DNA of 64,000 bases from Edaphocola flava (GTDB taxonomy: Bacteria > Bacteroidota > Bacteroidia > Chitinophagales > Chitinophagaceae), in contig NZ_SAIQ01000001.1 in NCBI RefSeq assembly GCF_004118155.1, forward strand, positions 558,001 through 622,000. The letters run 5' to 3'. Below are positions 1 to 64,000 of this stretch, in pieces. The notes under the pieces are model-generated. The model did no database searches and was not told the DNA's origin. It saw only the letters and a program-made list of their open reading frames with translations. The position numbers and the translations under genes were made by a program. Numbering within the stretch: the stretch's first letter is position 1; the number at the start of each line of letters is the position of its first letter.

Positions 1-1
1 T

Positions 2-547
2 ACGGAAGAATTATATCATTTACTGCGTGAGCAGGACCAGGACCTGATGACCCGCCAGTTACCGGATTACGGTACTGCCGATAAAGCGATACTGGACCAG
101 GCGGCATTGCTGAAGCAACTGATCTCCAGCATACGCGATACCCGTAACAAAAACCAGTTGAAACCAAAGGATACTGTAGAACTGGTGATCAATTCTACTG
201 ATCCTGAATTTTATAGCAAAGCAGGCCAGATCCTGCAGCGTCAAATAAATGCTACCAGCATTGAATTGTCTGAAACAGTACCTCAAAGCGGCATTGCACT
301 GGTTGTAAATACAGAAAAAGTATTTGTGATCACTTCTGTTGCAGTAGATGCTTCTGTTCAGAAAGATAAAATGGCTGAAGAGCTGGCTTACCTGAAAGGA
401 TTCCTGGTGAGCATTGAGAAGAAACTGGGTAATGAGCGTTTTGTACAAAATGCGAAACCGGAGATTATCGCTACCGAGCAGAAGAAAAAATCAGATGCCG
501 AAGCCAAAATCAGAACACTGGAAGAAAGCCTGGCTAATCTTAACTAA
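2..547 (+). CDS. valS: Valine--tRNA ligase, C-terminal fragment (5' end outside window)
   Basis: Charges tRNA-Val with valine in the cytoplasm. Only the last ~181 codons are here; the frame is open to the left edge. The visible part is the end of the anticodon-binding domain followed by the C-terminal helical hairpin (tRNA-binding arm). The hallmark stretch LVSIEKKLGNERFV, then FVQNAKPEII and a Lys/Glu-rich coiled-coil tail, is typical of ValS C termini. The first Met at 47 is internal because coding continues upstream. The gene ends with TAA and is followed by a hairpin. The call rests on the C-terminal arm alone, but that arm is distinctive. Confidence 0.9.
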   Translation, partial: TEELYHLLREQDQDLMTRQLPDYGTADKAILDQAALLKQLISSIRDTRNKNQLKPKDTVELVINSTDPEFYSKAGQILQRQINATSIELSETVPQSGIALVVNTEKVFVITSVAVDASVQKDKMAEELAYLKGFLVSIEKKLGNERFVQNAKPEIIATEQKKKSDAEAKIRTLEESLANLN

Positions 548-576
548 AAAATTGAACTAAAGATTATGTTAATCTG

Positions 577-608
577 TAAGGGTTTAGTCGATATTGACTA
601 AACCCTTA
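577..608 (+). terminator. Hairpin terminator after valS
   Basis: A perfect 13-bp inverted repeat (TAAGGGTTTAGTC and its complement) with a 6-nt loop lies 30 nt after the valS stop. There is no clear T-run after it, as in many other terminators of this window. Confidence 0.7.
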
Positions 609-649
609 TGTATATTTGGTATCCTATTAAGGTTAAATCTCTTCGGAAT

Positions 650-1132
650 ATGAAACAAAACAGGTGGAAACAATGGGGCATTACCGCAGTTTTAATTGCT
701 GGTACTGCTGGAGTGTTATGGGCACAGAAGCAAAAAGCTCCGGTAAAAGACGACCGGAAAGGGCAAACATATCTTTCTGATAAAGCGACGGCAACGGGCA
801 ATATCAGCGTAGACAATTTTCATAAATTGATCAGCGAACCGGTTTGGGTTAAAGATTCTGCCGGCAATTTCTACCCCGTACAAACCTTTACCTATACCTA
901 TGCCGAAAGAGGAATATATGAAGATGAAACCGGAAAGGAATTTATCAGCACCGACTACCTCAGCAGCCATTGTAAAGACAAGCTGGACAAAGGCATGGCC
1001 AGTGACATGCAGTACCGTGCCAAAGCCGGAGATACGGCATATATTGAACAGGTTATGTATATGCTGCCGAATAAAGAGGGCAAGCAGACAGCAGTACAGG
1101 CTCAGGGCATAAAATTGATTCTTACCAAATAA
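650..1132 (+). CDS. Uncharacterised exported/membrane-anchored protein, 160 aa
   Basis: Function not recognised. Residues ~1-25 form a positively charged N terminus plus a hydrophobic segment (WGITAVLIAGTAGVLWAQ), which looks like a signal peptide or an N-terminal anchor. The rest is a soluble polar domain ending in a beta-rich segment (GIKLILTK). An upstream in-frame ATG at 608 lies inside the valS terminator hairpin, so the ATG at 650, directly before MKQNRWKQ, is the better start. The next gene begins 7 nt after the stop and is also exported, so the two are probably co-transcribed and act in the periplasm. Confidence 0.65.
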   Translation: MKQNRWKQWGITAVLIAGTAGVLWAQKQKAPVKDDRKGQTYLSDKATATGNISVDNFHKLISEPVWVKDSAGNFYPVQTFTYTYAERGIYEDETGKEFISTDYLSSHCKDKLDKGMASDMQYRAKAGDTAYIEQVMYMLPNKEGKQTAVQAQGIKLILTK

Positions 1133-1139
1133 ACAATAC

Positions 1140-1595
1140 ATGAAACATATACTGTTTTTCATACTCGGCATCTTCCTGACTTCTGCTTCCTTTGCACAGC
1201 AAACAGAAAAAATAGTCTCCTGGACAGTAACGGTTAAATCGACTAATGCAGACCAGGCAGAATATGAATTATCGGCAAAAGCAACTATGCAGAAAGGATA
1301 CCATATCTGGGCTATGGATGCGGGTGGTGACGGTTCCCTGATCGCGACCAGCATTACGATTACCCCTGATCTGAACTGGAAAAATAAATGGATGGCCGAT
1401 CAGAGACCTCATGAGGAGAACCTGGATTTTATTGATGGCACTGTTTTTTCCTATAATAATACAGTCACCCTGAGCCGGAAATTTACAGCGGATAAAGGCA
1501 CCAAAAAAATAAAGGGTATCATAACTTATCAAAGCTGTAACGAGAGCATGTGTCTTCCACCGGACGATGTTTCATTCGAAGTTACACTACCATAA
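1140..1595 (+). CDS. DsbD N-terminal-domain-like periplasmic protein
   Basis: A 151-aa protein with a signal peptide (about residues 1-19, cut after SFA) and one beta-sandwich domain. Near the C terminus is ITYQSCNESMCLPP, which matches the Cys-x(n)-MCLPP signature of the N-terminal thiol-disulfide domain of DsbD-type reductases. In DsbD this domain receives electrons from the membrane domain and passes them to periplasmic targets. Here the membrane and thioredoxin domains are absent, so it is a stand-alone domain, a form common in Bacteroidota. Both cysteines of the CNESMC pair are kept, which supports redox activity, but partners are not visible nearby. The upstream exported gene is 7 nt away and probably co-transcribed. 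Confidence 0.75.
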   Translation: MKHILFFILGIFLTSASFAQQTEKIVSWTVTVKSTNADQAEYELSAKATMQKGYHIWAMDAGGDGSLIATSITITPDLNWKNKWMADQRPHEENLDFIDGTVFSYNNTVTLSRKFTADKGTKKIKGIITYQSCNESMCLPPDDVSFEVTLP

Positions 1596-1633
1596 AACGA
1601 GAGCGGGTTTCTTAGGAAACCCGCTCTCGTTTT
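1594..1633 (+). terminator. Strong rho-independent terminator
   Basis: A perfect 18-bp stem (AAAACGAGAGCGGGTTTC and its complement) with a TTAG loop ends in TTTT. It overlaps the stop codon of the DsbD-N-like gene. Confidence 0.9.
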
Positions 1634-1757
1634 ATCTCCACTAAGTGACCTAAAGCCCAATCCTGACAGATATATCATTGGCATTCAGCAATTTAATTTG
1701 ATTCCCCTCCAACTAATGGGCTGTTTCTACCTGTCTATAAGTGAAACCCTGTTAAAC

Positions 1758-3584
1758 ATGAGAAAACTTTTATTATTGCTTACCGGTAGCCTGTTCTTTA
1801 TGGCAGAAAACACGGAAGCCGCAACACAAATCACTACGGCTACGGTCAGCGGTAACTGGACGCTCGAAGGCTCACCTTACTATATCCATAATGACATTTC
1901 AGTTTCGTACAACAACCTGTTGACGATACAACCAGGTGTACAGGTGGTATTTATGGGTAATTACCAGATGATTGTACAGGGTAAATTATCCGCAGTCGGT
2001 ACCATGGAGCAGAAGATTACTTTCCGGGCCAATGATACCACAGGATGGTCCAATCCTGCATTAAATACTGCGGGAGGATGGCGCGGTATGGTACTATTGA
2101 ACAGCATAGGTACCAGCATGAATACCCCTACCCTGGAGTACTGTATTTTCAAAGATATGAAGAATGGCAGCATTCAGTCCAGCGGTGAAAACCTGTATAT
2201 CAACCAGTGCGAATTCTACCATAACCATACGAACGGAAATGTAATCAATCTGGCGAACTTTCCCAGCACGGGCAATGCCAAATTGAAATTCACCAATTCT
2301 GTATTTCATGATAACCTTGCGGGCGGCGCCATGCTGTTTACACTGTATGCAGACAGTACATACGTCACCAATAATAAATTCTATAATAATACCAATAACG
2401 CGAGTCAGGGCATTTACTGTAATGCTGCCTTTGCAGACACCTCTACCGGTGTGCTGATATTTAAGAATAATGAACTGTATAACAATACTGTAACTGCCGG
2501 CGGAGCGGTAGTCAGCTGCCTGCAGGGAGGCATTGTCAATATCCAGAACAATAAGGTGCACCATAACCAGACGACATTTCAGGGATCAGTATCGGTGCAG
2601 TCAAAAAAGGCAGTAATCGAGCAAAATCTTATCGCCAATAATCAGCAAATACTGGGCGATGGTGTTTTCTGTGGCATCAATGATGGTGGCGGCGGCCTGC
2701 ATCTGCTGGGACAGATCCTGATGAGTGATGTGCCGGGTAAGAATGAATATACCGTGCGCAACAATATTATTGCCAATAACTATTCCTCAACCAGTGGAGC
2801 TGCTATCTGGGCACAACACTGCAAGGCAACGATTATCAATAATACGATCATGAATAATACGGTGAAGGACGCTACAGGCTCGGCAGCGGTGCATGGCTGG
2901 GGTACTTACTGCCGTTTAAAAATCAGTAATAACATCATTCTGAACAATAAGCAGAATGCTATTCCTGCAGATACAGTTTATAACAATTTCAGATACTGGG
3001 GGCCAGAAATCAGCTTCTCCAAAAATCTTATTGACTACTTACCTACCAGCAGTATTATAGCCGGTGCGCAGGGGATCAATACTAATATCTACAAACCGAG
3101 TGCTTACCTGGCGGCGGCTCCTCAGGGTGTAGGCCCGGCGGTGAATGCGGTTAATGCAAACTTCAGCCTGACCGCAGCTTCTGCAGACTGCATCAATAAA
3201 GGCAGCATGGCAATGAATACCTATGGTACGCTGGATTACCTGGGCAATGAAAGGGTATTTGAACAACTGGTAGATATCGGGGCCATCGAATACCAGAAAA
3301 CCACTACAGATACTTCTACGGCACTGAATACCATCGCAGCAGAGCAGTATTTTAAAGTATATCCTAATCCGACTAAAGGGGTTTTATACCTGGAGTATGA
3401 TGCGCAGCTGCATAAATTAGTACAGGCAGACATCTTTACCATTACCGGTCAGCTGGTACAGCAGGTATCACTTAAAGGTGGCAGCACCATTGATGTAAAT
3501 GCGCTCGCAGAGGGCATGTACATGATGCGCCTGATTACCGACAAGCAGGAAATTGCCTATAAAAAATTCATCATCAGTAAATAA
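1758..3584 (+). CDS. T9SS-exported right-handed beta-helix protein
   Basis: A secreted 608-aa protein. A signal peptide occupies residues ~1-21 (MRKLLLLLTGSLFF onward, ending TEA). The central ~450 residues carry many short Asn-rich beta-strand repeats (NN.I.NN, NNTI.NN), the pattern of parallel beta-helix (pectate-lyase-like) proteins with 'right handed beta helix region' repeats. The last ~75 residues start with YFKVYPNPTKG and end in AYKKFIISK, a T9SS type A sorting tail, so it should pass the outer membrane and be attached to the surface or released. Catalytic activity cannot be assigned; many such proteins bind or cut polysaccharides. ATG 1758 is chosen because the earlier in-frame Met at 1698 has no signal peptide directly after it. 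Confidence 0.85.
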   Translation: MRKLLLLLTGSLFFMAENTEAATQITTATVSGNWTLEGSPYYIHNDISVSYNNLLTIQPGVQVVFMGNYQMIVQGKLSAVGTMEQKITFRANDTTGWSNPALNTAGGWRGMVLLNSIGTSMNTPTLEYCIFKDMKNGSIQSSGENLYINQCEFYHNHTNGNVINLANFPSTGNAKLKFTNSVFHDNLAGGAMLFTLYADSTYVTNNKFYNNTNNASQGIYCNAAFADTSTGVLIFKNNELYNNTVTAGGAVVSCLQGGIVNIQNNKVHHNQTTFQGSVSVQSKKAVIEQNLIANNQQILGDGVFCGINDGGGGLHLLGQILMSDVPGKNEYTVRNNIIANNYSSTSGAAIWAQHCKATIINNTIMNNTVKDATGSAAVHGWGTYCRLKISNNIILNNKQNAIPADTVYNNFRYWGPEISFSKNLIDYLPTSSIIAGAQGINTNIYKPSAYLAAAPQGVGPAVNAVNANFSLTAASADCINKGSMAMNTYGTLDYLGNERVFEQLVDIGAIEYQKTTTDTSTALNTIAAEQYFKVYPNPTKGVLYLEYDAQLHKLVQADIFTITGQLVQQVSLKGGSTIDVNALAEGMYMMRLITDKQEIAYKKFIISK

Positions 3585-3589
3585 ACATT

Positions 3590-3639
3590 CCTGATAAAAA
3601 AATGGGTTGAGCGCTTGCTCAACCCATTTTTTTATCAGG
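3590..3639. terminator. Bidirectional terminator between convergent genes
   Basis: A perfect 23-bp inverted repeat with a 4-nt loop (GCTT). The arms carry A7 on one side and T7 on the other, so it can terminate both the beta-helix gene (+) and the isoaspartyl peptidase gene (-), whose stop codon lies within it. Confidence 0.92.
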
Positions 3640-4480
3640 AAAATACTTCTGTATCGATCCCGTCAAAACTGGCATACACCATGCTGGGGTGCGAGTCCTG
3701 GTGGTATATATTACCGGCGGCATCGATTGCGATCGCTCCGGCAAAACCATCGTACGGTTTTAATTCTTCAAATGTGCGGGCAAAGGCCTCTTTAATATGC
3801 ATACCATCTGTAACCCGGGTCACAATTTTGGATGCTACAGCACCACTGACGATATCCTCTCCTACTCCGGTACAACTTACCCCGCAAAAAGCATTGGCAT
3901 AATTGCCTGCCACTGTTGCCGAATCGGAAATACGGCCGGGTATTTCAAAACCCTTACCGCCTGTTGAAGTTGCTGCGGCTATGCGACCGGCTGCATCTAA
4001 AACCACACAGCCTACTGTTCCGGTACCTGTAGAGGCCGTTTTTGCTTCATATTCTGCTCTGCGTTGCGGAATCTCGGTATCGAATTCCTCATAACCATGT
4101 GCGCGTGCATAACTGGTAGCTCCTGAGCCTCCCAGAATACGGTCATCTTCACCTTGCAGGTCCAGTGCCACTTTGATCGGGTTTTTCACCGCTTCAATAT
4201 TAATGACCCCACTCATTTTCTGTGTAGTGCCATCCATCACCGCGGCGCTCATCCTGATCTTACCATCACGCTGTATCTGCGATCCGATCCCGGCATTGAA
4301 CAAAGCATCATCTTCCAGCAGGCTAACGGCATATACTACTGTTTCTGTAGCAGTATGTCCCGATGCCATATACTGGTAGGCCTTTTGTGCAATTGCTGTC
4401 AGTGCATCCTGCTTGGCTTTCTTGGTAGCTGCACTAGTTGACGATTCTGAAAAGAAACCGCCATGTATGATTACTTTCAT
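3635..4480 (-). CDS. iaaA: Isoaspartyl peptidase / plant-type L-asparaginase
   Basis: An N-terminal-nucleophile hydrolase of the type 2 asparaginase family, which splits beta-aspartyl dipeptides and L-asparagine. The precursor is normally cut autocatalytically before a Thr. The expected site is Thr155 in TGTGTVGCVV, preceded by the usual flexible linker. GIGSQIQRDGKIRMSAAVMDG (residues ~64-84) corresponds to the conserved N-terminal substrate region, and GTGTVG starts the beta subunit. It lies 3 nt after the cyanophycinase gene in one operon. In that setting its likely substrate is beta-Asp-Arg, the dipeptide released from cyanophycin, giving free Asp and Arg. The substrate is inferred from context; the family is clear. 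Confidence 0.9.
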   Translation of the reverse strand: MKVIIHGGFFSESSTSAATKKAKQDALTAIAQKAYQYMASGHTATETVVYAVSLLEDDALFNAGIGSQIQRDGKIRMSAAVMDGTTQKMSGVINIEAVKNPIKVALDLQGEDDRILGGSGATSYARAHGYEEFDTEIPQRRAEYEAKTASTGTGTVGCVVLDAAGRIAAATSTGGKGFEIPGRISDSATVAGNYANAFCGVSCTGVGEDIVSGAVASKIVTRVTDGMHIKEAFARTFEELKPYDGFAGAIAIDAAGNIYHQDSHPSMVYASFDGIDTEVFS

Positions 4481-4483
4481 TGC

Positions 4484-5392
4484 TTAATTATTATCTACCC
4501 CAAACTTGCCAATAGAGGTATATTGTGAAGAGTGTATGAAGAGGCGACGTGTCTCCAGGTCATAGGTATCAAACATGCTCATGACATGCGTCACCAGGTG
4601 ATTGATAGAGATGGGCTGACCCAGGTCTACGCTGGTCAGGTTGGTATCTTTAATCTCGTTGCCATCTACCAGTATCACCAGGCCGGAACCCAGTGCTTCC
4701 ATTTGTTTATTGTTCTTGATCAGCAGGCCGGTATCTTCTCCCAATCCTATGCCCAGCACCCATGGGTTACCCACTACTGCCTGGAATAAGCGACCGATAC
4801 GGCCTCTTTCCACGAAATGGGTATCAATGATCACATCATCGATAAGCCCCAGTCCGCCGGTCATTTTTACCTCGCCTTTAAGCATTGCTTCAGTGCTGGA
4901 TCCCTGGTAGATCATATTGTCTGATGCTGCAGCTGCACCGGCTGAGGTACCGGCATATAAAAATTCTTCTGTACGGTATTTTTTGAGTAATAGCCTGTGG
5001 AATTGTGTGCCTCCGAGAATGGAAGATAAACGCAGCTGATCACCACCGGTAAACAGTACTACATCTGCTTTTTCGAGGCGGCTGATCACTTCGGGATCAT
5101 TCGCATTTTCCCGTGTAAGGATATTCAGCACACCAGTATTTTTAGCATTCAGGTATTCAAACGTGCGTACATATTCCGCACCAACCTCACCCGGAATCTG
5201 AGAAGCCGTAGGTACAATCTCGATACGGGAATCTTCACCGTGTTTAGATTCTTTGATAATACGCTTCAGAATGCCTCTTTCAAAAAAATTGAGGTTATTC
5301 GCTACATTCTCGTCGTAGCTGACTTCTGTAAAACTGCCCTTGTTCACTGCACCACCTATGATCACTAGTTTTCCCACAACATCTCCGTCCAT
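4484..5392 (-). CDS. cphB: Cyanophycinase
   Basis: A serine exopeptidase of the S51 family that releases beta-Asp-Arg dipeptides from cyanophycin granules. The 302-aa protein carries GKLVIIGGAVNKG at its start, LFTGGDQLRL near residue 115, the nucleophile-elbow Ser150 in YAGTSAGAAA, and IDTHFVERGRIGR, all hallmarks of cyanophycinases. ATG 5392 (MDGDVVGKLV) is preferred over the upstream in-frame ATG at 5455. The first 21 extra residues are not conserved in type, and a -7 promoter box lies between the two starts. It is followed after 3 nt by the isoaspartyl peptidase and is divergent from cyanophycin synthetase, so synthesis and breakdown genes sit back to back. Confidence 0.93.
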   Translation of the reverse strand: MDGDVVGKLVIIGGAVNKGSFTEVSYDENVANNLNFFERGILKRIIKESKHGEDSRIEIVPTASQIPGEVGAEYVRTFEYLNAKNTGVLNILTRENANDPEVISRLEKADVVLFTGGDQLRLSSILGGTQFHRLLLKKYRTEEFLYAGTSAGAAAASDNMIYQGSSTEAMLKGEVKMTGGLGLIDDVIIDTHFVERGRIGRLFQAVVGNPWVLGIGLGEDTGLLIKNNKQMEALGSGLVILVDGNEIKDTNLTSVDLGQPISINHLVTHVMSMFDTYDLETRRLFIHSSQYTSIGKFGVDNN

Positions 5393-5423
5393 TAATTTTA
5401 CTATTTTATCATTTACAATGAAA

Positions 5424-5431
5424 CAAATGTA
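5424..5431 (-). promoter_or_regulatory. Candidate -7 box of the cphB-iaaA operon
   Basis: On the minus strand the sequence reads TACATTTG, matching TAnnTTTG, 32 nt before the chosen cphB ATG. No TTTG at the expected 19-21 nt spacing was found, so the -33 part is weak. Confidence 0.4.
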
Positions 5432-5612
5432 TAAAATATTTCCAAACTGGTACATACCAAAAGGCCCTTAAAACACAAATCAGCCTTCTTTAACCAACAG
5501 TAAACAAGTTCCTGTAACATACCCGTCACAAACTATTTTGCATTTGTATATAAAAAAAACTTTAACTTGGAAGGGATATTAAAAGCAGTTCCCTTTAAAC
5601 ATAGTTTCCTAA

Positions 5613-8243
5613 ATGAAAATCTTGAAAATACAAGCCCTGAGAGGCCCAAATATATGGAGCATCAGAAGAACCAAACTCATACAGATGAGGCTTGATCTTG
5701 AAGAGCTGGAGCAACAACCGACGAACCTGATACCGGGATTCCGGGAGCGAATAGAAACCATGTTTCCTACCATGATCAGCCATCGCTGTTCTGAAGGTGT
5801 AGAAGGTGGTTTTTTCTATCGGGTAGAAAAAGGCACCTGGATGGGCCATGTCATTGAGCACATTGCACTGGAGATCCAAACCCTTGCGGGCATGGAGACA
5901 GGCTTTGGCCGTACACGCCAGACCAAAACGGATGGTATATACAATGTAGTGTTCAGTTATATAGAAGAGAATGTAGGTCTGTATGCTGCCGAAAGTGCAG
6001 TGCGCATTGCCGAAGCCCTTATTACAGATACCCCTTATGATGTCGAGGCAGACATTATGGAAATGCGCCGCATCCGTGAGCGGGTACGTCTGGGCCCAAG
6101 TACTGCCAGCATTGTGGAAGAGGCTGTTGCCAGAGACATCCCCTGGATAAGACTGGGCACCAACTCGCTGATCCAGCTGGGTTACGGCATCAACCAGATG
6201 CGCTTCCAGGCCACCATTACCTGTAAGACCAGCAATATAGCGGTAGATATCGCCTGTAATAAGGAAGAGACCAAACGAATGCTGGATATGGCCTCCATAC
6301 CGGTTGCGAAAGGAAGTATCTGTGTTGATGAGGAAGGCCTGAAACAGATTATAGATCAGATTGGTTTTCCGATCGTGTTAAAACCATTGAATGGTAATCA
6401 TGGCAAAGGCGCTTCTATTAATGTAATGAATTGGGAAGATGCGGCCTCCGGCCTGGTACATGCACAGCAATACAGCCGTAAGGTTATTGTAGAAAGATTC
6501 ATTACCGGTCATGACTTCCGCGTGCTGGTGATAGATAACAAAGTGGTCGCTGCGGCCCGCAGGGAACCGGCACACGTTATCGGAGATGGGAGCAGTAGCA
6601 TACAGCAACTGATTGACCTCACCAACCAGGACCCGCGCCGTGGCTACGGACACGAGAATGTATTGACCGAGATTACGGTAGACCGTGACACCGAAGACAT
6701 CCTGGCTAAAAGGGAATACAACCTGGATTCCATACCCCAGAAAGGTGAAATTGTGCCCCTGAAATCTACAGCCAACCTGAGCACCGGTGGTACTTCTGTT
6801 GATGTAACGGAAATGATGCACCCGGAAAATATTTTCTTATGCGAACGCATATCCCGTGTTATTGGACTGGATGTATGTGGTATTGACATCATGGCTCAGA
6901 ACCTGACCCAGCCGCTGAAAGAGAGCGGTGGTGCAATTCTGGAAGTGAATGCGGCACCGGGTTTCCGTATGCACCTGGCGCCATCGGAAGGTTTACCGCG
7001 CAATGTAGCGGCACCGATCATAGATATGCTCTACCCTCCGGGTAAGCCCAGCCGTATTCCTATTATTGCCGTAACGGGTACCAATGGTAAAACGACGACT
7101 ACCCGACTGATCGCACATATCATTAAAAACAACGGTTACAAAGTCGGATTCACAACATCAGATGGTATCTACATACAGAACCATATGATGGAGAAAGGGG
7201 ACACAACCGGACCGCTGAGTGCTGAATATATTCTTAAAGATCCTACGGTAGAGTTTGCGGTACTGGAGGCTGCCCGTGGTGGTATACTCCGCGCAGGGCT
7301 TGGATTTAGCCGCTGCGACATCGGGGTGATCACTAATATACAGGAAGACCACCTGGGCCTTAATGATATTGAAACACTGAAGGATCTCGCCAATGTAAAA
7401 ATGGTGGTGGCCCGCAGCATCAGAAAAGATGGCTGGGCCATCCTGAATGCAGAGGATGAGATGTGTGTGAAAGTAGCCAAGGAACTGGATTGTAATATTG
7501 CTTATTTCAGCATGACCGAAGACACTCCTTTTGTACAGAAACTGGCGAAAGAAGGTAAAATTGTGGCCGTATACGAAAACGGTTATATAACGATCAAAAA
7601 AGGCTCCTGGAAGATAAGGGTGGAAAAAGCCAGCCTGGTGCCACTGACCATGGGCGGCAAGGCGCGGTTTATGATAGCCAATGCACTGGCGGCTACACTG
7701 GCGGCTTATCTATGGGGCTTTAAAACGGAAGACATCAGCCTGTCATTACAGACTTTTATACCAGGTGCGGCTCAGACTCCGGGCCGTATGAATATTTTTG
7801 AATTTAAACGCTTCAAGGTCCTGATCGATTTTGCACATAATCCTGCAGGGTATCGGGGTATTGAAGAGTTTATGCAGAATATTGATGCCAGCCGTAAGAT
7901 CGGTATTATTGCCGGTGTGGGCGACCGCAGGGACGAAGACATCAGGGAGTGTGCGAAGATTGCGGCAAGGATGTTTGACCACATTATTATACGCCAGGAG
8001 AAACACCTGAGGGGCAGACAGGAGGAGGAAATTCTGCAACTGCTGCTGGAGGGTATAAATGATTCCGGCAGAACAGTAACCTGGGAAACCATTCCTAAAG
8101 AGATAGAGGCCCTGAAACATGCGATCAGCATTGCACAGGACGGCACTTATATTGTAGCCTTAAGCGATGTGATCACCAATGCGATACAGGTAGTACAACA
8201 ATACCTGGACAAGGAAAATGAAGAAGACATTATTCTATCATAA
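5613..8243 (+). CDS. cphA: Cyanophycin synthetase (CphA1 type)
   Basis: Makes the nitrogen-storage polymer multi-L-arginyl-poly-L-aspartate from Asp and Arg using ATP. The 876-aa protein has the full three-part layout. The N domain (~1-160) has the HRCSEGVEGG and GTWMGHVIEHIALEIQ motifs. An ATP-grasp domain (~200-470) contains PLNGNHGKGASINV and ILEVNAAPGFRMH. A Mur-ligase-like domain (~480-876) has the P-loop GTNGKTTTT at residues 489-497, followed by LEAARGG and DFAHNPAGYRGIEEF. Length and motifs fit the primer-dependent CphA1 enzymes. The start at 5613 gives the usual MKILKIQALRGPNIWS opening. It is divergent from cphB-iaaA across ~220 bp and ends in its own terminator. Confidence 0.96.
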   Translation: MKILKIQALRGPNIWSIRRTKLIQMRLDLEELEQQPTNLIPGFRERIETMFPTMISHRCSEGVEGGFFYRVEKGTWMGHVIEHIALEIQTLAGMETGFGRTRQTKTDGIYNVVFSYIEENVGLYAAESAVRIAEALITDTPYDVEADIMEMRRIRERVRLGPSTASIVEEAVARDIPWIRLGTNSLIQLGYGINQMRFQATITCKTSNIAVDIACNKEETKRMLDMASIPVAKGSICVDEEGLKQIIDQIGFPIVLKPLNGNHGKGASINVMNWEDAASGLVHAQQYSRKVIVERFITGHDFRVLVIDNKVVAAARREPAHVIGDGSSSIQQLIDLTNQDPRRGYGHENVLTEITVDRDTEDILAKREYNLDSIPQKGEIVPLKSTANLSTGGTSVDVTEMMHPENIFLCERISRVIGLDVCGIDIMAQNLTQPLKESGGAILEVNAAPGFRMHLAPSEGLPRNVAAPIIDMLYPPGKPSRIPIIAVTGTNGKTTTTRLIAHIIKNNGYKVGFTTSDGIYIQNHMMEKGDTTGPLSAEYILKDPTVEFAVLEAARGGILRAGLGFSRCDIGVITNIQEDHLGLNDIETLKDLANVKMVVARSIRKDGWAILNAEDEMCVKVAKELDCNIAYFSMTEDTPFVQKLAKEGKIVAVYENGYITIKKGSWKIRVEKASLVPLTMGGKARFMIANALAATLAAYLWGFKTEDISLSLQTFIPGAAQTPGRMNIFEFKRFKVLIDFAHNPAGYRGIEEFMQNIDASRKIGIIAGVGDRRDEDIRECAKIAARMFDHIIIRQEKHLRGRQEEEILQLLLEGINDSGRTVTWETIPKEIEALKHAISIAQDGTYIVALSDVITNAIQVVQQYLDKENEEDIILS

Positions 8244-8246
8244 CAT

Positions 8247-8282
8247 AAAAAAGGGCTGAACAAATTGTTCAGCCCTTTTACT
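8247..8282. terminator. Terminator after cphA
   Basis: A perfect 13-bp stem AAAAGGGCTGAAC / GTTCAGCCCTTTT with an AAATT loop. It has an A-run before and a T-run after, so it may serve the convergent minus-strand gene as well. Confidence 0.88.
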
Positions 8283-8287
8283 TAAAA

Positions 8288-8548
8288 TTAATCATTATTG
8301 CTCTTAGGTGCCAATGCTGTTACACGCTGGTAACGGAAGATTACGATCCCGATCAGGGCAACAATACCGCTCATTCCGGCAATTAAGATGTCTTGGGTAA
8401 ACAGGAACGAGAGTGCCGCTACCATGCCTTCTGCAAAGATGCAGGCCATAACATGGCGAAAGCGCCACATATACACATCATATCCTTTCTCTCCGACACG
8501 CTTACCCAGAAAATAAGTGGATAATATTATTATTAAAAGATCTATCAT
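8288..8548 (-). CDS. Small inner-membrane protein, 86 aa
   Basis: Function not recognised. It has about two to three hydrophobic segments: residues ~1-14 (MIDLLIIILSTYFLG), ~31-50 (HVMACIFAEGMVAALSFLF) and ~52-70 (DILIAGMSGIVALIGIVIFR). They are separated by a basic loop (YMWRFRHV), and a short polar tail ends in PKSNND. It starts 3 nt after the stop of the DegT-fold sugar enzyme, so the two are surely co-transcribed. A role alongside sugar or envelope metabolism is only a guess from position. Confidence 0.7.
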   Translation of the reverse strand: MIDLLIIILSTYFLGKRVGEKGYDVYMWRFRHVMACIFAEGMVAALSFLFTQDILIAGMSGIVALIGIVIFRYQRVTALAPKSNND

Positions 8549-8551
8549 TTT

Positions 8552-9763
8552 TTACTTTACATATTGACTCATAAAGGCCGTAATACTTTCTTTCATATGG
8601 TCGATCTGCATGGCATCCAGACCATGGTGACAAGCGATCAACATACCGCCACGCATTACTTTATCGGCCTCAGGATAACCTGCTGCGCTGGCTTTATGTG
8701 CTACATTTTTAAATCCTGGCTGACGCAGAATATTACCGGTAAATACGGTACGCGTCTGGATATTTCTTTTCTCCAGGAAGATCTGCAGATCTCTGCGGAT
8801 GAAAGGAGCATTTTCTCTTACCGTAACAGCAAATGCCAGCCATCCTGTACGGGAATCCGGTAACTGCTGTGGCAGGATAAAGAACTCTTCGTATTGCTCG
8901 AAGAAGCTGCGCATCGTTGTATAATTAGCAGTACGCTTATCTATATTATCGCCCAGTTTATTTACCTGGATCAGACCGAATGCAGCACCCAGTTCTGAAG
9001 GTTCAATGTTGTAACCTGGCTCTTCGAATACAAATTTTGCATCGTAAGGGATACCGTCTACTTCTACATTGAAACGGTTTTCGATTTTCTCTGATTCTAC
9101 GAACAGGGAAGAACTGCGTCCCCAGCTTCTCAGCAGGCGACCACGATCATAAAAGGCATCTGTATTCACACACAGCATACCACCGTTACCGGCACAGTTT
9201 ACAATATGAGAACCATAGAAACTTGTTGTGCTCATATCGGTATAACGACCGCTGGATGCACCTCCAATCTCAGCACCTAAAGTATCAGCACTGTCTTCCA
9301 GTACAAACAGGTTATGTTTGTCTGCAATCTCACGCAACACTTTCCAGTCCGGCAGGTTACCGATCAGGTTAGGGATGATCATTGCTTTGGTTTTAGAAGT
9401 AATCATTTCTTCTACCTTAGACACATCTGTATTATAAGTACCCTCAGCCACATCAACAAAAGACGGAATCCATCCTTTCTTAACGATTGGCGCTACCGTC
9501 GTGGAAAAAGTCAGAGCAGGAGTAAGTATCTCCGCACCGGCTTCAAAGTTCAGCAGATCAGCTGCCAGGTATAAAGCAGATGAACCCGAGTTTACACCAA
9601 TACCATATTTTTTTGCATAAAGCCCTGCCACTCTTTCTTCCAGCGCACGTACATTTTTACCCATTTGTGTAGAGGTCTTTAAGACTTCTACTACCGCATC
9701 GATTTCTTCCTGACCATGAACCGTCTTACCATAAGGTACATGAGGATACTGATTGGTACTCAT
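8552..9763 (-). CDS. DegT-fold sugar dehydratase-like protein (PLP lysine replaced by His)
   Basis: A 403-aa member of the DegT/DnrJ/EryC1/StrS fold, which acts on nucleotide sugars with PLP or PMP. Fold markers are GVNSGSSALYLAADLL (~57-72), LTPALTFSTTVAPIV (~80-94) and VLEDSADTLGAEIGG (~154-168). Aminotransferases of this family have a Schiff-base Lys in SFxxxK. Here the motif is SFYGSHIVNCAGNGG with His186 at that place. This Lys-to-His change is the known mark of the dehydratases RfbH/E1 (CDP-4-keto-6-deoxyglucose 3-dehydrase) and ColD, which remove the C3 hydroxyl using PMP. EDSADTLG also resembles RfbH more than the usual EDAAHA. No [2Fe-2S] reductase partner or other deoxysugar genes are nearby. 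The exact substrate is unknown. Confidence 0.8.
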   Translation of the reverse strand: MSTNQYPHVPYGKTVHGQEEIDAVVEVLKTSTQMGKNVRALEERVAGLYAKKYGIGVNSGSSALYLAADLLNFEAGAEILTPALTFSTTVAPIVKKGWIPSFVDVAEGTYNTDVSKVEEMITSKTKAMIIPNLIGNLPDWKVLREIADKHNLFVLEDSADTLGAEIGGASSGRYTDMSTTSFYGSHIVNCAGNGGMLCVNTDAFYDRGRLLRSWGRSSSLFVESEKIENRFNVEVDGIPYDAKFVFEEPGYNIEPSELGAAFGLIQVNKLGDNIDKRTANYTTMRSFFEQYEEFFILPQQLPDSRTGWLAFAVTVRENAPFIRRDLQIFLEKRNIQTRTVFTGNILRQPGFKNVAHKASAAGYPEADKVMRGGMLIACHHGLDAMQIDHMKESITAFMSQYVK

Positions 9764-9883
9764 AAAATATTTGATTTATAAAATTTACAAGACAGCGAAG
9801 GTACAATTTAAATTGATGTTCTATTTTAATTTCCTGCAGATTATTGTTAAAACCCGGGGAATGATTTTACGCCTGATTAGTTC

Positions 9884-9891
9884 TATATTTG
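9884..9891 (+). promoter_or_regulatory. -7 box directly before the aldehyde dehydrogenase start
   Basis: TATATTTG ends only 4 nt before the ATG at 9896, implying a leaderless or almost leaderless mRNA. No matching -33 TTTG was found at 19-21 nt. Confidence 0.5.
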
Positions 9892-9895
9892 TGGC

Positions 9896-11353
9896 ATGAA
9901 TTTAAGTATACCAGCCACTATACAGAACTATATCGGGGGCAGATTTCAAGACCCTGTAAAAGGCATTTATCTTGACAATATCAACCCGGCAACAGGTGCT
10001 GTATATGGTCAAATACCCAACAGTACCACAGAAGATGTAGACCTTGCCGTTGCTGCTGCAGAAAAGGCCTTCCCTTCCTGGGCGGCCACCAGTCCGGAGC
10101 ACCGCTTCCGTATTATGAACCGCATGGCCGAACTGATCGAAGCTAACCTGGATGCACTGGCGCTGGCCGAGACTAATGACAATGGTAAGCCCCTGAGCCT
10201 GAGCAAGCGTGTGGATATACCCCGTGCTGCGGAGAACTTCCGCTTCTTTGCTACGGCTATTATGCACTTCGCATCGGAAAGCCATAATATGGAAAACCGG
10301 GCCATTAACTATACTTTACGCAAACCAATAGGTGTCGTGGCCTGTATTTCGCCATGGAACCTGCCTTTATATCTTTTTACCTGGAAGATCGCACCGGCAC
10401 TGGCTGCAGGTAACTGTGTCATTGCCAAACCATCTGAGGTAACGCCTATGACGGCTTACCTGCTCTGCCATATAGCGGCAGAAGCCGGCCTGCCGGAAGG
10501 GGTATTAAATATCCTGCATGGTGATGGTCTGCATTGCGGATCTGCGATGGTGGTTCATCCTAAGGTGAAAGCCGTTTCCTTCACAGGAAGTACCCGTGCG
10601 GGCAAGGATATCGCTGCACAGGCTGGAGCTGTGCTCAAAAAGACTTCCTTAGAGCTGGGTGGCAAAAACCCTAATATCATTTTTGCTGATTGCGACTGGG
10701 AGAAAATGATGAAGACTACAGTGCAGTCCTCTTTTGCAAATCAGGGCCAGATCTGCCTTTGCGGTTCCCGAATCCTGGTAGAAGAAAGTATTTATGAGCG
10801 CTTTAAAACAGAATTCATCGCAGCGGTACAGCAACTGACAATCGGGGATCCGCTGGAAGCAACTTCCAAACAAGGTGCGGTGGTAAGCAAAGTTCATTTT
10901 GATAAGGTAATGAGCTGTATCGAGCTGGCACAATCCGAGGGAGGCCGCATACTCCTGGGCGGCAATGCCGTTCAACCGGAGGGCCGTTGTGCCAATGGTT
11001 ACTTCATCGAACCTACTATTATTGAAGGTCTGGGACCGGATTGTAAAACCAATATGGAAGAAATCTTCGGACCTGTTGTGACCCTGCAGTCCTTTAAAGA
11101 TGAGGCAGAAGCCTTAGCCCTCGCCAATTGCAGTGACTACGGACTGGCGGCCACTATCTGGACACAGGACGTAAGCCGTGCACAACGTATGGCCAGCCAG
11201 GTACACAGTGGTATTATATGGGTAAACTGCTGGTTGCTGCGCGACCTGCGCACGCCTTTCGGTGGTTTTAAAAATTCGGGTATGGGTCGCGAGGGTGGCT
11301 GGGAAGCCTTACGCTTCTTTACCGAGCCCAAAAATGTTTGTATCGAATATTAG
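9896..11353 (+). CDS. NAD-dependent aldehyde dehydrogenase, 2-aminomuconic/2-hydroxymuconic semialdehyde type
   Basis: Oxidises an aldehyde to the acid with NAD(P)+. The 485-aa protein has every catalytic element: Asn155 in ISPWNLP, Lys178 in AKPSE, Glu253 in LELGGKNPN, and the nucleophile Cys287 in NQGQICLCG. The wording around these, especially GQICLCGSR and the C-terminal WVNCWLLRDLRTPFGG, matches the ALDH8A1 / muconic-semialdehyde dehydrogenase branch. Members of that branch act late in the kynurenine (tryptophan) or catechol meta-cleavage pathways. No other pathway genes are present here, so the substrate is an inference. The -7 promoter box sits just before ATG, which supports this start. 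Confidence 0.88.
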   Translation: MNLSIPATIQNYIGGRFQDPVKGIYLDNINPATGAVYGQIPNSTTEDVDLAVAAAEKAFPSWAATSPEHRFRIMNRMAELIEANLDALALAETNDNGKPLSLSKRVDIPRAAENFRFFATAIMHFASESHNMENRAINYTLRKPIGVVACISPWNLPLYLFTWKIAPALAAGNCVIAKPSEVTPMTAYLLCHIAAEAGLPEGVLNILHGDGLHCGSAMVVHPKVKAVSFTGSTRAGKDIAAQAGAVLKKTSLELGGKNPNIIFADCDWEKMMKTTVQSSFANQGQICLCGSRILVEESIYERFKTEFIAAVQQLTIGDPLEATSKQGAVVSKVHFDKVMSCIELAQSEGGRILLGGNAVQPEGRCANGYFIEPTIIEGLGPDCKTNMEEIFGPVVTLQSFKDEAEALALANCSDYGLAATIWTQDVSRAQRMASQVHSGIIWVNCWLLRDLRTPFGGFKNSGMGREGGWEALRFFTEPKNVCIEY

Positions 11354-11364
11354 AAGAACATACG

Positions 11365-11417
11365 CTTATATAAAAAAGCAACCGGATGATGATCATCCGG
11401 TTGCTTTTTTATATAAG
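11365..11417. terminator. Long bidirectional terminator
   Basis: A perfect inverted repeat of about 26 bp per arm centred near 11391 (core AAAAAAGCAACCGGATGAT and its complement). It has A/T runs on both sides, between the convergent aldehyde dehydrogenase and FKBP-like genes. Confidence 0.92.
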
Positions 11418-11424
11418 GTTTCAA

Positions 11425-11913
11425 TTAATTATAGCGCACTAAACGAATAGTATATACCAGTATTTTATCAGAAGGTACATAGCTTGGCTCTAATATTGTA
11501 TGGTTTCCTTTTCCTAATGATGGTGGCAGGTACAATTTCATTTCTCCTCCCATACCAATCAGCGGCAAAGCATATCTCCAGCCATATATGTATTTCGACA
11601 AGTCGTGGTACATAGCGGTAGAGTTATTATTGGTTTTCACAAAATAATCTTCGTTGTCATAAGCACGACCTTCAAAGTTGGCATATATATCAGAGCATAT
11701 ACCAGGATGATTGGCTGTACCTGGTTTAACGATCTGGTAGAAAAAGCCTCTGTTATCATACACTGCATTTGCATTTACAGATTCAACATATGCCTTCAGC
11801 GCCGTTATTTCCTCCTGGGGTACCGTCACACTTACATCCTCACATACATCCTTTTTAAAGCAGGAAGAAAGGCTCACACAGGCCATCAGGGCCACAAATA
11901 TTTTTTTCAGCAT
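11425..11913 (-). CDS. Divergent FKBP-like lipoprotein
   Basis: A 162-aa predicted lipoprotein with signal peptide and lipobox LSSC (Cys18). It is a paralogue of the gene 3 nt upstream, sharing the opening CxDVxVxxP, then Y(V/I)xxxNAxYDxRGFxYxI, and later GWRxxxPLxGxGGExxLYLPPxLGxG. The FKBP prolyl-isomerase fold is still visible in GWRYALPLIGMGGEMKLYLPPSLGKG, but the region before it (YDNEDYFVKTNNNSTAMYHD) has lost the usual FDSS and substrate-pocket pattern. It may therefore be a non-catalytic binding domain in the periplasm or on the outer membrane. Duplication followed by drift is the likely origin. Confidence 0.75.
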   Translation of the reverse strand: MLKKIFVALMACVSLSSCFKKDVCEDVSVTVPQEEITALKAYVESVNANAVYDNRGFFYQIVKPGTANHPGICSDIYANFEGRAYDNEDYFVKTNNNSTAMYHDLSKYIYGWRYALPLIGMGGEMKLYLPPSLGKGNHTILEPSYVPSDKILVYTIRLVRYN

Positions 11914-11916
11914 AAA

Positions 11917-12402
11917 TTAATCTTTTGTAATGCTATGAAGCTTAATGGTAAAAATAGTGATAGAACCTCCGGGAATAGGCCCGTTATCCTCATCACCGTA
12001 TCCCAATGCAGGTGGCAGGTACAGGATAATCTCTCCACCTTCTCCTACTAATGGCATACCCATTCTCCATCCCGAAATCAATGATAAAAGGGAGAAAGTC
12101 TGGTTATTATTGGAATCGAACACCGTACCGTTCACCAGCTTACCGGAGTAATCGATCATAATGGTAGCGCATTGCGATGGCTTTTTGCTCGATCCCGGGT
12201 TCTGGATTTTATAATAAAAACCCCTGCTGTCATATTCAGCGTTAATACTGTTATTGGTTATATAATTCTTCAGGGCAACAGAATCGCGTTCCGGAATACT
12301 TATATTAACATCCACACAGGTACTGCTGCTTTTATCCTTGCAGGAAACGGCAGTGGACAGAATAGCAGCGGACAGAATAGTATACAATACGGATTTCATC
12401 AT
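11917..12402 (-). CDS. FKBP-type peptidyl-prolyl isomerase lipoprotein
   Basis: A 161-aa lipoprotein (lipobox ending at Cys21, AVSC) with one C-terminal FKBP domain, predicted to speed proline cis-trans isomerisation in the envelope. The domain is well kept: IDYSGKLVNGTVFDSNNN (~86-103), the tryptophan loop ISGWRMGMPLVGEGGE (~108-123), and the end LYLPPALGYGDEDNGPIPGG (~126-145). First gene of a two-gene operon, with its divergent paralogue 3 nt downstream. Either of two adjacent ATGs (12402 or 12399) could be the start. Divergent from lptB. Confidence 0.86.
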   Translation of the reverse strand: MMKSVLYTILSAAILSTAVSCKDKSSSTCVDVNISIPERDSVALKNYITNNSINAEYDSRGFYYKIQNPGSSKKPSQCATIMIDYSGKLVNGTVFDSNNNQTFSLLSLISGWRMGMPLVGEGGEIILYLPPALGYGDEDNGPIPGGSITIFTIKLHSITKD

Positions 12403-12523
12403 CGTCAGTTCAAAAAAAGTAAACGCAAATTTATGCTATTTCATTCAGATTCCGCTCCGGAATCCCTAAACATAACTTAATTTGTTATCTTTTTATTGTG
12501 AGCCTATACGGTTCTTTTTTTAC

Positions 12524-12531
12524 TATTTTTG
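12524..12531 (+). promoter_or_regulatory. -7 box of lptB
   Basis: TATTTTTG, 15 nt before ATG 12547. It overlaps the alternative TTG start at 12529, so that start is unlikely. The -33 element is unclear. Confidence 0.45.
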
Positions 12532-12546
12532 CGCAAACACTATCAG

Positions 12547-13308
12547 ATGAAGGATCAGGTCCATCAAAAAATACATACGACTGAACTGGTTAAAAAGTAC
12601 GGTAAGCGTACTGTAGTAAATCATGTATCTATAGAGGTGCAACAGGGCGAAATTGTTGGGCTGCTGGGTCCGAATGGTGCGGGTAAAACGACCTCTTTCT
12701 ATATGACTGTGGGCCTGGTAAAACCGGATGAAGGACAGGTATTCCTGAATGATATGGATATCACGAAACTGCCTATGTATAAACGTGCGCAGCTGGGCAT
12801 TGGCTACCTGCCGCAGGAGGCTTCTATCTTCCGTAAATTATCTGTGGAAGATAATATTGCTGCAGTACTGGAAATGACAAAATTATCCCGTCAGGAACAG
12901 AAAGACAAACTGGAAAGCTTGCTGGAAGAGTTTCGCCTGACGCATGTACGTAAAAGTATGGGCGATGTACTGAGTGGTGGAGAACGTCGTCGTACAGAGA
13001 TAGCAAGGGCACTGGCGGTAGATCCTAAATTCATCCTGCTGGATGAGCCATTTGCCGGTATCGACCCTATTGCGGTGGAAGACATTCAGGCGATTGTGGC
13101 CAAACTGAAATTCAAAAACATCGGTATCCTGATTACGGATCACAATGTAAACGAAACCCTGTCGATTACAGACAGGGCTTACTTAATGTTTGAAGGTAAA
13201 TTATTAAAATCGGGAACTGCAGAAGATCTGGCTGCAGACGAAGAGGTGCGCAGAGTGTACCTTGGTAAACATTTTGAGCTACGCCGCAAGAAGTACGACG
13301 TAAACTAA
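12547..13308 (+). CDS. lptB: Lipopolysaccharide export ABC transporter ATPase
   Basis: The cytoplasmic ATPase that powers the LptBFG transporter extracting LPS from the inner membrane. The 253-aa protein carries Walker [10 protein letters not shown], the Q-loop region [16 protein letters not shown] signature LSGGERRR, Walker [14 protein letters not shown] and the H-loop [18 protein letters not shown] and [13 protein letters not shown] are typical of LptB rather than of amino-acid importers. ATG 12547 (MKDQVHQ) is chosen because the -7 box covers the upstream TTG. No other lpt genes are next to it. It converges with an OmpA-type lipoprotein gene with only 3 nt between the stop codons and no visible terminator. 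Confidence 0.93.
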
Positions 13309-13311
13309 CGA

Positions 13312-13869
13312 CTAGCCCTTCTCCTTACCCGGATACTCATCCTGATAGTTATATAATATCACGAACTCTACTCTCCTGTTTTGCTGGCGGCCTTCAAATG
13401 TTTCATTGCTGGCAACAGGATTTTTAGGACCGAATCCCCAGGTATAGATACGTTTATTTTTCACTTCACTTTGCAGTAATGCTGCTTTCGCGCTTTCTGC
13501 ACGCTCCCAGGACAGTTTTTCATTCATCTCCAGGCTGCCTGATATATCGGTATAACCGGTTACCAGTACGCTTGTTTTGGGATATTTGTTCAAAACTGCT
13601 GCCAGTTTTCCCAGAGAAGGCAGATAACTGGTATTTACGATTGAGGAGTTGACCTCAAAAAGTAATGCCTCCGGCAATACTACTTTTACTTTATCATCTT
13701 CATAAGTAACCTTCGCCTCTGGTAAGGATTTGGATAATGTCTCATACACATCCTTCATATCCTTACGCTGCTTTGCAGTAACGTGTTTTTTGGTTTTACA
13801 GGATGTAGTGGTGGTCATCAATGCTGTGCCAGAACCCAATGCCAGGAATAAAAACAAATACTTCTTCAT
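13312..13869 (-). CDS. OmpA-family lipoprotein
   Basis: A 185-aa predicted outer-membrane lipoprotein that should bind peptidoglycan. The signal peptide runs to the lipobox (TTTTSC, Cys24 of the MKKYLFLFLA start). The C-terminal ~110 residues are an OmpA peptidoglycan-binding domain: LLFEVNSSIVNTSYLPSL, VTGYTDISGSLEMNEKLS (diaminopimelate-binding Asp), WERAESAKAAL, and GRQQNRRVEFVI with the conserved Arg. The upstream in-frame ATG (13893) lacks a signal peptide directly after it, so ATG 13869 is used. Stands alone between lptB (convergent) and gdhA (same strand, separated by a terminator). Confidence 0.88.
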   Translation of the reverse strand: MKKYLFLFLALGSGTALMTTTTSCKTKKHVTAKQRKDMKDVYETLSKSLPEAKVTYEDDKVKVVLPEALLFEVNSSIVNTSYLPSLGKLAAVLNKYPKTSVLVTGYTDISGSLEMNEKLSWERAESAKAALLQSEVKNKRIYTWGFGPKNPVASNETFEGRQQNRRVEFVILYNYQDEYPGKEKG

Positions 13870-13915
13870 CTCAAATACATATTTATATCGCAAATATAGG
13901 CAATACAGTCTTATA

Positions 13916-13951
13916 AAAGTATTGCGCGCCGCAAGCGGCGCGCAATACTTT
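13916..13951 (-). terminator. Terminator after gdhA
   Basis: A GC-rich perfect 17-bp stem (AAAGTATTGCGCGCCGC and its complement) with a 2-nt nominal loop. It lies ~33 nt past the gdhA stop on the minus strand. Confidence 0.85.
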
Positions 13952-13983
13952 GGATATCAATAAAAAAACTACTTAATTTTCTG

Positions 13984-15405
13984 TTAAGGGAAGATACCTA
14001 ACTCTTCGTATGCCACACCAACTTTGTTGATAGCACAGATGAAGGCTGCAGTACGCATATCTTCAACTCCCTGATTCATTTTCAGTGCTTCACGGATCTC
14101 GTGGTAAGAACCGATCATAGTGTCTTCCAGACCGGAGTATACCAGATCAACTTCTTCTGGTCCACGCAGGATCATTTTACGCTCTACAGCGCCGAATGAT
14201 TTACCGGTAATGCTTTCTACACCTCTAACGATTTCCGCATTCATATTTTCGCTGAAACGTTTTTCCAGACGACCATAACGAACGTGGCTCAGGTTTTTCA
14301 ACCACTCGAAGTAAGAAACGGTTACACCACCAGCATTCAGGTACATATCCGGTACGATCAGTACACCTTTTTTGTTCAGGATCTCATCTGCTTCCGGAGT
14401 CAGCGGACCATTTGCCGCTTCACCAATAATTTTAGCCTGAATTTTCGCTGCATTATCACCATTAATAACGGCTTCCAGAGCGGCTGGGATCAGGATATCA
14501 CATGGTTTTTCCAGTGTTTCTGCGCTTTGCGCAATATTCTGTGCACCAGGGAAGTTCAGGATAGAACCTGTTTCCTTACGGTGTGTCATTACTGCTTCCA
14601 GGTCAAGACCTTTCTCGTTGTAAATACCACCTTCATATTCTGCCAGACCTACCAGTAAACAACCTGATTCCTGGAAGAATTTAGCGGCGTGGTAACCCAC
14701 ATTACCTAAACCTTGCACGACAACACGTTTACCATCCAGACCAGGAGTCAGGCCGATAGCGTGCATATCTTCTGCAACATTTACCAGTTCGCGGATACCG
14801 TAGAATACACCCAGACCGGTTGCTTCTGTACGGCCTCTTACACCACCCTGTGCAATTGGTTTACCGGTAACACAAGCTTGTGCATTCAGCTCACCAGGAT
14901 TTAAGGAAGAGTACGTATCTACGATCCAGCTCATCTCACGGGCACCTGTACCATAATCCGGAGCAGGAACGTCGATACCAGGACCGATAAAGTTTTTCTT
15001 AGCCAGCTCTGAAGTATAACGACGGGTAATTTTTTCTAATTCAAACGGAGTGTATTTTTTAGGATCAATCTTGATACCACCTTTACCCCCACCAAATGGT
15101 ACGTTTACCATAGCACATTTGTAGGTCATCAGTGCTGCCAGCGCCATAACCTCATCCTGGTTTACATCCATGCTGTAACGAATACCTCCTTTACAAGGTA
15201 ATTTGTGGTGAGAGTGCTGTACACGGTAGGCTTCAATTACCTCTACTTCATTGCCGATTTTTACCGGGAATTTGATTTTCAATATCGAGTTACAAGCTTT
15301 AATCTGCTCTAAGATACCTTTTTCAAAACGAGTAAATTTAGCTGCCTTATCAAAATTACGCTCCACTCCCTGAAAGAAGCTGTATTCGCTGTGTGATGCT
15401 GACAT
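13984..15405 (-). CDS. gdhA: Glutamate dehydrogenase (Glu/Leu/Phe/Val dehydrogenase family)
   Basis: Interconverts glutamate with 2-oxoglutarate plus ammonia, linking carbon and nitrogen metabolism. The 473-aa enzyme has the substrate-binding stretch [20 protein letters not shown] and the catalytic motif [13 protein letters not shown]. The catalytic Asp follows in [14 protein letters not shown], and the dinucleotide fold appears as [23 protein letters not shown] after the second strand suggests NAD use, but cofactor choice cannot be fixed by eye. Single-gene unit with its own terminator. It is adjacent on the same strand to ccmD/ccmC with only ~28 nt before it, so some read-through from those genes is possible. 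Confidence 0.92.
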
Positions 15406-15433
15406 ACTTTTTAGTTGATTTTGGTTATTAAAA

Positions 15434-15673
15434 TTATGGTTGATTTTGCTCTATCTTTTTAATTTTCTTTTCGATAGTAAACAAATATAAAATTATTCCT
15501 AAAAAAATAGTAAAAATTACGGTTACAACTACATATATTTTTCCGTCACCTCTCATTTGGTCTGCCATGGCCACCTTGCCGGTATCCTGGGCATTAGTGA
15601 TCAGCGGTAACAGTACAGCTGACAGACACAAGATCAGCTTAGCCAGATATGATTGTATGTGTTTTAAACGCAT
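15434..15673 (-). CDS. ccmD: CcmD-family small membrane protein
   Basis: A 79-aa protein with an N-terminal hydrophobic signal ([19 protein letters not shown]) and one C-terminal transmembrane helix ([20 protein letters not shown]). A basic tail [11 protein letters not shown] follows, the pattern of Bacteroidota CcmD. In other bacteria CcmD helps release heme-loaded CcmE from CcmC during cytochrome c maturation. It lies 50 nt downstream of a CcmC/CcsA-type gene, which is the main support for the name; the sequence itself is too short to be decisive. Confidence 0.7.
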
Positions 15674-15723
15674 AGTATAAAAAGTGTTTTTTCTTTATTA
15701 CTTACTTTATTGAGTACATCTAT

Positions 15724-16392
15724 TTATTTTCCGCCGCCAGTCAGCAAATCTTTCTTGGCCACCAGCTGGTAACGTATACCCAGTGTTGCAATCCAGCATC
15801 CTAACAGGAACCAGCCTAGTACTGCTGTATAGAATACCGGGCGCATGGAAGGCGCCAGATCACCAAATCCTGGATTACCACCATTTCCCGGGTGCAAAGA
15901 AGCGGTAAGGCGTGGAAGGATCATGATCAGAGGGATCATGATAAAATAGGCGAAGACATTGTATACTGCCGATATTTTGGCTTTTTTGTCGTAATCCGGT
16001 ACTGCTCCGCGCAACGCCATATACGCAAAATAGATGAGTAAGCTCAGCGCAGATGCCAGTTGCTTAGGATCATTACTCCAGAAATCTCCCCAGGTAAAAC
16101 GAGCCCACTCCATACCGGTAACCATACCTAAAGAGCCGTACAGGATACCCACTTTGGCAAACTGTTCGGTATAAATATCAAACTTCAGATTTTGTGTGTT
16201 CAGGAAACGGATAGCATAAACGAGACTAACTGTAAAAAGAAGCATCATACCGAACCACATCGGTACGTGGAAATACAGGTTACGAATCGTTTCATTGAGA
16301 ATGTTCAGCGCCGGTACCGGCATCAGGAGTCCTACAATAATGGTTACAGAGAGTAAAAGGACACAGACAACTTTCCACCAGATTTTTCGCAT
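15724..16392 (-). CDS. ccmC: Cytochrome c biogenesis protein, CcmC/CcsA family
   Basis: An integral membrane protein (222 aa, about six helices) that presents heme for attachment to cytochrome c. It has the family's tryptophan-rich signature in a Bacteroidota form, ARFTWGDFWSNDPKQLAS (~97-114). Likely heme-ligand His residues are in RNLYFHVPMW (~38-47) and ASLHPGNG (~164-171). Followed by ccmD. The other maturation genes (ccmA, ccmB, ccmE, ccmF) are not in this window. Confidence 0.88.
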   Translation of the reverse strand: MRKIWWKVVCVLLLSVTIIVGLLMPVPALNILNETIRNLYFHVPMWFGMMLLFTVSLVYAIRFLNTQNLKFDIYTEQFAKVGILYGSLGMVTGMEWARFTWGDFWSNDPKQLASALSLLIYFAYMALRGAVPDYDKKAKISAVYNVFAYFIMIPLIMILPRLTASLHPGNGGNPGFGDLAPSMRPVFYTAVLGWFLLGCWIATLGIRYQLVAKKDLLTGGGK

Positions 16393-16523
16393 AATAAGAA
16401 TAGCAGAGGCTATATTAATTTATTATTAATCCGACAAAGGTAATAACATTTATGCCATTTCAGATACCAAACTGCTGTAATTATTTTTTGTGACAGATTC
16501 CTGATCATATGTCTTTTATGGCA

Positions 16524-16556
16524 TTTGGAGACAAAGCGGTTCAGGAGCTATATTTG
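16524..16556 (+). promoter_or_regulatory. Promoter of the FMN reductase gene
   Basis: TTTG (16524-16527), 21-nt spacer, then TATATTTG (16549-16556): a full match to the Bacteroidota primary-sigma promoter. The ATG follows 4 nt later, so the transcript should be leaderless or nearly so. Confidence 0.7.
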
Positions 16557-16560
16557 CAGT

Positions 16561-17061
16561 ATGATTACGATAATTTCCGGCACCAACAGAGCTGGTAGCA
16601 ATACACTGAAAGTAGCTGAATATTACTATAACATAGTACGCCAACGCACGTCCGATGTACATTTGTTCTCTTTGAAGGATATGGATGTACATTACCGTAG
16701 CGAGGCATTTAAGCAGGTAGAATCTGAATGGCTGATCCCTTCAGAGAAGTTCATATTTGTGCTGCCGGAATATAATGGGAGCTTTCCGGGCATACTGAAA
16801 ACGATGATGGACAGCTCCGACATCCGCAAATGCTGGTGGCATAAAAAAGCACTGCTGGTGGGCCTTGCAGATGGTCGTGGCGGCAATGCCCGTGGCCTGG
16901 ATCATCTGTCCAATATCCTGCATTATCTGAAAATGCATGTGCACTATAACAAACTGCCCATCTCTAAAATCAATGAAGAACTGCTGGAAGACGGCAGCTT
17001 TAAGCATGACAGTACCCGCATAAACATTGACCAGCAGATCGATGCTTTTATGCAGTTTTAA
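16561..17061 (+). CDS. NADPH-dependent FMN reductase-family flavoprotein
   Basis: A 166-aa flavodoxin-fold protein that probably binds FMN and reduces quinones, azo compounds or free flavin with NAD(P)H. The start MITIISGTNRAGSNTLKVAE holds the phosphate-binding SGTNRxxSNT loop, and FVLPEYNGSFPGILKTMMD (~66-84) is the flavin/substrate signature PEYNxSxPG of this family. ATG 16561 is chosen over the upstream in-frame ATG because that one lies on top of the promoter -33 box. Single-gene unit with a palindromic terminator. Confidence 0.86.
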   Translation: MITIISGTNRAGSNTLKVAEYYYNIVRQRTSDVHLFSLKDMDVHYRSEAFKQVESEWLIPSEKFIFVLPEYNGSFPGILKTMMDSSDIRKCWWHKKALLVGLADGRGGNARGLDHLSNILHYLKMHVHYNKLPISKINEELLEDGSFKHDSTRINIDQQIDAFMQF

Positions 17062-17096
17062 TGTAGCAATTATATATCTACATTAATCAAATTACG

Positions 17097-17132
17097 AAAG
17101 CCCCTGTATGAATTAATTCATACAGGGGCTTT
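17097..17132. terminator. Palindromic bidirectional terminator
   Basis: An 18-bp perfect palindrome (AAAGCCCCTGTATGAATT and its complement) between the FMN reductase gene and a convergent minus-strand gene. Confidence 0.88.
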
Positions 17133-17165
17133 ATAGTTCATTGTCTGGTCTTGTAAATTGAACCA

Positions 17166-17630
17166 TTATCGTATCCGCTGCATACCCCAGATACCCTGCT
17201 CATCCAGGAAGCGGACGATGGCCTCATGTACCTGCGGACTCAGGACTTTCTCCCGGCAGATGATATCATACCCTTTTGGGGTAAATAAAGTACTCTCGAA
17301 AAAAATCAGTGCAAAATCATCATCCATATGCACCCATTCCCATTTAGAGCGCATAAGTGTCAGTAGTCCTTTACCTCTCCATTCAAATTTGGTGCACTCT
17401 TTATTCATAGGCTTATCAAGGCCTCTTATACACTTTTGCTCCAGCCCTTTCATGTAGAAAACCGTGTCCTCCAGCTCGGGGCCATCCGTTCCGGCCACGA
17501 TACGATAATGAAATGATGGATCTTTTTTATCTCCTTTCAGCCACATCGGAAAATCGGTATAGTGTACATACCAGGTTCCGGTCAGGGCATCCAGTGTATT
17601 AAACATGGTCTCGATCAGTTTTGTATGCAT
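17166..17630 (-). CDS. Uncharacterised protein, 154 aa, possibly lipocalin-like
   Basis: No signal peptide or membrane segment. The N-terminal part has LTGTWYVHYTDFPMWLKGD, recalling the GxWY motif at the first strand of lipocalin-type barrels. Alternating strands follow (FHYRIV, LEDTVFYM, GLLTLMRSKWEWVHM, DFALIFFES), and a C-terminal helix (VHEAIVRFLDEQGIW) closes it. This resembles small Bacteroidota lipocalin-like proteins, but the match is by pattern only. ATG 17630 is used because the only earlier in-frame start is a TTG. Stands alone on the minus strand. Confidence 0.6.
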   Translation of the reverse strand: MHTKLIETMFNTLDALTGTWYVHYTDFPMWLKGDKKDPSFHYRIVAGTDGPELEDTVFYMKGLEQKCIRGLDKPMNKECTKFEWRGKGLLTLMRSKWEWVHMDDDFALIFFESTLFTPKGYDIICREKVLSPQVHEAIVRFLDEQGIWGMQRIR

Positions 17631-17814
17631 AGGCTTGACAAACAATTTAGTATACTAATATACAACCTGATTCTCTATTTACCAAGCAAAAAGCACCTTG
17701 TAATGCAGTACCAGCAATGGTTCTACGACGAACGCCCGGTTTTACCCGACGAATGTTCATCGAGTCGTATCCCCGACTGGTCGAAAAGTGCTGGCACACC
17801 GTGCAGGGGCGGAG

Positions 17815-17822
17815 TATGTTTG
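17815..17822 (+). promoter_or_regulatory. -7 box for the small exported protein
   Basis: TATGTTTG followed by C, 50 nt before ATG 17873. The -33 region is not recognisable. Confidence 0.4.
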
Positions 17823-17872
17823 CATTAGAAAAACAAACAAATAATCTTAATCACTCCTCAAAAACTAATATT

Positions 17873-18169
17873 ATGAAAAACTTATTCTTCGCAATCGTAG
17901 CTATCGCAACATTCTCTGGCTTTTCTGCACAGGCGCAATCTACCGCCAGCAAACTGGTATATTACAAATCTACGCATCGGGTAATCGAGATCGAGCTGGG
18001 CAATATTATGACCACCACTACTTTCTATATTAAAAATGACAAAGGAGAGGTAATCAAGAAAGGAAGCGTAGCCCGCAATGGCAAGATCGCTGTAAATACA
18101 GCGGAACTGAAAAACGGCAACTACCGCTTCGAGATCTGTGGTGTAACTCAGGACTTTACTATCCGTTAA
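17873..18169 (+). CDS. Small exported protein, 98 aa
   Basis: A signal peptide (MKNLFFAIVAIATFSGFSAQA) is followed by a ~77-residue beta-rich domain: ASKLVYYKST, RVIEIELGN, TTTTFYIKNDKGEVIKKG, then GNYRFEICGVTQDFTIR. The final part resembles the small beta-sandwich of T9SS tails and DUF3244-type domains (ending in a GxYxFxxxG strand), but it has no YPNP motif. It is therefore probably periplasmic rather than a T9SS cargo. ATG 17873 is chosen because the signal peptide starts there; earlier in-frame Mets give a non-exported N terminus. Function unknown. Confidence 0.75.
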   Translation: MKNLFFAIVAIATFSGFSAQAQSTASKLVYYKSTHRVIEIELGNIMTTTTFYIKNDKGEVIKKGSVARNGKIAVNTAELKNGNYRFEICGVTQDFTIR

Positions 18170-18181
18170 TCCACAATATAT

Positions 18182-18225
18182 AAAGCCGCTTCCTGATTGT
18201 CTGCATGCAAGCAGGAAGCAGCTTT
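18182..18225. terminator. Terminator, imperfect hairpin
   Basis: A 14-bp stem with one mismatch (AAAGCCGCTTCCTG against CAGGAAGCAGCTTT), between convergent genes. Confidence 0.7.
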
Positions 18226-18227
18226 CA

Positions 18228-18794
18228 TTACACCGTTAGTGCAACACGAAAACCGCGTGCAGCGTAGTATGATTCGGCACCGTTGTGGTAGGTAAATACC
18301 GTATTGTACCGCCGGTCACAAAACAGGGCACCACCCAAAGAACGGATGTCTTCCGGTGTCTGCACCCAGCTGGATGTTTTCAGATCAAAGGTCCCCAGCT
18401 CCTGTAGCGCTCTGTATTGTGCTTCTGTAAGCAAGGTTGCTCCCATTTCTGCAGCCATACCCAATGCACTGTGTTTGGGCTTATGCTCTTTCCTGGACTC
18501 CAGTGCCTCATGGTCAAAACAAACGCTCCTGCGGCCTTTAGGGCTTTCTGCGGCGCAGTCGACAAAGAGGTACTCATCTGTTTTTTTATTGTAACCAATT
18601 ACATCCGGCTCACCTCCGGTCATTTCCATTTCATTAAGTGACCAGATTTTATCGGGATGAGATTCAAGCCTGGCCTGCACTTTAGTCCAGTTGACACCTT
18701 CGTGCCGGCCTTTATTTTTTTCAAAACGAGCCTGTAGTATATCTAGCAGCTCCTGCTGCACTTCTGGTGCTACGGTCTTTTTGTTACTTTTCAT
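18228..18794 (-). CDS. DUF4256 family protein
   Basis: A 188-aa soluble protein that matches the DUF4256 family along its length. Marks are RFEKNKGRHEGVNW, LNEMEMTGGEPDVIGYN, TDEYLFVDCAAESPKGRRS, CFDHEALESRKEHKP and the end FTYHNGAESYYAARGFR. The family has no established activity; the conserved acidic and His residues hint at an enzyme. Last gene of the five-gene ArsR-led set, 55 nt after the YdeI-like gene, so it may be induced with them. Confidence 0.85.
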   Translation of the reverse strand: MKSNKKTVAPEVQQELLDILQARFEKNKGRHEGVNWTKVQARLESHPDKIWSLNEMEMTGGEPDVIGYNKKTDEYLFVDCAAESPKGRRSVCFDHEALESRKEHKPKHSALGMAAEMGATLLTEAQYRALQELGTFDLKTSSWVQTPEDIRSLGGALFCDRRYNTVFTYHNGAESYYAARGFRVALTV

Positions 18795-18849
18795 ATCAAT
18801 AGATTTGAGAGGAGTATAATGATGCTTTTAAAGAACTGCCCGACAGTAC

Positions 18850-19428
18850 TTAATCGTCCAGGCCCTTGCCTTCCATGATTTGTGGTATACACTTCTCTAC
18901 CCGGGAAGCGCGCGTCTTCGATTGTTTCGCTTGTCCGAAGTAAAAAAGATAAGCCCTTTGTCTTCCGGGAGTCAGTGCGGCAAAGGCTTCCTTCAGCGCA
19001 GCATTGTTATCAAGCTGCTCCTGAAATTCTTCCGGTATGGCATAATCTTTTGTTTTCTTCAATGCAACTTTTGCTCCCGACTCTTCTATTTCCACCGCTT
19101 CAAATATGTACTGCTTCAGGGTTTCCTCCACCGCCTCTATATCGGTCACGGATGTGAAGCGGACTTGCCTTGCCGACTGTACATTTTCCGTCTGCTGTAT
19201 GAGTATGCCTTTCGGATCTTTCAGTAAAGCGCCTTTCATAAATAGCACTGCACAATACTCCTTAAAGGAGTGAATGAGGATAATATTTTTGTCCTGATAA
19301 GTATAGCAGGGCACACCCCACTTGAGCTCTTCTTTAAGCTGGCAGTCGAGGACAATAGTGCGCAGCAGCCTTTGTTCGTCATGCCATTTGGTGGCCTTAT
19401 CAAAAAAGAAATCTACTTTCGGATTCAT
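18850..19428 (-). CDS. YdeI/OmdA-associated family protein (DUF1801-like)
   Basis: A 192-aa cytoplasmic protein. The N-terminal half has the DUF1801-type pattern: LRTIVLDCQLKEELKWGVPC, then YTYQDKNIILIHSFKEYCAVLFM. The C-terminal half has the YdeI helical module, DYAIPEEFQEQLDNNAALKE, then ALTPGRQRAYLFYF followed by KTRASRVEKCIPQI. Such proteins are often found in ArsR operons with AHSA1-like and DoxX genes, exactly as here. No enzymatic role is established. It starts 4 nt after the DoxX-like gene. Confidence 0.87.
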   Translation of the reverse strand: MNPKVDFFFDKATKWHDEQRLLRTIVLDCQLKEELKWGVPCYTYQDKNIILIHSFKEYCAVLFMKGALLKDPKGILIQQTENVQSARQVRFTSVTDIEAVEETLKQYIFEAVEIEESGAKVALKKTKDYAIPEEFQEQLDNNAALKEAFAALTPGRQRAYLFYFGQAKQSKTRASRVEKCIPQIMEGKGLDD

Positions 19429-19432
19429 AGCA

Positions 19433-19816
19433 TTAGTTGTGGCTTAAAGTTACTATTTTTCGTGCCGCCGGGCGGAAATACCAGGATACAATAGTCAGTA
19501 ACAGCAGCAATAGCGAGGGAAAAACTCCCATAGGATCACTCATGACCATATGTGATATAGCCGCACCGGTCATCGCAAAGAAGAACCCGGCATATGCCCA
19601 TTCTTTCAGTACCGGAAATTTAGGGACCAATACGGCAACAACACCCAGCAGTTTCCACACACCCAGTATGGTCAAAAAATAGGACGGATAACCCAGTACT
19701 TTCATCTTTTCTGCTTCTTCCTCCATGGGGATAAGTTGCACAATTGCCGTAGAGACCATACCCAAAGACAGCCAGATCGTAGCTATCCAGTAAATGATTT
19801 TATTTCTTTTGCTCAT
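19433..19816 (-). CDS. DoxX-like family membrane protein
   Basis: A 127-aa protein with four predicted transmembrane helices (~8-28, ~46-64, ~70-90, ~96-113). It contains GYPSYFLTILGVWKLLGVVAVLVP and LKEWAYAGFFFAMTGAAISH, the typical DoxX-like (DUF4345/DoxX_2) pattern. It belongs to the ArsR-led operon, with 4-5 nt to both neighbours. Relatives are tied to redox or envelope stress, but the precise role is unknown. Confidence 0.88.
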   Translation of the reverse strand: MSKRNKIIYWIATIWLSLGMVSTAIVQLIPMEEEAEKMKVLGYPSYFLTILGVWKLLGVVAVLVPKFPVLKEWAYAGFFFAMTGAAISHMVMSDPMGVFPSLLLLLLTIVSWYFRPAARKIVTLSHN

Positions 19817-19821
19817 GGTTA

Positions 19822-20289
19822 TTATTTTGAAGTAGCCAATAATTCCTGAATACGGTTGTGTGCCATGTTGAGTCCATACTCAAACGGCAGCTTCAGCATC
19901 TGGTCACGATCTGCGATAGAGCGGTATACAATCTGCATGCTCAGTTTGCTACGGTTATCGTCCAGCGATTCAAATTCCAGGAATTCGAGCTGTACCGGGA
20001 AGCCCGCATTTTCCATTTCAAAGGTGCGTACAATACGCTTGTTCTCTGTACATTCATGAATGGTGCCATTGGCTTTGAACACCACATTACCTTTATCATC
20101 GCTGGTTTCAAACTGGTATCCGCCATGCGGCTGCACATCCAGCTTTACCACTTTTGTACCCATCCATTGCGCTACGATCTCCGGCTCTATATATGCCTTA
20201 AAAAGCAGGTCCAGGGGCAGGTCGAATGTGCGGGTGATCAGCAGATCTTGTTTACCTTCTTCGGCATGTACTTTAGTTTTCGGTTCCAT
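19822..20289 (-). CDS. SRPBCC / AHSA1-like domain protein
   Basis: A 155-aa single-domain protein of the START-like hydrophobic-pocket fold. The typical path is visible: LLITRTFDLPLDLLFKAYIE, IVAQWMGTK, GGYQFETSDDKGNVVFKANG, RIVRTFEME, then a long C-terminal helix with GLNMAHNRIQELL. Proteins of this kind following an ArsR gene probably bind a small hydrophobic ligand. Second gene of the operon, 3 nt after the regulator. Confidence 0.9.
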   Translation of the reverse strand: MEPKTKVHAEEGKQDLLITRTFDLPLDLLFKAYIEPEIVAQWMGTKVVKLDVQPHGGYQFETSDDKGNVVFKANGTIHECTENKRIVRTFEMENAGFPVQLEFLEFESLDDNRSKLSMQIVYRSIADRDQMLKLPFEYGLNMAHNRIQELLATSK

Positions 20290-20292
20290 AGT

Positions 20293-20619
20293 TTATTTAT
20301 TTTTAGCTTGATAGTTTTTCATAATGGCTTCCAGTTTGTTGAAGCGCTCATCCCACATCTGGCGGAACGGTTCTATAAAATCTGCGATCTCCTTCATCTT
20401 ATGCGGATTTAAGTGATAATATATCTCCCTGCCCTGTTGCTCCTGCTTCAGCAGCTCACATTCGGTCAGTATCTGCAGGTGCTTAGAGACAGTTGGCCGG
20501 GCCGTATCAAAATTGGCGGCAATAGCCCCGGCCGACATCGATTGTGCAGCCAGCAGCATCAGTATAGCCCTGCGGGTAGGGTCGGCAATTGCCTGGAATA
20601 CATCTCTTCTCAGATTCAT
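20293..20619 (-). CDS. ArsR-family winged-helix repressor
   Basis: A 108-aa DNA-binding regulator and first gene of the operon ArsR-SRPBCC-DoxX-YdeI-DUF4256. The HTH is [17 protein letters not shown] ... [20 protein letters not shown], followed by the wing [10 protein letters not shown]. No CxC metal motif is present, so it belongs to the metal-independent group that usually sits before AHSA1-like genes. Two copies of an 18-bp operator-like repeat overlap its promoter just upstream, strong evidence for autoregulation. Confidence 0.93.
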
Positions 20620-20620
20620 T

Positions 20621-20669
20621 ATGTAGCTATTTGACTACAAATATACATGTAGCTATTTAACTACGCAAA
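20621..20669 (-). promoter_or_regulatory. Promoter with two operator repeats for the ArsR operon
   Basis: On the minus strand TTTG (20666-20669) and TATATTTG (20638-20645) are 20 nt apart, a perfect promoter match. Two near-identical 18-bp repeats (20621-20638 and 20647-20664; 17 of 18 bases the same) carry the palindromic ends GTAG...CTAC. One fills the -33/-7 spacer and the other covers the start point. Binding of the ArsR protein would block polymerase. Confidence 0.8.
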
Positions 20670-20680
20670 TATTTTTTCAC

Positions 20681-20716
20681 AAAAAAATGCCCGGCGCTGT
20701 GCCGGGCATTTTTTTT
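20681..20716 (-). terminator. Terminator after enoyl-CoA hydratase gene
   Basis: A perfect 15-bp stem AAAAAAATGCCCGGC / GCCGGGCATTTTTTT with a 5-nt loop. It separates this gene from the ArsR promoter. Confidence 0.93.
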
Positions 20717-20733
20717 ATGAAATTCAGTTATGA

Positions 20734-21513
20734 TTATTTACCCTGAAATGCAGCTGGTCTTTTCTCCAGGAATGCTGCTGCACCTTCTTTTTTATCTTCG
20801 GTATCGAAACACTCACCGAACATACGGATTTCATTATCCAGTCCGGTAGGGCTAACGGTAGCCGCTTCATTAACCAGGCTGATGATCTTGCTGATCGCCA
20901 CCGGTGCTTTGGTCAGTATTTTCTGAGCGATCTCGGTCGTTTTAGCCAGCAGCTCTTCTGCAGTAAATACGTGATTAACCAGGCCTAAAGCTTTTGCCTC
21001 GTCTGCTTTGATCATATCTGCAGTCATCAGCAGTTCCATTGCCTTGCCTTTACCAATCAGCTGTACCAGGCGTTGTGTACCGCCATAGCCAGGAATCAGG
21101 CCCAGGTTCACTTCCGGCTGACCGAAACGTGCACCTTCACTCGCGGTACGGAAGTGACAGGACATCGCCAGCTCACAACCACCACCTAATGCAAAACCGT
21201 TTACCGCTGCGATAATAGGTTTAGGGCTGTTTTCAATTTTATTAAACACAAGCTCAGCACCTCTTTTAGCCAGGGCTGCACCGCCATTGCCATCCAGGTC
21301 TGTAAATTCAGAAATATCTGCACCCGCTACGAAAGCCTTTGCACCGGCACCGGTAATGATGGCTGCTTTGATGTCTGCATTCTGGTACACCTCGTCCAGG
21401 GCTGCACCCAGTTCTGTAATCACGTCTTTATTCAAGGCGTTCATTTTGTCAGGACGATTGATCGTAATGGTACAGATATGTTGTTCTACTTGTGTTAGAA
21501 TTGTTTGATACAT
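20734..21513 (-). CDS. Enoyl-CoA hydratase (crotonase family)
   Basis: Hydrates trans-2-enoyl-CoA to 3-hydroxyacyl-CoA in fatty-acid or related CoA-thioester breakdown. The 259-aa protein has the oxyanion-hole segment AFVAGADISEF (~60-70) and both catalytic glutamates, Glu114 in ALGGGCELAMS and Glu134 in GQPEVNLGLIPGYGGTQRL. Two Glu residues and this wording fit hydratases of short chains (crotonyl-CoA or 3-hydroxybutyryl-CoA type). Single gene with its own terminator. Confidence 0.92.
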   Translation of the reverse strand: MYQTILTQVEQHICTITINRPDKMNALNKDVITELGAALDEVYQNADIKAAIITGAGAKAFVAGADISEFTDLDGNGGAALAKRGAELVFNKIENSPKPIIAAVNGFALGGGCELAMSCHFRTASEGARFGQPEVNLGLIPGYGGTQRLVQLIGKGKAMELLMTADMIKADEAKALGLVNHVFTAEELLAKTTEIAQKILTKAPVAISKIISLVNEAATVSPTGLDNEIRMFGECFDTEDKKEGAAAFLEKRPAAFQGK

Positions 21514-21551
21514 GTTTTAAAAAAATGGTTTATAAAATTAGTTTGTATAAT

Positions 21552-22292
21552 TTAGAAGATGCCCTCTTTCAGTTCTTCCCATAGTTCTGTATACGCTTGT
21601 GCTGCCCTGGAGCTGGGTGCAAATGCCATGACCGGAGCCTGGTATATGCCCATCTTCTCCACATCGGACAGGTAGGGTATGTAGGAAGAGAAGAATCTGC
21701 GCTGACGGTGAAAAGCTTCCATGGTTTCGAGATGCAAGGCTTTGCGGCTGTCGACCATAGAGAAGTAACACATCAGCTTGGCCAGGTCTATCTTCTTTTC
21801 TTCAAAGAAAGACTTGACGGCCTCGAAGGTTCTCAGAGATAGTGTAGTAGGTATAGTAGGCAACAGCACAATGTCCGCCGCCTGAAAGATATGCTCTGCC
21901 AGTACAGAAAACCCCGGAGGGCAATCTATAAAGACCAGGTCATAATCGTTTTTAAGTGGTTTCAGCAATTGTTTTACATACTTCTTGCTGTTACCCTGTG
22001 CCTCCAGCATAGCATCCAGCTTGCGGCTGGAGAAGTCGGAGGGGATAATGTCCAGGTAATCATAACCGGTATGCTGTATGAGCTCAGAGATAGCCACATG
22101 CTGTTCTACCAGCTTCTTTGTATCCTTGGCGCTACCGGCACTGGCCTGATAGTAGAAGCCTGAAGCCCCCTGCGGGTCCAGATCCCAGATCAGGGTACGG
22201 TACTCGTCCATAGCAGCAAGGTGTGCGAGGTTTACGCAACCGGCGGTCTTCCCCACACCACCTTTAAGATTATACAGGGCAATGGTAATCAT
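21552..22292 (-). CDS. ParA/MinD-type ATPase (orphan)
   Basis: A 246-aa deviant-Walker ATPase of the ParA/Soj group. The P-loop YNLKGGVGKTAGCVNLA opens the protein, with DLDPQGASGFYY (switch I), YDLVFIDCPPGFSVL (switch II) and LLPTIPTTLSLRTFE following. ParA proteins form ATP-dependent DNA-bound gradients to place chromosomes or other cargo. No parB, parS-like cluster or replication gene is near, so this may position another cargo. ATG 22292 (MITIALYNLKGG) is used because P-loop ATPases of this family begin so close to the motif. Confidence 0.88.
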   Translation of the reverse strand: MITIALYNLKGGVGKTAGCVNLAHLAAMDEYRTLIWDLDPQGASGFYYQASAGSAKDTKKLVEQHVAISELIQHTGYDYLDIIPSDFSSRKLDAMLEAQGNSKKYVKQLLKPLKNDYDLVFIDCPPGFSVLAEHIFQAADIVLLPTIPTTLSLRTFEAVKSFFEEKKIDLAKLMCYFSMVDSRKALHLETMEAFHRQRRFFSSYIPYLSDVEKMGIYQAPVMAFAPSSRAAQAYTELWEELKEGIF

Positions 22293-22390
22293 AGATAAAT
22301 ATTTTAAAATGTTTACTATGCAATTCACTGATGTAAAACAAAGATATAATAGCCTTACATGTATTACCTTTCTATAAAGCCTGCTGCTGA

Positions 22391-22729
22391 TTACATTTTG
22401 CCGATCTCGTCATCGATCCACAGCGCATAATTGGTATACCATTTTGCGGCTTTAGGATAGATTTCTGCCAGGGCACCTGCATCGGCCTGTGTACCATGTA
22501 ACAGGAAAATATGGTTTTCGTCCTCATCTTCGCTGTTGGCAAACACGAATCCGAATGGGTTCAGTGCTTCAAACTGTTTCATATCTTCCGGAAATACAGA
22601 CAGTACCTCCAGGTAAGTATTAGTAGGCATGTGTACCAGTACAGTACGGCCTTCCAGTTGTTCGCCTAAGTGGTTTTCACCATCCAGCAGTACGAATTCA
22701 GGAATCGGGAATTTATTTGCAATATTCAT
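22391..22729 (-). CDS. Uncharacterised protein, 112 aa
   Basis: An acidic, soluble protein with no signal or membrane segment. A mixed alpha/beta pattern is suggested by FVLLDGENHLGEQLEGRTVL, VHMPTNTYLEVLSVFP, FGFVFANSEDEDEN and a C-terminal helix WYTNYALWIDDEIGKM. It starts 27 nt after lysA and is probably co-transcribed with it. No family recognised. Confidence 0.65.
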   Translation of the reverse strand: MNIANKFPIPEFVLLDGENHLGEQLEGRTVLVHMPTNTYLEVLSVFPEDMKQFEALNPFGFVFANSEDEDENHIFLLHGTQADAGALAEIYPKAAKWYTNYALWIDDEIGKM

Positions 22730-22756
22730 CTCTTCTTATTTTTGCTGTTTATATAA

Positions 22757-23956
22757 TTACAATACTTCGATCTGGTTTTTCAGCAGATCTTCAAATACTT
22801 CTCTTTTTCTGATCAGGTGTGGCTTACCGTCTACCACCAGCACTTCTGCCGGTTTCAGGCGGCTGTTAAAGTTAGAGCTCATTTCGAAGCCATAGGCACC
22901 TGCATTATGAAACACCAGTACATCACCCTCTCTCACTTCATTGATCTTACGATCCCAGGCAAAGGTATCTGTTTCGCAGATATTACCCACCACAGTGTAT
23001 ATACGCTCAGCCCCTTTAGGATTGCTGATGTTTTCGATATTATGGTATGCATCGTAGAACATAGGACGGATCAGGTGGTTGAAGCCTGAGTTTACCCCTA
23101 CGAATACGGTAGCAGTAGTTTGTTTGATCACATTTGTTTTCACCAGGAAATGGCCCGATTCGCTCACGATATATTTACCTGGTTCGAACCACAGCATCAG
23201 CTCTTTGTTGCTGGCTTTCTGAAATTTATCAAAGGCTTTCAGTACTTTCTTTCCTAAAGTCTGTACATCTGTCTCCAGCTCATCTTTAGCATAAGGCACT
23301 TTAAATCCGCTACCCATATCGATATACTTCAGGTTAGGGAAGTGCTCTGCTACCTCAAACATGATCTCCAGGCCTTGTACAAATACATCAGCATCTTTGA
23401 TCTCACTGCCGGTATGCATATGCAGCCCTTCTACATTAAGACCTGTAGACTTCATGATGCGCTCGATATGGCGCAGCTGATGTATAGAGATACCGAATTT
23501 GCTATCGATGTGACCGGTAGAGATTTTATAGTTACCACCCGCAAAGATGTGCGGATTGATGCGGATAAAGATCGGGTAAGCACCGGCATATTTATTACCG
23601 AATTGCTCCAGGATAGAGATATTGTCAATATTAATGTGTACGCCCAGTTGCATAGCCGCTTCAATCTCGGCCAGGTCTACACAGTTAGGGGTAAACAGGA
23701 TGCGATCAGGGGTGAAGCCTGCACGCAGACCCAGTTGTACTTCATAGATGCTCACACAGTCCAGTCCGGCACCCTGCTGCTCTACTACTTTAAGGATATT
23801 AATATTGGACAATGCCTTACAAGCATAAAAAAAACGAGTCTGCTTATCGAATGCCTTGCTTAACTTTTGATACTGCTGCTTTATCTTCTCTGCATTGTAC
23901 ACATACAATGGGGTACCAAATTCTTGTGCAATCGCTAATAGCTCGTTGTTTGTCAT
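22757..23956 (-). CDS. lysA: Diaminopimelate decarboxylase
   Basis: The last step of lysine synthesis: PLP-dependent decarboxylation of meso-diaminopimelate. The 399-aa protein has PLP-binding Lys47 in FFYACKALSN, the barrel motif MHTGSEI, the phosphate-loop region IDMGSGFKVPY (a Gly-poor variant of the usual GGG), and WFEPGKYIVSESG. NICETDTFAWDR supplies the dimer-interface Cys of the second active-site half, and FHNAGAYGFEMSSNFN follows. The start at 23956 (MTNNELL) is chosen over an upstream in-frame ATG at 23998 because conserved sequence begins soon after it. Confidence 0.92.
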   Translation of the reverse strand: MTNNELLAIAQEFGTPLYVYNAEKIKQQYQKLSKAFDKQTRFFYACKALSNINILKVVEQQGAGLDCVSIYEVQLGLRAGFTPDRILFTPNCVDLAEIEAAMQLGVHINIDNISILEQFGNKYAGAYPIFIRINPHIFAGGNYKISTGHIDSKFGISIHQLRHIERIMKSTGLNVEGLHMHTGSEIKDADVFVQGLEIMFEVAEHFPNLKYIDMGSGFKVPYAKDELETDVQTLGKKVLKAFDKFQKASNKELMLWFEPGKYIVSESGHFLVKTNVIKQTTATVFVGVNSGFNHLIRPMFYDAYHNIENISNPKGAERIYTVVGNICETDTFAWDRKINEVREGDVLVFHNAGAYGFEMSSNFNSRLKPAEVLVVDGKPHLIRKREVFEDLLKNQIEVL

Positions 23957-24375
23957 AATAACTTTTATACTTGTTTTAAAAAATTTTAGAATCCACAAAA
24001 ATATATTAAAATATCATTTATAGCAATTCCAATGCGGATAAATAAGCCTCCGCCTGGCCTATAGGGGTACATGCTTCATAGCAGGGGCAAAAATACATTG
24101 TTTACAAGACGCCTAGTATCAATACAATAAACATAGTCTTTTTGACTGCTTCGAAAAGTTTGGGATCAAAATATTTTTAACAATTTCATTAAACCTATGC
24201 AAAGCCCTATAGTCTATGTAGGGCTGCTTAACGAAATATTAAGGACTACTACGGAGTATTTCACTAATTAGTGTCAAAAGACATACGTCTGTAATCATAT
24301 TATCGTTATTTTCGCCGCATTACATACACTAGAATAAAACATTATCAGAAATTAACCCCATAATTATAATTGAAC
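23957..24375. other. Gene-free stretch with no recognised element apart from a weak -7 box
   Basis: About 420 bp, AT-rich, divergent between lysA (-) and a T9SS gene (+). No open frame with coding character. A weak -7-like TATTTTCG lies ~60 nt before the T9SS start. Nothing else recognised. Confidence 0.5.
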
Positions 24376-25419
24376 ATGAAAAAAACACTACTCGCCTTAC
24401 TGGCCACGACGACCATTGGCATGGGCATGAGCCATGCACAGACTCCTGTTAAACGCTATACCCCAACCTACTCTACCGGTGCTGCTTACGCACCACTGAC
24501 CAATGCTACCGATGTAGGATTTGATGTAGACTGGGACGATACGGTAAGTGATGCCATCAACCTTCCGTTTACCTTCAAATACCAGAACACTCAGGTAAAT
24601 ACGGTAAGAATCGAAACCTACGGAAGCCTGTACCTGAACGACCTGGCGCATGAAGACGTTGACATGGGCCATATTACCGGTGTGTATATGGACTATGTTT
24701 CTGCTGGCAGAGGTAAAGTATTCTATACCACAACAGGTACTGCCGGTAACCGCATCTTTAAAGTAGAGTACCGCAATGTGGGCCGCTACAATGATGATAA
24801 TGGTACCGATACCCTTAACTTCCAGATCTGGCTGTACGAAAGCGATAACGCGATCGAATACCGTGGTGGCTACTCTAATGTATCAGACACTATGTTTGCC
24901 AAAGATGCAAACGATGTGCTGGTAGGTGAGAAAGAACTTATTTTCTGCGGACTGGTATCTAACCCAGGTGACTCTATTGCTACTACAGGCGGCAATGCTT
25001 TCCTGCACGCAGCCCAGTACCTCAACAACACCTTCTACAACAATGCAGTACTGCTGTCTGACCTGCAGACCCCTAACCCATTGATTATAGAAGACTTACT
25101 GTATGGTGCCTACCCTGCAAACGGTTCTGTGATCCGTTTTGTACCTGTAAATCCGAACAGTATTGCGAAGGTAGACTTCGATATGGCTAGTGTATACCCT
25201 AACCCGTCTAAAGATGGTAAGTATAGCCTGACCCTGAAAGAAGCCCCTCAGGCTGGTGCTACACTGACGATCTATGATATGACCGGCAAGGTGGTGCTGA
25301 ACCAGGCTTTAAACCAGTCCGGCACAACCATTGATCTGACTGCTTATGCTAATGGCAACTACTTCGGTAAGATCAATAACGGCGGCCGTACCGGCAGCTT
25401 CAAACTGATCAAAGAGTAA
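24376..25419 (+). CDS. T9SS type A cargo protein, first of a tandem pair
   Basis: A 347-aa secreted protein: signal peptide (MKKTLLALLATTTIGMGMSHA), a ~240-residue beta-rich domain, and a C-terminal T9SS type A tail beginning MASVYPNPSKDGKYSL and ending GRTGSFKLIKE. The central domain has VDWDDTVSDAINLPFTFKYQ, NTVRIETYGSLYLN and AIEYRGGYSNV, a lectin- or jelly-roll-like pattern seen in Bacteroidota surface proteins. Function unknown. It is a close paralogue of the next gene along its whole length. ATG 24376 is chosen over a TTG 6 nt earlier. Confidence 0.82.
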   Translation: MKKTLLALLATTTIGMGMSHAQTPVKRYTPTYSTGAAYAPLTNATDVGFDVDWDDTVSDAINLPFTFKYQNTQVNTVRIETYGSLYLNDLAHEDVDMGHITGVYMDYVSAGRGKVFYTTTGTAGNRIFKVEYRNVGRYNDDNGTDTLNFQIWLYESDNAIEYRGGYSNVSDTMFAKDANDVLVGEKELIFCGLVSNPGDSIATTGGNAFLHAAQYLNNTFYNNAVLLSDLQTPNPLIIEDLLYGAYPANGSVIRFVPVNPNSIAKVDFDMASVYPNPSKDGKYSLTLKEAPQAGATLTIYDMTGKVVLNQALNQSGTTIDLTAYANGNYFGKINNGGRTGSFKLIKE

Positions 25420-25430
25420 GCTATTCATAC

Positions 25431-25485
25431 ACGACATTAAAAAGAGAGGCGATGCATTGTGCATCGCCTCTCTTTTTAATGTCGT
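25431..25485 (+). terminator. Long hairpin terminator
   Basis: A perfect 26-bp stem (from ACGACATTAAAAAGAGAGGC) with a 3-nt loop. Confidence 0.92.
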
Positions 25486-25636
25486 CTCATGCCTCTGTGC
25501 AGAGCGAAAAGCAGGGTATAAAAAAAGAAACCATAATGCTCTAAGCCATGCCCTGCAAATTGCGTCTATATTACCACATCACCAAAGAGAGAGATAATAC
25601 CCTTGCCCTATAAACCCTTAAACAACCCAAACGATT

Positions 25637-26701
25637 ATGAACATGAAAAAACCCTTACTCACTCTGCTGGCCGCAACTATGCTGGCTACAGGCATCAGCC
25701 ATGCACAAAACCCGGTAAAACGTTACGGTGTATCCTATAGCGGAAGCACATACACCCCGCTGACCGGCGCCACCGACCTGGGCTTTACCGGCAACTGGGA
25801 CGATACGACCAGCGCCAACATCACTTTTCCCTTCCCGTTTAAGTATCAGAATACTACGGTCAATACTTTTGCGATAAACAATACGGGCAGTATATACCTG
25901 AATGGTGTGGAGAGCGATTATACCTACCTGGGCCAGATTGGCGGCATCAACCTGCCGTACGAAGGCCGGGGCAGAGGCAAGGTCAAGTATGCCACCACCG
26001 ATACAACGGGTAACCGTATATTCAAAATAGAATTCAGCAATGTTAGCTGGGCAAACGATATTAACGGCACCGATACCTTCAACTTCCAGGTATGGATGTA
26101 TGAGCAGAACCATGCTATCGAATACCGTGCCGGTTACAGTAATGTAGCCAATACCATGTTTGCCACTACTGCCGCCGAGGTATTGTATGAAGGTAAAGAG
26201 CCCATTGCCTGTGCCCTGCTGGGCAATCCCGGCGACTCTATAGGCACCAACTTCCAGCAGCAGTTTATCCATGCTGCCCAGTACAAGTTTATCAGCAGCG
26301 AGTTTACAGATACTGCTGTGCTGCTCAGTGAAATGTCTTTTGATAATCCAGAGTTTGACATGGCTGCCCTGGATGCCGTTATCTATGGTTACTACCCTAC
26401 TAATGGCTCGGTAATACGCTTTGTACCGCTTAACCCCAACAGCATTGCAAAGATAGATTTCGATATGGCCAGCATATACCCCAACCCATCTAAAAATGGT
26501 CAGTTCCGTATGCAGCTGAAAGAAGCTCCTAAAGCGGGTGCTACCCTGACGGTCTGTGATATGACTGGAAAGGTGGTGTTGCAACAAGCGATCAATCAAG
26601 CCACTACCCATATAGACCTGGCTGGCTATGCCAACGGACACTATTTTGGCAAGATCATGAACGGCGGCCGTATCGGCAGCTTTAAACTGATCAAGGAGTA
26701 A
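25637..26701 (+). CDS. T9SS type A cargo protein, second of a tandem pair
   Basis: A 354-aa paralogue of the preceding gene with the same order: signal peptide (MNMKKPLLTLLAATMLATGISHA), central beta domain (NWDDTTSANITFPFPFKYQ, NHAIEYRAGYSNV), and T9SS tail (MASIYPNPSKNGQFRMQL ... GRIGSFKLIKE). Both have near-identical IRFVP-NPNSIAK linkers before the tail. Each copy has its own 150-bp upstream region and its own long hairpin terminator, so the two can be expressed separately. Likely surface or released proteins of unknown activity. Confidence 0.82.
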   Translation: MNMKKPLLTLLAATMLATGISHAQNPVKRYGVSYSGSTYTPLTGATDLGFTGNWDDTTSANITFPFPFKYQNTTVNTFAINNTGSIYLNGVESDYTYLGQIGGINLPYEGRGRGKVKYATTDTTGNRIFKIEFSNVSWANDINGTDTFNFQVWMYEQNHAIEYRAGYSNVANTMFATTAAEVLYEGKEPIACALLGNPGDSIGTNFQQQFIHAAQYKFISSEFTDTAVLLSEMSFDNPEFDMAALDAVIYGYYPTNGSVIRFVPLNPNSIAKIDFDMASIYPNPSKNGQFRMQLKEAPKAGATLTVCDMTGKVVLQQAINQATTHIDLAGYANGHYFGKIMNGGRIGSFKLIKE

Positions 26702-26705
26702 ACCT

Positions 26706-26758
26706 ACCAACATAAAAATTGCGGCGATGCATAGCATCGCCGCAATTTTTATGTTGGT
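26706..26758 (+). terminator. Long hairpin terminator
   Basis: A perfect 25-bp stem with a 3-nt ATA loop just after the stop. The design matches the terminator of its paralogue, though the sequence differs apart from the GGCGATGC core. Confidence 0.92.
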
Positions 26759-26783
26759 CAATACCCTTTAAGGAGTAATTGTC

Positions 26784-26889
26784 CCCGTCTTTTCGAGCAC
26801 AGCGCAGCGTCGTCGAGAAATCTCCTGAATGCTGTTCTGTATAAGAGGAGATATCTCCATTTCGCTTCGCTTCAGTCGATAAGACGAAG
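26784..26889. repeat. Interspersed palindromic repeat, copy A
   Basis: Begins CCGTCTTTTCGAGCACAGCG, then GTCGAGAAATCTCC, a short middle, GAGATATCTCC, and ends TCAGTCGATAAGACGAAG. The two halves are imperfect reverse complements, so the unit can fold into a long hairpin. Shares its core with copies at 28126, 28231 and 32441. The gene-free stretch 26702-27018 holds this copy, the preceding terminator and a ~50-bp tail also seen after copy C. Confidence 0.75.
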
Positions 26890-27018
26890 TGGAGCCGAAA
26901 CTCGGTCGCTGAGGCCCTCAAAGCACCAATGTTGTACAAAAGTACCCTTCTAGAGCCTCAGAGTACAACAAGCGTTTCTGTGCTGGCCAACTCCAACCGA
27001 TTGTACCAGTAGCAGAAA

Positions 27019-27930
27019 TTATAATTCTAAACCTATCTTCAGGCACAACTCCGGCACTTTGGTATATGAGAATGTTGTGAGCTGATTTTTATAGTATACC
27101 TTCTCTGCCTGCATTGAATAATTATAAAAAGTACGGAACCACAATGAATTATCTTCATTAAATAAAATATTCAACTGTAAGCCATAAGAAAGCTTTGTTT
27201 TTTTATTTGAAAAAATTGTAACATCCTTATTGCTGCCTACATAAAAGTGAATCCTTTGCACTTCTGATTGAAAAACCTTTGGGCGGTTAAAATTATTGTT
27301 CTGCTGATAGGTATACGGCAGTAAATAGTCGTACCCATTTCTGCTGAATCCAAAAAAATGATTTGTATGTTCATAATGTTCAATAGTATTTAGGGTAAAT
27401 GGGGCAGATGCACCAAGCCTTACCTCAAACTCATGATTCTTGATTCGGAAATTCTTCCCTACATGCAATGAAAAGCTTAACAGATTCAATTGCTGGTGAT
27501 AGGTATACAGCTTATCTGTTGGCCCATTCAATGAAGAGTGGTCGGCCAGAAACTCATCAACTTTATATTCGTAACGAACAGTATTATTCAAGGTTCTGAA
27601 TTCAGCACCAGCACCTATAAAAAATCGTTTAGGTAGCCACAATTCATAATCCAGCCCCGCTGCAAAATTGATGTTGTTTTTTACAATTACCTTACCAGGA
27701 ACAGTGCTGGTTTTATCATTCGATACTCTTCTATACTGCCTCACCCCATTGGAATCATAGTTGTCGTACACGGTTTGCTTTTCTACACCACTTGTATTGA
27801 TGCTGTATATAGGCATCGCATAAGGCCGAATGGCTTTGGTTGAAAAGCTTTTTTGTGCATATACACTACTGTTACTCCAGAGCAACAGTAGTGTATATGC
27901 CATATATCTAATTATTGTTGTTATTGGCAT
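27019..27930 (-). CDS. Predicted outer-membrane beta-barrel protein, 303 aa
   Basis: Signal peptide (YTLLLLWSNSSVYAQ) followed by alternating amphipathic strands: FAAGLDYELWLPKRFFIGAG, LNLLSFSLHVGKNFRI, HEFEVRLGASAPFTL, TKLSYGLQLNILF, SLWFRTFYNYSMQ. The last strand ends LCLKIGLEL, a typical barrel-closing end. No family recognised. Its base composition is more AT-rich than the housekeeping genes and it lies between repeat copies, so it may be recently acquired. Two starts are possible, 27930 or the in-frame ATG at 27903. A perfect 16-bp inverted repeat lies inside the signal-peptide codons. Confidence 0.72.
   Translation of the reverse strand: MPITTIIRYMAYTLLLLWSNSSVYAQKSFSTKAIRPYAMPIYSINTSGVEKQTVYDNYDSNGVRQYRRVSNDKTSTVPGKVIVKNNINFAAGLDYELWLPKRFFIGAGAEFRTLNNTVRYEYKVDEFLADHSSLNGPTDKLYTYHQQLNLLSFSLHVGKNFRIKNHEFEVRLGASAPFTLNTIEHYEHTNHFFGFSRNGYDYLLPYTYQQNNNFNRPKVFQSEVQRIHFYVGSNKDVTIFSNKKTKLSYGLQLNILFNEDNSLWFRTFYNYSMQAEKVYYKNQLTTFSYTKVPELCLKIGLEL
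27858..27899 (-). promoter_or_regulatory. Strong hairpin inside the start of the beta-barrel gene
   Basis: A perfect 16-bp inverted repeat (CATATACACTACTGTT and its complement) with a 10-nt loop spans codons ~10-24. In the mRNA it would form a stable stem right at the beginning of translation. Confidence 0.6.
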
Positions 27931-28125
27931 AATGGTAGTATTTGTGTTAGTTCTAGTTTTTCATTGCCTTATAAAAATATTCTGCCAATTTTAATAATGC
28001 ATCACCTTAAAAGCCACTGCTGTAAATGCATATTGACTATCAATGAACTTCTTTTGTTATTAACTTTATGATTGTAAATAATAGCCTTCTTCTTCGCTGG
28101 CACGCGCTCCCAGCGCATGCCAGCA

Positions 28126-28223
28126 TTCCCGTCTTTTCAAGCACAGCGCAGCGGAGCCGAGAAATCTCCTGATTGTTATTCTGTACAAAAGGAGATGTCT
28201 CCACTGCGGTCGACATGACGAAG
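28126..28223. repeat. Interspersed palindromic repeat, copy B
   Basis: TTCCCGTCTTTTCAAGCACA ... GAGAAATCTCCTGAT ... GGAGATGTCTCCACTGCGG ... GACATGACGAAG. Preceded by the imperfect palindrome GCTGGCACGCGCTCCCAGCG (28096-28124), which also appears near copy D. The gene-free stretch 27931-28509 holds copies B and C in tandem, and nothing else recognised. Confidence 0.78.
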
Positions 28224-28230
28224 TGAGCAT

Positions 28231-28328
28231 TCCCGTCTTTTCAAGCACAGCGCAGCGGAGCCGAGAAATCTCAAGGTATTACAAAAAGAGATATCTCCAC
28301 TACGCTCACACTTCGGTCGATATGACGA
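28231..28328. repeat. Interspersed palindromic repeat, copy C
   Basis: Directly follows copy B in the same orientation (7 bp between). It is followed by a ~50-bp tail (CTGAGG, CTCGAAGC, GTTGTGCC) that matches the tail after copy A. Confidence 0.78.
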
Positions 28329-28509
28329 GTGGGAGATGAAAGCTCGTTTACTGAGGTACTCGAAGCGACAGGGTTGTGCCCCGGCCCCATACTATTACCT
28401 CTGAAAAGCACCAAAAACAGTACATAAGTTAGTAGCAGGGCTGCTGCCGTTGCAAGAGCGGGATATTAATTTAGAGGTAATATTTATTCACTTTCTAAAT
28501 TTAATATTT

Positions 28510-29022
28510 ATGTCAGGAATCAACAACAACCGTGTAAATGCTGTAATGAACAGCGATCAGCTGGCCAATGTAAAAACGCTCTTTGCTGCCATACAGGCGC
28601 AGCTGCCCTTTCTCGTAGGGCTAAGCCCGGCCGAGCGGGTCAATCTGCCTAAGATTAATGTAAGTAACAAAGCTTTTACAGAAGATGCCTTTAATGCCCT
28701 GCGCAACAATTCTACGCTGTTTCCACCCTTTATGGATGCTAATGCCTTGCAGAATGACCTTACCCTATTTGCCCAGCTGGACGAATTAAGTGCTATATGC
28801 AGACAGCTGTCGGAGAAGATAGACGACACGCGCATCATAGCCGGTAGCGAGGCTTATACCACCGCATTGAGCGTCTATCGCATCTCCGAGGCGGCAGCCA
28901 TAGCGGGCATTCCGGGCAGCAAAGCCATATACCAGCAGCTAAAGGCACGATTCAGCTACAGCCCGGCTACTTCGGAAGCCGGTACCCCCACCCCTGAGGC
29001 AGGTGCCCCTACCGAAAACTGA
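28510..29022 (+). CDS. Uncharacterised protein, 170 aa
   Basis: A soluble, largely helical protein with no signal peptide. The opening MSGINNNRVNAVMNSDQLANV is followed by LFAAIQAQLPFLVGLSPAER, helices around residues 30-140, and a Thr/Pro/Glu-rich tail (ATSEAGTPTPEAGAPTEN) that looks disordered. ATG 28510 is chosen; the frame could run up to a TTG at 28450 but without coding character. It precedes the SymE-like gene (convergent with it) in the accessory region. No family recognised. Confidence 0.68.
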   Translation: MSGINNNRVNAVMNSDQLANVKTLFAAIQAQLPFLVGLSPAERVNLPKINVSNKAFTEDAFNALRNNSTLFPPFMDANALQNDLTLFAQLDELSAICRQLSEKIDDTRIIAGSEAYTTALSVYRISEAAAIAGIPGSKAIYQQLKARFSYSPATSEAGTPTPEAGAPTEN

Positions 29023-29106
29023 AATAGAGGGTAGACAAATGCAAAACCTGACCTATACCAAACACTAATTGAGGTACCCAAAAGTGAAATGAGGGGTAGA
29101 CGATGG
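29020..29106. repeat. Two related 22-bp direct repeats
   Basis: TGAAATAGAGGGTAGACAAATG (given as TGAAATAGAGGG + TAGACAAATG) at 29020 and TGAAATGAGGGG + TAGACGATGG at 29085. They lie between two convergent genes. Meaning unknown; could be the mark of a small duplication. Confidence 0.4.
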
Positions 29107-29183
29107 CTAAGTGCGAGGGCAAAAAGTATACCCGGCACTGGTACATTGCCTACCCCTTAGGTATGGATGCGCATACCCTCAGG

Positions 29184-29609
29184 CTATATAAGAGGCAGGC
29201 GGGGCCACCCGAAAGCAAAATTGGATTTCACTTTCTGATACCCTCGATGCTCCATAGCGGTAGGTACGACTGGTACAGCGGTGGGTGCATCTGTATTTTT
29301 GTTCAGTACATAGGGTACCTGGGCCCGTCGGCGCGGCTTTTGAGTGGGTGCATGTGTCACGGCAGTATGTTTCTGCGCCTTTTTTGGAGGCGGTACTACC
29401 TGTATCACAAGCCTTTGTGGCTCCTGCACGACCTCTATATGCTGGCCGGGAGCAAAGCCGCAATCGGCCAGCCACTTGCCCGCAAGCCTTATCTTGGGGT
29501 ATATAACATGGGTTTTGTACAGCAGGTGGGCATTATAGGTGACATGATGGTCATATACCTTTACGATGCGGGGCTTCTTAGCAGCCGGGCCATTAGTTTT
29601 CTTAACCAT
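29184..29609 (-). CDS. SymE-like toxin-family protein
   Basis: A 141-aa basic protein whose middle (~38-72) matches the SymE family core: YPKIRLAGKWLADCGFAPGQ, then HIEVVQEPQRLVIQVV. The (I)RLxGKWLxxxGFxxGxxVxV pattern is the AbrB-like fold found in SymE, an SOS-linked RNA-cleaving or nucleoid-binding toxin in E. coli. Here it has a longer lysine/proline-rich C-terminal half (KKAQKHTAVTHAPTQKPRRR) that is not part of the core. It is divergent from an XRE-type regulator across 144 bp, a possible toxin/regulator pair. Toxic activity is not shown by the sequence. Confidence 0.75.
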   Translation of the reverse strand: MVKKTNGPAAKKPRIVKVYDHHVTYNAHLLYKTHVIYPKIRLAGKWLADCGFAPGQHIEVVQEPQRLVIQVVPPPKKAQKHTAVTHAPTQKPRRRAQVPYVLNKNTDAPTAVPVVPTAMEHRGYQKVKSNFAFGWPRLPLI

Positions 29610-29753
29610 AAAGCGGGTGTTTTAGTTATAGCACAAAGCAAAGGCATGTGGCCTACCCGTACGGGTGTTACTTACAGGTAAAATACTGCGGTGGCAATAC
29701 CGGTAATTAGTATAGAAATGTGTAATTTTCCAGTCTGAAAAAACAATTGACCT

Positions 29754-30149
29754 ATGACCAAAACAACCAACCGTAAAGCGCACGAAGGCCGCAACATAAA
29801 ACGCTTTCGCGAGATGCTGGGCATTAAACAAGATGCCCTGGCCGCAGACCTGGGCCATGACTGGAACCAACAGCGGGTATCGCTGCTGGAGCAGCGCGAG
29901 ACTATAGAACTGGATGTGCTGCAACAGATTGCAGCGGTACTGCACCTGCCGGTAGAGGCTATTCAGAACTTTGATGAAGAGCAGGCAGTGAATATAATAT
30001 CGAATACGTTTAACGATCAGGCAAACGGTTATAATTACTATCCTAACTTCAATTTTAATCCAGTGGATAAGATGGTGGAGCTATACGAGCGCATGCTCCA
30101 GCAGCAGAAGGAGATGATAGATCGACTGGAAGCGTTGATGAAGAAATAG
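29754..30149 (+). CDS. XRE-family helix-turn-helix regulator
   Basis: A 131-aa DNA-binding protein. The N-terminal HTH_3 domain (~10-65) reads RNIKRFREMLGIKQDALAAD, then WNQQRVSLLEQRETIELDVL and IAAVLHLPVEAI. The C-terminal half has an Asn/Tyr-rich linker (NGYNYYPNFNFNPVDKM) and a coiled coil (ELYERMLQQQKEMIDRLEAL), which should make dimers. Divergent from the SymE-like gene, so it may repress that promoter and its own. Followed by a terminator. Confidence 0.88.
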   Translation: MTKTTNRKAHEGRNIKRFREMLGIKQDALAADLGHDWNQQRVSLLEQRETIELDVLQQIAAVLHLPVEAIQNFDEEQAVNIISNTFNDQANGYNYYPNFNFNPVDKMVELYERMLQQQKEMIDRLEALMKK

Positions 30150-30159
30150 ACAAAAGAAT

Positions 30160-30184
30160 AAGGAGCCCGGTGGGCTCCTTTTAT
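30160..30184 (+). terminator. Terminator after the XRE regulator
   Basis: A 9-bp stem AAGGAGCCC / GGGCTCCTT with a GGT loop, followed by TTT. Confidence 0.85.
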
Positions 30185-30212
30185 ACTAGTCAACTTACTA
30201 ATAGAAATATCC

Positions 30213-31397
30213 TTATAGTACAACAGGAATTTTAATATTTTTTTTGTAGTTCTCTATATTTGAATGATTTCTATATTTATCATACAATGATTTCAAAGCA
30301 AATCCATTCAATATTAAAATCAATGTACTTACAATAATAGAAAGAATGATGTGACTAGTATAATATTTATACGCTTCGTCTAAATTATAGTTGTTCTCTT
30401 TCAAAACAATAAACATTATAAAAATAAGAATGGAGAGAAAAATCACACATTCAAAAATGCTTTTTCTCCTCCATTTTTTTATCTCACTGCTAATAAACTC
30501 CTCTTCTCTAATTTCTCGAATCTTCTTCTCGCTAATCATCAACGCTTCTTTCAATCCTAAGATTTGACTTTGATTATCATTGGTAAGTTCCTCATATTCT
30601 CTTTTTGCTTGAGAAAGTTTATTAGCTTCACTTCTAATAGCCTTAAATACACTATCTATACTTCTAGCAGTTTTCTCTTCTAATGCTTTCTGCTTACTTG
30701 CTTCATCATTCAACCTTTTAATAAACTCTTCTTTATCACTCTCTGCAATAGAATTAAGCTCCTCGATATCAATTAGTTGTTTATTGGTAATTCTCCTTGC
30801 AACTCTTAATATATCTTCGTCTGCTATCTCCTCTTGTGCATATTTGCACAAATTATCATCCAAATCTTTCAATACCTTAGATTTAGGCAAGTTCTTATTT
30901 AATGTCAAAGAAATTGTGGATGTTAATCCGATATTCACTAAATCATTAGCACTGAAGTTACTATTTATAGATGGACTACTTAGCCACAATATATTTAATA
31001 AATCATCTGCTTTAATACTAATCGGCTGAATACCATTTCTTACACTATATATCTCACCTGAATATGATGTAGAGTTATTTACAAACCAGCTATTTACTTT
31101 TTCAAAATCTTGAACATTCTTACCTCTTTTCTTCTTTACATATAGAATAGCTGTTGCATCATGTAAAGCTGAAATCTCAGAATTTCGAATTTTCTTAAGA
31201 TCTTCAAATTCAGAAGTATATCTCGCTTCATTAGTCAACTTATCATGATTCGCTAAAATAAATATTTTAAACTTATTTAATTCAATCTGTATATTATCAG
31301 CAATTCTTTCTAAGTCTGATTTATTTAAATTTCTTCTATCGCATGCATTATAAACATCTTCAGGATTAATTTTTTTTTTGTAAAAAAGACTTATCAA
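30213..31397 (-). CDS. 3' part of a split gene: second half of PIN domain, coiled coil, two membrane helices
   Basis: A 394-codon open frame, very AT-rich. It starts only with a TTG, and the first in-frame ATG comes ~287 codons later, so it is most likely read as the continuation of the upstream frame after a +1 shift at the A10 run. The first ~100 residues complete a PIN-like nuclease fold begun in the upstream frame, with ISALHDATAILYV (Asp80) as the expected late acidic residue. Then comes a long coiled coil (~225-305, Lys/Glu/Ala-rich), a basic stop (KKWRRK), two membrane helices (~314-333 and ~349-367) and a basic tail. Joined at A9 the whole protein would be ~665 aa. No family recognised; a membrane-tethered effector nuclease is an inference. 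Confidence 0.7.
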   Translation of the reverse strand: MISLFYKKKINPEDVYNACDRRNLNKSDLERIADNIQIELNKFKIFILANHDKLTNEARYTSEFEDLKKIRNSEISALHDATAILYVKKKRGKNVQDFEKVNSWFVNNSTSYSGEIYSVRNGIQPISIKADDLLNILWLSSPSINSNFSANDLVNIGLTSTISLTLNKNLPKSKVLKDLDDNLCKYAQEEIADEDILRVARRITNKQLIDIEELNSIAESDKEEFIKRLNDEASKQKALEEKTARSIDSVFKAIRSEANKLSQAKREYEELTNDNQSQILGLKEALMISEKKIREIREEEFISSEIKKWRRKSIFECVIFLSILIFIMFIVLKENNYNLDEAYKYYTSHIILSIIVSTLILILNGFALKSLYDKYRNHSNIENYKKNIKIPVVL

Positions 31398-32211
31398 AAT
31401 TATGGGCCTTATTCTTTAATAAATTCTCAGTTTCATCAATAGTAGCCTTTAATACAGTAATCTTATATCCGCTCGAAATGGCCACTTGTACTAAAGTTCG
31501 ACAAGTATGAGTAGATTCAGGTGTATTAAGATCCAATAGACCAACAATGAAATTTGTGTCTAGTATTAACTCTACTTCACCAGTATTTATATGTGGCTGG
31601 TATTCAACGTAGCAAGCAATTATAGATCCTAAATATATATCTTCAATTACTTCATAGACAGAAGGAATACTCTTAAAGAAATTTATAAATTGGGCTTCAA
31701 GAGTATAGTCCTCTCCATTAGTCTCACCCTTTATTGAAAAAAACTTACATAGGCTATGTTTATTTCGTTCAATAAACTTGAAAATATTTTCTGAATCATT
31801 TGTTGACTCAGTACTTTCTTTAAAGGTGATATACAAACTCTCAATATTGTCTATCTCCTTTTTTTTCTCATTAAAAACTTCCTCGAACTCATCAAATGTA
31901 TATTTCGAGATCGCAAAGCTACCGTCGGCATATAAAAAGAATCTAGTAGCATCTTCTGTATTGACTTCGATTGCAATTCGATTAAGAATAGTTTTTAATA
32001 CTGGAATTGGGAAGTCAAGAGAATAAAGCTCATCTGCTTCGGCCTTTATTTCACCTATACTTTTCCCACTATATATTTCCTTTCGATTTAAACTTGCTAT
32101 AACCCTTTTAATTAAAGGTATAAATACGTCTAATGGACCTTTTATAAGCTCACCATTATTTCTTATGTGTGATAGAATACTATAGGTTACCGCTTTGTTC
32201 TTATTTGTCAT
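31366..32211 (-). CDS. 5' part of a split gene: unknown N domain and first half of a PIN domain
   Basis: A 281-aa frame beginning at ATG 32211. Residues ~1-205 form an unrecognised helical domain (SHIRNNGELIKGPLDVFIPL near the start). From ~212 a PIN-like domain begins: GEVELILDTNFIVGLLD carries the first acidic residue (Asp218), and KATIDETENLL carries Glu260, the usual second position. It breaks off at KSFLQKKN and stop exactly at a run of ten A. Removing one A joins it in frame to the downstream 394-codon frame and restores KKINPEDVYNACD. It could be a pseudogene, a sequencing slip, or a gene using slippage or phase variation. Strongly AT-rich compared with neighbours. Confidence 0.72.
   Translation of the reverse strand: MTNKNKAVTYSILSHIRNNGELIKGPLDVFIPLIKRVIASLNRKEIYSGKSIGEIKAEADELYSLDFPIPVLKTILNRIAIEVNTEDATRFFLYADGSFAISKYTFDEFEEVFNEKKKEIDNIESLYITFKESTESTNDSENIFKFIERNKHSLCKFFSIKGETNGEDYTLEAQFINFFKSIPSVYEVIEDIYLGSIIACYVEYQPHINTGEVELILDTNFIVGLLDLNTPESTHTCRTLVQVAISSGYKITVLKATIDETENLLKNKAHNFDKSFLQKKN
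31370..31379 (-). other. A10 homopolymer at the frame break
   Basis: On the coding (minus) strand the run is AAAAAAAAAA, following CAAA-free context TCTTTTTTAC. A9 would give one continuous frame; A10 gives a stop two codons on. Runs of this length slip easily in replication and transcription. Confidence 0.85.
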
Positions 32212-32440
32212 TCTTTAGAGAATCAATTAAAATCATAAATAAATTTAAATATAACTCCATCTCTATACAATATCCAAACTTTCATACTTCCAATTTAAAT
32301 AATGCATCCAAAAAGGGCAGCTTTCCCATAAAAAAATAAGTAAAAATCCCCTTGCATTTTTACTTCGCTAGAACCACCCAACATGAGTCTTAAACCTCAA
32401 ACAGGACATATTCGAGGCACGTGTGCCAGCCCGCAATCGT

Positions 32441-32584
32441 TCCCGTCATTTTGAGCACAGCGCAGCGGCGTCGAGAAATCTCCTGAATGCACGTACAAAA
32501 GGAGATATCTCCACTGCCGTCGATATGACTTAGCTACCAGAGGAGATATCTCCATTTCGCTGCGCTTCAGTCGATATGACGAGT
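32441..32584. repeat. Interspersed palindromic repeat, copy D plus an extra 3' half
   Basis: TTCCCGTCATTTTGAGCACA ... GTCGAGAAATCTCC ... GGAGATATCTCC ... GTCGATATGACT, then a second right half (32536-32584) with GGAGATATCTCC and CAGTCGATATGACGAG. Lies in the gene-free stretch 32212-32743, which also holds the palindromic GCTGGCGCGCTCCCCAGCGC (32597-32619) and the carB terminator. Confidence 0.78.
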
Positions 32585-32693
32585 GAGTGTTCCTAAGCTG
32601 GCGCGCTCCCCAGCGCGCGTCTCAAATCTAATAACAGTAAGAGAAACCGGCACACGAGGTGCCTGCGCTAGCGTACAAAGTGAGTATACGACA

Positions 32694-32718
32694 AAAGGCT
32701 ACCCAATGGGTAGCCTTT
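32694..32718 (-). terminator. Terminator after carB
   Basis: A 12-bp stem AAAGGCTACCCA / TGGGTAGCCTTT with almost no loop, 26 nt past the carB stop. Confidence 0.85.
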
Positions 32719-32743
32719 GCTATTGTATTATGTTATGCAGCAA

Positions 32744-35590
32744 TTACTTGCTTAAGTGCATGCTTCTTTCTTTGTACAGGGTTCTGAAGTATGGGTCTCT
32801 CAGATCTTTGATGAAGCGGATAGCCTCGCCCGTGCTCTTCATCTCAGGCCCTAACTCTTTGTTTACATTAGGGAACTTGCTGAAGCTGAATACCGGCTCC
32901 TTGATCGCGTACCCTTCCAGGTGCTTCTCAATGGTGAAGTCTTTCAGTTTCTTATCGCCTAGCATTACTTTGGTAGCAATGTTCAGGAACGGTACACCAT
33001 ATGCCTTAGCGATGAATGGTGTGGTACGGCTGGCACGAGGGTTGGCCTCGATTACAAACACGCGACCGTCTTTGATGGCAAACTGTATGTTGATCAGTCC
33101 TTTAACGTTCAGTTTCAGGGCTATTTTCTTTGTAATGTCTTTCATCTCCTCAACTTCCAGTTTACCCAGGTTGAAGACAGGCAGTACAGAGTGGCTGTCT
33201 CCGCTGTGGATACCCGCCGGCTCTATGTGCTCCATGATGCCCATGATGTATACTTCCTCTCCGTCGCAGATGGCGTCGATCTCGGCCTCCTGGCAGCGAT
33301 CCAGGAAGTGGTCGATCAGGATAGTATTGCCCGGCAGTATTTTCAGCAGGCTTACTACGCTCTCTTCCAGCTCCTCGTCGTTGATAACGATACGCATGGC
33401 TTGTCCGCCCAGTACATAAGACGGGCGCACCAGTACCGGGTAGCCTACCTGGTTGGCTACTTCCATAGCATCGTCGGTAGTGTAAGCGGTACCATATTTT
33501 GGATAAGGTATTTTCAATTCTTTAAGCAGGTCAGAGAATCGGCCACGATCTTCTGCGATATCCATATCGTCGAATGAGGTACCGATGATCTTAATGCCTT
33601 TGGCATGCAGGCGTTTAGCCATTTTCAGGGCCGTTTGTCCGCCCAGCTGTACGATAACGCCTTCTGGTTTTTCATGCTCGATGATCTCCCACACATGCTC
33701 CCAGTATACCGGTTCGAAGTACAGTTTGTCTGCAATGTCGAAGTCGGTAGATACGGTCTCAGGGTTACAGTTGATCATGATCGCCTCATAACCACACTCT
33801 TTAATAGCCAGCAGACCATGTGTACAACAGTAGTCAAACTCGATACCCTGACCAATGCGGTTAGGGCCTGAACCCAGTACGATGATCTTTTTCTTATCAG
33901 TCACCTTAGACTCATTCTGCAGGATATCGTCAGAGCCGGTTTGCAGCTCTTCGAATGTGCTGTAGAAGTATGGAGTTTTGGCTTCGAACTCGGCGCTACA
34001 GGTATCTACCATTTTGTAGACACGGGTTACACCCAGTTCTTTACGTCTTGTATAAATCTCTTCCGGAGTGCAATCGCCCATCAGCTCAGCAATCTGCTCA
34101 TCACTGAAGCCCATTTTCTTAGCTTCGAACAGTACTTCTTTAGGCAGGCTGTGCGATTGTTTGTATTCCTTGATCTTTGCTTCCAGTTGTACGATCTCCT
34201 GGATCTGGTACAGGAACCAGCGATCGATCTGTGTCAGTTCTCTCAGTGTTTTGATAGAGATACCTACTTCCAGCGCTTCTTTGAGGCGGAAGATACGGTC
34301 CCATGTAGGGCGCTTCAGGTATTCTTTCAGCTCTTCAGGACGCATGCGGCTGCGGCTGATAGAGGTAAGACCGATAGCATTGTTCTCCAGGCTCTGACAT
34401 GCCTTTTGCAGGGCTTCAGGGAAGGTACGTCCGATAGACATTACCTCACCTACAGACTTCATCTGCAGGCCCAGTGTATCGTCAGCACCTTTAAATTTAT
34501 CAAAGTTCCAGCGTGGCATTTTTACGATTACGTAATCCAGCGCCGGCTCAAAGTATGCAGATGTTGTTTGGGTGATCTGGTTTTTCAGCTCATCCAGGTT
34601 GTAGCCTACCGCCAGTTTAGCAGCTACTTTGGCAATCGGGTAACCCGTTGCTTTAGAGGCCAGTGCAGAAGAGCGGCTTACGCGCGGGTTGATCTCGATG
34701 GCGATGATCTCTTCTGTCTCCGGGTTGAGGGCGAACTGTACGTTACAGCCTCCGGCAAAGTTTCCGAGATTACGCATCATATCTACTGCGGTATTACGCA
34801 TCAGCTGGAATGCTGTATCGCTCAGGGTCATAGCCGGTGCTACAGTAATGCTGTCGCCGGTATGGATACCCATCGGGTCAAAGTTCTCTACGGTACAGAT
34901 GATAACTACATTATCAGCAGCATCTCTCAGCAGTTCTAATTCAAATTCTTTCCAGCCCAGTACTGCTTTCTCAACCAGTACCTCGTGTATAGGAGAGGCT
35001 TTAAGACCGGCATCCAGTGCCGCTTCCAGCTCATCTTTACTTTTTACAAAACCACCTCCGGTACCACCCAGTGTGAAGGACGGACGGATAACCAGTGGAA
35101 TACCGATCTCCTGTGCAAACTCTTTACCCTCAAGCATAGAGTTGGCCACGCGTGCAGGTGCTACGGGAATACCCATCTCCAGCATCCACTCGCGGAACAG
35201 GTCGCGGTCTTCTGCCTTATCGATTGCTTTAATGTCTACCCCGATCAGGCGTACATTGTACTGCTGCCAGATACCCAGCTCGTCTACTTCTTTACACAGG
35301 TTCAGCGCAGTCTGTCCACCCATAGTAGGCAGTACGGCATCGATATCATTTTCCTTCAGTATCTGTTCTATACTTTCCGGAGTCAAAGGTAACAGGTAGA
35401 CCTTATCCGCAACTATGGGATCGGTCATGATCGTAGCAGGGTTACTGTTGATCAGTGTTACTTTGATTCCTTCTTCTCTTAAACTTCTGGCTGCCTGAGA
35501 ACCGGAGTAGTCAAACTCACATGCCTGGCCTATTACGATAGGACCGGAGCCAATAATTAAAACAGATTTGATGGAAGTGTCTAAAGGCAT
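32744..35590 (-). CDS. carB: Carbamoyl-phosphate synthase large subunit, lacking the C-terminal allosteric domain
   Basis: Makes carbamoyl phosphate from bicarbonate, ammonia (from CarA) and two ATP for arginine and pyrimidine synthesis. Both synthetase halves are complete. The first has SVLIIGSGPIVIGQACEFDY and FTLGGTGGGFV, the second has IIVLGSGPNRIGQGIEFDY and YVLGGQAMRIV, with the oligomerisation segment between (~400-545). The 948-aa protein ends soon after IRFIKDLRDPYF, where E. coli CarB (about 1,073 aa) would continue into the MGS-like domain that binds UMP and ornithine. That domain is missing, so ornithine/UMP control should be absent. carA is not adjacent. The stop is followed by a clean terminator, so this is not a truncated gene end. 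Confidence 0.94.
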   Translation of the reverse strand: MPLDTSIKSVLIIGSGPIVIGQACEFDYSGSQAARSLREEGIKVTLINSNPATIMTDPIVADKVYLLPLTPESIEQILKENDIDAVLPTMGGQTALNLCKEVDELGIWQQYNVRLIGVDIKAIDKAEDRDLFREWMLEMGIPVAPARVANSMLEGKEFAQEIGIPLVIRPSFTLGGTGGGFVKSKDELEAALDAGLKASPIHEVLVEKAVLGWKEFELELLRDAADNVVIICTVENFDPMGIHTGDSITVAPAMTLSDTAFQLMRNTAVDMMRNLGNFAGGCNVQFALNPETEEIIAIEINPRVSRSSALASKATGYPIAKVAAKLAVGYNLDELKNQITQTTSAYFEPALDYVIVKMPRWNFDKFKGADDTLGLQMKSVGEVMSIGRTFPEALQKACQSLENNAIGLTSISRSRMRPEELKEYLKRPTWDRIFRLKEALEVGISIKTLRELTQIDRWFLYQIQEIVQLEAKIKEYKQSHSLPKEVLFEAKKMGFSDEQIAELMGDCTPEEIYTRRKELGVTRVYKMVDTCSAEFEAKTPYFYSTFEELQTGSDDILQNESKVTDKKKIIVLGSGPNRIGQGIEFDYCCTHGLLAIKECGYEAIMINCNPETVSTDFDIADKLYFEPVYWEHVWEIIEHEKPEGVIVQLGGQTALKMAKRLHAKGIKIIGTSFDDMDIAEDRGRFSDLLKELKIPYPKYGTAYTTDDAMEVANQVGYPVLVRPSYVLGGQAMRIVINDEELEESVVSLLKILPGNTILIDHFLDRCQEAEIDAICDGEEVYIMGIMEHIEPAGIHSGDSHSVLPVFNLGKLEVEEMKDITKKIALKLNVKGLINIQFAIKDGRVFVIEANPRASRTTPFIAKAYGVPFLNIATKVMLGDKKLKDFTIEKHLEGYAIKEPVFSFSKFPNVNKELGPEMKSTGEAIRFIKDLRDPYFRTLYKERSMHLSK

Positions 35591-35676
35591 TTTATATATG
35601 TTTATTTTTATTTTACGGATTTATGCTGCACTCAGTCCCCAATCATTGTATCGTGAGTACCCTCACCTATAGATAC

Positions 35677-35733
35677 AAAAAATCGGGCTGGCGCCCGAAG
35701 TGCAAAACTAACACAATTATGCTTTCTGTACAA
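35677..35733 (-). promoter_or_regulatory. carB promoter with hairpin at the 5' end of the transcript
   Basis: On the minus strand TTG (35731-35733) and TAGTTTTG (35703-35710) are 20 nt apart, so transcription should start near 35697-35700. The RNA would then open with CGGGC-GCCA-GCCCG-ATTTTTTG, a hairpin followed by U6, about 90 nt before the carB ATG. A second small hairpin GTGAGGGTACTCAC follows. Confidence 0.6.
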
Positions 35734-35799
35734 GTAATTATTCAGAAGCTTGTGCCGATACCTGCCTATTTATATATAGAGTATAGCTATTACATTTAT

Positions 35800-35832
35800 A
35801 AAAAAGCCCGGGAGGTGGACGCTCCCGGGCTG
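35800..35832 (-). terminator. Terminator after the large T9SS protein
   Basis: A stem of 10 bp AGCCCGGGAG / CTCCCGGGCT with a ~7-nt loop, followed on the minus strand by a T-run. Confidence 0.88.
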
Positions 35833-35849
35833 AACTTTAACCACATACC

Positions 35850-38800
35850 TTATCGTAATAAGGTAATATCTCCTTTGTATGTTTTCTTCTCTTTATTAGG
35901 CAGTTCTACTATAATTATATACTGATACACACCCTGGTCACAGGCTTTCCCGTTATAATTACCATCCCAGCCGCTCATCGGGTCAATGGTTGTAAACACC
36001 TGCTGACCGTAGCGGTTATAGATCTCGAACCGCAGCAGCTTCTGAAATTTCGCATTAGTAAGCCCAAAAACATCGTTGCGGCCATCGCCATTGGGGGTAA
36101 AGGCATTAGGCATAATAGGATCCTGGGGGTAGCGTACATCTATATAAATATCTGCCGTATCCTTACAACCATAAGCATCTACCCCTACTACTGTATAGGT
36201 TTTAGGCTCGGTAACCGGGTAGGTAGTCGGGCTCTGCTCTCTGAAGTCGTGAAATGCCCCCAGCGGATACCAGGTATAGAACACTGCCCCCTGTGCAGAC
36301 ATGTTCACTTCCTTGCCATAATCGACCAGTGTGCCGCTCGGCGGGGTAATGCCGAACAATGGAGTTGGCGCCCTGAACCCTATCCTGACCTGTTTTGTGG
36401 TGGTACAATGGGCTTTGGGCGTGCTCGCCGAGAAGGTATAGTTATATACCCCCACAGGCATCCAGATATAGTTGGTGGCAATATTGGCTGCCCTCAGGCC
36501 GGTAGCCGGTGTCCAGTTATAAGTATAATTGATATTATCGGGCAGTACCTGTACCGGTATCATGAGGCTGTCCTGGCCGCAGGCGGCGGTATCGTCTGTC
36601 ATAATGATCTGCGGGTAAGGTTCTGTAACCGCATGAAAGGTAATACTTCTTGGCGGACAGGTAGCCAGTGCACCTGGTTGTGTAACGGTAAATACAAAGT
36701 CCTGGTCCTGGGTAATGACCGGGTTTATGGTGAGGTTGCCCAGGTTATACTGCGCCGGCGCCCAGCTGAACTGAGAGCCAGGATCGGTCGATCCGGTAAT
36801 AGCGATCTGCGTACCCGGACAATAGGCAGGAAGCGGGGTCGTCAGATTGGCATACAGTGCATCATATATATATATAGTATCTCTCTTTACAATATCGGTC
36901 GGGTTCAGACAACTGCAAGGCTCCAGCAGATCTATGATCAGCATCTTAGTACCATTGGGAGGCAGTAGCCCAACAACATCAATTGTACGGCTGGCCTGCA
37001 TCGCTGCCAGCTGTATGGTATCGGGCAATAAGGCGTAATCTGATCCGGGGGATGCTGTGCCTGATTTATTGATATGCAGTACCAATGGCGCTGTGGTATC
37101 GCCGGTACGGGTAAAGGTGACCCGGGCAGGATTACAACCTCTTACCGTATGGTACCTTGGGTCGTTGGCCCCGCCACCGGTCGTAACGGTCATAGTTACC
37201 GGTATGCTGGTCTCATACTTAATCTTGAAGGTTACATTATCATTGACATACCCGTTAAGCTTGGTGGGAGCGTACGCACTCGCAGTGGTTGGAAAGTTAC
37301 CGGCACCTGTACAGACTGCCTGGTAAAAAATCCCTTTAGGGTCAATACGACAGACTCCGGAATGAAAATGCTCACTGTTTGGGTCTCCGAAATAGCTGGC
37401 AAATTTAAGCCCGGCAAAATCGTCCCGGAACACTGCCATGTAAAATGGCTTTGGACTGGTATCGATCGCATTGGCCGTAACCGGCATACCAGTTTGTTTT
37501 AAAGACCAGGTAAATGTAGATATTGCAATATTGCCGCACTTATCTACAATCAGGGAAGAAGGAAAGATGTCGCCCATATACCCGGTTCTGAGGCCGGTAC
37601 GGGTCGATGCCAGCGAAGCATTCAGCGCAGGAGCCAGCTTATCTATAAACACTGGGCCATTACTCACAAGTCCCTGTGCAGAGGTATTGGTAACAGGATA
37701 ATTACCCTGGGTATTACCGGCTACATATACATTATGATTGCAGTCAAACGCAACCCGCATGGCATAGTCTGTCGTATCAGTACCTATGTAAGTAGAAGCC
37801 AGAAAAAAGAAATTATTATTATCAATAACGGTCACAAACCCATCCAAACGGCCGCCGGGCCTTGCTGGCTTATACGCCCCAAAGGATACCGGGTAATTGC
37901 TGGATATGGTGCTGCCCACGATGGCGATGCGGTCTGCTCCGGGATCGTACTCTATACCATAGGCACCATCCCAGGCACTACCCCCTATATAGGAGCCGTA
38001 TTGCAGCGTAGTGAGGGTAGGATTAAAACGGGTAATGGTGGCATCGTGATTGCCTCCAAGCGCATTCTGAATAGCACCGGGTGTGGTGGGAAAGTCTGTA
38101 GAACCGGAGTTGCCGGTTATCCAGATATTATCCTGATTATCAAAAGCTACATCAACAGTACTATAGCCATAGTTGCCGGGGGCATAGGGACTGAAGTAGA
38201 TAAGGTTCATATAATAGGCTTCTGGTCCTGTTCCGCCCAAATAGGTACAACCGACAAGTGCAGATCCTGCAGCATTAAACTTAACTACGTACATATCGGA
38301 CGTCCCTTTCAGGCTGGACTGGTAAGCTCCGGCAGTAACTGGTAGTGTTGCCGTTTCGGTATAACCTGTCATTACCAGCTCCTGATTGTTGGTGACCCGT
38401 AAACTGCTGGGCAATATCCGTCCGCTATTGCCACCGAAATATGTGGAGTACACCAGGCTGGTACCATTGGGATTGTATTTATTGATGCCAATACTAAACG
38501 TACTGGGTACCGTGGTCTGATAGGCACCAATGGTAGTTGGCCAGCCCCAGGCAAATATGGTTGCTGAAGTATAGGTATTGCCAGCCGTATCATATGTGGC
38601 TCCATAACCGTTCACCCCTCCATCGAAAGGATTACTGTTATTGGAACCGCTAAAGGTGGCAAATACAACAGATGGATCAATTACGAGCTCATAAGCTTTA
38701 TTATATCCTTTAGGGAAATGATAAGACAGCACGCCCTCTTTGAAACGATAGGCAGAAGGAACCATTACTTTCTTCCCTTCAATCATCTGGTAACAAACCG

Positions 38801-39443
38801 GAGCCTGCTCCATAACTTTATTTACAGTCGTGGTAATTGCTAAAGATCCATCCCGCAATAAAGCCGGCGTTACCCCATCGAATGATAAGGCGATCTGCTG
38901 CGGGTCTGCACCGGGATGTACAATAAAATCGTACTTGAGGTTATCGCCCGAAGCACCATATATTTTAAAATCGACACCAGTATAGATATCGTTCTGTAAT
39001 ACAGAACCATACAAGCCCACATTTCCCGCCCATTTTTTCGGATCATTACCGATGAAGTAGTTATGATACGCTTGTTTCTTGTCTGCTGTTGTGTAGGTAA
39101 CACCTGGATTACTGCCTACAAAGTTTACCTTATAGGCATGTCCATGAATGAGAGGGGCCTCTGCCTCTTTCTCTTCTTTTGTATCATGTATTTTCCGGAT
39201 GTCTTCTTTGCTGACGAAGTTGTATACCAGCCCATGATCGGTAAGAAACAGCGCACCATTGTCGCTCAGGCTGGCTTTATACTTTGCTTCGGCAGTCCAT
39301 TGTCCTTTGTTCTCTGCAAAGGTCATTTGCTGCACCTGGTGTTCATGTGGTACACTTGCGGTGGGTGATCCGGGAGGAGGCGTTGCCCAGCCGGTGACCA
39401 CACCGAACCCGGTCAGTCCGGCCAATAGCCATAATTTGCCCAT
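35850..39443 (-). CDS. Large T9SS type B surface protein with SBBP-type repeats
   Basis: A 1197-aa exported protein. After a signal peptide comes a DUF7948-type N-terminal domain (TFAENKGQWTAEAKYKASL ... GALFLTDHGLVYNF ... YHNYFIGNDPKKWAGNV). Beta-propeller-like SBBP repeats follow (YSTYFGG, GCTYLGG, YGSYIGG, LASTYIG), each starting with a hypothetical 'true position' motif. Then a ~400-residue Ig/PKD-like region begins at HTVRGCNPARVTFTRTGD. The end is a gliding-motility-type C-terminal domain: PNAFTPNGDGRNDVFGLTNA ... FEIYNRYGQQVF ... GWDGNYNGKACDQGVYQYII. It should be secreted by T9SS and stay on the surface. Its C-terminal half is closely related to that of the next gene. Function unknown; adhesion is a possibility. 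Confidence 0.88.
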   Translation of the reverse strand: MGKLWLLAGLTGFGVVTGWATPPPGSPTASVPHEHQVQQMTFAENKGQWTAEAKYKASLSDNGALFLTDHGLVYNFVSKEDIRKIHDTKEEKEAEAPLIHGHAYKVNFVGSNPGVTYTTADKKQAYHNYFIGNDPKKWAGNVGLYGSVLQNDIYTGVDFKIYGASGDNLKYDFIVHPGADPQQIALSFDGVTPALLRDGSLAITTTVNKVMEQAPVCYQMIEGKKVMVPSAYRFKEGVLSYHFPKGYNKAYELVIDPSVVFATFSGSNNSNPFDGGVNGYGATYDTAGNTYTSATIFAWGWPTTIGAYQTTVPSTFSIGINKYNPNGTSLVYSTYFGGNSGRILPSSLRVTNNQELVMTGYTETATLPVTAGAYQSSLKGTSDMYVVKFNAAGSALVGCTYLGGTGPEAYYMNLIYFSPYAPGNYGYSTVDVAFDNQDNIWITGNSGSTDFPTTPGAIQNALGGNHDATITRFNPTLTTLQYGSYIGGSAWDGAYGIEYDPGADRIAIVGSTISSNYPVSFGAYKPARPGGRLDGFVTVIDNNNFFFLASTYIGTDTTDYAMRVAFDCNHNVYVAGNTQGNYPVTNTSAQGLVSNGPVFIDKLAPALNASLASTRTGLRTGYMGDIFPSSLIVDKCGNIAISTFTWSLKQTGMPVTANAIDTSPKPFYMAVFRDDFAGLKFASYFGDPNSEHFHSGVCRIDPKGIFYQAVCTGAGNFPTTASAYAPTKLNGYVNDNVTFKIKYETSIPVTMTVTTGGGANDPRYHTVRGCNPARVTFTRTGDTTAPLVLHINKSGTASPGSDYALLPDTIQLAAMQASRTIDVVGLLPPNGTKMLIIDLLEPCSCLNPTDIVKRDTIYIYDALYANLTTPLPAYCPGTQIAITGSTDPGSQFSWAPAQYNLGNLTINPVITQDQDFVFTVTQPGALATCPPRSITFHAVTEPYPQIIMTDDTAACGQDSLMIPVQVLPDNINYTYNWTPATGLRAANIATNYIWMPVGVYNYTFSASTPKAHCTTTKQVRIGFRAPTPLFGITPPSGTLVDYGKEVNMSAQGAVFYTWYPLGAFHDFREQSPTTYPVTEPKTYTVVGVDAYGCKDTADIYIDVRYPQDPIMPNAFTPNGDGRNDVFGLTNAKFQKLLRFEIYNRYGQQVFTTIDPMSGWDGNYNGKACDQGVYQYIIIVELPNKEKKTYKGDITLLR

Positions 39444-39645
39444 AGTGATAATTTTTTACAATTGATAAATAGGGTTACCCAGGACATTAGGGTAAATGTC
39501 CTGAAATGGATTATCAACAATGGGAAATGCTGAAACTACTGTCTTATTGGGATTTGTCAGTACTCAAATTTACGGAGAAACACAAGCATTATTATCTTGT
39601 GTTGTAAAAACAGTACAAAAGTATGGGACCTCTACCCTAAAACAC

Positions 39646-39676
39646 AAATCCCGGAACGCATAGCGTTCCGGGATTT
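39646..39676 (-). terminator. Terminator after the choice-of-anchor L protein
   Basis: A perfect 14-bp stem AAATCCCGGAACGC / GCGTTCCGGGATTT with an ATA loop. Confidence 0.9.
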
Positions 39677-39702
39677 TATGGATAATGGTGATATATTATA
39701 TC

Positions 39703-41931
39703 TTATCGGAATAAGGTTACCGTTCCATTATATGTCTTAATCGTTTTGTTGGGCAACTCTACGACAATGATGTAGTTGTATACTGCCTGGTCACAATTCT
39801 TACCTTCAAATGTACCATCCCATCCTTTGAGTGGATCTATGGTGCTGAACACTTGCTGGCCCCAGCGGTTGTAGATTTCAAAACGAAGTAATTTCTGGAA
39901 TTTAGCATTCGTCAGTCCGAATACATCATTCTTACCATCGCCGTTCGGTGTAAAGGCATTCGGCATGATCGGATCTAAAGGATATTTTACATCAAGGAAG
40001 ATCGTAGCTGTATCCTTACAGCCATACTCATCAATACCCAGTACGCTATAGGTTGCAGGCTCCAGCACCGGCAATGTTCTGGCTACCGGCATGTCCGGAT
40101 TGTAGAACTGCCCCGGAGGGAACCAGGAGTATAGTACTGCTCCCTGTGCAGACATATCTACTTCCGTACCATAAGGTACTACGGTACCGCTTTGTGGTCT
40201 TACATAACTCAGGTCAAACGGCGGACGTACATTGATATTAATATTATGAGTGGAAACGCAATTTGCCTGCGGTGTGGTCACTGTAATTACATAAGGATAA
40301 GTGCCTGGCGGACGGAACAGGAAGTTGGTTCCTATATTGGTTGCTCTTAAGCCTGTACCCGGCGACCAGTTATACAGATAATTGACAGAATCGGGGTATA
40401 CAGAGACCGGTATGACTGCAGAATCCTGGCCACAGACGATGGTATCGCTTGGTGCCGATATAATAGGATACTGCTCTACCAATGCATGGTATGTCTTACG
40501 TCTCGGAGGACAGGTTGCCGGTGCTCCCGGTTGTGTAACGGTTATCGTAAAATCTCTTGTTGTCAGTAATGTAGGCGTTATGGTAAGGCTACCGGTATTG
40601 TACTGCACCGGCATCCAGCTGAAGCTCAGACTAGGATCGGTTTCTGCTGTGATAGAAATCGTCGTGTTGGGACATACGGCCTGCTCTGGTGTAAGAATAT
40701 TGACAAACAATGAGTCCAGAATATATACTGTATCTCTTTTCAGAATAGGAATAATAGAAGCTCCTGCTGCTACCGAATCGGGATGTAATACGCCAATGAT
40801 CACATATTTATTACTACCCAGAGGTGGTAACAGACCCTGAATATGCAGGTCAACTGTGCTGGACCCTCCTGGCACTACCAGTGTAGGTGCAATAAAAGCA
40901 TAGTCTGTACCATTAACTGCTGTACCGCTCACCTGCAGGTGGAAGGTAAATGGCTGTAAGGTATCACAACCTAATCTTTTATAACGGATTACCGCAGGGT
41001 TACAGCCTCTTACGGTATGCAGCTTGGTAGAACCACCTCCACCACCGGTTATGTTTTCGGTTTGTACCGGTGTACTCATCAGGCTTCCTGCTTTCAGGAA
41101 TACTCCTGAGTTCAGCGCACCATCAACCGCATCAGCAATCGCTAATTTCAGGTGGTAGGTCTGACAAGGAATTACGTCCTGTATGGCAGTCAGCACGGTA
41201 GTCATACCGTCAAAAACAATATTTGGATTTGCAGTTGGAAGAAGGTTATCTACATAATAGGCGGTAAACGGAGAGCCTGGTGCAATAGCATTACACGTGG
41301 CTATATTACCATTGATACCTGCACCCGGATTTACGGTATTGATCGCGATCGGCACATTGGTACCCGGCACCAGCGCTATATTCCTCTTGGTAGGAATAGC
41401 AGGAATATTGGATACAATACCCGGACCGGAAATCAGGAATGCAAATACATCATTAAAAGATGAACAGGCATATTCCGGATACTCTTCCGAACCAAATACA
41501 TACTGAAAGCGCACCGTATCGCCCGAAGGGATAAAGTCAAACTCCAGCACACATGCATTGTTGGTAGCCGAGCCATTGATAATAGAGGTCAGGTCGCCAT
41601 CGCCCGGAGTGTTACCACCGGTATAGCTCATACCCTGTGTCGCAATAGCATCTACACCCACTGTAAATGTTGCAGTATTGGTCTTTGCAGAACCGGTTGT
41701 GAGTACGATACCGCTATCTATACCCAGATTACTGGTTCCGGAAAAGGTACCACTACCTGTAGAGCGGCAAACCAATGTTGGATTCATGGTTACTACACCC
41801 TGTCCGACAAGCTTATTGACGAGCTGGGTTGCGGTAACATTATCAATAACAGTTAGCTGCGCCTGACTTAGGGTGAAGCTGCAGCACAAAACTAAAAGTA
41901 CACTTATGATTTTGTGTAGATATCGAATCAT
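39703..41931 (-). CDS. T9SS type B surface protein with choice-of-anchor L domain
   Basis: A 742-aa exported protein. A signal peptide (VLLVLCCSFTLSQAQ) is followed by a choice-of-anchor L domain (~25-290): TATQLVNKLVGQGVVTMNPT, STGSGTFSGTSNLGIDSGIV, LEFDFIPSGDTVRFQYVFGS and EEYPEYACSSFNDVFAFLISGPG. The next ~330 residues (from LHTVRGCNPAVIRYKRLGCD) and the gliding-motility C-terminal domain (PNAFTPNGDGKNDVFGLTNA ...) are closely related to the end of the neighbouring 1197-aa protein, so the two share a cell-surface stalk with different heads. Each gene has its own terminator. Role unknown; such proteins are often adhesins. Confidence 0.9.
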   Translation of the reverse strand: MIRYLHKIISVLLVLCCSFTLSQAQLTVIDNVTATQLVNKLVGQGVVTMNPTLVCRSTGSGTFSGTSNLGIDSGIVLTTGSAKTNTATFTVGVDAIATQGMSYTGGNTPGDGDLTSIINGSATNNACVLEFDFIPSGDTVRFQYVFGSEEYPEYACSSFNDVFAFLISGPGIVSNIPAIPTKRNIALVPGTNVPIAINTVNPGAGINGNIATCNAIAPGSPFTAYYVDNLLPTANPNIVFDGMTTVLTAIQDVIPCQTYHLKLAIADAVDGALNSGVFLKAGSLMSTPVQTENITGGGGGSTKLHTVRGCNPAVIRYKRLGCDTLQPFTFHLQVSGTAVNGTDYAFIAPTLVVPGGSSTVDLHIQGLLPPLGSNKYVIIGVLHPDSVAAGASIIPILKRDTVYILDSLFVNILTPEQAVCPNTTISITAETDPSLSFSWMPVQYNTGSLTITPTLLTTRDFTITVTQPGAPATCPPRRKTYHALVEQYPIISAPSDTIVCGQDSAVIPVSVYPDSVNYLYNWSPGTGLRATNIGTNFLFRPPGTYPYVITVTTPQANCVSTHNININVRPPFDLSYVRPQSGTVVPYGTEVDMSAQGAVLYSWFPPGQFYNPDMPVARTLPVLEPATYSVLGIDEYGCKDTATIFLDVKYPLDPIMPNAFTPNGDGKNDVFGLTNAKFQKLLRFEIYNRWGQQVFSTIDPLKGWDGTFEGKNCDQAVYNYIIVVELPNKTIKTYNGTVTLFR

Positions 41932-42291
41932 AAATTATAGATGATTAGTGATTAGGTTAATTATTTAAAAGATGTTTCACATGCTATTGTTCAACATACA
42001 TATAAACCAGGTAAAAGTATAGAAGTTGCCGGCGGCCGGTGTACACAAGTAAGCAGAAGTATAATTAGTTATACCTTACAACGGTGTAAAAAAAATATAA
42101 GACAAACAAGTAAAGGTCATGATGGTTAAAGCTTAACTATAGGGTTCAAATAGGTATTTATAGAAAAAATCTCTATAAATATAAGCAATAATTGTCATGA
42201 TTACAATGATTATTTAAAAAATAGTTAACACTAAAGAAAAAAAGCAGACCCTATATATAAATAACCATAACCTGTCTTTTCTTAAGTCATT
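41932..42291. other. AT-rich gene-free stretch
   Basis: About 360 bp upstream of the choice-of-anchor L gene, up to the udp terminator. No coding frame. It should hold the promoter of that gene, but no clear TTTG/TAnnTTTG pair was found. Nothing else recognised. Confidence 0.5.
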
Positions 42292-42347
42292 CATTTATAA
42301 TTCAATAGGGCGTATTCTGCAGAATACGCCCTATTGAATTATAAATG
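42292..42347. terminator. 28-bp perfect palindrome, terminator of the nucleoside phosphorylase gene
   Basis: Each arm is 28 bp with CTGCAG at the centre and no loop, 15 nt after the gene's stop. One of the longest perfect palindromes in the window. Confidence 0.82.
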
Positions 42348-42362
42348 GGAAAAAACAAGGTA

Positions 42363-43247
42363 CTATTCAATCAGCAACGCAAGCGATTTTTCGATCATTT
42401 GCGTAACAGAACGCGATCCGTCTTTGGTAAACTCTTTTGTCTGACGATTTGCGATAATTGTATTGATAGATAGGCAATGGTGGCCCATGATGCGCCCCAG
42501 TCCGTAAATGGCAGAGGTCTCCATCTCAAAATTGGTAATGCGGTGATCTCCGCAACGGAATCCCGCCAGAGAATCGATAAGGTGCGGCAAAGCCGGTGCC
42601 ATACGAATCTGACGGCCCTGAGGTGCATAAAATCCCGGACAGGTAACGGTTATACCATGTATATACCCTTCTCTGGCCGGAAATTTGTTCAGCAGTTGAA
42701 TAGACCCTTCGGCCATATATGGCCTGATCGCCGATGTTTCTAAACGACTGTGTTTCACAAAAGCATCTTTGATAAAAGCCACTTCAGCATTCTCACTATA
42801 ATAATAGTAGTGCAGCAGATTATCCAGGCCGATGCCGAAGGTGCTGACCACAAGACTGTCTACCGGTATATCGGCTTGCAAAGCCCCGGAGGTGCCCATT
42901 CTTACGATTTCGAGTGTGGTATGATCTTCTTTTGGAAGGCGTGTACTGAAGTCTACATTGACCAGGGCATCCAGTTCGTTAAGGGTAATGTCTATATTAT
43001 CCGGTCCAATACCGGTCGATACTACACTCAAACGCTTCTGCCCTATATACCCGGTATGTGTTATGAACTCCCGGTGTTCTTTTTTGTGCTCAATACGGTC
43101 AAAATATTTAGAGATCATAGCTACCCTTCCAGGGTCTCCTACCGTAATAATGGTGTTGGCTATTTCCTCGGGATGAACATCGAGATGGTAAATACATCCT
43201 TTTTCTGTTATGATCAGTTCCGATGCACCGATAGGGTTTCCCTGCAT
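42363..43247 (-). CDS. Nucleoside phosphorylase (uridine phosphorylase-like)
   Basis: A cytoplasmic enzyme of the PNP/UDP family that splits a nucleoside with phosphate to base and ribose-1-phosphate. Marks over 294 aa are TIITVGDPGRVAMISKYFD (phosphate-binding GDPxR, ~34-52), SVVSTGIGPDNIDITLNEL (~74-92), EIVRMGTSGALQADIPV (~112-128), and ITNFEMETSAIYGLGRIMGH (~236-255) with the ribose-binding MET motif. The GDPGR and TSGAL pattern fits uridine phosphorylase better than purine-specific trimers, but base specificity is uncertain. Divergent from tRNA-Cys. Confidence 0.88.
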   Translation of the reverse strand: MQGNPIGASELIITEKGCIYHLDVHPEEIANTIITVGDPGRVAMISKYFDRIEHKKEHREFITHTGYIGQKRLSVVSTGIGPDNIDITLNELDALVNVDFSTRLPKEDHTTLEIVRMGTSGALQADIPVDSLVVSTFGIGLDNLLHYYYYSENAEVAFIKDAFVKHSRLETSAIRPYMAEGSIQLLNKFPAREGYIHGITVTCPGFYAPQGRQIRMAPALPHLIDSLAGFRCGDHRITNFEMETSAIYGLGRIMGHHCLSINTIIANRQTKEFTKDGSRSVTQMIEKSLALLIE

Positions 43248-43329
43248 AAATAATCTCTATTTTTATTTGGAATTTTAAACAATCAAACTTACCTTTGCTG
43301 TCCTCTAAATCGCGTATGCGATACGTTTT

Positions 43330-43400
43330 GGTACCGTGGCCGAGAGGTTAGGCAGAGCTCTGCAAAAGCTTGTACAGCGGTTCGAATCCGTTCGGTACCT
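43330..43400 (+). tRNA. tRNA-Cys (anticodon GCA)
   Basis: Folds into a full cloverleaf. The acceptor GGTACCG pairs with CGGTACC. The D arm is GCC...GGC, the anticodon stem GAGCT/AGCTT encloses CTGCAAA (anticodon GCA), and the T arm is AGCGG-TTCGAAT-CCGTT. The discriminator base is T (U73), as needed for CysRS. The CCA end is not encoded. Confidence 0.96.
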
Positions 43401-43411
43401 CACAAAAATAC

Positions 43412-43451
43412 AGAAAGCATCACATAAAATAAGTGATGCTTTCTTTTTTTA
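43412..43451 (+). terminator. Terminator after tRNA-Cys
   Basis: A 12-bp stem AGAAAGCATCAC / GTGATGCTTTCT with a 9-nt loop, then T8. Confidence 0.92.
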
Positions 43452-43489
43452 TTTCTTAATTTTGATAGGATTGTGAACCTGGAGATCAG

Positions 43490-43948
43490 ATGAGTAAACA
43501 AAAACAACCTAAAGTATACATAAAGAATAAGCCTGCAACTTTTGAATATGCTATTGAAGACAAATTAGTAGCAGGTATCATGCTTACCGGATCGGAAATC
43601 AAATCGGTACGTTTGAATAAAGTAAGTTTTAACGACAGCTATTGTTTTTTTCATAAAGGCGAATTGTGGATTCGCAGTCTGCATATTGCACAATATGTAA
43701 ATGCCGGCTACGTAGGCCACGACCCTACCCGCGAGCGCAAATTGCTGCTGAATAAAAAGGAACTTAAAAAGTGGGCCCAGAAAATAAAGGAAAAGGGATT
43801 CACCATTGTACCATTATCTATGTTTATCAGCGACAACGGCTACGCCAAACTGGAGATCGGTTTGGGTAAAGGAAAGAAGCTGCATGACAAGAGAGACAGC
43901 ATAAAAGCCAGAGATGCAGAGCGCAGTCTTAAAAATAAGGATTGGTAA
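43490..43948 (+). CDS. smpB: SsrA-binding protein
   Basis: Binds tmRNA and brings it to stalled ribosomes in trans-translation. The 152-aa protein has all the family's marks: KPATFEYAIEDKLVAGIML (~14-32), LTGSEIKSVRLNKVSFNDSY (~32-51), the HDPTRERKLLLNK loop (~77-89), and the basic C-terminal tail GKKLHDKRDSIKARDAERSL (~127-146). A -7-type box TAATTTTG at 43457-43464 and a GGAG 5-8 nt before ATG support this start. It follows the tRNA-Cys terminator, so the two are separate transcripts. The tmRNA gene itself is not in the window. Confidence 0.96.
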   Translation: MSKQKQPKVYIKNKPATFEYAIEDKLVAGIMLTGSEIKSVRLNKVSFNDSYCFFHKGELWIRSLHIAQYVNAGYVGHDPTRERKLLLNKKELKKWAQKIKEKGFTIVPLSMFISDNGYAKLEIGLGKGKKLHDKRDSIKARDAERSLKNKDW

Positions 43949-44101
43949 ATTTCCTGAATTAATTGTTAAGGCATAAACATTATTCACCTATTTATTTATT
44001 TTTGTGCTGAAACCATAGATTTTGATTATACAGAATTAAACCTTTTGCATATCAATACTCTAAGTATGAACAACTATTAAAAACAAATAAAAAAATAGAT
44101 T

Positions 44102-44572
44102 ATGAAAAAAATCCGCATTATTGCTTCCGCAGCTTTATTATCGGTAACGGCTTTAGGCGCTGTTACTTTATCTTCTTGTACTAAAGAAGATTGTGCAATT
44201 GGATACGAAGGTTCTGACTGTACTACTGAGATCAGAGAACAAATGATTGGTACATTCAATGCGACAGATGTTGACAACTCAACAGGAACTCCATATACTT
44301 ATACTCCGGTAGTATCAAAAAACAACAGCGTTACTGTAGTAAACATCGCCAACTTCGGTGACTTCTTCACTAACACTGAATTAGTTACTTCTAATGTAAC
44401 CAAATCAGGTAACACCATTTCATTCAGTATCCCAGCTCAAAAACCAGATAACATTTATACTGTAACTGGTTCTGGCCAATATGACGTGAGCACTAAAAAA
44501 GTAACGATTACTTACTCTTTAGATAACGGTGTTTCTATTAAAAACTACACTGGTACCTGGACTAAACAATAA
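44102..44572 (+). CDS. Lipoprotein, 156 aa, unknown function
   Basis: A signal peptide with lipobox LSSC (Cys26) is followed by a short EGF-like Cys motif CAIGYEGSDCTTEIR, a pattern seen in many Bacteroidota lipoproteins. A ~110-residue beta-rich domain follows (YTVTGSGQYDVSTKKVTITY, ending NYTGTWTKQ) that looks lipocalin- or calycin-like. Predicted at the outer membrane. A -7 box TATTTTTG at 43996-44003 implies a ~90-nt leader. Ends in a palindromic terminator. Confidence 0.8.
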   Translation: MKKIRIIASAALLSVTALGAVTLSSCTKEDCAIGYEGSDCTTEIREQMIGTFNATDVDNSTGTPYTYTPVVSKNNSVTVVNIANFGDFFTNTELVTSNVTKSGNTISFSIPAQKPDNIYTVTGSGQYDVSTKKVTITYSLDNGVSIKNYTGTWTKQ

Positions 44573-44592
44573 TCCGTAATACCAATTAAGTT

Positions 44593-44634
44593 ACATAAAG
44601 AAGCCTCAGGAAATTTCCTGAGGCTTCTTTATGT
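44593..44634. terminator. 21-bp perfect palindromic terminator
   Basis: ACATAAAGAAGCCTCAGG... and its complement with no loop, between two convergent lipoprotein genes. Confidence 0.9.
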
Positions 44635-44676
44635 ATACATGTTCGCGTGATCTTCATCTGCGAACATATTAGGTTC

Positions 44677-45162
44677 TTAGAAACGACTAGCCTTTTTATC
44701 AGAAGTAGACTGAGTGTTTTGTTTGTTTTCATCAAAACGGGAAGCTTTTTTATCAGCAGCGTCTTTAGCTGCGTTTTGTTTTGCTTTTTCGTCATCAAAA
44801 CGGGAAGCCTTTTTATCTTTGATAATGTCTTCCTGTGTTCTCGGTTTTTCCGGAACTGGCTTAGGCGTTGGTTTGGTAGTCACCGGCTTGGTTGTTGATG
44901 GTTTGCTTGGTTTAGCAACAGTACCACCACTTGCAGCAGCGGCAGCAGCAGCTTGTGCAGCAGCCAGAGAATCTTCAGCTGCTTTTCTCAGCATAGAATC
45001 TTTTTCAGCAGCAGCGGCAGCAGCGATAGAATCTGCTGAAGCTTTTGTCATAGAGTCAACCTGTGCCTGAGTGTATGTACCTTCATTGGCATTATCTCCG
45101 CCACAAGAAGCAAAAGTCAGGGCACCGGCAAATGCGGCTAATACTAAAATGCGTTTTTTCAT
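44677..45162 (-). CDS. Low-complexity lipoprotein with KKASRF repeats
   Basis: A 161-aa predicted lipoprotein (lipobox FASC, Cys20). The mature protein is low in complexity. It has an Ala/Ser/Asp helix (MTKASADSIAAAAAAEKDSM ... AAAQAAAAAAA), a Lys/Pro/Thr linker (SKPSTTKPVTTKPTPKPVPE), then three copies of the heptad DKKASRF, spaced by acidic/Gln-rich segments. The last copy forms the exact C terminus. The pattern suggests an extended periplasm-spanning rod with a short repeated binding motif. No family recognised. A -7 box TATCTTTG (minus strand, 45201-45208) precedes it. Confidence 0.72.
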   Translation of the reverse strand: MKKRILVLAAFAGALTFASCGGDNANEGTYTQAQVDSMTKASADSIAAAAAAEKDSMLRKAAEDSLAAAQAAAAAAASGGTVAKPSKPSTTKPVTTKPTPKPVPEKPRTQEDIIKDKKASRFDDEKAKQNAAKDAADKKASRFDENKQNTQSTSDKKASRF

Positions 45163-45367
45163 TGTTTATGATTTATTTGTTTTGAAACTTTAGTTGTCTA
45201 CAAAGATATTATGCAAAAATTAAAATCTGCCCTAAAAATAGTATATAGTATGTTAAGAGCGGGGTTTATGCAATTATAATTATACTATTTGATACGATTT
45301 CCGGCAAAAAGTAACCCTTTACACCTATATGATGCAAAAAAATTAATAAGTGCATAAAAAGATAATT

Positions 45368-45399
45368 TTTGTAAAAAAGAATTCTTAATACTATCTTTG
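45368..45399 (+). promoter_or_regulatory. guaB promoter
   Basis: TTTG (45368-45371), 20-nt spacer, TATCTTTG (45392-45399): an exact Bacteroidota promoter. The -7 box ends 3 nt before the guaB ATG at 45403, so the mRNA should be leaderless or nearly so. Confidence 0.8.
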
Positions 45400-45402
45400 C
45401 AT

Positions 45403-46875
45403 ATGGCAGCAAAATCTAGCAAGTTTTACGGCGAGGGACTTACCTTTGATGACGTCCTCTTAGTGCCGGCTTATTCAGAAGTACTTCCGAGAGAAGTAAA
45501 CATTTCCACCAAACTTACCAAAGACATTACCCTTAACACGCCCATCATTTCGGCCGCAATGGATACCGTTACGGAGGCGAATCTGGCTATTGCATTGGCG
45601 AGAGAAGGCGGATTAGGTATTCTACACAAGAATATGAGTATTGATAAGCAAGCCGAGCAGGTACGAAAGGTAAAGCGCTCAGAAAGCGGTCTTATCCTCG
45701 ACCCGATTACGCTGCACCCCGACCAGACTATTGGTGATGCTCTGAAAGTGATGAGAGAAAACAAGATCGGTGGTATTCCGATCGTGGACAGCGCACACAA
45801 GCTGGTAGGTATCCTTACCAACAGAGACTTACGTTTCGAGAAAAACGTGAAAAAGAAAGTTTCTGAAATCATGACCGCAGCCAACCTGGTGACCGCACCA
45901 AATGGCACTACCCTTCAGAAAGCGGAGAAAATTTTACAACAACATAAGATTGAAAAATTACCGATCGTAGATAAAGCCGGACAATTGATCGGCCTCATTA
46001 CTTTCCGTGATATTTTACAATATAAGAGCCACCCTAACTCTTGCAAAGATCAGTTCGGCCGCCTGCTGGCAGGTGCTGCCGTAGGCGTTACTGCAGATCT
46101 GCTGGAGCGTGTAGAAGCCCTGGTACAATCAGGTGTGGATGTGGTAACACTGGACAGTGCACACGGACACTCTAAAGGTATCCTGGATGCCGTGAAGCTG
46201 GTTAAGAAAAACTTCAAAAATCTGCCGGTTATCGGTGGTAATATCGCTACTGCTGCTGGTGCCCTGGCCCTGGCAGAAGCTGGTGCTGATGCCGTAAAAG
46301 TAGGTATCGGACCTGGTTCTATCTGTACTACCCGTATCGTTACCGGTATCGGTGCTCCGCAGCTGACTGCTGTTATGGAAGCCGCTGAGGCACTGAAGAA
46401 AAAAGGTATTCCTGTAATCGCTGATGGCGGTATCCGCTACACCGGTGATATGGTAAAAGCCATCGCTGCAGGTGCAGCCTGTATCATGGCCGGTTCTGTA
46501 TTTGCAGGTACCGAAGAAAGCCCTGGCGATACCATCATTTATGAAGGCAGAAAATTCAAATCTTACCGTGGTATGGGTTCTCTGGATGCAATGCAGGATG
46601 GTTCTAAAGACCGCTACTTCCAGGATGCTGAAGATGATGTGAAGAAACTGGTACCGGAAGGTATCGTAGGTCGCGTTCCTTATAAAGGTACTGTAAGCGA
46701 AGTGGTACAACAATTCGTTGGTGGTCTGAGAGCCGGTATGGGATACTGTGGTACTTCTACTATCAAAAAATTACAGGATGATGCACAGTTTATCCGCATC
46801 ACCAGTGCAAGTATGGCAGAAAGCCACCCACATGGTGTGGTGATTACTAAAGAGGCGCCAAACTATAGCCGCTAA
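45403..46875 (+). CDS. guaB: IMP dehydrogenase
   Basis: Oxidises IMP to XMP with NAD+, the committed step of GTP synthesis. The 490-aa protein has a TIM barrel with an inserted pair of CBS domains (~95-215: [40 protein letters not shown]). It has the catalytic loop [13 protein letters not shown] with nucleophile Cys308, [20 protein letters not shown], the flap [10 protein letters not shown], and [23 protein letters not shown] 45403 is chosen over an in-frame TTG two codons earlier that lies inside the promoter. Confidence 0.96.
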
Positions 46876-46885
46876 TTCATTTTAC

Positions 46886-46939
46886 ATTCTTATAATAAAT
46901 CAGGCAACCATATATGGTTGCCTGATTTATTATAAGAAT
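46886..46939. terminator. 27-bp perfect palindromic terminator
   Basis: Each arm is 27 bp, with CCATATATGG at the centre and no loop, 10 nt after the guaB stop. Confidence 0.88.
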
Positions 46940-46971
46940 AATCCTATATTTATCTCTTCAAAATCCATGTC

Positions 46972-48231
46972 ATGCAAAAGATTACCCAAACCATAAAATA
47001 CACTGCAGCATTGCTTCTCCTCGGCGGCGGCACCCTGCAGGCACAAAAAATAAAAGAATACTACCCGGATGGCAAACTATCCTTCAAAGGCAATTATGCT
47101 TATGTATGGGGAGAAATGGAAAGTTATGAATATCCTGAAGTGATGCAGACACGCTCTGCAAAATGGAGTAACCGCTTTGCGGAACTGGATCAGTATAGCA
47201 ACCTCATACCCCGCAAGCAATATGACGGGAAATGTACTTTTTATTATATCAACGGCAATATATACTATACCGGCACTTATGAGCATGGTGTAAAACAGGG
47301 TACATTTACCTTTTATCATATGAACGGAAAGGTTGCGGCTAAACGTAATTATGATCATGGCATGGCTTCCGGCACCTGGGAGTCCTGGGACGAACAGGGC
47401 AGAATGACCACACAATTCCATTATACTGCTTTTTCAACCCAGGTAATGAAAGAGATCAGTAACTATGTATTTGAAGAAGTTGCCGACAGAGATCGTGGCA
47501 GTAACAGAAAATATATGGATTCTGTATTTTCCAGTATCTACCAGCAGGATTGGAAAGATCAACTTGATCCGCGTACTGCTGAAGAACGGGACGGAATATA
47601 TGTTATAAGAAAATATGCAGAACAAAACCTGTTTAAACGCAGTATAAAAGACGGATCATTTAAGGTTTGGAAAGAGGGACAACCATACATGGAATTCTAT
47701 TTTAAACAGAACAAGCCTGTCGGAACCTGGAAAGTATGGGAAGACGGGCAACTGGTTTGCAACATGAACCTGGATATACCTCGTCCGCCACGTCCGGTTC
47801 AGAGAGAACTTAAGACTATAAGCCTTTCTGAAATGGAAGGGTCCGGAGATCCGATTGCCATAGATCCTGGTATTACAATAGCTGTTCCCCCAGATGGTGC
47901 ACCACCTCAAGCGGAAAAAGTATTTACAGCAGTAGAGCAAATGCCTGAATTTCCTGGCGGTCAGGCGGCAATGATGACCTACCTGAACAAGAATATTATT
48001 TACCCCGCTGAAGCAGTGAAGAAGGGAATCAGTGGTAATGTGATTTTAAAATTCGTCGTAACCGAAAAGGGAGACATTGAAGATGTGCAGGTAGTACGTA
48101 AGGTCAATCCTCTGCTGGACAAAGAGGCCATACGCGTAGTTAAGGCAATGCCGAAGTGGAAACCCGGAAAGCAAAATGGGAAGGCCGTAAAAACACAATA
48201 CAATCTGCCGGTACGATTTGTACTGCAATAA
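46972..48231 (+). CDS. Exported protein with MORN-like repeats and a TonB C-terminal domain
   Basis: A 419-aa protein. A signal segment (~1-24) is followed by a YwqK/MORN-type repeat region: KEYYPDGKLSFKGNY, YINGNIYYTGTYEHGVKQGT, FTFYHMNGKVAAKRNYDHGM, and later GSFKVWKEGQPYMEFYFKQN. A proline-rich linker (~265-310) comes next. The C-terminal ~105 residues are an energy-transducer TonB domain: VEQMPEFPGGQAAMMTYLNK, IIYPAEAVKKGISGNVILKF, then KEAIRVVKAMPKWKPGKQNG. TonB proteins link the inner-membrane ExbBD motor to outer-membrane receptors, but this one has a cleavable-looking N terminus and a repeat domain. It may therefore act as a periplasmic TonB-like protein instead. Confidence 0.87.
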   Translation: MQKITQTIKYTAALLLLGGGTLQAQKIKEYYPDGKLSFKGNYAYVWGEMESYEYPEVMQTRSAKWSNRFAELDQYSNLIPRKQYDGKCTFYYINGNIYYTGTYEHGVKQGTFTFYHMNGKVAAKRNYDHGMASGTWESWDEQGRMTTQFHYTAFSTQVMKEISNYVFEEVADRDRGSNRKYMDSVFSSIYQQDWKDQLDPRTAEERDGIYVIRKYAEQNLFKRSIKDGSFKVWKEGQPYMEFYFKQNKPVGTWKVWEDGQLVCNMNLDIPRPPRPVQRELKTISLSEMEGSGDPIAIDPGITIAVPPDGAPPQAEKVFTAVEQMPEFPGGQAAMMTYLNKNIIYPAEAVKKGISGNVILKFVVTEKGDIEDVQVVRKVNPLLDKEAIRVVKAMPKWKPGKQNGKAVKTQYNLPVRFVLQ

Positions 48232-48234
48232 ATA

Positions 48235-48263
48235 AAAGCGGGAGCCCTATGGCCTCCCGCTTT
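48235..48263. terminator. Bidirectional terminator
   Basis: A 10-bp stem AAAGCGGGAG / CTCCCGCTTT with a 9-nt loop between convergent genes. Confidence 0.85.
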
Positions 48264-48277
48264 CATCTTTTAAATAT

Positions 48278-49084
48278 TTAATCTTTCATTGTAATAATTG
48301 GTTTTTTCGCTCCTGATGCTTTCATGATTTCCGGCATCGTGGCTTCGGCGTTCTTAAGTGCTTTTGCCTGCTGGCCGGTCCAGTGCTTCGTGAGGTATAA
48401 CTGTCCCTGACTTGTATCCTGTGTGGCAAATACCAGCGGTAAACCTTTTTTAATATGGGTTATAACCTGCGACATCGCTGCAGCTCCGCCTTTTGTCAGC
48501 TTCATATTAATGCTGTTCGCCGTGTCACTTACTTCTATCTCCGGCCGTCCTTGTGTTACGATATCTCCCCCATCTATTTTCGAGGATATTTTGTGAATCG
48601 TGAACCCGATATTATTTATATCCTTATTAATCATCGCCCACTCTGTACAGTTTGATCCTTTATAATATGGAGAAAGCCCCCAGTGCAGGTTGAGCACCAA
48701 TGGAATGCCCAGCAGGGTTTTATTCCGGATAAGGGTAGTTCCTTGCACAATCACCAGGTCGGGCTGTATCTTATTCAGCAAAGCCACCACTTCCGGGCTG
48801 TTGATATCTTCTACCGTTTGTAGTGGTATTTGGTTATTCATCTCCTGCCACTGATCGCCCAATACACGTTCATACCCTGCTCTGATCTTATGGCGTTGCA
48901 TAAAATGACGGGCGATGATCGAAACTGATTTCAGGATACCTTTCTCCATTATTTTCTTCAGGAGGTTTGATCTTGAGTTTTCCCTGATGACCAGCACCAG
49001 CTGATGGTCTTGCGCAATCCTGTTTACAAAATAATTCAGGTGTACAGGTGTGCCAATCAATGCGACGATTTTTAATTGATCCAT
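48278..49084 (-). CDS. Formyltransferase-family protein
   Basis: A 268-aa protein with the formyltransferase N domain, which transfers a formyl group from 10-formyl-THF. The catalytic triad is visible as Asn132 and His134 in LVLNLHWGLSPYYKGS and Asp171 in SSKIDGGDIV. It lacks the tRNA-binding C domain of Fmt, so it probably formylates an amino sugar or other small amine, as in sugar N-formyltransferases. Overlaps the end of the polysaccharide deacetylase gene by 13 nt, which points to a joint role in glycan decoration. Confidence 0.85.
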   Translation of the reverse strand: MDQLKIVALIGTPVHLNYFVNRIAQDHQLVLVIRENSRSNLLKKIMEKGILKSVSIIARHFMQRHKIRAGYERVLGDQWQEMNNQIPLQTVEDINSPEVVALLNKIQPDLVIVQGTTLIRNKTLLGIPLVLNLHWGLSPYYKGSNCTEWAMINKDINNIGFTIHKISSKIDGGDIVTQGRPEIEVSDTANSINMKLTKGGAAAMSQVITHIKKGLPLVFATQDTSQGQLYLTKHWTGQQAKALKNAEATMPEIMKASGAKKPIITMKD

Positions 49085-50097
49085 TGCTTAAGTTTCGTTT
49101 TCAGTTGGAAGGAAGATCTGAATTTATTGAGTGCAATTTTCCCATCCTGTACCAGCGGATTGAAACGATGCAGTAATAGTTGTCCATGAATATAATGATC
49201 CAGGGGGAAATAGTTCTTCTCCATGATCGTGCTGATACCGGTATGCATACCTGCTTCTGCAGCTATTGCAATAATACGTTCATTAAAACTGCCATTGGGG
49301 TATGACACCCAATCGGGCTGTCTTCCCAGCAGCTTTTGTAATATGTCCTGTGCTGTCCGGAACTCTTTGTTTACTTCTTCTTCCGACAGGTTGGTCAGCA
49401 CTTCATGCGTGTGGGTATGGTTGCCAATGTGGACCAGCGGATGCCGGGCAAATTGCACAAATTCCTGCTCCGTCATAAAGCGGTTGGCATCATGTTGTAC
49501 ATACAGTGCATGTTTACCAAAATTAGTTCTGATATACGATTCAATCTCGCTTAACCGCAGACCTTTTAAATGCATGACTTCTTTAAGAATAGTTTCATCT
49601 GTCTGACCGGATTGCTTCCGGTAAAAATATAAGGCATCTGACCAGAATATTTTCCCGTTATACAGGTAATCTGTAGGCACAAAAAAGAGTGCGGGTATAT
49701 TGAACTCTTCTAATACCGGCAATAGATTGAGGTTATTATAATAGCCATCATCAAAAGTAATCAGGCCATATTTCTTCGCAGGGTCTAACTGATCCACTCC
49801 GGCGGTAAAAGGTCCGGTAAATACATATCCCTGATCCAGAAAAAAATGAATGAAATTCCGGAAATCCTGCACCGTAAGCCGTTCCTGCGGATAAAGCAGG
49901 TTATGCTTATAGTCCGATGACTTTTCCAGGCAGGCATGAAATAAAAAAGTATTTAAAGCCGGTTTTTCCCCAAACATCTTTACATAGATATTCGAGGACA
50001 AGTCATCAGCAATATTGAGCAGAGATTTTAAAAACATATCATTTTGGTCAGCGCGGACATCTTTATTTCCGACAATGATACCGGCAGGTACACGCAT
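49072..50097 (-). CDS. Polysaccharide deacetylase-family protein
   Basis: A 341-aa carbohydrate esterase 4-type protein that removes N-acetyl groups from glycans. The NodB-type fold shows motif 1 LITFDDGYYNN (Asp pair, metal and base), motif 2 VHIGNHTHTHEVL (metal-binding His), and motif 3 WVSYPNGSFNERI in place of the usual R..P.G. No signal peptide, so it should act in the cytoplasm on a lipid-linked or nucleotide glycan, fitting the formyltransferase that overlaps it. The pair would deacetylate and then formylate an amino sugar; this is an inference from order. Confidence 0.87.
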   Translation of the reverse strand: MRVPAGIIVGNKDVRADQNDMFLKSLLNIADDLSSNIYVKMFGEKPALNTFLFHACLEKSSDYKHNLLYPQERLTVQDFRNFIHFFLDQGYVFTGPFTAGVDQLDPAKKYGLITFDDGYYNNLNLLPVLEEFNIPALFFVPTDYLYNGKIFWSDALYFYRKQSGQTDETILKEVMHLKGLRLSEIESYIRTNFGKHALYVQHDANRFMTEQEFVQFARHPLVHIGNHTHTHEVLTNLSEEEVNKEFRTAQDILQKLLGRQPDWVSYPNGSFNERIIAIAAEAGMHTGISTIMEKNYFPLDHYIHGQLLLHRFNPLVQDGKIALNKFRSSFQLKTKLKQWIN

Positions 50098-50143
50098 TTA
50101 TTCCCATGCCGAAAATAAGATTAAATAAGACTTGAAACTAAAA

Positions 50144-50192
50144 AAGCGGAGTGATTTTTCACCGGGCTTACCCTGTTAAAATCACTCCGCTT
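50144..50192 (-). terminator. Terminator after the DEAD-box helicase gene
   Basis: A 15-bp stem AAGCGGAGTGATTTT / AAAATCACTCCGCTT with a ~19-nt loop, between the helicase stop and the deacetylase start. Confidence 0.85.
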
Positions 50193-50226
50193 ATATTAAT
50201 GGGCATTAAGCCCTAAACTTTCATGC

Positions 50227-51993
50227 TTAGCTATTGAAAGGCTTTCTGGCTTTAGGGCCACGTTTATCACCGTAGTCTCCTTTTGGCTTATTGCCACCAC
50301 CATAAGAATTACCTTTGCTGTAGCCACCTTCACGACGTGCGCCGCCATAGCCACCGCCACCGGATCTGTTACCGCCACCTCCGAAAGAAGGTTTGTTATC
50401 TGCTTCTTCTACACGCACCTTACGGTTATTGTATTTACGGGAGCTGATGTTTGCAGAGATATAATCCAGTGCATCTGCAGGGATGTTAAAGAAGCTGCTC
50501 AGTTCTCTTACAGTGATCTTAGTGATCATATTACCATCAAAGTCTGTTTGATCGGTAATGAACTGAATCAGTTTTTGCGTATTCAGGCCATCTTTGGTAC
50601 CTAAGTTGATGAACAGTCTTACTGAACCATCTCTGTTAGCACTTCTTTCAGTTGATTTCTGCTCGTATCCTGAGTTTAAGTCCGGAGCATCTTCATAAGA
50701 AGCAACGGTATCTTTCAGTTGCAGCCACAGTAAACGTTGGATCAGGTCTTCTTTGTCAATACCTTCAAAGCGCTCATTGATTGCTTTGCTCATTTTTTCG
50801 CTGAAGTGAGTCTGACCTTCTGTTTCTTCAATTTTCTCCATGAAGTAGAACAGGCGTTTACGCACTACTTCATTTCCATCAGGAATATCAGATTTGTTGA
50901 ATTTCGTTTTTGAAATGCGTTCGATCTGACGGATCTTTCCGATTTCTCTTGGAGTAACGATAGACATACAGATACCAGATTTACCGGCACGGGCAGTACG
51001 ACCACTACGGTGCGTATAGCTCTCTACATCTTCCGGTAATTCGTAGTTGATTACGTGGGTAATATCGTTAACGTCAATACCACGGGCAGCTACGTCAGTT
51101 GCAACGATCGCCTGCAGCATTTTACGTTTGAAGCGATCCATTACTTTGGTACGCATTTTCTGATCCATGTCACCGTGCAGCGGGCTTACATGATATCCTT
51201 CACGCATCAGTTTTTCAGAAATATCCTGAGCATCCTGTTTGGTGCGGGTAAAGATAATACCGTAAATATCCGGTGCGAAATCCAATAAACGTTTCAGGGT
51301 ATCATAACGGTGATGAGCGCTGGTCACAAAGTACTGGTGATCGATGTTCTCATTCGTTACGTTTTCTCTTGCTACTGCAATCTCTTTAGGATTATTCATA
51401 AAACGCTTTGCAATACGTCTTACGTCATTATTCATGGTTGCAGAGAATAACCAGCAGGCTTCTTTCTTTTCTGCATTTTTCAGGATGAAATCGATATCAT
51501 CACGGAAACCCATGTTCAGCATCTCGTCTGCCTCATCCAGTACCACCGTTTTCACGTGGTCTAAATTGATCACACCGCGCTCCATCAAGTCCATCAAACG
51601 ACCTGGTGTTGCAACGATGATATGCGGACGACGTTTAATTTCTCTGATCTGTGCGCCGATCGGAGTACCACCGTAAACGGCAACAATTCCTACTCCAGAC
51701 AGAAATTTACTATATTTTACAAATTCTTCCTGAATTTGCATACACAATTCCCTTGTAGGACTCAGTACCAAAGCTTGAATTTCGCCAAGTTCCTCTTCTA
51801 TACGGTTCAGCAAAGGAAGCCCAAATGCCGCGGTTTTACCGGTACCTGTCTGTGCCAGGGCGGTAATGTCAATGTTCTCACGAACCAAAAGCGGGATGGT
51901 CTGTTCCTGAATTGGGGATGGTGTTTCAAATCCAATTGCCTTTACAGCCTGTACGAGTTCCTCTTTTAATCCGAATTGTTCGAATGTAATCAT
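50227..51993 (-). CDS. deaD: DEAD-box RNA helicase with Gly/Arg-rich tail
   Basis: An ATP-dependent RNA-unwinding protein, 588 aa. All helicase motifs are present: Q-motif FETPSPIQEQTIPLL, motif I AQTGTGKTAAF, II VVLDEADEM, III FSATM, and VI HRSGRTARAGKSG. Residues ~450-525 form a DbpA-type RNA-binding domain (VRLFINLGTKDGLNTQKLIQ). The tail is an RGG-like disordered region (GGGGNRSGGGGYGGARREGG), typical of CsdA/DeaD proteins for cold adaptation and ribosome assembly. ATG 51993 (MITFEQFG) is chosen; the earlier in-frame start at 52044 overlaps the promoter. The gene symbol is by similarity of layout. Confidence 0.92.
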   Translation of the reverse strand: MITFEQFGLKEELVQAVKAIGFETPSPIQEQTIPLLVRENIDITALAQTGTGKTAAFGLPLLNRIEEELGEIQALVLSPTRELCMQIQEEFVKYSKFLSGVGIVAVYGGTPIGAQIREIKRRPHIIVATPGRLMDLMERGVINLDHVKTVVLDEADEMLNMGFRDDIDFILKNAEKKEACWLFSATMNNDVRRIAKRFMNNPKEIAVARENVTNENIDHQYFVTSAHHRYDTLKRLLDFAPDIYGIIFTRTKQDAQDISEKLMREGYHVSPLHGDMDQKMRTKVMDRFKRKMLQAIVATDVAARGIDVNDITHVINYELPEDVESYTHRSGRTARAGKSGICMSIVTPREIGKIRQIERISKTKFNKSDIPDGNEVVRKRLFYFMEKIEETEGQTHFSEKMSKAINERFEGIDKEDLIQRLLWLQLKDTVASYEDAPDLNSGYEQKSTERSANRDGSVRLFINLGTKDGLNTQKLIQFITDQTDFDGNMITKITVRELSSFFNIPADALDYISANISSRKYNNRKVRVEEADNKPSFGGGGNRSGGGGYGGARREGGYSKGNSYGGGNKPKGDYGDKRGPKARKPFNS

Positions 51994-52015
51994 TACTATT
52001 TTTTGAAATAAGCTG

Positions 52016-52023
52016 CAAAGGTA
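52016..52023 (-). promoter_or_regulatory. -7 box of the DEAD-box helicase gene
   Basis: TACCTTTG on the minus strand, 22 nt before ATG 51993. A TTG 18 nt upstream could serve as -33 element. Confidence 0.5.
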
Positions 52024-52086
52024 CGACAATTCTGTCATACTCAATACTTTTATTATATGAGAGCTATATAATCTTTTATGTAAACC

Positions 52087-53205
52087 TCATACAAGTTCCT
52101 GGTAAACCTGCATCGTATGCCCTGCAAAATGGGCTGCTGTAAATCGTTCTGCATACCTCAGTGCTTTTACAATCTGCTCCTGCCGTTTGTCTTCTCGTGT
52201 CCATAATTGGGCAATGTGCGCAGCAAGCGCAGCATCATCAGAAGGGTGGACATACAGGCTGTCCGGGCCGCCGGCCTCTTCCAGGCAGCTGCCCGTAGCC
52301 GCGATTACCGGAACGCGACACTTTATGGCTTCCACAATAGGAATACCAAAGCCTTCAAAAATACTGGGATACACAAATATAGTTGCCAGCTGGTATATGG
52401 CAGGAAGATCGGCAAATCCTACATCAGAAAGGACTTTTACCCTGTTCTGCAAATCATGCTCCCGGATGTATGCTTCCACTTCTGTACTGTAATCCGTCTT
52501 TTTACCGACGAGTACCAGCGCAACCTCTGCGGGTAGTTGCTTTAATGCTTTTACAATCAACAATGCATTTTTGCGCGTTTCAATCGTGCCTACACTGAGC
52601 AGGAAACGCTGGGGCAGCTTATATTTTACAGCCACAGCTCTTAGCTGTTCCGGAGGTACTGACTGTTCAAAAATCTCATTGCAGGTCTGGTATATAACCC
52701 GTATTTTTTGTGCAGGTATTTTCATATACTGCACCAGGTCTCTTTTGGTTTGTTCACTGATGGCAATGATCAGATCGGCTTTATCACAGGCAGATTTGGT
52801 TTTAAACCAGTATATTTTCCGGTCCAGGGCCGGATATAATTCGGGAAAGCGCAGGAAGATAAGATCATGTATGGTCACTACATATTTTACCCCCTTAGGT
52901 GTACTGCCTGCCGGCAGCTCTGCACTGAGGCCATGGTACACCTGAATATCTTTTTTAGGTAAGGTATAAGGAATCCGGAAGCTTCTCCAGAAAGAAGATA
53001 AGAGCTTGCCGGGAGATTGTATCACCTTTACCCTAGGCATCTCAAAAGCCTGGTCAAACAGGCTTGGCCCCTCCAATAGTGGTGTGTATAACAGGTATTG
53101 ATGCTGCGGATAGTATTGATGCAAAGCCTCCACGAGGGAACGACTATAATTTCCCAGGCCGGTACGATTCTTAAAGGCTCGTTTTGCATCAAAAGCGATG
53201 TTCAT
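52087..53205 (-). CDS. Family 1/4 glycosyltransferase
   Basis: A 372-aa GT-B glycosyltransferase that moves a sugar from a nucleotide donor to a glycan or lipid. The N-terminal domain starts MNIAFDAKRAFKNRTGLGNY with the typical GxGNYxxxLxxxL glycine loop. The C-terminal donor-binding domain shows FLLSVGTIETRKNALLIVKA, and the end of the catalytic motif is in ATIFVYPSIFEGFGIPIVEA (ExFGxxxxE). ATG 53205 is used; the only upstream in-frame start is a TTG three codons before. It lies 27 nt after the hydrolase gene and shares an operon with the RluA-like gene. Confidence 0.9.
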   Translation of the reverse strand: MNIAFDAKRAFKNRTGLGNYSRSLVEALHQYYPQHQYLLYTPLLEGPSLFDQAFEMPRVKVIQSPGKLLSSFWRSFRIPYTLPKKDIQVYHGLSAELPAGSTPKGVKYVVTIHDLIFLRFPELYPALDRKIYWFKTKSACDKADLIIAISEQTKRDLVQYMKIPAQKIRVIYQTCNEIFEQSVPPEQLRAVAVKYKLPQRFLLSVGTIETRKNALLIVKALKQLPAEVALVLVGKKTDYSTEVEAYIREHDLQNRVKVLSDVGFADLPAIYQLATIFVYPSIFEGFGIPIVEAIKCRVPVIAATGSCLEEAGGPDSLYVHPSDDAALAAHIAQLWTREDKRQEQIVKALRYAERFTAAHFAGHTMQVYQELV

Positions 53206-53232
53206 ATCCTGCAAAATTAGTTCATTTTTGAT

Positions 53233-54192
53233 TTACTGTCCCGCTTCAGCAGTTAAGAAATCATGTACGTCGTCCATCCACTCGTCTTTATATCGGTTCA
53301 GATAGTTTTCATGGCCCGCAAGCGGGTATATCTTCAGCACTTTCCTTCCCTGCAGATTATGGTAAATAGCATCGATTTCCTGTCGGCTCACATACTTGTC
53401 GCTGCCTCCTGAAAGTAATAATACCGGGCACTTAATCCCCGCAGCATAATCTATAGGGCAATGCTCAAACGCATTGAACTGATTCTCTACCCCGCCCCAT
53501 AACACCAGTAAATGTGCCATAGGAAATGCAGGCACCCCCATAACATTAAATCGTGCTGACACGGTTTGCAATAAACTTCCGAAAGGACACTCTAATATTG
53601 TAGCTTGTACCGGTGCATCTGGCGTCTGGGACAAATAGCGCATGATGGATACCGCGCCCATCGAGGTCCCAAATAAGACGATGTGCCGCTCACCCATTTG
53701 CTCCAGTAGCTTTACACTTTCGGCTACCTGCTCCGCCTCTTTGTATCCGATAGTGGTCTCATTGCCTTTTGCTGCACCAGCCCCCATAAGATCGATCAGT
53801 AAAGTGCTGTAGCCCTCGTTCAGAAATGCTTCTGCCCGGTCGAGCATACCGGCTTTACTGGAGCCATACCCATGACAGATCAGTACAATTCCTTTACGGT
53901 CCGGAGCTTTGATATACCAGCCTTCTGTAGGATGGCTTCCTCCTATTTTAAGGGTAACATATGATTGCTGAGGAGTTGTAAACAGCTGTGGGCGCGGGTT
54001 ATCTGCACCGGTCAGAAGGGCCGATAATTTTTGCGAGAAAGACAGTGCATCAGGCTTTACTCTCTTCTCCGTTGTCGGTTCAAAATGGGTAAAGCGGTAT
54101 GCGTGCAAGGCCGCAACAATATTCATCAGCAGCACGATCAAGCCAATGCTCCAGAGCAGGATACGCCGTTTCTTTTCTTTACGGATATACAT
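53233..54192 (-). CDS. Membrane-anchored alpha/beta hydrolase
   Basis: A 319-aa protein with an N-terminal membrane helix (~11-30) and an alpha/beta-hydrolase domain in the periplasm or cytoplasm. The catalytic triad is readable: Ser177 in LFGTSMGAVSIM, Asp265 in SGGSDKYVS, His294 in LAGHENYL, with the oxyanion region CHGYGSSKAGML at ~107-118. Substrate unknown: esterases, lipases and dipeptidyl peptidase-like proteins share this layout. It is 7 nt after the pseudouridine synthase gene. Confidence 0.87.
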   Translation of the reverse strand: MYIRKEKKRRILLWSIGLIVLLMNIVAALHAYRFTHFEPTTEKRVKPDALSFSQKLSALLTGADNPRPQLFTTPQQSYVTLKIGGSHPTEGWYIKAPDRKGIVLICHGYGSSKAGMLDRAEAFLNEGYSTLLIDLMGAGAAKGNETTIGYKEAEQVAESVKLLEQMGERHIVLFGTSMGAVSIMRYLSQTPDAPVQATILECPFGSLLQTVSARFNVMGVPAFPMAHLLVLWGGVENQFNAFEHCPIDYAAGIKCPVLLLSGGSDKYVSRQEIDAIYHNLQGRKVLKIYPLAGHENYLNRYKDEWMDDVHDFLTAEAGQ

Positions 54193-54199
54193 AGTCTTT

Positions 54200-55897
54200 T
54201 TAAAATTCAGGGTCTACCTGGAATGAGATCATTTGTTTGGTTGCCGGGTGCTTCACCGACAGATACTCTGCATGTAAATGCAGCCTGTTTGCTTTGGTGC
54301 CGTACAGGTCATCGCCCACTATGGGCATATTCAAACCTAATGAGTGGGCCGAATGCATTCTCAGCTGATGGGTACGCCCGGTTATGGGATAGAAATACAC
54401 ACGTGTTTTATTTCCTTCTATGCCAATCACCTGCCATTTGGTTTTAGAGGGTTTGCCATACTCATAGCATACCAGCTGATGCGGACGGTTATCGAGATCT
54501 ACCCGCAGTGGCAGATCAACGAAGCCCTCTCTCTGCTCCAACACACCATCCAACAGGGCAATGTAGCGCTTCTGTATTGTTTTTTTGATAAACTGGCTCT
54601 GAATATAATGATGCGCCTCTTTGGTCTTTGCTGCAATCAGCAGACCGGATGTAGCCATATCCAGGCGATGCACCAGTAATGGGCCAGTAGCATCGGGATA
54701 TCGCTTCTGCAAAATGCTCAATACACAATCCTGTATATTGATGCCGGGCACGGACAGGAAATCTGCAGGTTTATTAACCACGATGATGTATTCATCTTCG
54801 TATACCGTTTTGATCTGGTCGCCCAGATCCTCCTGCACCAGCATAGGATTATCATCAGTTTCCATCCCCTCCATCATATGTTCCAGTATCGGCTCGCACT
54901 TGCCTTTACAGGCCGGATAGAAATAGCCGTGCTTCCTGATTTCCGAAACAGGTGATTGGCCCCACCAGAACTCGGCCATGGCCAAAGGTTTTAATCCATG
55001 CTGAAAGGCATATTGCAGCATTTTAGGCGTGGCACATTCGCCAGCGCCTGCCGGTGGATTTTCAAAAATCTGCGGATCAAAAATGGTCCTTACATTTTTA
55101 TATGTTCCGTATTGGTTTATAAAGTTGTATTGCTGAAAAAGCCATTCCTGGAGATGGGCAGACTGTTGTTTGCGCAATTCTTTCAGCCGGTCTATTTCCT
55201 GTTGGAATCCGGCAATGGTTTGTGCCAATGCATCGGCCTGCTGGCGGCGCTGCTGCGTAAAATAGCGCAGATATGCACTATCTGTTACACTTTCTTTGGC
55301 CAGGGCCTCACAATACAATTCATATTCAGCTGCATCCAATATGGTCTTTTGTTCATTTCTCCTGGTTTTACGTAGTGCTTTCTTTTCGCGCAATTGCTCT
55401 TTTAGCTGAGCGATATCTGCAGCCACTGCAGATTCTTCAATCGCGGCAGTTGCAAGTGCAGCAGTATATTCCGGTGCTGCTTCCAGTGCTGCTATTTGCA
55501 GGGTTACCTGGTGTATCTCCTGCTCTCCTGTTCTGAAAACGCCGCCTTCTCTGAGCATATCAAATACCGGCGGCACAAAGCGGCCAATCGTATTAGAGTT
55601 GGCCAGCTTACCGGAAAAAGCGGTCAGGTACCCTACCCTGCCGTCCTGGGTCTGTACCAGCAATACGCCAAACATCTTACCGATAACCAGACCGGCTTGC
55701 CCTTCCTGTAATCCGAAGTTATGCTCCCACTCCTGCTGCGACAGGAGGTATTGCTGCAATGCAGCTACCGCTTCCAGACATAATGGATGCGGCTCGTAAT
55801 AAAACGGGAAGGTAAACCGCTCCGGCAATTCTGATGGAGCGATATCCCGCTGGAAAGGAATAAAACAGGCTGGCACTTCCGGCACACTAATCGACAT
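54200..55897 (-). CDS. RluA-family pseudouridine synthase with long N-terminal extension
   Basis: Converts uridine to pseudouridine in RNA. The C-terminal ~225 residues hold the catalytic domain with Asp413 in LLVHRLDMATSGLLIAAKT, plus YIIVVNKPADFLSVPG before it and the binding-site YPITGRTHQLRMHSAHSL after it. The first ~340 residues are an extra region with two long coiled-coil segments (~160-205 and ~215-270) and a conserved Trp/Cys-rich end (FWWGQSPVSEIRKHGYFYPA). This extended form (565 aa) is seen in some RluA-family proteins but is longer than RluA itself (about 220 aa). First gene of an operon with a hydrolase and a glycosyltransferase. Confidence 0.9.
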   Translation of the reverse strand: MSISVPEVPACFIPFQRDIAPSELPERFTFPFYYEPHPLCLEAVAALQQYLLSQQEWEHNFGLQEGQAGLVIGKMFGVLLVQTQDGRVGYLTAFSGKLANSNTIGRFVPPVFDMLREGGVFRTGEQEIHQVTLQIAALEAAPEYTAALATAAIEESAVAADIAQLKEQLREKKALRKTRRNEQKTILDAAEYELYCEALAKESVTDSAYLRYFTQQRRQQADALAQTIAGFQQEIDRLKELRKQQSAHLQEWLFQQYNFINQYGTYKNVRTIFDPQIFENPPAGAGECATPKMLQYAFQHGLKPLAMAEFWWGQSPVSEIRKHGYFYPACKGKCEPILEHMMEGMETDDNPMLVQEDLGDQIKTVYEDEYIIVVNKPADFLSVPGINIQDCVLSILQKRYPDATGPLLVHRLDMATSGLLIAAKTKEAHHYIQSQFIKKTIQKRYIALLDGVLEQREGFVDLPLRVDLDNRPHQLVCYEYGKPSKTKWQVIGIEGNKTRVYFYPITGRTHQLRMHSAHSLGLNMPIVGDDLYGTKANRLHLHAEYLSVKHPATKQMISFQVDPEF

Positions 55898-56023
55898 ATA
55901 CTATTCTCTGGATTTGAATCTGCAAAATTAAAACAAAAATAGAGTTACGATAAAATAACATTAAAACTTATTGCATATTACTTTAAACATGAGTACATTA
56001 GTAGCAATAAACAACCTCTAATT

Positions 56024-59000
56024 ATGCACCATTATTACTCGTCCGTTTGTGCCGGGCTTTTATGCCTCGGCCTTCTTTCTGCTCCTGCATATGCGAGAAT
56101 ACAGAAATTTCACGCTGATCCGATATCTGACCAGATCAGCGCTCCTATAACCAAAGAATTGAGTTCCTACCGCATCTTTAGTCAGGATCGATCGGCGATT
56201 CTATCTTTTATACATAATATACGCGGTCGGTACAATGACCCTGCTTTCAGTACAACTATTACCATTCCCATGCTGGATGGTAAGGAGGAAGATTTTGTCA
56301 TCAGCAGCAGTAATATACTCCCGGAATCTTTCCTGGCAGCTAATCCTGACATCCTTGCGTTTAAAGGAGTCTCGGCTGATGGCAAAAAATCGCTACGCCT
56401 CACCCTAAGCCCAATGGGTATGATGGGGACGATCCGTATAGCGGGGATGGAAGGCGCCATCTATCTCGCACCGGTCGATCTGCAACAGCCCGACAACCTG
56501 ATTATTTATTCCGCAAAGGATATGCAGCAACATGTAGCGGCAGCCAAATGCGGCACAGACGGTAGTCTGTATAGTTCAGAACCGGACCTGCATTTAATGA
56601 CGGCATACCTGGGCTCTTCGCAGATGCGCAATTACCGTCTTGCAGTCGCGGCATCGGGAGAATATACAACCTGGGCCACAGGTCAGGCAGCAGCGCTGGC
56701 CCTGATTACGACTTCTGTAAATAATATCAGTGCAATTTATGAAAGAGACGCCAGCATACATTTCACCCTGGTGACCAACAACTCTGTCATATACCCAGAT
56801 GCGACTATCGATCCTTATACAACTGTTAGTTTTCCTTCCGGCACAACCCTGACGGAAAACAATACTGCACTGAATACCAATATAACCAGTGCAAACTATG
56901 ATGTCGGCATTTTATTTGGTTACGGATGGTCCGGCGGACTGGCGCAATTAAGTTCTACCTGTGGCTCCAGCAAAGGACGTGGTGCAGGGGGGCTGAGCAG
57001 TAGCTTCAGTACCGGCTCTTCCGGTCCGGTGTTTGACAATATGATTGCACATGAGATTGGACACCAGTTTTCTGCACAGCACACCATGGCCTCCAACAAC
57101 GGTGGCTGTAGCGGCAATACCAATCCTGCCACAGGCTGGGAGCCAGGTGGTGGCTCTACGATCATGGCTTATGCAGGTACCTGTACCGGCAATTCATACC
57201 AGAACAACTCTGATGACTATTTTCACGGGGGCAGCCTCGGGCAGATTGCTACCTTTATCACTTCTGGTGCCGGTGCAGGATGTGCGACCCTTAGCAGTAG
57301 CGGCAACACGACACCTATCAGCAACGTGACATCGGCCAGCTATTCCATTCCTAACGGCACACCGTTTAAACTTACACTGAATACGACTGATGCCAATGCC
57401 GCAGATGTATTGTCCTATACCTGGGAGCAGATAGATGCTATCGGCGGTGCTGGCACTTCCAGCGCTCCAAGTGCAACGGCGACCTCCGGTCCACAGTTCA
57501 GATCGTTCCCTCCGGGTACCAGTGCGACCAGATACTTACCGAGCCTTTCGGTATTGTTAGGTAATGCGTCGGGCACATACGAAGTGCTGCCTACTGTAGC
57601 CAGGATTATGAACTTCCGTGGCACGGCAAGAGACAACCATTCCGGCGGCGGTGCTGCTGCTTATGCAGATGTAGCGGTTACTACACTGGCTTGTGGTCCG
57701 TTTTCATTTACCAACCTGAACACCACTACTTCTCTGGTGGCTAATGGTTCGAATACCGTTACCCTTAACTGGAATACGGCTACGGCCTGTGCTGCAATGC
57801 CCAATATCAAAATCTCTTTTTCTACAGACGGGGGCCAGACTTTCCCGTATACAATCCTGGCCAGCACACCTAATGACGGTACCGAAACCATTACGGTACC
57901 CAACCTGCCTACCTGTTCCGGTCGCTTTATGATTGAATCAATCGGGAACATTTATTTCAATATCAATGCAGCAGACATCAGCATCAGTTCTGGTTGCTTA
58001 GTCAACGGCACACAATTTACACCAGCTACTGCGCTAAGTGCTCCAGTGGGAGATGCCTCATTAAATATGAGCCTGGCACCTGCTTATGGTACAACGATTA
58101 GCTCCCCGATTACCGGAGCAATAACCAGTTCTTCTACTGCGGGTAATTTATCGTTCTACAATCCTAATACACCTGCCTGTCAAGGACCTAGTAACAGCAA
58201 CCGTTATAATCTCATTGAGTTCTATCCATCGGTTTCCGGAACCTATACATTTAACCGAACCACTTCCGGAAGTATTGTAGTAAACTTATATGAAGGCGCT
58301 TATAACAGCGCCAGTGTTTGTGACAACTTCCTGGCCTCATCGGCCAATATGAACGCGACAAACGATGGGGTGATCATTGGCACATCTACCAGTGCCAGCC
58401 TGTGTGCGAATCAAAAATATGTATTGCAGGTATCGACGTTCAGCAATTCGGTTTCTTTACCAAACAACTTCAGCATTAACGTGGTAACACCTGGTGGCGG
58501 CAGTATCAGCACCGGTATCGCTAACCCTGCGGGTACCAATTATATGTATGTTATGGTCAACAATACTACCGGCAATATCGTACAGATCGCTACTACCGCA
58601 AATATGACCAATACGGGCAATTTCCCGATCGGCAATTATACTGTGTATGGCTTATCTTCGACCAGCACTGCTGCTGCATTAAATACTACTTATGCCGGCA
58701 CTTCATTTAACAGCTTTAATACTGCTTTACTGAATCAGACAGGTATCTGCGGACAGGTATCTGCTAATGCGAGAACCATAGCCGTAACGGCTCCGTTGCC
58801 GGTAACATTATTAAGCTTTAAAGCCAGCAAAACAACTGCAGGTGATGCATTACTGGACTGGAAAGTAAAAGAAGACGCTATGACTGCCGGTTATACTATT
58901 GAACGCAGCCTGGACGGACAATACTTTACGCAGATCGGAACTGTCAGCGCTAAAGGAGATCTGCAAGTTGCAGAACAGGTGTATCAATATACTGACAAGC

Positions 59001-59356
59001 AATTTGCCTCTTTGAACGGGAAAGTATACTACCGTTTACGTGTAGCTAATAAAGATCAGAGTCTGCAATATTCTGACATTGCGATGCTGCAGAATGGCGA
59101 GGCGAGCAACAATATCAGCGTGTTCCCTAACCCGGTTAATCATGATCTGTTTGTGCATTTCAACAACGATCCGGCTGCTACTTACCACATCAGTATTACA
59201 GATGTTTTAGGTAAAACGGTATGGCAACAAGACTACCAGAAACTGAGTGGTGCCAGCCGATTGAGCATACCAGTATCATCTTATGCATCTGGTATGTATT
59301 ATATCAGTATTACGGATGGCACAGATATCAGTACGCACAAGTTCATTAAAAAATAG
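56024..59356 (+). CDS. T9SS-exported zinc metallopeptidase (reprolysin-like)
   Basis: A 1110-aa secreted protease. A signal peptide (~1-24) and a propeptide-like region (~25-190) precede the metzincin-type catalytic domain (~200-425). The zinc site is IAHEIGHQFSAQH with ligands His343, His347 and His353 and catalytic Glu344. A distal Met-turn candidate is STIMAYAGTC. Then come PKD/fibronectin-like and Ser/Thr-rich segments and a pre-peptidase-like beta domain (~690-850). A T9SS type A tail begins at ISVFPNPVNHDLF and ends ISTHKFIKK. It likely digests protein outside the cell or on its surface. Single gene, ending in a shared terminator. Confidence 0.9.
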   Translation: MHHYYSSVCAGLLCLGLLSAPAYARIQKFHADPISDQISAPITKELSSYRIFSQDRSAILSFIHNIRGRYNDPAFSTTITIPMLDGKEEDFVISSSNILPESFLAANPDILAFKGVSADGKKSLRLTLSPMGMMGTIRIAGMEGAIYLAPVDLQQPDNLIIYSAKDMQQHVAAAKCGTDGSLYSSEPDLHLMTAYLGSSQMRNYRLAVAASGEYTTWATGQAAALALITTSVNNISAIYERDASIHFTLVTNNSVIYPDATIDPYTTVSFPSGTTLTENNTALNTNITSANYDVGILFGYGWSGGLAQLSSTCGSSKGRGAGGLSSSFSTGSSGPVFDNMIAHEIGHQFSAQHTMASNNGGCSGNTNPATGWEPGGGSTIMAYAGTCTGNSYQNNSDDYFHGGSLGQIATFITSGAGAGCATLSSSGNTTPISNVTSASYSIPNGTPFKLTLNTTDANAADVLSYTWEQIDAIGGAGTSSAPSATATSGPQFRSFPPGTSATRYLPSLSVLLGNASGTYEVLPTVARIMNFRGTARDNHSGGGAAAYADVAVTTLACGPFSFTNLNTTTSLVANGSNTVTLNWNTATACAAMPNIKISFSTDGGQTFPYTILASTPNDGTETITVPNLPTCSGRFMIESIGNIYFNINAADISISSGCLVNGTQFTPATALSAPVGDASLNMSLAPAYGTTISSPITGAITSSSTAGNLSFYNPNTPACQGPSNSNRYNLIEFYPSVSGTYTFNRTTSGSIVVNLYEGAYNSASVCDNFLASSANMNATNDGVIIGTSTSASLCANQKYVLQVSTFSNSVSLPNNFSINVVTPGGGSISTGIANPAGTNYMYVMVNNTTGNIVQIATTANMTNTGNFPIGNYTVYGLSSTSTAAALNTTYAGTSFNSFNTALLNQTGICGQVSANARTIAVTAPLPVTLLSFKASKTTAGDALLDWKVKEDAMTAGYTIERSLDGQYFTQIGTVSAKGDLQVAEQVYQYTDKQFASLNGKVYYRLRVANKDQSLQYSDIAMLQNGEASNNISVFPNPVNHDLFVHFNNDPAATYHISITDVLGKTVWQQDYQKLSGASRLSIPVSSYASGMYYISITDGTDISTHKFIKK

Positions 59357-59379
59357 ACGGCTTATTTTTCAACAATAAC

Positions 59380-59407
59380 AAAGGGATGCTTAGACAAGCA
59401 TCCCTTT
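59380..59407. terminator. Bidirectional terminator
   Basis: A 12-bp stem AAAGGGATGCTT / AAGCATCCCTTT with an AGAC loop, between the convergent peptidase and clpB genes. Confidence 0.9.
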
Positions 59408-59434
59408 TTACGTTAACAACAAATAAATCGAATT

Positions 59435-62050
59435 TTACTGTTTTTCTTCATTGCGCAATACCACTGTTCCGTCAAAGACATCGATCAGTACCGGTTTGGA
59501 CTTATCTATATCTCCGGCAATGATATGGCGGCTCAATAAGTTGATGATCTCTTTCTGGATCAGTCTTTTCAACGGACGGGCACCAAACTGCGGATCAAAT
59601 CCCTGTTCTGCAAAATAATCTATTGCATAGTCTGTAAAGTTCAGCGTAATGCCCTGTTGGGCTACCCGTTCTTTAACTTCATCAAACTGTATTTTGATGA
59701 TGCCACGAATCTCATTTTTCAGCAGCGGATGGAACATGATTACCTCATCTATACGGTTAATAAATTCCGGTCTCAGGGTTTGACGCAGCATCAGGATCAC
59801 ATCATCTTTTGTGCGTTCAAACACATCGTGGAATTTTGCATCGTTACTACCACTCAGTCCTTCAAAATTTTCCTGTATAATATCAGAACCCAGGTTACTG
59901 GTCATGATAATGATGGTATTTTTAAAATTCACCACACGACCTTTATTATCGGTCAGGCGGCCATCATCCAGTACCTGCAGCATCACATTAAATACATCCG
60001 GGTGTGCTTTTTCTATCTCATCCAGCAGGATTACAGAATATGGTTTACGGCGCACGGCTTCTGTCAGCTGACCACCCTCATCATAGCCTACATATCCAGG
60101 AGGCGCACCCACCAGACGGCTTACGCTATGCTTCTCCTGGTACTCACTCATGTCGATACGGGTCATCATAGAATCATCGTCAAACAGGGCTTCTGCAAGG
60201 GCTTTGGCCAGTTCTGTTTTACCCACACCGGTTGTACCCAGGAAAATGAAAGAACCGATTGGCTTGCGTTCATCCTGCAGACCTGCACGGCTTCTGCGAA
60301 TGGCATCTGCGACTGCAGTAATTGCCTCATCCTGGCCTATTACGCGTTTATGCAACTGTTCTTCCAGGTGCAGTAATTTCTCGCGCTCACTCTGCATCAT
60401 TTTCTGTACCGGTATGCCGGTAGCCTTTGCTACATTCTCTGCTATATCTTCTGCATCTACTTCTTCTTTCAGTAAGCGACGATCCAGGGCCAGTTCATTC
60501 AGGGCATTGGTATTGGATACCAGTTGTGCCTCTTCTTCTTTCAGTTTACCATAGCGGATCTCAGCCACTTTACCGTAATCACCGTCACGCTCTGCTTTTT
60601 CGGCTTCCTGTTTCAGGGTTTCAATACGGCTTTTTGACTGCTGTATTTTCTCCACCATTTCCTTTTCGGTAGTCCATTTAGCTTTCAGCGTATCACGCTC
60701 TACCAGCAGGTTGGCAATATTGGTATTCAGCGTCTGTAATTTGCTTTCGTCATTCTCCCGTTTGATCGCTTCGCGTTCAATCTCCAGCTGGCGGATTCTT
60801 CTTTCCAGTTCATCCAGTGGCTCAGGCATAGAATTCATTTCCAGCTTCAGTTTCGCTGCACTTTCATCGATCAGATCAATCGCTTTATCGGGCAGGAAAC
60901 GATCGGTAATATATCTTTGAGACAGCTCTACAGCTGCAATTATGGCTTCATCTTTGATGCGCACATGATGGTGTGTTTCATAGCGATCTTTCAATCCGCG
61001 CAGGATAGAGATCGCATCATCAGTACTCGGCTCATCTACCATCACTTTCTGGAAGCGGCGCTCCAGGGCTTTATCTTTCTCAAAATACTTCTGGTATTCG
61101 TTTAAGGTAGTAGCACCTATGGCTCGCAGTTCGCCGCGGGCCAGGGCCGGCTTCAGGATATTTGCGGCATCCATAGCGCCTTCTCCACCGCCTGCACCGA
61201 CAAGTGTATGTATCTCGTCAATGAACAGGATGATCTCTCCGTCACTTTCAGAAACTTCTTTCACCACAGATTTCAAGCGCTCTTCAAATTCACCTTTATA
61301 CTTTGCTCCTGCAATCAGTAATCCCATATCCAGTGCATAGATGATTTTGCTGCGCAGACTATCCGGCACATCACCGTTAATGATACGATGTGCCAAACCT
61401 TCTACTATAGCGGTTTTACCCACACCCGGTTCCCCGATCAGTATCGGGTTATTTTTAGATCGGCGGGAAAGGATATGCAGTGTTCTGCGGATCTCTTCAT
61501 CACGACCGATTACCGGATCGAGTTTACCGGCCTGTGCCAGTTCATTCAAGTTTTTTGCGTACTTGGAAAGGGAATTGTAGCTATTATCTGAAGTTTGAGA
61601 ATTGACGGTACTGCCCTTTCTCAGGTCTTTAACAGCCGCTACCAGGGCCTTTTCAGTTACCCCGGCATCTTTAAGCAGTTTTGCTGTATCGTCGCTGCCT
61701 TGTATAATAGACAGTAAGAGATGCTCCGGACTTACAAATTCATCCCCGAATGTTTTGAGGATATTTGAGGTTCTCAGGATCGCATTGTTTACCTCCCGGC
61801 TTACCGACTGTGCGGCATCTCCTCCGGTCTGCTTGGCAATACGGGCAATACTTTCATCCAGTTTTGTATTGATCAGGTTAAGATTACCATTGCTTTTCTT
61901 TAATAGAAATTCAATAGGTCCTTCTTTATCTTCCAGCATGGCTTTGAGTAAGTGCTGGGTTTCAATATATGGATTGTTATGGTTAAAGGCGACCTGCTGT
62001 GCCTGTTGCAGGGTCTCCTGTGCTTTGATGGTGAAATTATTTAAGTTCAT
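59435..62050 (-). CDS. clpB: ATP-dependent disaggregase ClpB
   Basis: A hexameric AAA+ chaperone that pulls proteins out of aggregates together with DnaK. The 871-aa protein has the N-terminal Clp repeats (~1-145), first AAA+ domain with Walker [15 protein letters not shown], and the long M-domain coiled coil (~405-530) that marks ClpB against ClpA/C. A second AAA+ domain follows, with [14 protein letters not shown] and the sensor-2 region [11 protein letters not shown]. Both AAA+ domains are intact. ATG 62050 ([12 protein letters not shown]) is the usual start. No CIRCE-like repeat was seen before it. Confidence 0.96.
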
Positions 62051-62221
62051 AGCTAGACGCTTTGTTTTCTTTTATAAAATTAATCCTACAAACTAAGCAC
62101 CAGAAACAAATACATGATATTTCGTCATTATTTAACAGTAGTGCCCTGACGGGCCGTCGTGTCCTGTTTTTATGACCGGAAAATATTACCGATTTTTATA
62201 TTCTATTGTGTAAAATTGGCA

Positions 62222-63517
62222 TTAAGACTGACTTGCAGGCTCCTGTACGATCGCGTTAAGGTGATCAAAAAATGCCGGATATGATTTATTCACGGCATCA
62301 GCCTGTGTAATATGTACCGTACCATCGGCCTTTAAAGCCAGTATAGCTGCTGCCATAGCAATGCGGTGATCATTGCAGGAATCTACAGTTGCGCCTTTTA
62401 CATCAGCCTTTCCTTTTACGATCATATAATCATCCTGCAGGGTAATAGAAACACCCATTTTGCCCATCTGCTCCTGCAAGGTCAGGGCACGGTTACTCTC
62501 CTTATGTTGTAATCTGCTTACGCCTTCTATAACAGAAGTTCCTTCTGCGCAGGCAGCCAGCACCACTAATGGAGGGAACAGGTCCGGGCAGTCTGTTGCA
62601 TCGAACTGGAATGCTTTCAGGGCCTGATGTTGCACCACAACTTCTTCTGTAGTGATAGACATACGACAACCACAATCATGCAGGGCTTCTATAATTTTTT
62701 TATCGGCCTGTGCTGAGAATACGTCCAGTCCGCTGACGCTTACCGATCCGGCGATAGCACCGGCAACAAGAAAGAATGCTGCATTACTCCAATCGCCCTC
62801 TACAGACACTTTTTTCAGCCCCTGAGCGGCAACAGCTTTTTTCGGATTAAAGGTGAATCGTTTGTAATTATCGTTCTGCGGTACATTCATACCAAAAATC
62901 TCCAGTACCTGTAAGGTAAGATCAATATAAGGTTTGCTATTCAGCTGCAGGACGGCAATGGTTACGGGTTCGGTGATCTCCGCCTGAGCATAGGCCATCA
63001 GCACACCGGTAAGTACCTGAGAGGTAATGCTTCCGTCCAGGGTGATATCTTTAGGCTGCAAGGGGCCTTTTATGGTAATCGGGAACCCTTGTGTGACATC
63101 GCTGGTATAGTGTATACCAAGCGTAGTACATGCCTCTTCTATAAGCTTCAGTGGTCGGTTCCGCAAAGAACCTTCCGCTTCTATAGCGATCTCTTTGCCG
63201 GCCAGTGCCGCAATCATACTAAACATACGCAATGCCAGACCACTTTCTCCACAATGAATCATCGGTTCTATCGCATCATTCGGAAAGCCCTCCGAATCCA
63301 CTTCAACCTTTTGCTCATCCGGTATATATTGTGCTGCAGCTCCCAACTGTCTGATCAGGGAAAGCGCGGCTTTCTCATCTGCAGAGCCGCCGAAGTGCTC
63401 CAGCACGGTCTTTCCCTTGCGTAATAATGCCGCGGCCAGCAGGCGCTGACTTACACTTTTAGAAGATGGGATACGTATATTTCCTTTAACGGCCTGTGGT
63501 TGTATAGATATATTCAT
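62222..63517 (-). CDS. aroA: 3-phosphoshikimate 1-carboxyvinyltransferase (EPSP synthase)
   Basis: Joins shikimate-3-phosphate with phosphoenolpyruvate in the path to aromatic amino acids. The 431-aa protein shows SSKSVSQRLLAAALL (shikimate site, ~18-32), CGESGLALRMFSMIAAL (~88-104, in place of the usual GNAGTAxR), the LDGSITSQVLTGVLMA strand, and VEGDWSNAAFFLVAGAI. DCPDLFPPLVVLAACAEG and SCNDHRIAMAAAILAL follow. The NAGTxxR segment is changed to ESGLALR, a form also found in other Bacteroidota and low in glyphosate binding in some enzymes, though sensitivity cannot be judged here. It starts 29 nt after aroB and is co-transcribed with it. Confidence 0.94.
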   Translation of the reverse strand: MNISIQPQAVKGNIRIPSSKSVSQRLLAAALLRKGKTVLEHFGGSADEKAALSLIRQLGAAAQYIPDEQKVEVDSEGFPNDAIEPMIHCGESGLALRMFSMIAALAGKEIAIEAEGSLRNRPLKLIEEACTTLGIHYTSDVTQGFPITIKGPLQPKDITLDGSITSQVLTGVLMAYAQAEITEPVTIAVLQLNSKPYIDLTLQVLEIFGMNVPQNDNYKRFTFNPKKAVAAQGLKKVSVEGDWSNAAFFLVAGAIAGSVSVSGLDVFSAQADKKIIEALHDCGCRMSITTEEVVVQHQALKAFQFDATDCPDLFPPLVVLAACAEGTSVIEGVSRLQHKESNRALTLQEQMGKMGVSITLQDDYMIVKGKADVKGATVDSCNDHRIAMAAAILALKADGTVHITQADAVNKSYPAFFDHLNAIVQEPASQS

Positions 63518-63546
63518 TAATGATCACTGTTTTGAAAATATGCTGA

Positions 63547-64000
63547 TTAGTGCATTGCTGCAGCTATGATATCAAATGAGATGGTGCTGATCTCTGCTGC
63601 TCCGATGGATTGTAGTAAAATATAGTCAATCCCGGATCCTGCTGTTTTCTTATCGGCCTGCATTAATGCAAGTGTGGCTTCTTTATCAAAAGCCAGATGG
63701 TGCGGTAAGTGATATTGCACGATCAGTTTTTGTAACCGTTCTGCTTCTGTAAAGCCTGTTAATTGTGCAGATAGTTGCGCGGCAAAACACATGCCTATGC
63801 TTACAGCTGCACCATGGGCCAGCTGATACGGGTTTTCTATGGCATGGGCCAGTGTATGGCCGAAGTTGAGTTTCTTACGCTCTCCCCGTTCAAATTCATC
63901 CTGCTGTACCACTCTTGCTTTCAGTAAAGCATTGCGTTGTACCAGTTCGGCTAATAATGTATGCTGCTGCTGATAGTCTGCCAGTGTATGTGCTTCCAGC
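63547..64000 (-). CDS. aroB: 3-dehydroquinate synthase, C-terminal part (start outside window)
   Basis: Turns DAHP into 3-dehydroquinate using NAD+ and a divalent metal. The frame runs to the right edge, so ~150 C-terminal residues are visible. The metal-binding motif ERKKLNFGHTLAHAIEN holds a conserved His, and HGAAVSIGMCFAA adds another. DKKTAGSGIDYILLQSIGAA near the end is also typical. The order aroB-aroA is a usual shikimate-gene pair. The Met at 63912 is internal; upstream codons read AELVQRNALLKARVV. Confidence 0.92.
   Translation of the reverse strand, partial: LEAHTLADYQQQHTLLAELVQRNALLKARVVQQDEFERGERKKLNFGHTLAHAIENPYQLAHGAAVSIGMCFAAQLSAQLTGFTEAERLQKLIVQYHLPHHLAFDKEATLALMQADKKTAGSGIDYILLQSIGAAEISTISFDIIAAAMH

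Follow-up and report, generated by a model that had tools for sequence, protein, structure and literature searches.

A candidate Fe-S-free 3-dehydratase of the DegT fold in Edaphocola flava and its scattered CDP-deoxysugar pathway

The gene at positions 8552-9763 (minus strand) of the window, i.e. the whole stretch of 64,000 nucleotides of Edaphocola flava DNA that was analyzed, is predicted to encode a DegT-fold His-type NDP-4-keto-6-deoxyhexose 3-dehydratase of 403 aa, denoted here as DegT-H. The enzyme very probably strips one oxygen from a CDP-bound sugar, with partners encoded elsewhere in the genome. It is read here, with a probability of roughly 0.7, as a CDP-4-keto-6-deoxy-D-glucose 3-dehydratase that belongs to an Fe-S-free clade sister to E1/RfbH and follows the glutamate-driven, reductase-free chemistry of ColD. 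Despite missing the cofactor of E1, DegT-H may catalyze the same reaction as that enzyme; since it harbors no [2Fe-2S] ligands, a different and simpler chemistry than that of the known enzyme is probable.

The gene, its product and the active-site histidine

The open reading frame (ORF) is complete, running from an ATG at 9763 to a stop at 8552 on the minus strand. On the opposite strand, stops interrupt the one frame that was translated, and the plus-strand ORFs listed within 8552-9763 do not exceed 99 aa. Chance is ruled out, as orthologs at 78-100% identity are present in 26 of the 147 genomes of the family sample. Conservation of the protein is high (87% mean column identity, 35 sequences).

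DegT-H matches the Pfam family DegT_DnrJ_EryC1 with 243 bits. Among the NCBIfam models, RfbH (NF011936) ranks first, scoring 292 bits and thus below its cut-off of 423. The closest solved structures are those of E1 (PDB 3bcx, E=4.7e-57) and ColD. E1 comes first by sequence and by fold (profile search; Foldseek) and ColD is the next 3-dehydratase, with two sugar transaminases standing between them in the Foldseek ranking. E1, also denoted as AscC or RfbH, is the CDP-4-keto-6-deoxyglucose 3-dehydrase and shares with DegT-H the DegT fold and a His at the Lys position; the two proteins are 31% identical, differ in length (437 aa in E1, 403 aa in DegT-H), and only E1 carries the Fe-S cysteines. ColD, the GDP-4-keto-6-deoxymannose 3-dehydratase (PDB 2gms, 3b8x), is likewise of the His type and free of an Fe-S cluster, but shows 26% identity, falls into a separate clade and is found in a GDP instead of a CDP context. 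The predicted structure of DegT-H has a mean pLDDT of 67.6 and is weak at the active-site loop, values falling under 50 for residues 179-194 and 210-252; due to these low values it was not used for placing His186 or the Fe-S loop.

The original prediction held that His186 takes the place of the Schiff-base Lys in a DegT fold, and that the protein is akin to the His-type 3-dehydratases RfbH/E1 and ColD rather than to ordinary aminotransferases. Alignment and tree bear out both points. His186, whose codon is at 9206-9208 (minus strand), sits within TSFYGSHIVNCAGNGG, and a His occupies the Schiff-base Lys column in all 82 aligned orthologous sequences as well as in a 56-57% identical relative. 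The other DegT proteins detected in this genome, three in number, carry Lys in that column; in two of these Lys enzymes SF(Y/F) and the Gly pair are as far apart as in DegT-H, and the third requires a one-residue gap. DegT-H thus does not possess the trait of DegT sugar aminotransferases, a Lys that forms the internal aldimine. No other Lys was found to take over this role, and the protein does not cluster with the aminotransferases.

Iron-sulfur ligand columns and the position of the clade

The cluster ligands of E1 are C193, C251, C253 and C261, and the E1 chain (PDB 3bcx) has a Cys at each of these numbers. The four corresponding columns hold Cys in 20 of 20 E1-type rows (18 of them distinct) and A, S, L and I in all 14 rows of the DegT-H clade. 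By alignment, the equivalent of E1 Cys193 is Ala159 (codon at 9287-9289), the loop of Cys251 and Cys253 corresponds to residues 217-221 (SSSLF, codons at 9101-9115), and the equivalent of Cys261 is Ile227 (codon at 9083-9085), all on the minus strand. The SSSLF loop, including Ser218 and Leu220, and Ile227 are invariant across the 35 sequences of alignment A1, and the first ligand column shows Ala in 80 and Cys in two of the 82 orthologous sequences. Of the four columns, the ColD chain has a Cys in the first only. As all four Fe-S cysteines are missing, DegT-H is no member of the E1/RfbH group by the cofactor that defines it.

According to PMC8987622, four cysteines hold the [2Fe-2S] cluster of E1, and two chemistries are distinguished for C3 deoxygenation, a hydrolytic one represented by ColD (GDP) and a reductive, Fe-S-dependent one represented by E1 (CDP) and SpnQ (dTDP). 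The same review describes the chemistry of ColD as glutamate-driven (PMC8987622). Together with excerpts of PMC10440746, it outlines a common course for His-type enzymes, which start from PMP and expel the C3 hydroxyl before hydrolysis or reduction; glutamate is the amino donor of the hydrolyzing members ColD and GDP-heptose C3-dehydratase (PMC8987622, PMC10440746).

A phylogeny with RfbH, ColD and aminotransferases, proposed earlier as a check, set the DegT-H clade apart from all three. In a tree of 50 rows, separate groups were formed by three Lys aminotransferases, the ColD relatives (support 100/97), the Fe-S E1 enzymes (16 rows, 100/96) and the DegT-H clade (28 rows, 100/99), and the latter two are sisters at 96/88. 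This tree omits seven rows of an intermediate set, which in turn had omitted nine rows of a smaller tree; in the smaller one, ColD, with its long branches, was joined weakly (84/20) to the DegT-H clade. With the Lys enzymes as outgroup, the tree is most simply explained if E1 gained the Fe-S site once, but the site may instead have been lost in the DegT-H clade.

Kinship to E1 leaves room for an enzyme of the E1 type that works on the same CDP substrate and keeps the reductive chemistry, with electrons supplied by another protein such as a PaaE-like reductase. This is unlikely. In its favor, the genomic company of DegT-H is that of E1 and its clade is the sister of E1, and in the genome of the window a PaaE-like flavin/Fe-S reductase (414 bits, just below its cut-off of 420.8) is encoded about 2.3 kb ahead of the RmlC-like gene. 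However, the ligand columns described above speak against it, and no flavin/Fe-S reductase was seen among the ORFs and annotations of six compact clusters from relatives (L166, L249, L252, L340, L341, L345).

Pathway partners in the genome and in relatives

The same genome also carries, in scattered form, the genes for the remaining steps of a CDP-3,6-dideoxyhexose pathway, namely rfbF, rfbG and those of an RmlC-like epimerase and of an RmlD-like reductase. The genes for glucose-1-phosphate cytidylyltransferase (rfbF) and CDP-glucose 4,6-dehydratase (rfbG) are adjacent (G000:C1:449.7-451.5 kb), about 115 kb from the DegT-H gene, which is on that contig too (566.6-567.8 kb). The epimerase gene is found at C8:254144-254662 and the reductase gene at C10:260328-261185. 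RfbF (356 bits), RfbG (421) and RmlC (164) score over their curated cut-offs, and the RmlD-like reductase (182 bits) stays under the rmlD cut-off of 224. E1/RfbH keeps the same company of rfbF and rfbG, and in the ascarylose route RmlC-like and reductase genes accompany E1. The original prediction had seen a gene outside any deoxysugar cluster with a small membrane protein as its only partner. Locally the first statement stands, since no sugar genes adjoin DegT-H in the window; on the scale of the genome it does not, as a CDP-deoxysugar pathway is dispersed there, and relatives have it next to the gene. With the four partner genes in the same genome, the second statement is not supported.

Given these partners, their linkage to the gene in relatives and the lack of gmd, the substrate is most likely CDP-4-keto-6-deoxyglucose and not a GDP sugar. 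The earlier suggestion had included GDP-linked substrates; gmd was not found in the genome of the window, which disfavors this alternative, and a ColD/GDP route was discarded as the leading idea on the same ground. That DegT-H is a GDP-4-keto-6-deoxymannose 3-dehydratase of the ColD type in a colitose-like pathway is highly improbable. ColD shares the His and the freedom from Fe-S, and an archaeal ColD-like relative adjoins gmd; against this, 11 of 26 carrier genomes, that of the window included, lack gmd, the ColD rows form their own clade, and the linkage of DegT-H is to rfbF and rfbG. A search of the phylum with ColD as query gave matches in 14 of 198 genomes, and the ten loci that it returned all encode the E1-type His-His motif together with CxCx7C.

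Co-occurrence was assessed in 54 genomes, i.e. 26 carriers, 24 non-carriers and four set apart (G156, G017, G138, G099); the counts come from one family and are phylogenetically non-independent, and the queries for RmlC and the reductase were taken from carriers. CDP-glucose 4,6-dehydratase was present in 26/26 carriers and in 4/24 non-carriers (G004, G006, G007, G015). A close RmlC was found in all 26 carriers (at least 49% identity) and in none of the 24 non-carriers (at most 40%). For the RmlD-like reductase, the corresponding numbers are 25/26 (at least 56%) and 0/24 (at most 36%); the one carrier without a close reductase is G117, and the reductase of G082 is a piece at a contig edge. The gmd gene was detected in 15/26 carriers and 20/24 non-carriers. 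One of the genomes set apart, G099, harbors no close DegT-H relative and encodes a complete Fe-S RfbH (above the cut-off with 710 bits, Cys motif present) along with the 4,6-dehydratase, a close RmlC (59%) and a close reductase (57%), likewise dispersed. Judged from this one genome and its set of partners, Fe-S RfbH and DegT-H appear to fill the same pathway slot.

This pathway context also bears on the idea that DegT-H carries out another PMP-dependent reaction on a CDP sugar, such as C4 amination or epimerization, with the His tuning the cofactor. SpnQ transaminates when provided with PLP and glutamate, according to the extract of PMC8987622, and a methyltransferase gene adjoins the enzyme gene in alphaproteobacterial clusters, so that product fates differ. 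Nevertheless, such a reaction is quite unlikely, since the co-encoded epimerase and reductase require a C4 ketone, the three Lys-bearing DegT proteins of the genome can cover amination, and an Fe-S E1 seems to occupy the same slot in G099.

In other families of the class, 13 of 19 loci have all four partners beside the gene (L243, L244, L247, L249-L257, L259). The reductase alone is adjacent in L246 and L258, and four loci of family f95 show no partner on the stretch examined. Within the window's own family, the full linked set occurs in two of 80 loci (L042 and L104; best 80 of 304), a count based on flanks of at most 8 kb with many loci ending at contig edges, and additionally in G032; in L042, rfbF runs off the end of the examined stretch. 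In G156 three of the four partners are linked and the reductase is located elsewhere. As the partners are linked to the gene in relatives, the scattered arrangement around the gene of the window is probably a derived condition. In 10 of the 13 full other-family loci, a GT2 glycosyltransferase gene lies no more than 500 bases from rfbF; such a gene also lies next to rfbF in G156 and near the enzyme gene in 13 of the best 80 of 304 loci, and none was seen on the examined stretches of the window's own genome. This glycosyltransferase is likely the user of the sugar in the relatives.

On alphaproteobacterial plasmids, annotation or tblastn showed rfbF and rfbG, in this order, directly ahead of the DegT-H gene in five of five loci examined. 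In the three annotated ones (L340, L341, L345), genes for a class I methyltransferase, an NAD(P)-dependent oxidoreductase and a GT2 glycosyltransferase follow, and the methyltransferase of the Palleronia plasmid (L340) shows sugar C-methyltransferase domains. This gene order suggests C-methylated 3-deoxy CDP-sugars. In other Bacteroidota, an acetolactate-synthase-like thiamine enzyme is encoded beside Fe-S E1 genes (L126:10060-11889, L130:5264-7054), which points to branched-chain sugars at these two loci, presumably yersiniose-like ones.

Carriers in the window's family, as named among the best 80 of 304 loci, include Edaphocola aurantiacus (100% identity), Taibaiella and Flavipsychrobacter. 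Five further genomes of the family sample encode only a relative of 32-34% identity, and the three of these that were read (G017, G099, G138) are of the E1 type; two carriers, G026 and G062, hold a more distant relative in addition, that of G062 being E1-type. Among the 395 genomes of the class sample, 19 besides the window's own, from four other families, encode a relative at 63-79% identity. In two order-wide samples, a close relative was confined to members of the family and to G156, a genome from a different family (57%), and in the phylum sample (296 genomes) to the window's own genome. Copies of about 60-64% identity are present on 23 alphaproteobacterial plasmid records (Palleronia, Ensifer, Sinorhizobium, Roseibium/Labrenzia, Leisingera). 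The relatives from Rhodococcus and Embleya (44-48% identity) showed no rfbF or rfbG within the approximately 15 kb read, so that members of the clade may use different substrates.

Viral contigs carry relatives as well, which share the His motif and are 38-48% identical. The IMG/VR contigs L260-L276 and L292 represent a sibling lineage with motifs such as SFYASHIIT, in which no CxCx7C was found. On L261, the enzyme gene is preceded by a tryptophan-halogenase-like gene and followed by phage families of unknown function. The viral contigs L280, L304 and L333 encode His-His proteins of the E1 type whose CxC motif is spaced differently. Copies of 79-81% identity in two metagenome-assembled genomes labeled Azovibrio restrictus and Phycisphaerales bacterium (L089, L096) look like misbinning or mislabeling.

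The small membrane protein of 86 aa is encoded by an ORF at 8288-8548 (minus strand) that begins 3 nt downstream of the DegT-H stop, as had been reported from the sequence. It has no NCBIfam match, and an identity as a known transporter was dismissed after four proteins tried gave no Pfam family at cut-off. It is a recurrent, fast-evolving neighbor, present in 58 of the best 80 of 304 loci, a number that sums clusters 1, 30, 44 and 107, which are united by a common pattern rather than clear identity, and some of the remaining loci end at contig edges. Conservation is poor (33% mean column identity, 29 sequences). Its profile matches beside the DegT-H gene in 12 of 15 carrier genomes searched, and it scores elsewhere too, including in four of 19 non-carrier genomes, e.g. 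G017. The other neighbors in the window, among them cyanophycin genes and an aldehyde dehydrogenase, are retained only in the closest relatives; a kinship with them was rejected, as this context is common, in part, only to L034-L037 among the best 80 of 304 loci. Positions 3635-8243 of the window hold a likely cyanophycin set of a cyanophycin-synthetase-like protein (876 aa), an S51 peptidase and an isoaspartyl peptidase, the last assigned by eye.

Proposed reaction and its meaning

In the preferred reading, L-glutamate would convert PLP to PMP, which would condense with CDP-4-keto-6-deoxyglucose at the C4 ketone to give a Schiff base. By homology to E1 and ColD, His186 would remove the C4' proton, with expulsion of the C3 hydroxyl. 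The resulting 3,4-ene intermediate would not be reduced through a [2Fe-2S] cluster of the enzyme itself, as the ligands are absent. It would instead be hydrolyzed as in ColD, yielding PLP, ammonia and CDP-4-keto-3,6-dideoxyhexose, although the absence of Fe-S is in itself no proof of hydrolysis. The RmlC-like epimerase and the RmlD-like reductase could then produce a CDP-3,6-dideoxy-L-hexose, e.g. CDP-ascarylose, ascarylose being a first guess. The scattered yet conserved genes may, again as a guess, belong to a glycan that stays constant, unlike a variable O-antigen.

Two Campylobacter jejuni pathways offer a comparison. In serotype HS:5, the excerpts of PMC10440746 describe a glutamate-dependent, PLP-only C3-dehydratase, followed by a C5-epimerase and a C4-reductase, which was shown on GDP-heptoses; the order of reactions (4,6-dehydratase, C3-dehydratase, C5-epimerase, C4-reductase) is the one proposed for the DegT-H route, with GDP-heptose as the substrate in HS:5. 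That C3-dehydratase is 62-67% identical to the two characterized GDP-type C3-dehydratases of E. coli O55:H7 and Y. pseudotuberculosis IVA (PMC10440746). The CDP-6-deoxy-L-altrose pathway of HS:41 has CDP-glucose, the 4,6-dehydratase, a 3,5-epimerase and the C4-reductase in common with the DegT-H route and, unlike it, proceeds without a C3-dehydratase as far as the extract of PMC12369002 describes it. No published description of an Fe-S-free E1-type enzyme appeared among the matches listed (title, start of abstract and hit terms) in a search that left most subscription literature outside.

On balance, it seems probable that DegT-H represents a clade of iron-free CDP-4-keto-6-deoxyglucose 3-dehydratases with ColD-like hydrolysis, found in Bacteroidota and Alphaproteobacteria and, more distantly, in Actinomycetota and on viral contigs, and that whole CDP-3,6-dideoxysugar pathways operate without a [2Fe-2S] enzyme or its reductase partner. 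If this is true, E1 has a natural sister that does without Fe-S in a CDP pathway; substrate and chemistry would then not be tied to each other, and the evolutionary order, i.e. whether Fe-S was gained once in E1 or lost here, would become testable. Genes labeled just as DegT-type or class I/II-fold aminotransferases, like those on the three annotated alphaproteobacterial plasmids, could then be renamed, and a reductase-free route to CDP-3,6-dideoxyhexoses would be available.
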